Assembly: GCA_030043215.1 (NCBI GenBank)
Contig: JASHYG010000094.1
Coordinates: forward strand, 1-13,858
DNA length: 13,858 nucleotides
Reading direction: 5' to 3'
Source: Gammaproteobacteria bacterium
Lineage (GTDB): Bacteria; Pseudomonadota; Gammaproteobacteria; Steroidobacterales; Steroidobacteraceae
Part shown: positions 1 to 13,858 of the stretch, in pieces
How the letters are laid out: every line of letters begins with the position of its first letter
Numbering within the stretch: position 1 is the stretch's first letter
The notes under the pieces: model-generated
Told to the model about the DNA's origin: nothing
The model's database searches: none
Seen by the model: only the letters and a program-made list of their open reading frames with translations
Made by a program: the position numbers and the translations under genes

Positions 1-281
1 TCCTCGGCCGCGCTAAACGAGGCCGGAAGAAACTCCATCTCAGCGTTGGCCGGAAGACTCTCTTCCAGCTTCTCGATCACCGGTTGAAAGTAGTTGCAAG
101 CCGGGCAGCCGTAGGAGAAGACCTCCAGCACCTCCACCTTCCCCGCAGCCGCGTGCGTCGGTTGCACGGGATCCAGGAGGACGTAGTTCCTGCCCTGGAC
201 CCAGGTCTCAGGGCCGGCCTGCGCGTCGAGCGTGAGCGTGGATACCATGAGGGCAATGCCCATCAAGAACATTCGCTTCAT
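1..281 (-). CDS. dsbA: DsbA-family thiol:disulfide oxidoreductase (5' part, runs off left edge)
   Basis: Only the first 93 codons are inside the window. The protein starts MKRMFLMGIALMVSTLTLDAQAG, a short basic-hydrophobic signal peptide with likely cleavage after AQA. A thioredoxin-fold start follows (KVEVLEVFSYGCPACNYFQP) with a CPAC active site at about residues 57-60. DsbA enzymes oxidise cysteines in exported proteins in the periplasm. The usual E. coli site is CPHC, and CPAC/FSYGC variants occur in other proteobacterial DsbA-like proteins. The ATG at 279-281 has a good upstream purine run (GGAGAGTGAG on the minus strand), which fixes the start. It is transcribed away from the blaI-like gene. 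Seen: signal peptide, CxxC motif and context. Inferred: oxidase rather than isomerase role, since the C-terminal half with the cis-Pro loop is missing from the window. Sure of the family, less sure of the exact paralogue. Confidence 0.85.
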   Translation of the reverse strand, partial: MKRMFLMGIALMVSTLTLDAQAGPETWVQGRNYVLLDPVQPTHAAAGKVEVLEVFSYGCPACNYFQPVIEKLEESLPANAEMEFLPASFSAAE

Positions 282-398
282 CTCACTCTCCTGCTATGGG
301 AAGCAATCGATCGAAAGTAGGGCTGCTCCGCCATTCGAGCGGGTGCGTCGACAGGCGGCGGAAGCTTGCATGGCTGGCATCTCGCCCTATGGCAGATA
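282..398. other. Divergent intergenic region, dsbA-like / blaI-like
   Basis: About 190 bases separate the two divergent start codons. The right part (399-450) holds the promoter and two operators described separately. The left part (282-398) must contain the dsbA promoter, but I see no convincing -35/-10 pair there and no hairpin. Confidence 0.5.
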
Positions 399-426
399 TT
401 GACATTTACGTCTACAGGCGTAGTCT
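399..426 (+). promoter_or_regulatory. Sigma70-like promoter of the blaI-blaR-like operon
   Basis: A perfect -35 hexamer TTGACA (399-404) is followed after 16 bases by TAGTCT (421-426) as a weak -10. Transcription would begin near 433, about 40 bases before the GTG start. The first operator overlaps the spacer and the -10, and the second overlaps the predicted start of the transcript, the arrangement expected for repression by a BlaI-type protein. The -35 is clear in the sequence; the -10 and the start point are inference. Confidence 0.6.
410..425. promoter_or_regulatory. BlaI/MecI-type operator 1
   Basis: Inverted repeat GTCTAC-AGGC-GTAGTC, with 5 of 6 positions symmetric. It carries the TACA...GTAG core typical of BlaI/MecI operators (known consensus built on TACA/TGTA). 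It sits between the -35 and -10 of the promoter in front of the blaI-like gene, so bound repressor would block RNA polymerase. Confidence 0.7.
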
Positions 427-434
427 TGGAGTCA

Positions 435-450
435 GTCTACACCCGTAGAC
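435..450. promoter_or_regulatory. BlaI/MecI-type operator 2
   Basis: Perfect inverted repeat GTCTAC-ACCC-GTAGAC with the same 16-base layout as operator 1. The centres are 25 bases apart, a little over two helical turns. It lies at or just after the predicted transcription start and 22 bases before the GTG of the repressor gene. Two tandem dyads are typical of autoregulated blaI/mecI promoters. Confidence 0.75.
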
Positions 451-472
451 GGCGCGGCGATAGGAATCGATT

Positions 473-850
473 GTGAGAGCCGTCGTGTCGATCAGCGACG
501 CCGAGTCCCGCGTGCTGGCGGTGCTGTGGCGTGACGGAAGCTCCACGAGCGAGCGCGTCATCGCTGCGCTCGCGCAGGAGAGCTGGGAAGTCTCGACGAT
601 CAAGACCCTCCTTGCGCGCCTGGTCAGGAAGCGTGCCATTCGTGCCAAGAAGGAGGGGCGGCGCTACGTCTACTCGGCGGTGCTCACGCGCGAGCAATGG
701 ATCACCACCGAGAGCGAAGGGCTGCTGAGCCGCCTATTCGGAGGGCGTGTCGCGCCCCTGGTCCAGCACTTCAGTCAACACCGAAAACTGTCGAAGGCCG
801 ATATCGCAGAGCTCAGGCGCTTGATCGGGGAGCTGGACGATGGCGAATGA
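473..850 (+). CDS. blaI: BlaI/MecI/CopY-family transcriptional repressor
   Basis: A 125-residue protein, the usual length for the family. Residues 6-70 form the winged helix (ISDAESRVLAVLW, then the recognition stretch STIKTLLARLVRK and the wing EGRRYVYSAV). Residues 71-120 form the dimerisation tail (LTREQW, SLLSRLFGG-like segment, PLVQHF, then ADIAELRRLIGEL). In known systems the dimer represses its own operon and is cleaved after the paired metalloprotease is activated. The S. aureus BlaI cleavage point is Asn-Phe; the equivalent pair here appears to be His99-Phe100. The GTG start at 473 is preceded by a modest AGGAA at 462-466. Two matching operators lie directly upstream, and the downstream protease gene overlaps by 11 bases. 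The family is certain. The target genes beyond autoregulation are unknown, and no beta-lactamase lies in the window. Confidence 0.93.
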   Translation: MRAVVSISDAESRVLAVLWRDGSSTSERVIAALAQESWEVSTIKTLLARLVRKRAIRAKKEGRRYVYSAVLTREQWITTESEGLLSRLFGGRVAPLVQHFSQHRKLSKADIAELRRLIGELDDGE

Positions 851-2171
851 GGTGCTGACCCTCCTCGTCCGGATTTCCGTCGTCGGCTTGGTAGGGATTG
901 TTCTCGTTGGCGTGCTGCGAGTACCCGCTCGTCGTGCGGTGGGTGCCGAGGCGTCCTACTGGCTTTGGCTCTTGGTGCCCGCAAGCCTCATAGGAGTGCT
1001 CCTTCCTCGAGCACCGCCCTGCCTCTGCGGCCCCGAGACCCTCGTCAGTCCACTCTTGATCCGAGGAATCACGGCACCCTTGGACTTCGCTCCGATGACC
1101 GCCGTCAGCAACCTCGCACCGGCCGCGACGCTCCTCTGGGCCCTCGGCGCTGCCGTCGCCCTCGTGTATTTCGCCTACTGTCAACAACGCTTGCGCAGAT
1201 CCCTCGGGTTTCTGCAGCGCCTTCCCGATGGCACCTACCGGAGCTCGGCTGCAAAGCAGCCCATGGTGATCGGCGCGTGGCGTCCCCGAATCGTGCTGCC
1301 GAGCGACTTCGAGACTCGCTACTCGGAGAGCGAGCGCACGCTGATCCTGGCCCACGAGCGCGCCCACCTGGCTCGACAGGATGCGCTCACGAACGCCATC
1401 GCGGTCGCGCTCGTGTGCCTGTTCTGGCTCAACCCCCTCATGTACTGGGCGTGGAGCCGATTCCGATTCGACCAGGAGGTGGCTTGCGATGCGGCCGTAC
1501 TCCGACGAGTCGGAGTCGCCCGCCAGCGTTATGCACGGGCGCTGGCGAGAACCCAGCTCGCGGCACGCACCGCGATCGCCTTCGGATGGCGGCGCCGGCA
1601 CCCGTTGCTTGAGCGAGTTGCCCTCCTCAGACGTCCGGCGCCCAGTCGCTCCCGGCGACGAACGGGCTATTCGCTTGCGCTCCTGCTCGTGCTTTCCGGA
1701 ACGTACGTCGTGTGGGCCGCTCAACCGGACCTCAGCGCACCGATCCTCGAGGCTAAACCTCTGATCGCGATCAGTCTCCGGTGGTTCATCGATGGCGAGG
1801 AGGTCCTCACCATCGGGCACGAATCAGGCCGGCCAGACAGGTTGCTGCACTCTGGAGATCCGCTCAGGCTCGTGATGCCCTCCCGGGCCGGTGTGATCCA
1901 CGGGCTGACGTGCATCCCGTCTCTACATCCCGATGACTCGGTGCCCGCCGCCACCCTCCCGCCGCAGGGGCCGACGCACGAGGGTCCGCACGCGATCCTC
2001 ATCGCGTGTCAAATCAGCCTCGCGGAGAAGGTCATCGCCAAACCGGCCGTACTGCTTGCGGATGGGCAAACCGGGGTTATCGAGGTCGGTGATCCTGGGC
2101 GAAAAGCCGTCGTTCGCATCGAGCTCAATGCGTCGACTTCGCCTTCGAGGCTGAAGGCGGCACGAGACTAG
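840..2171 (+). CDS. blaR1: BlaR1/MecR1-type M56 membrane zinc metalloprotease, without PBP sensor domain
   Basis: A 443-residue membrane protein. Hydrophobic segments lie at about 4-26, 38-55, 95-113, 185-203 and 277-293. The zinc protease motif HERAH is at 172-176, with a third ligand Glu213 in EVACD, as in family M56. After the last membrane segment (ending VVWAAQ) come about 150 residues that would face the periplasm. They resemble a beta-rich domain (LRWFIDGEEV near 313, IEVGDPGRKAVVRIEL near 420) and show no SxxK/KTG penicillin-binding motifs. The protein presumably senses a periplasmic signal and triggers removal of the upstream repressor. The ATG at 840 lies inside the repressor gene with a GGGGAG Shine-Dalgarno at 827-832, so translation is probably coupled. 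The gene symbol reflects the family; a beta-lactam-sensing role is not supported by the C-terminal domain. Confidence 0.88.
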   Translation: MANEVLTLLVRISVVGLVGIVLVGVLRVPARRAVGAEASYWLWLLVPASLIGVLLPRAPPCLCGPETLVSPLLIRGITAPLDFAPMTAVSNLAPAATLLWALGAAVALVYFAYCQQRLRRSLGFLQRLPDGTYRSSAAKQPMVIGAWRPRIVLPSDFETRYSESERTLILAHERAHLARQDALTNAIAVALVCLFWLNPLMYWAWSRFRFDQEVACDAAVLRRVGVARQRYARALARTQLAARTAIAFGWRRRHPLLERVALLRRPAPSRSRRRTGYSLALLLVLSGTYVVWAAQPDLSAPILEAKPLIAISLRWFIDGEEVLTIGHESGRPDRLLHSGDPLRLVMPSRAGVIHGLTCIPSLHPDDSVPAATLPPQGPTHEGPHAILIACQISLAEKVIAKPAVLLADGQTGVIEVGDPGRKAVVRIELNASTSPSRLKAARD

Positions 2172-2303
2172 ACGATGCTTGTTTGCTTCGACGACAGCAA
2201 GCACTGGATCGACGTCTACCGGGAGCGAGATTAGCGATGCTCGCCGCTGTCCGTGATTTGCGCTAAGCTGCCCCACCCATTCCAGAACAACCACGGGGCC
2301 ATC
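2172..2303 (+). other. Intergenic region between blaR-like and PEBP genes
   Basis: 132 bases on the same strand. A weak stem (TGCTTG...CAAGCA around 2176-2203) has no following T run, so a terminator is doubtful. No strong promoter is visible. The PEBP gene could be co-transcribed with blaI-blaR or have its own weak promoter. Confidence 0.35.
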
Positions 2304-2903
2304 ATGGGTACCAAGAATCTCAGTGCAGTGTCTCTGTTCCTCGCAGTAGTACTGCTGAGTGCCGGTGCCGCACAAGCGCAGGCGCCTGCGGCCAGGGCAA
2401 GGGGTGGATTCAGACTCCCGCCGCTGCAGATGCAGACCACCGCATTCGAGGACGGCGGCATCCTCCCGCAGAAATACGCCGGCCGCGGCGGCATCCAGCC
2501 GGGCTTCACGTTCTCCGGTGCGCCCGCAGGGACGGTAGCCTACGCGATCATTCTTCATGACGTGGATGTCGCCATCGGCGGCGGCACGGATGACGTACTG
2601 CACTGGATGGCCTGGAACATTCCGGCATCAGCGAACGGCATCCCCGAAGGCAGCCTCCCAGAGGGCTCGGTAACGGGCCGAAACCTCATGGGCCAGAACG
2701 CCTACATGGGTCCTTCTCCCCCTCCGGGCTCCCCCTATCACCACTACATCTTCGAGCTGTACGCGCTGAATTCGAAGCTCGATCTCCCCGCGACCGCGAC
2801 CCGCGCCGAGCTCTTGGCGGCCATGAAGGGCAAGACGGTCGCGAAGGCCGCCTATGTCGGCCGATATCACAGCGCGCCGCGGCCGAGTCCGCCCTCCCAG
2901 TAG
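2304..2903 (+). CDS. Secreted YbhB/YbcL-family (PEBP / Raf kinase inhibitor-like) protein
   Basis: From ATG 2304 the protein has 199 residues. It begins with a clear signal peptide (MGTKNLSAVSLFLAVVLLS..., cleavage likely after AQA near residue 25). An upstream in-frame GTG at 2253 would bury that signal, so 2304 is preferred although its Shine-Dalgarno (GGGG, 2295-2298) is modest. The PEBP fold signatures are present: FSGAPAGTVAYAIILHDVD, then LHWMAWNIPAS, EGS...GRN, and GPSPPPGSPYHHYIFELYAL, which line the anion-binding pocket in this family. Bacterial YbhB/YbcL proteins are about 160-200 residues and their biochemical role is poorly defined; they are not known to act on Raf. Export to the periplasm is likely. 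It sits behind blaR-like in the same direction and may belong to that regulon, but there is no direct evidence. Confidence 0.9.
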   Translation: MGTKNLSAVSLFLAVVLLSAGAAQAQAPAARARGGFRLPPLQMQTTAFEDGGILPQKYAGRGGIQPGFTFSGAPAGTVAYAIILHDVDVAIGGGTDDVLHWMAWNIPASANGIPEGSLPEGSVTGRNLMGQNAYMGPSPPPGSPYHHYIFELYALNSKLDLPATATRAELLAAMKGKTVAKAAYVGRYHSAPRPSPPSQ

Positions 2904-2919
2904 GCAGGCGTTAGCCAAG

Positions 2920-2936
2920 CGTGGTTGCGCACCGCG
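2920..2936. terminator. Short hairpin between convergent PEBP and vapC genes
   Basis: CGTGGT-TGCGC-ACCGCG forms a 6-bp stem (one G-T pair) with a 5-base loop, placed between the stop codons of two facing genes. There is no T run on either side, so an intrinsic terminator role is only suggested by position. Confidence 0.25.
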
Positions 2937-2961
2937 GCCGAGAATCATCTGCGAGCGCACG

Positions 2962-3363
2962 TCAAACAGTGACGACCTTGACGATCGCCTTCAGCGGAGC
3001 AAAGTCGGAAGGATTGCGGGTGTAGAGCGCCAGGCTGTTGGCGGCAGCGGTGGATGCGATGAGTAAATCCGCCAGCCGAGAGCGGCTCGACTGACGGGCT
3101 GCTCGCATGGCCGCAAACACCCGGCCGTACAGGCGGGCCGCTTCCGCATCGAACGGCAGAGCGTCCCACGTTGCGGTCGCCCACTGCAGCCGGTCCTGGC
3201 GTCGAGCGCGCTCGTCCTTGTCTTCGGTAGCGTGCGGGCCTGCGGCGAGCTCCGCGAGGGTCACGGCGGCAATCGCGGATTCATCGGGCAGCAGCGCCGT
3301 GTCGATCACGTCGTGATCGATCACCACCGATGTATCGAGCAGCCCCCTGGTCGATTCAGCCAT
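2962..3363 (-). CDS. vapC: PIN-domain ribonuclease toxin, VapC family
   Basis: 133 residues, the normal VapC length. The PIN-domain acidic residues are visible: Asp10 in GLLDTSVVID, Glu38 in VTLAELAAG, Asp99 in RLADLLIAS and Asp120 in LYTRNPSDF. These acids bind the divalent metal used to cut RNA; many VapC toxins cut tRNA or a rRNA loop and stop translation. The ATG at 3361-3363 overlaps the end of the upstream antitoxin gene by 8 bases, so the pair is translationally coupled. The family is certain and all four catalytic acids are intact, so the toxin is probably active. The RNA target cannot be read from the sequence. Toxin-antitoxin pairs are often mobile, but I see no repeats or integrase nearby. 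Confidence 0.93.
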   Translation of the reverse strand: MAESTRGLLDTSVVIDHDVIDTALLPDESAIAAVTLAELAAGPHATEDKDERARRQDRLQWATATWDALPFDAEAARLYGRVFAAMRAARQSSRSRLADLLIASTAAANSLALYTRNPSDFAPLKAIVKVVTV

Positions 3364-3604
3364 CGATGCGCTGATCGATTACAGCGTCGAGATCCGCGCG
3401 AAAGCGGCCGGCATCGACCCGCGGGGCGCGAGCCGCAGCGTCGACAATGACGGCCCGCGGCACGAACCGGCGAGGGCGAATGGGCCGTAACTCCGCAACC
3501 GGCGTGCCGTTGCGGGTCACCGTGATTGTTCGCCCTGCTTCCACCTCGCGCAGCACGGCTGCCGACTGATTGCGCAGCTCCCGCTGAGTGATCTTCCGGT
3601 TCAT
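3356..3604 (-). CDS. Phd/YefM-family antitoxin (partner of VapC)
   Basis: 82 residues. The N-terminal Phd/YefM DNA-binding fold is clear: ITQRELRNQSAAVLREVEAG then RTITVTRNGTPVAELRPI (residues 5-42). The C-terminal tail (about 43-82, with PRVDAGRFRADLDAVID) should wrap and inhibit the PIN toxin. Antitoxins of this type also bind their own promoter. The gene ends TGGCTGA with the vapC ATG inside the last codons. No Shine-Dalgarno is visible before the ATG at 3602-3604, and a palindrome plus a promoter-like pair lie immediately upstream, consistent with autoregulation and possibly a leaderless transcript. The pairing of a Phd-type antitoxin with a PIN toxin is well known. Confidence 0.92.
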   Translation of the reverse strand: MNRKITQRELRNQSAAVLREVEAGRTITVTRNGTPVAELRPIRPRRFVPRAVIVDAAARAPRVDAGRFRADLDAVIDQRIDG

Positions 3605-3632
3605 GTTGTGAATGTAGCATATGTCTCACAAC
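3605..3632. promoter_or_regulatory. Candidate antitoxin operator (GTTGTGA-N14-TCACAAC)
   Basis: Perfect 7-bp inverted repeat, GTTGTGA at 3605-3611 and TCACAAC at 3626-3632. It lies right against the antitoxin start codon and between promoter-like hexamers on the minus strand. The position fits binding by the Phd/YefM-type antitoxin. Confidence 0.55.
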
Positions 3633-3639
3633 GTAGCAA
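3611..3639 (-). promoter_or_regulatory. Candidate promoter of the antitoxin-vapC operon
   Basis: On the minus strand TTGCTA (3634-3639) and TACATT (3611-3616) are 17 bases apart, each matching 4 of 6 consensus positions. The expected start of the transcript, 6-8 bases on, coincides with the antitoxin ATG, which would make the message leaderless. The palindrome overlaps the whole spacer. Confidence 0.4.
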
Positions 3640-3966
3640 TCTGACGCGCCAGTAGCGAAATGGCCGATATCCCTCCCACGCAGGGACTCGCCATCGTTAC
3701 CGTCGGGGTCGCCCTCGCCGCTCGTCCGCGCGCCGAGAGTCAAGCCGGAGCTCCGCGACCTCACCCCGGCGCAGAATCGTGAGACACCAGTCACAGTCCG
3801 CGCTTCCATCGCCACGCCGATGTGACGTAATCCGTCGTACGCACTGCATCATGACTCGTATCTTCTCGGCACCCGGAAGGGCGCAAGCCATCGAGACTCT
3901 CGGGCGAGAGCCCTGGCTTGCGCGAAGAGGCTTGGATCGGCAAGACACGCGCGCCGGAGAAGATGC
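3640..3966. other. Intergenic/leader region upstream of TonB receptor gene
   Basis: About 330 bases between the toxin-antitoxin promoter and the receptor start. The only strong structure is the long hairpin at 3881-3923. I found no Fur-box-like dyad, no recognisable B12 box or cobalamin riboswitch, no GEMM-type c-di-GMP riboswitch and no convincing -35/-10. The octamer CTCGGCAC occurs at 3865-3872, 3994-4001 and 4010-4017. Open frames here have no recognisable protein. Confidence 0.5.
3881..3923 (+). promoter_or_regulatory. Long structured hairpin in the TonB receptor leader
   Basis: A perfect 10-bp stem (GCGCAAGCCA 3881-3890 with TGGCTTGCGC 3914-3923) encloses a second stem GGGC-GAGA-GCCC (3902-3913) capped by a GNRA tetraloop. 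The right arms are contiguous, so the two stems can stack, leaving an 11-base bulge (3891-3901). An alternative inner pairing CTCTC/GAGAG (3897-3901 with 3906-3910) excludes the tetraloop form. There is no T run. It lies 43 bases before the receptor start and could act as an RNA leader element or be a dispersed palindromic repeat. Confidence 0.5.
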
Positions 3967-6150
3967 TTGTTCCCGCCTCGTCAATGCGCATCGCTCGGCA
4001 CGGCCGCTCCTCGGCACTCGGGGGATGGGCGGCCTGATGTCCGATGCGCAGCGGGCCTGCTCTTGGCACTGCTGCTGACTTGCTTGCACGGGACTGCCCG
4101 CGCCGACACGCCCTCTTCTGCGGAACCCAACACACCGCCCGTCGCGCAACTGGTCGCACAGGCCGACGCGCCGGCTGCGACGCCCTCCGGATCCCCCTCA
4201 ACCGGTCAGCTGAAGCAGATGACCTTGGCGCAATTGATGAACGTCGAGGTGACGTCAGTTTCCAAGCAGCCGCAGAAGCTTCTGCAAGCGGCAGCAGCGA
4301 TCCAGGTCATCACGAGCGAGGACATCCGCCGCTCGGGCGCAACGACCCTGCCGGAGGCACTGCGGCTTGCGGACAACCTGGAGGTTGCGCAGATCAACGC
4401 CCACGACTGGGCCATCAGCGCACGCGGCTTCAACACGAACCTCGCGGACAAGCTCCTGGTCCTCATCGATGGCCGAGCGGTCTACACCCCGCTCTACGGC
4501 GGGGTTCTGTGGAGCGTACAGGATTATCCCCTCGCCGACATCGATCGGATCGAGGTCATCAGCGGTCCCGGCGGTACGCTCTGGGGCGCGAACGCGGTCA
4601 ACGGCGTCATCAACATCATCACCAAGTCCGCGCAGGACACTCAAGGCGTCTATGCCTCGAGCGCCGCGGGCAACGAGCTTCAGGATGAGAGCGTCCTGCG
4701 CTACGGCGGCGAGCTTGCGCCGGACGTCTATTGGCGCATCTATGGGAAATACACGGACTTCGGCGATGAGGTCACGAGCACTCGCGCCGACGCCGACGAT
4801 GCGTGGCACATGGCACGCACCGGCTTTCGCATGGATGCCGGCGACTCGCAGCAAGACCAGTACACCCTGCAAGGAGACTTCTACGACGGCACGGACGGCA
4901 CCGGCGCCGCCGGAGGTGAAACGCTCTCCGGCGGCAACATTCTCGGCCGCTGGAGTCGCGAGCTGGCCGGCGGCTCCTCCATGAGCCTGCAGGCGTATTA
5001 CGATCACACGTACCTCGGGCAACCGTATCTCGCAAGCGCGGCGGCCCCTCCCTACTACACCGGGTTTCCCGCGTCGGAATTGACGGACGAGCTCGATACG
5101 TCCGACGTGCAATTCCAGTACCACTTTAACTGGGACGCGTGGCAGCAGATGGTCTGGGGCCTCGAATACCGTGCAACCCACGAGGTCGACCTGGACCTCA
5201 ACATCGTGCGCTTCCTGCCACCGGTCCTGAATCAGAACCTCTACAGCGGCTTCCTTCAGGATGAGATCCGACTCGCGCAGGAGGTGTACCTCACCTTCGG
5301 CTCGAAGCTCGAGCACAATGACTTCACGGGCTATGAGGTGGAGCCCAACATCCGCCTGCAGTGGAACCTCGACCCGAATCAGCTCCTGTGGGCCGCGGTA
5401 TCGCGCGCCGTGCGGACGCCGTCACGCTACGATCGGGACCTCGAGGTGCCGACCGGCCTCGTCAACGCCCCCGCCCCCTTCCAATTCCCCACGGCGTATC
5501 TCACGGGAAGCAGCGATTTCGTCTCCGAGACGCTGATCGCGTACGAGATCGGCTATCGCGCGGCGCTCGGGTCGCGGCTCACGGGCTCGCTCTCGACCTT
5601 CTACAACGACTACACCAACCTGCGCAGCACTTCCGCAACCCCGACGACATTTTTCTATCCGTACCCCTATCCGATCTACTTCCAGAACAATCTCAAGGGC
5701 GAGACCGATGGGGCCGAGCTCACCCTGTCCTATCAGGTGCTCGACTGGTGGCGACTGCACGCCGGCTACGATCTGCTGCTCGAGGACATCTACGTGGCGC
5801 CCGGGGAGGTGTCCACCACCGGTGCGACCAACGAGACCGCGGATCCGAAGCACCAGGCGTCCCTTCGCTCGAGCATGGATCTGCCGCACCAATTGACCTT
5901 GGACATGGACCTGCGCTGGGTCGATGATTTCGACATCAACGACGGGCCGACCGACGGGCCCGTCGTCGGTACCGTACCGGCCTACTTCGAGCTCGGCGCC
6001 CGGCTCGGATGGCACGCGACCGACCGCCTCGAGCTGTCTCTCGTCGGGCAGAATCTATTGCATCCCTACCACGTCGAATACGGGTTCCCGTCGGCGTCGC
6101 GCGAGGAAATCGCGCGCAGCATCTTTGCCGAGGTCTCCTGGGGAACCTGA
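3967..6150 (+). CDS. TonB-dependent outer-membrane receptor
   Basis: 727 residues. A hydrophobic signal segment (CAAGLLLALLLTCLHGTARA, about 27-46) precedes a Pro/Ala-rich linker. The segment LKQMTLAQLMNVEVTSVSK (82-100) stands where the TonB box is expected. The plug domain (about 104-222) has ITSEDIRRSG, SARGFN, LVLIDGR, DIDRIEVISGPGGTLWG and ANAVNGVINIITK. The rest, about 240-727, is a 22-strand barrel by family, ending in RSIFAEVSWGT. Such receptors import scarce ligands (metal chelates, vitamins, glycans) using TonB-ExbBD energy; the substrate cannot be told. No ATG fits the N-terminus. The TTG at 3967 is chosen because GGAGA (3956-3960) lies 7 bases before it and it keeps the signal peptide. 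The gene converges on the yfiR-histidine-kinase operon. From general knowledge, receptors with this plug type are often found near YfiR-like and kinase or GGDEF genes, suggesting a shared signalling role. Confidence 0.92.
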   Translation: MFPPRQCASLGTAAPRHSGDGRPDVRCAAGLLLALLLTCLHGTARADTPSSAEPNTPPVAQLVAQADAPAATPSGSPSTGQLKQMTLAQLMNVEVTSVSKQPQKLLQAAAAIQVITSEDIRRSGATTLPEALRLADNLEVAQINAHDWAISARGFNTNLADKLLVLIDGRAVYTPLYGGVLWSVQDYPLADIDRIEVISGPGGTLWGANAVNGVINIITKSAQDTQGVYASSAAGNELQDESVLRYGGELAPDVYWRIYGKYTDFGDEVTSTRADADDAWHMARTGFRMDAGDSQQDQYTLQGDFYDGTDGTGAAGGETLSGGNILGRWSRELAGGSSMSLQAYYDHTYLGQPYLASAAAPPYYTGFPASELTDELDTSDVQFQYHFNWDAWQQMVWGLEYRATHEVDLDLNIVRFLPPVLNQNLYSGFLQDEIRLAQEVYLTFGSKLEHNDFTGYEVEPNIRLQWNLDPNQLLWAAVSRAVRTPSRYDRDLEVPTGLVNAPAPFQFPTAYLTGSSDFVSETLIAYEIGYRAALGSRLTGSLSTFYNDYTNLRSTSATPTTFFYPYPYPIYFQNNLKGETDGAELTLSYQVLDWWRLHAGYDLLLEDIYVAPGEVSTTGATNETADPKHQASLRSSMDLPHQLTLDMDLRWVDDFDINDGPTDGPVVGTVPAYFELGARLGWHATDRLELSLVGQNLLHPYHVEYGFPSASREEIARSIFAEVSWGT

Positions 6151-6158
6151 TCCGCGTG

Positions 6159-6183
6159 CGCCGAGCTGCAGAGGGCGTCGGCG
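6159..6183. terminator. Weak stem-loop between convergent TonB receptor and response-regulator kinase genes
   Basis: CGCCGA (6159-6164) pairs with TCGGCG (6178-6183) around a 13-base loop, within the 39-base gap between facing stop codons. It has no T run. A bidirectional terminator is suggested only by its position. Confidence 0.25.
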
Positions 6184-6189
6184 ACCGCC

Positions 6190-7308
6190 TCATCCCTTCG
6201 CGCCGGGACGCACCGGTACGCTGAACCGGAAAGTCGCGCCCTCTCCCGGCCGGCCTTCGCCCTGCACCGTGCCCCCGTGGCGCTCGACGATGCGCTGCAC
6301 GATCGACAGTCCAATCCCGGTTCCCTTGAACTCCGCTTGAGAATGCAGCCTCTGGAAGACGCCGAACAGCTTATCGGCGTACTTCATGTCGAAGCCGGCT
6401 CCGTTGTCGGTGACGGAGTAGACCGCCTCGTCCTCCTTCAACTCGCCGCCTACCTCGATGCGAGCCGGGTCGCGGCCTGCCGTGTACTTCAAGGCGTTGG
6501 AGAGCAGGTTGAAGAGCACTTGCTTGAGCAGCGCGGGGTCGGCGAGGCAATCGGGCAGCGGCCGCACGCTCAGATCCACCTGCCTCCCGGCGCTCTCGCG
6601 CCCGAGCTCCGCCACAACCTCGCCGACGAGCTCGTTCATCGCCACGCGTCGGAGGTTGATCGGCGCGCTTCCGCTGCGCGCGAAGCTCAGCAGGTCCTCG
6701 ATGAGACGGCCCATGCGCTCGGCGCCCGTGCGGACGTGCGCGAGGAGCGTCTGGCCTTCGGCGGGAACGGCCGCGCCGTAGTCGGCCACGAACAGATCGC
6801 AGAAGCTCTGAATCGCTCGCAGCGGCGCATGCAGGTCGTGCGAGACCGAGTACGCGAAGGCCTCGAGATCGCGGTTCGCCACTTCGAGCTCGCGGGTCCG
6901 CTCGAGGATCCGTCGCTCGAGCTCCTTGTTGAGGCGGCGCAGGCGCCGTGCCTCGAGCGCTCGGGAGATCACCGGCACCAGCTGATTCATTCGGAAGGGC
7001 TTGACGATGTAGTCGCACGCGCCTGCCTGCATGGCCTTCACGGCGGTATCGATCGTGCCGTGCCCGGTCATGACGATTCCGGCCACGTCGGCGTCGATCT
7101 CCTGCGCCGCCCGCAGCAGCGCGATGCCGTCCATCTCCGGCATCTTGAGGTCCGTCAGGAGCAGATCGAAGGCCTTGCCGCGCATCTCCGCCAGGGCGGC
7201 GGAGGCGGACACGACGCCCGTGGTCGCATAACCCTCGAGCTGCAGCGTGTCGCAGAGTGCCCGCATGTGCGCCGCCTCGTCGTCCACGATGAGCAACGGC
7301 ACGGGCAT
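6190..7308 (-). CDS. REC-HisKA-HATPase protein (response-regulator/histidine kinase)
   Basis: 372 residues from ATG 7308, cytoplasmic, no membrane segment. A receiver domain comes first (about 4-118) with Asp9/Asp10, phospho-acceptor Asp53 in LLTDLKMPEMDG and Lys103 in IVKPF. A coiled linker (RRLNKELERRILERTRELEVANRDLEAF) leads to HisKA with His157 in SVSHDLHAPLRAI. The ATPase domain has the N box (NLLSNALKYT, Asn271), DNGAGFD (301-307) and GTGIGLSIV (329-337). All catalytic residues are present, so it should phosphorylate itself and be modulated through its own receiver. An ATG at 7336-7338 overlaps the upstream kinase stop (ATGA) and would add 10 residues. I chose 7308 because GGGAG (7316-7320 on the plus strand, reverse) lies 7 bases before it. 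It is the last gene of the yfiR operon; its receiver is a natural phosphate acceptor from the upstream kinase. Confidence 0.9.
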   Translation of the reverse strand: MPVPLLIVDDEAAHMRALCDTLQLEGYATTGVVSASAALAEMRGKAFDLLLTDLKMPEMDGIALLRAAQEIDADVAGIVMTGHGTIDTAVKAMQAGACDYIVKPFRMNQLVPVISRALEARRLRRLNKELERRILERTRELEVANRDLEAFAYSVSHDLHAPLRAIQSFCDLFVADYGAAVPAEGQTLLAHVRTGAERMGRLIEDLLSFARSGSAPINLRRVAMNELVGEVVAELGRESAGRQVDLSVRPLPDCLADPALLKQVLFNLLSNALKYTAGRDPARIEVGGELKEDEAVYSVTDNGAGFDMKYADKLFGVFQRLHSQAEFKGTGIGLSIVQRIVERHGGTVQGEGRPGEGATFRFSVPVRPGAKG

Positions 7309-7334
7309 CGATGGACTCCCTTCCGGCGTGGCGG

Positions 7335-9764
7335 TCATGCGACTCGCGGACGATCGGCGACGAGCGCAGCGAGCGCCGTCCGGATGTCGTGAATCTTGGG
7401 CGGCTTGCTGAGCACCCGATCGACGTGAGGCGGAATGTCGTCCTCGCTGAGCAGCCGCTTGCCCCAGCCCGTGAGGAGAATGAGCGGAGTCTCGGGAGCG
7501 GCCGCCTCGATCGCCGCGGCGACCTTGCGGCCGTCCACATACGGCATGCCGAGATCGGTGATGACCACGTCGAAGGGTGCCCCACCCTGCAGCGCAGCCG
7601 CGAAGGCGTCGATACCATTCTGTCCGCCGTCGGCCGCCTTCACGCGGTGCCCGTCGGCCTCGAGAATGTCCCGGAGCGATTTGAGGATGAGCGGATCGTC
7701 GTCCACCAGAAGGATCGAGAGGCGACGCAGCGGCCCCTGCGAGGCGGACACCTGGTGCGTTGCGTCCTGCACCACCTCCGAGACCGGAAAGATCAACCGC
7801 AGTGTCGTCCCCTTGCCGAGCTCGCTGTCGATCTCGAGCTCCGCGCTGTGACGCTGCACCATGCCGTAGACCATCGCGAGTCCGAGTCCCGTGCCGCGCT
7901 CTCCCTTGGTGGTATAGAACGGCTCGAGGCAGCGCCGCCGCGTCTCCTCGCTCATGCCGATGCCGGAATCGCAGACCTCCACCTGGACGTAGGGGGCCTG
8001 AGCCTCCCCTGTCCGGCTCGGCCGCGGCCCGGTGCTCGTCCGCAGCGTGAGCGTGCCTCCGTCGGGCATGGCATCGACGGCATTGAAGATGAGATTGGTC
8101 AGCGCGTCCCGAATCTCGACCTCGGCGCCCATGATCTCGGGCAAGTGGGGTTCCAGAGCTTGCTCCAGTCGGATAACGACGCCGCGCTGCTGGGGCAGAT
8201 CGCTCCACCGGGCATGGGTCAAATCCACGACCTGCCCGATCGTCCGATTCAGGTCGACACGCGCGAGAACGAGCTGCCGCTCGCGCGGCCGATAGAACTC
8301 TCGCATCCGTGCGACGGTCTCCGCGACGTCCTCGATGGCTCGTTGGATGGTGACGAGATAGCTGCGGGCCCGCTCGCTCAGGTTCGGCTCGCGCTCGAGG
8401 AGCGTGTCGGTATAGAGCGAGACCGGCGAGATCGCGTTGTTGATGTCGTGCGCGATGCCGCTCGCCATCTGCCCGAGCGCCCGCAGCCGCTCCTGCTGCA
8501 GGACGGTCTGTTGTGACTGGCTCAAGTCGTCATAGGCGCGTTGCAGGGCCTCGTGGAGCTGAGCCTGGCGCGCGGCGAGCGCGACGTGCTGGCTCAGCTG
8601 CAGGAGAAACTCGCAATCGGCGCTGCTGAAGGCGTGGTCCGCGGCGCGCGCCGCAACGAGCATGCCGAATACGCGATTCTCGACGAGGAGCGGCGCGATG
8701 ATGAGCGAGAGCAGTCCGGAGCGGGCAAAGCGCCCCGGGAAGGGAAAGTACACTTCCCGCGTATCCGGCTCGTAGACCAGCTGGCCCTCGACACAGCGGG
8801 ACAATCCGTTCTGGTCGATGGGGATGGCTTCACGCTCGGTGAGCCCCAGAGTCTGCGCGTGCGGCACGCTTCCCGCGCCCACGGTCGCGAGGCTCACGGT
8901 GTCCGTTCCGGCCTCATACAGGCACGCGCAGCCGAAGTCGATCGGCAGGTCCTGCTCGAGCGTGCCCAGGACCACCTGAAAGATGCTCGGCAGGTCCTGG
9001 CGCTCCCCGATGGCGTGCGTGATCCGGTGCAGCAGATCGAGGCGGGTGAGCTGTGTGTGGAGCCTCAGCTGGCCTTCCTCGATGCGCGTGAGCATGTGAT
9101 TGAAGGCGTCGGTGAGCAGTCCGAGCTCGTTCCCCGCAGCCGGCGGGGCGCGCACGGAATAGTCGCGGTTCTCGGAGACGGACCGGGCCGTGCCGGCGAG
9201 CGCGAGGATGGGGCCGGAGATCTCCCGCTGCAGGCGGGTCGCAACCAGATAGGCGACCACCGCGGTCAGTCCGAGGACGAGCACGGCGATCAGCGCGTAG
9301 AGCCTGAAGCGCTGGTAAATGGCCCCGAGATCCGACCTCACATAAAGCGTACCGAGGCGCCGATCGCCCTGAGCGACCGGTTGCACTCCGATGAGCGACG
9401 GCCCCTCGAACCGATAGCCGCTGCGCGGCGGGGTCGCGGGAAGCGCCGCGGCGCTCACACCGCGCGGATACCTCGCAAAGAGCTTGCCATCGCGGGTATA
9501 CAAACCGGCCGCAACGAGGTGCGGCTCGGCCCGCAGCGCGGACAGGGTCTCGAGGGCGCCCTGCGCGTCATCGAAAGCGAGCGCGCCGGTGCTGTTCGCG
9601 GCGACCACCTCCCCGAGGGTCGTCAGGTCGCGCAGCGCGAGCTGCCGGGCACTGAGCAGCTCGTAGGCGCTGAAGGTCGCGCAGGTGATGACCACGACGA
9701 CGCCGCTCGTGAGCAGCATCATCGTCATGAGCGACCGTTTGATCTGCCTGGAGCGCGGTGCCAT
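7335..9764 (-). CDS. Hybrid sensor histidine kinase: CHASE8-like / HAMP / GAF / HisKA / HATPase / REC
   Basis: 809 residues. TM1 spans about 12-32. A periplasmic domain (about 36-150) carries the segments VVAANSTGALAFDD, ETLSALRAEPHLVAAGLY and GKLFARYP, typical of the CHASE8-type domain of YfiN/TpbB. TM2 (about 155-175) and HAMP (about 172-235) follow, then GAF (about 250-400), and HisKA with His439 in MASGIAHDINNAISP. The ATPase domain has Asn561 in NLIFNAVDAMPDGG, DSGIGM (599-604) and GTGLGLAMVYG. A C-terminal receiver (about 682-805) has Asp688-690, phospho-acceptor Asp737 in ITDLGMP and Lys787. The kinase therefore senses a periplasmic cue and passes phosphate to its own or another receiver. 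The ATG at 9762-9764 directly follows the stop of the yfiR-like gene, with a GGGGGAGGGA Shine-Dalgarno inside that gene. The domain order is seen; control by the YfiR-like protein is inferred from the YfiN-like periplasmic domain and the operon. Confidence 0.93.
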   Translation of the reverse strand: MAPRSRQIKRSLMTMMLLTSGVVVVITCATFSAYELLSARQLALRDLTTLGEVVAANSTGALAFDDAQGALETLSALRAEPHLVAAGLYTRDGKLFARYPRGVSAAALPATPPRSGYRFEGPSLIGVQPVAQGDRRLGTLYVRSDLGAIYQRFRLYALIAVLVLGLTAVVAYLVATRLQREISGPILALAGTARSVSENRDYSVRAPPAAGNELGLLTDAFNHMLTRIEEGQLRLHTQLTRLDLLHRITHAIGERQDLPSIFQVVLGTLEQDLPIDFGCACLYEAGTDTVSLATVGAGSVPHAQTLGLTEREAIPIDQNGLSRCVEGQLVYEPDTREVYFPFPGRFARSGLLSLIIAPLLVENRVFGMLVAARAADHAFSSADCEFLLQLSQHVALAARQAQLHEALQRAYDDLSQSQQTVLQQERLRALGQMASGIAHDINNAISPVSLYTDTLLEREPNLSERARSYLVTIQRAIEDVAETVARMREFYRPRERQLVLARVDLNRTIGQVVDLTHARWSDLPQQRGVVIRLEQALEPHLPEIMGAEVEIRDALTNLIFNAVDAMPDGGTLTLRTSTGPRPSRTGEAQAPYVQVEVCDSGIGMSEETRRRCLEPFYTTKGERGTGLGLAMVYGMVQRHSAELEIDSELGKGTTLRLIFPVSEVVQDATHQVSASQGPLRRLSILLVDDDPLILKSLRDILEADGHRVKAADGGQNGIDAFAAALQGGAPFDVVITDLGMPYVDGRKVAAAIEAAAPETPLILLTGWGKRLLSEDDIPPHVDRVLSKPPKIHDIRTALAALVADRPRVA

Positions 9765-10307
9765 CTATCCCTCCCCCGGTCCGACGATCTGCGCGGGCTC
9801 GAGCAGCTGCGAGCTCAAGGTGAGGCCGCCCCCCCGCGCCGCCCCGACATTGATTCGCATGCGAACGTGATCGCCGTCGAGAACCAATTCGATCATGACG
9901 CCGTTCCTCGACGCGCCGTCGATATCGCTCACCGTCAGGATGCTGCGACCGTGGAGTGCCTCGACGATCGCGCGCAATCGCCCCGTCTCCGAGCGGCCGA
10001 TGAACAGGATCTGGCAGTCCTTGACCTGCGATACGTCGCGGTAGCGGCGCACGAGCAAGCGCCGCCCCCCGGCGTGCTCTCCGGCGACGACCGAGTCGAG
10101 CTGGCCGCCGAACGGATCGTCGCCCAGCACACCGATCACCATCGGAGAGTCGGCGCTCGCGAACGCAGCGGCCGGCCAGGACACGAACTGGGAAAAATTG
10201 AAGAGGAAGACGGCCTTGACCTGGTATTCCGAGACCGGACCGGCGAGCGCGACGCACTGCGCCGTGAGCGCGAGCGAAAGAGCGAGGTATGCCAGGAGTC
10301 TGCGCAT
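9765..10307 (-). CDS. yfiR: YfiR-family (DUF4154) periplasmic protein
   Basis: 180 residues with a signal peptide (MRRLLAYLALSLALTAQCVALAG, cleavage about residue 22-23). The mature part shows the whole YfiR/DUF4154 pattern: EYQVKAVFLFNFSQFVSWP, then PMVIGVLGDDPFGGQLDSVV, CQILFIG, LTVSDIDG, and GVMIELVLDGDHVRMRINVGAA...GLTLSSQLL. In Pseudomonas aeruginosa YfiR is a periplasmic inhibitor of the diguanylate cyclase YfiN and is itself released by redox or envelope stress through YfiB. Here the next gene is a histidine kinase with a YfiN-like periplasmic domain, so that kinase is the likely target. The mature protein has a single Cys (98), too few for the intramolecular disulfides described in P. 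aeruginosa YfiR. The start ATG (10305-10307) has no clear Shine-Dalgarno. First gene of the operon; no yfiB-like gene in the window. Confidence 0.93.
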   Translation of the reverse strand: MRRLLAYLALSLALTAQCVALAGPVSEYQVKAVFLFNFSQFVSWPAAAFASADSPMVIGVLGDDPFGGQLDSVVAGEHAGGRRLLVRRYRDVSQVKDCQILFIGRSETGRLRAIVEALHGRSILTVSDIDGASRNGVMIELVLDGDHVRMRINVGAARGGGLTLSSQLLEPAQIVGPGEG

Positions 10308-10393
10308 CGGCGGCCGGTCGGGTCGAGCGTCTCGGGGGCCATTCCTCGGCGCATCGCCCAGGCCCGTTGAAGTCGAGAATGCGCCGATCGGAG

Positions 10394-10421
10394 ATTAAGT
10401 GAAAAGGTCGAGGCCCGTGAA
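10394..10421 (-). promoter_or_regulatory. Possible promoter of the yfiR operon
   Basis: On the minus strand TTCACG (10416-10421) and CTTAAT (10394-10399) are 16 bases apart, each 4 of 6 to the sigma70 consensus, about 87 bases before the yfiR start. The palindrome TGAGATCTCA lies just upstream of the -35. Modest match, so tentative. Confidence 0.3.
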
Positions 10422-10428
10422 CTGTGAG

Positions 10429-10438
10429 TGAGATCTCA
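10429..10438. repeat. 10-bp palindrome TGAGATCTCA
   Basis: A perfect palindrome just upstream of the possible yfiR -35 element, in the shared regulatory region. Possible activator or repressor site; could also be chance. Confidence 0.3.
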
Positions 10439-10485
10439 GGGTCCTCTCGGTGGCGAGAATCCCGTCACGCGGCGCGGCCCCTGAT

Positions 10486-10498
10486 GTGGAAATTCCAC
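10486..10498. promoter_or_regulatory. Palindrome GTGGAA-A-TTCCAC, candidate operator
   Basis: A 13-base odd palindrome with 6-bp perfect arms, near the middle of the divergent yfiR / REC-GGDEF-EAL intergenic region. Placement suggests a dimeric regulator could act on either transcript. No regulator gene in the window has a DNA-binding domain to pair with it except the BlaI-type and antitoxin proteins, whose sites look different. Confidence 0.4.
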
Positions 10499-10647
10499 CT
10501 CCTCAATCATGGAGCGCCACGCGCGTGTGCATGCGCAAGGAGGCGATCCAGTTCACGGGCCGCAGCCGCCGCTCCTGTTAACGTATTCAATCTACTGCAC
10601 GTGCGCACGGTACGCTCCGCCCACTCGAGACATCTCACGAGCCCGCA

Positions 10648-12987
10648 GTGAACATCCGAGGCGAAAAGGGTCGAGACCGCCATCTCGGCGATCCCATTCG
10701 GGTTCTCCTCGTCGAGGACAACGAGGTCGAGGCAGAGCTCACCCACCGGCAGCTCGACGCGAGCGGCATCCGGCACGTCATGCGGCGGGTCGAGACCGAG
10801 GAGTCCATGAGGGCCGAGCTCGAGGCCTTCCGACCGACGATCATTCTCTCCGACTTCACCCTGCCCACGTTCGACGGACTGTCCGCGCTCGCGATTGCGC
10901 ACGAACACGCGCCGGAGATTCCGTTCCTGTTCGTCTCCGGGACGATCGGGGAGGAGCGGGCGATCGAGGCGCTGCGCCGCGGCGCCGTCGACTACGTTCT
11001 GAAGAGCAATCTTGCACGGCTCGGACCGGCCGTGAAGCGAGCGCTCGCGGAGGCCGCCGCGAGGACTGTGCGCCGGCAGCAGGAGGCTCAGATCGCCCGT
11101 CTGACGGGCGTGTTGCGCATGTTGAGCGGCATCAACGGCGTCGTGGTCCGCATTCACGACCGCAACGAGCTGCTGCGCGAGGCTTGCCGGCTGGCCGTGA
11201 GCGTGGGCGGATATCAAGCCGCCGTGGTGGCCCTCAGGCACGCGAGGACTCAGACGCTCGAGACCGTCGCATGGAGCGGCGTCGATCTGGGCGAGGCGGC
11301 GCAGCTCTGCGACTCCATTGCGAAGCGCTCCGGTCAGGACCGCTTTGGAACCTTCCTCGACTCCGACGGCGAGGGAGCGCTGGTCCGGCACGAATCGGTC
11401 GGCCGTGAGGGCTCGACGGAGCCGAGCGGCGGCGCCTCGGAACCCGCCGACGCCGGTCGGTCCGTGATCGGGCTTCCGCTCATCGTCGACAAGACGGTGC
11501 TCGGCATCCTCATCGTGTGCAACCGGGAGCGGGACAGCCTCAACGAGGAGGAGTCGCGCATTCTGCGCGAGGTGGCCGCCAATCTCTCGTTTGCGCTGCA
11601 GTACCTCCAGCAGGACAGCAGGGTACGCCTGCTCTCCTATTTTGACGTGCTCACCGGCCTCGCCAAGCGCACGCTGTTCTGCGAGCGGCTCGATCGGCTG
11701 CTGCGCCGCTCCGCGAAGGTCGGGGCTCGTCATGCCGTCGCCGTCATCGACGTCGAGAACCTGAGCGTGGTCAACGACTCCCTCGGACGCCACGCCGGCG
11801 ACTTGCTCTTGCAGCTGCTCGCCGATCGCTTAAAGCGGCGTTTCCGGGACACGGATCAGCTCGCGCACTTTGCCGGCGGCACTTTCGCGATCGTGCAGCC
11901 CGCGAGCGGCGCGACGCAGGAGTGCATCGACAGCCTGACAGGCCAATTGACCGAGCTGCTGGCCGAGCCCTTCGTGCTCGAGGGCAACAATGTGCCGGTT
12001 GCGGCGCGCAGCGGTATCGCCGTGTACCCGGAAGACGGAAGAGAGGGCGAAGTCCTCGTGCAGAGATCCGAGGCGGCGCTGTGGACCGCGAAGGCTTCGG
12101 GCAACCGCCACCGTCACTACAGCGCGGAGCAGCACTCGGCCCGTCTGGCGCGAGTGTCGCTGGAGAGGAAGCTGCGTGGCGCGCTGGAGCACCAGCAGTT
12201 CGAGCTCTACTATCAGCCGAAGGTCGCCGTGAAGACGCGCCGCATCGACGGCGTGGAGGCGCTCATCCGCTGGAACGACCCGGACACAGGCGTCGTGTCC
12301 CCCGCGGAGTTTCTCCCGATCCTCGAGCAGAGCGGCCTCATCGTCGAGGTGGGCGACTGGGTCATCGAGCGCGCGGCGGGCGACTGCCAGGAGTGGCAGC
12401 GGGCCGGGCTGCCGCCGATCCGGGTCGCGGTCAACATCTCCGCGCGGCAGCTGCACCTCCCGGATTTCGTCGCGCGCTTCCTGAAACACACTCAGACCTG
12501 GGCCACCGAACGGTGCGGGCTCGACATTGAGATCACCGAGAGCGCGCTGATCGATGAGTCCTCCGCCGAGGTCGGCAAGCTCAAGATGCTGCGGGCGGCC
12601 GGGGCGACCGTCGCCATCGACGACTTCGGCACCGGCTACTCCTCGCTGAGCCGGCTCGCGCACCTGCCGATCGACACCCTGAAGATCGACCGCACGTTCA
12701 CCAACGCGATGACGCTCGATCCGCGCGGCCGCAAGCTCGTCGCCGTCATCATCGAGATCGCCCGCGCCTTCAGGATGCAGGTCGTCGCCGAGGGCGTCGA
12801 GACTCAGGAGCAGCTCGATGCGCTCTGGCAGCTCGGCTGCGACCAGTCCCAGGGCTACCTGCACAGCAAGCCCGTCACGCGGGAGCAATTCGCCGAGCTG
12901 CTCCAGCACGGCAAGGGGCGCTACATCCTGCCGAAGGATGCGCCCGACAGCCCGGCCCAGACATCCGAGGCTCCTCGATCCGCGTGA
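10648..12987 (+). CDS. REC-GAF-GGDEF(degenerate)-EAL c-di-GMP phosphodiesterase
   Basis: 779 residues, cytoplasmic. Receiver (about 17-130): Asp24, phospho-acceptor Asp69 in LSDFTLPTFDG, Lys119. GAF (about 150-318). GGDEF-type domain (about 325-490) starts YFDVLTGLAKR, but the signature is AGGTF (409-413) in place of GGDEF, so the catalytic acid is lost and cyclase activity is unlikely. An RxxD (Arg400-Asp403) stands exactly five residues before it, like the product-binding I-site. EAL domain (about 505-755) is complete: Glu537 in VEALIRW, Asn596 in NISARQL, Glu631 in EITES, Asp658-Asp659 in IDDFGTGYSSL, Lys679 in LKIDR, Glu715 in AEGVET, Gln735 in SQGY. It should hydrolyse c-di-GMP to pGpG, with the receiver coupling activity to phosphorylation. 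Start is the GTG at 10648 with a poor Shine-Dalgarno; no ATG precedes the receiver. Divergent from the yfiR-kinase operon, whose kinases are the obvious phosphate source. Confidence 0.92.
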   Translation: MNIRGEKGRDRHLGDPIRVLLVEDNEVEAELTHRQLDASGIRHVMRRVETEESMRAELEAFRPTIILSDFTLPTFDGLSALAIAHEHAPEIPFLFVSGTIGEERAIEALRRGAVDYVLKSNLARLGPAVKRALAEAAARTVRRQQEAQIARLTGVLRMLSGINGVVVRIHDRNELLREACRLAVSVGGYQAAVVALRHARTQTLETVAWSGVDLGEAAQLCDSIAKRSGQDRFGTFLDSDGEGALVRHESVGREGSTEPSGGASEPADAGRSVIGLPLIVDKTVLGILIVCNRERDSLNEEESRILREVAANLSFALQYLQQDSRVRLLSYFDVLTGLAKRTLFCERLDRLLRRSAKVGARHAVAVIDVENLSVVNDSLGRHAGDLLLQLLADRLKRRFRDTDQLAHFAGGTFAIVQPASGATQECIDSLTGQLTELLAEPFVLEGNNVPVAARSGIAVYPEDGREGEVLVQRSEAALWTAKASGNRHRHYSAEQHSARLARVSLERKLRGALEHQQFELYYQPKVAVKTRRIDGVEALIRWNDPDTGVVSPAEFLPILEQSGLIVEVGDWVIERAAGDCQEWQRAGLPPIRVAVNISARQLHLPDFVARFLKHTQTWATERCGLDIEITESALIDESSAEVGKLKMLRAAGATVAIDDFGTGYSSLSRLAHLPIDTLKIDRTFTNAMTLDPRGRKLVAVIIEIARAFRMQVVAEGVETQEQLDALWQLGCDQSQGYLHSKPVTREQFAELLQHGKGRYILPKDAPDSPAQTSEAPRSA

Positions 12988-13001
12988 CGGCCGAGAGGCC
13001 G
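12988..13001 (+). terminator. GNRA-capped hairpin after the EAL gene
   Basis: CGGCC-GAGA-GGCCG begins one base after the stop codon of the EAL gene. It is a stable short stem with a GNRA tetraloop but no T run, so it may be a weak or Rho-assisted terminator, an mRNA 3' stabiliser, or chance. Confidence 0.3.
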
Positions 13002-13018
13002 CAGGGTATCGTGACGGC

Positions 13019-13234
13019 ATGAGCGATTCCGCGCCCTTCTCGTCCGAATGCCCGACGTGCAAGCACGAGCGCCTGCTGACGGGCTACGCGCGCGAGGAGT
13101 TGATCGAGCTGCTGCGCACAGGGGCCGACATCGAGGCGTATTGCATCAGCTGCGACGAGCACTGGCCCCTTCCGACGGAAGAGCGGGCCGACCTCGCTCG
13201 CACCCTCGCCCGTACCCTCGCCCGCAAGGCGTAG
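13019..13234 (+). CDS. Small CxxC...CxxC (zinc-ribbon-like) protein of unknown function
   Basis: 71 residues from the ATG at 13019. Two CxxC pairs, CPTC (about 11-14) and CISC (about 44-47), are separated by about 29 residues with a helical middle (YAREELIELLRTGADIEAY), followed by CDEHWPLPTEERADLAR. The spacing fits one zinc-ribbon knuckle pair binding one metal ion. The last residues (LARTLARTLARKA) are coded by a 12-base imperfect triplicate repeat. Small zinc-ribbon proteins of this general look occur as uncharacterised hypotheticals in proteobacteria; no function is known to me. The Shine-Dalgarno is weak (AGGG about 12 bases upstream). It lies 31 bases after the EAL gene and 31 before the dehydrogenase, same strand, so co-transcription is plausible. 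A redox or regulatory role would be guesswork. Confidence 0.7.
   Translation: MSDSAPFSSECPTCKHERLLTGYAREELIELLRTGADIEAYCISCDEHWPLPTEERADLARTLARTLARKA
13193..13228 (+). repeat. Three imperfect 12-bp tandem repeats in the zinc-ribbon gene
   Basis: CTCGCTCGCACC, CTCGCCCGTACC and CTCGCCCGCAAG follow one another and encode LART-LART-LARK at the C-terminus. Copy number could vary in frame between strains. Confidence 0.6.
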
Positions 13235-13265
13235 CCGGTACCGGCCCCGCCACCGGAGCTCTCGA

Positions 13266-13858
13266 ATGCGCCTGCTGGAGAACAAGACCTGCCTCATCAC
13301 CGGCGGGGCGGGCAGCATCGGGCTTGCGAGCGCCGAGCTGTTCCTCGAGGAAGGCGCGCGCGTCATGCTGGTGGATCTGCACGAGGATGCCCTCGAGCGC
13401 GCGGTCGGCCGCTTGACGGACGCCCGACTACCGCAGGAGCGCATCGCCACCCACGCCGCCGACGTGGGCGTGGCTCGGGATGTCGCCGATTCCATCTCCG
13501 CGACCGTCGCGCACTGGGGGAAGATCGACGTGCTCTTCAGCAACGCCGGCAACGCCGGGGCGATCGGCTCAATCGTCTCCTACCCGGAGGACGTGTTCGA
13601 CGAGGTGTACCGCGTCCACGTGCGAGGCGCGTTCCTGATGTGCAAGTACGGCATTCCGCACATGAACGATGGCGGCAGCATCGTCATCACCTCGAGCGTC
13701 GTCGGGCTCATGGGCAATCCCGGCCCCTATGCCTACATCACCGCCAAGCATGCCCAGGTCGGCTTGATGCGCTCGGTGGCGAAGGAAGTCGCCGGCCGGC
13801 GCATCCGCGTGAACACCATTCACCCCGGGCCGACTCAGAATGAATTCCAGTCCGGCAT
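13266..13858 (+). CDS. Short-chain dehydrogenase/reductase (3' end beyond window)
   Basis: 197 codons are present; the usual length is about 250-280, so roughly the last quarter is missing. Classical SDR motifs are in order: TGGAGSIG (12-19) for cofactor binding, Asp37 in MLVDLH, which favours NAD(H) over NADP(H), the NAG motif (93-95), the catalytic Ser in VITSSVVG (about 143-144), Tyr157 and Lys161 in YAYITAK, and HPGPTQNEF (186-194). It is a soluble NAD-dependent oxidoreductase of an alcohol or ketone; the substrate cannot be assigned. The ATG at 13266 has GGAG (13255-13258) 7 bases upstream. The spacer before it holds a 12-base palindrome GCCGGTACCGGC (13234-13245) that begins at the stop codon of the preceding gene. 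Confidence 0.92.
   Translation, partial: MRLLENKTCLITGGAGSIGLASAELFLEEGARVMLVDLHEDALERAVGRLTDARLPQERIATHAADVGVARDVADSISATVAHWGKIDVLFSNAGNAGAIGSIVSYPEDVFDEVYRVHVRGAFLMCKYGIPHMNDGGSIVITSSVVGLMGNPGPYAYITAKHAQVGLMRSVAKEVAGRRIRVNTIHPGPTQNEFQSG

Follow-up and report, generated by a model that had tools for sequence, protein, structure and literature searches.

In the YfiBNR system of Pseudomonas aeruginosa, a YfiR (DUF4154) protein with four conserved cysteines accompanies a CHASE8-HAMP membrane sensor with a GGDEF output and the OmpA/Pal-like lipoprotein YfiB. TonB-dependent transducers of the FecA/FpvA type operate together with an anti-sigma factor and a sigma factor. Distant Yfi systems often carry GGDEF-EAL, an HPt, or a sensor kinase in place of the GGDEF output, and the variants also include YfiN homologs with an MCP output and, in Thauera, a hybrid kinase with two YfiR proteins (Malone et al. 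2012, PMC3375315, in the portions of that paper considered here). The word TonB is absent from its main text, and the same portions mention neither a receptor nor a REC-EAL partner. In the portions considered, PMC9611778 mentions both YfiR and TonB and draws no link between them, and PMC11481889 does not contain YfiR. A text search of one paper library found no paper joining DUF4154 with a histidine kinase or a YfiR-like protein with a TonB-dependent receptor.

The yfiR-CHASE8 kinase operon and its neighbors

We analyzed a 13,858-nucleotide stretch of DNA (the window) from a gammaproteobacterium of the family Steroidobacteraceae (contig JASHYG010000094.1), whose partially assembled genome (455 contigs, 62.8% complete) contains a single DUF4154 match. 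The features relevant to the locus are as follows.

3967-6150, plus strand: TonB-dependent receptor P0004, convergent with the operon (NCBIfam TonB_dep_TOL0244); read from 3991, start provisional
4210-4266, plus strand: N-terminal segment of the receptor, LKQMTLAQLMNVEVTSVSK, just ahead of the plug, at the start of profile NF053590; proposed YfiR-contact segment
6190-7338, minus strand: REC-HisKA-HATPase protein P0003, 382 amino acids (Response_reg, HisKA, and HATPase_c by Pfam)
7335-9764, minus strand: hybrid sensor kinase P0002, CHASE8-HAMP-GAF-HisKA-HATPase-REC, 809 amino acids (NCBIfam HK_near_YfiR_like)
9339-9647, minus strand: CHASE8 periplasmic domain, residues 40 to 142 of P0002 (PF17152, 8.1e-15)
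9765-10307, minus strand: yfiR-like gene P0001, 180 amino acids, apparent signal peptide and DUF4154 domain (NCBIfam YfiR_like_TOL0243)
10308-10647, no strand: intergenic gap of 340 bp between yfiR and the P0005 gene; presumed promoter location, from position only
10648-12987, plus strand: REC-GAF-GGDEF-EAL protein P0005, divergent from yfiR, 779 amino acids (Pfam); predicted c-di-GMP phosphodiesterase

The window also contains a BlaI-like penicillinase-repressor gene with a BlaR1-type M56 peptidase gene downstream (473-2171, plus strand), a PEBP-family protein (2253-2903, plus strand), a Phd/YefM-type antitoxin and PIN-domain gene pair (2962-3604, minus strand), and the beginning of a short-chain dehydrogenase (13266-13856, plus strand).

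The first-pass annotation had described a YfiR-like gene abutting a kinase with a YfiN-like periplasmic domain and HAMP, a GAF-HisKA-HATPase-REC output, and then a REC-HisKA-HATPase protein; gene order, strand, and Pfam domains agree with this description. The profile searches that it had proposed place DUF4154 in P0001 (PF13689, E = 2.5e-42) and CHASE8 in P0002, the latter above its cut-off, and the HAMP (PF00672), GAF, HisKA, HATPase_c, and Response_reg domains of P0002 likewise each exceed the Pfam cut-off. The TAG stop codon of yfiR directly abuts the ATG start codon of the kinase gene, which in turn overlaps the P0003 gene by 4 nt. P0001 scores 158 bits against NF053591 (YfiR_like_TOL0243; curated cut-off, 125) and P0002 scores 235 bits against NF053592 (HK_near_YfiR_like; cut-off, 194), and these adjacent genes form a YfiR/CHASE8-kinase module as defined by both models scoring above cut-off in neighboring genes. 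Against the narrower sequest_YfiR model NF053586, P0001 reaches only 25.1 bits (cut-off, 85). Residues 8 to 242 of P0002 match the E. coli DgcN/YfiN model NF007423 (1.9e-23; 83 bits, below the cut-off of 325), and the predicted structure of the CHASE8 domain resembles the periplasmic sensor domains of WalK and CitA.

Like YfiBNR, the window encodes a YfiR (DUF4154) protein and a CHASE8-HAMP membrane sensor. Unlike YfiBNR, its sensor ends in HisKA-HATPase-REC, its YfiR-like protein has a single cysteine after the apparent signal peptide (one cysteine is invariant across 18 relatives), and a TonB receptor lies nearby. P0001 has a methionine at the presumed equivalent of Phe162 of P. aeruginosa YfiR, as placed by a weak alignment. 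Among the 13 window frames scanned with Pfam we found no OmpA/Pal-like domain of the YfiB kind, no FecR or sigma domain, and, in line with the first reading of the locus, no HPt domain and no DNA-binding response regulator.

In the portions of Malone et al. 2012 considered, variants share with the window a YfiR protein beside a YfiN-like sensor with a histidine kinase output. This wiring had been presented as new; it has been in print since 2012 (PMC3375315) and is curated in NCBIfam for the YfiR, the kinase, and the TonB receptor, and the YfiR-to-kinase connection is an independent rediscovery of a known kind of wiring. The names of the three NCBIfam models that the window proteins pass (NF053590, NF053591, and NF053592) give a family and an association, and the parts of these entries considered here give no mechanism or c-di-GMP output. 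The new parts are the receptor segment and a likely return to c-di-GMP, which yield a testable hypothesis of a five-gene circuit.

Recurrence of the neighborhood

We assembled 175 loci from the best 80 of 131 named loci, stretches from further genomes, and the window; after duplicates above 97% identity were merged, 169 unique yfiR genes remained. The loci were collected by yfiR similarity and their neighbors called with profiles built from proteins of the window, which restricts the figures to this part of the family. A CHASE8 sensor lies near yfiR in 142 of the 169 loci, and outputs comprise a kinase (119 loci), a kinase plus GGDEF (1), GGDEF (12), a sensor only or cut off (10), and none (27). 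The pairing of yfiR with a CHASE8 kinase recurs well beyond the window; of the outcomes that the first-pass annotation had named as refuting, a failure of the kinase's periplasmic domain to match CHASE8 and a lack of the gene pair in relatives did not appear. In alignment A2, 72 rows match DUF4154 and 67 match CHASE8, the same numbers as those of rows containing each part.

A TonB receptor is found within 3.5 kb of yfiR (start to start) at 130 of the 169 loci, with 110 of these receptors upstream and on the same strand; the window is scored as a miss, its receptor being 3.6 kb away. The 77 unique named loci, which carry 11 phylum-level labels taken from record titles (3 loci are uncertain, and metagenome bins can be mislabeled), include 68 with an adjacent receptor, 74 with CHASE8, 66 with a kinase output, 28 with a REC-HK gene, and 15 with a REC-GGDEF/EAL gene. 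The co-directional order receptor, yfiR, CHASE8-kinase, REC-HK, REC-GGDEF-EAL occurs in five loci (L094, L104, L107, L109, and L141). The originally annotated span of 6190-10307 is too narrow, since the recurrent neighborhood takes in 3967-6150 and 10648-12987 as well. Distribution of the module is patchy: a survey of the class found DUF4154 in 37 of 232 genomes, and one of the order found NF053591 in 28 of 246.

In locus L232 (5912-8632, minus strand), a single frame contains DUF4154 followed by PAS, HisKA, HATPase, and REC, with no CHASE8 match. An apparent REC-YfiR frame in L208 was discarded as evidence, being a stop-to-stop reading.

A short receptor segment associated with yfiR

The window receptor, P0004, passes the TonB_dep_TOL0244 model NF053590 (722 bits; cut-off, 645) and has plug and barrel domains by Pfam. 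As with FecA/FpvA transducers, we propose that it signals through an N-terminal periplasmic part; it differs from them in lacking an STN domain before the plug (Pfam matches at E values up to 1 are of plug and barrel type only) and in the length of the segment, only about 14 to 19 residues. A typical sequence in yfiR-adjacent receptors is LKKLSIEQLMNLEVTSVSR. We scored the segment as present when the alignment to the receptor profile begins at position 6 or lower, rather than by motif matching, and a few adjacent receptors that pass by position, such as those in L263 and L273, are only loosely similar in sequence.

In the class survey, the receptor list comprised 150 rows among the matches listed, a few per genome at most, and 148 after two fragments were dropped; 42 of these 148 carry the segment. 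A DUF4154 gene lies within 5 kb of 26 of the 42 segment-bearing receptors versus 0 of the 106 without the segment (P = 2.6e-18, among the matches listed), where zero overstates the rule because the list holds only those 150 rows, a few per genome at most. Conversely, 106 of the 122 listed receptors away from yfiR lack the segment. In the fetched loci, scored with a receptor profile of our own, the segment is present in 100 of 108 yfiR-adjacent receptors and in 10 of 19 nonadjacent or control receptors, the window's receptor among them (P = 6.6e-5 versus adjacent). Two of the eight adjacent receptors without it are fragments (L128 and L150), and six are apparently genuine (L240, two in L262, L266, L258, and L287); five of these six have no CHASE8 gene nearby.

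In a second arrangement, seen in loci L240, L262, L266, L281, and L287, the TonB receptor lies downstream of yfiR and an adjacent CHASE8 kinase is mostly missing; most of these receptors lack the segment. In L238, two yfiR genes alternate with two TonB receptors ahead of one CHASE8 kinase, recalling the double-YfiR Thauera system in the portions of Malone et al. 2012 considered. Two apparent TonB-YfiR fusions were discarded: that in L162 is a receptor fragment, and that in L170 contains runs of N.

Over 81 loci, YfiR covaries with CHASE8 (r = 0.83) and HAMP (r = 0.75) and only weakly with that protein's kinase core (r = 0.19); these are raw values that still include species phylogeny. An AlphaFold2 single-chain fusion of YfiR and the sensor gave a pLDDT of 93.6 and a pTM of 0.58, and a single chain of the L101 receptor and YfiR gave 87.2 and 0.74, with the segment poorly placed (block pLDDT, 50 and 73; residues 1 to 24 below 50). 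Neither model, each a single chain and the sensor probably a dimer, contains a confident interface. Alignments A3 and A4 were set aside unfolded, as they placed receptor C termini on YfiR columns; alignment A5 drew on 20 of A3's 48 YfiR-only rows.

The REC-GAF-GGDEF-EAL neighbor and a candidate circuit

P0005 has AGGTF in place of GGDEF and intact EAL motifs, as judged by alignment to solved GGDEF-EAL proteins and by motif columns; the EAL residues scored are those that we take to matter for its catalysis. A consensus scan found no promoter or terminator, and for the 340-bp gap between yfiR and the P0005 gene it gave no sigma-70 match. Among 34 REC-GGDEF-EAL neighbors of kinase loci, 33 pass the EAL residue check and 1 is cut off, although the check is permissive: L242 and L261 pass it too, and both depart from the usual motifs. 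Of the same 34, 20 have a GGDEF motif scored as intact and 14 a degenerate one, the degenerate group including the window, L092, L094, L095, L104, L106, L107, L130, L141, and L144; the GGDEY of L252 was also scored as degenerate.

Among full-flank kinase loci of the window's class, 23 of 49 have a REC-GGDEF/EAL gene within 8 kb (either domain alone being allowed), versus 1 of 17 control kinases (P = 0.0027, an optimistic value, as loci share ancestry). The window's class here means genomes of its class plus records titled Gammaproteobacteria, Proteobacteria, or the like; the controls derive from 40 regions, a few with short flanks, of which 23 were excluded, our profile not recognizing a kinase at their center. 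None of the 8 GGDEF-output loci has such a gene. Another kinase target is likely at the loci with no REC-GGDEF/EAL gene within 8 kb, which number 26 of 49 in the window's class and 28 of 32 among the others. Because this neighbor recurs in relatives and points back to c-di-GMP, we reject the earlier statement that the operon has a different output chemistry; the end point of the kinase pathway is probably a c-di-GMP phosphodiesterase. In L271, CHASE8, kinase, several REC, GGDEF, and EAL domains occur in one frame, combining a kinase with a c-di-GMP output.

We propose, with a probability of roughly 55%, a trans-envelope module that runs from receptor to YfiR to kinase and ends in c-di-GMP breakdown. 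The TonB-dependent receptor would meet or import its substrate and signal to the YfiR-like protein via the short periplasmic segment, and YfiR would bind CHASE8 and set the activity of the hybrid kinase. By analogy with YfiR-YfiN, bound YfiR may restrain the kinase and the receptor may relieve this restraint in YfiB's place. Phosphate would then move from the kinase to its own receiver, to the receiver of the REC-HisKA protein, and finally to that of P0005, altering c-di-GMP breakdown. The data show the genes and their domains, the recurrent linkage, the association of the receptor segment with yfiR, the covariation of YfiR with CHASE8, and a degenerate GGDEF beside intact EAL motifs; how the proteins touch, which way and with what sign each step acts, and how phosphate travels are what we infer from them. 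Passage from receiver to receiver is unaccounted for in the module, since the scanned window frames contain no HPt.

It is also conceivable, if unlikely, that YfiR and the CHASE8 kinase are the whole sensor and that the TonB receptor is a regulated transport gene whose segment is merely a subfamily feature. Such an arrangement would fit the only moderate covariation of the receptor with YfiR (plug, 0.31; barrel, 0.42), the position of the window receptor, which is convergent and outside the yfiR operon and so also speaks against our module, and the lack of a receptor within 3.5 kb at 13 of the 49 full-flank kinase loci in the window's class, window included. The alignment of 10 of 19 nonadjacent or control receptors from the segment onward points the same way, as do the many YfiNR pairs without YfiB in the portions of Malone et al. 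(PMC3375315) considered. Yet genomes with yfiR are home to 41 of the 42 segment-bearing receptors versus 21 of the 106 others among the matches listed, and the segment survives in low-scoring, divergent receptors. Near a CHASE8 gene, moreover, 89 of 92 adjacent receptors carry it, and two of the other three are broken or masked fragments.

The output end of the module invites a similar question, because the kinase could act on a DNA-binding regulator encoded in another part of the genome, with the REC-GGDEF-EAL neighbor being incidental. At 62.8% completeness in 455 contigs such a regulator could have been missed, and outside the window's class the REC-GGDEF/EAL neighbor is present at only 4 of 32 full-flank kinase loci, against 13 of 32 for REC-HK. 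We nevertheless regard a distant regulator as quite improbable, given the excess of the neighbor over control kinases within the class (23 of 49 versus 1 of 17), the same divergent neighbor in the close relatives L092, L093, and L095, and the co-directional REC-GGDEF-EAL tail in L094, L104, L106, L107, L109, and L141.

Extended beyond this locus, the receptor-to-kinase module suggests a generalization that we advance tentatively and at somewhat less than even odds: a widespread class of TonB receptors may signal through a short N-terminal segment that binds YfiR-like proteins, crossing the envelope by a route apart from the FecA-FecR-sigma type and feeding interchangeable inner-membrane outputs (hybrid kinase or GGDEF-EAL), and in this clade a response regulator with phosphodiesterase activity may lead the kinase branch back to c-di-GMP. 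Should the receptor-YfiR step prove real, it would suggest what replaces YfiB where YfiR systems have none and would offer a defined target for mutation. Many phyla would then contain bacteria that relay the encounters of their outer-membrane receptors to kinases or c-di-GMP enzymes of the inner membrane with no anti-sigma factor involved.
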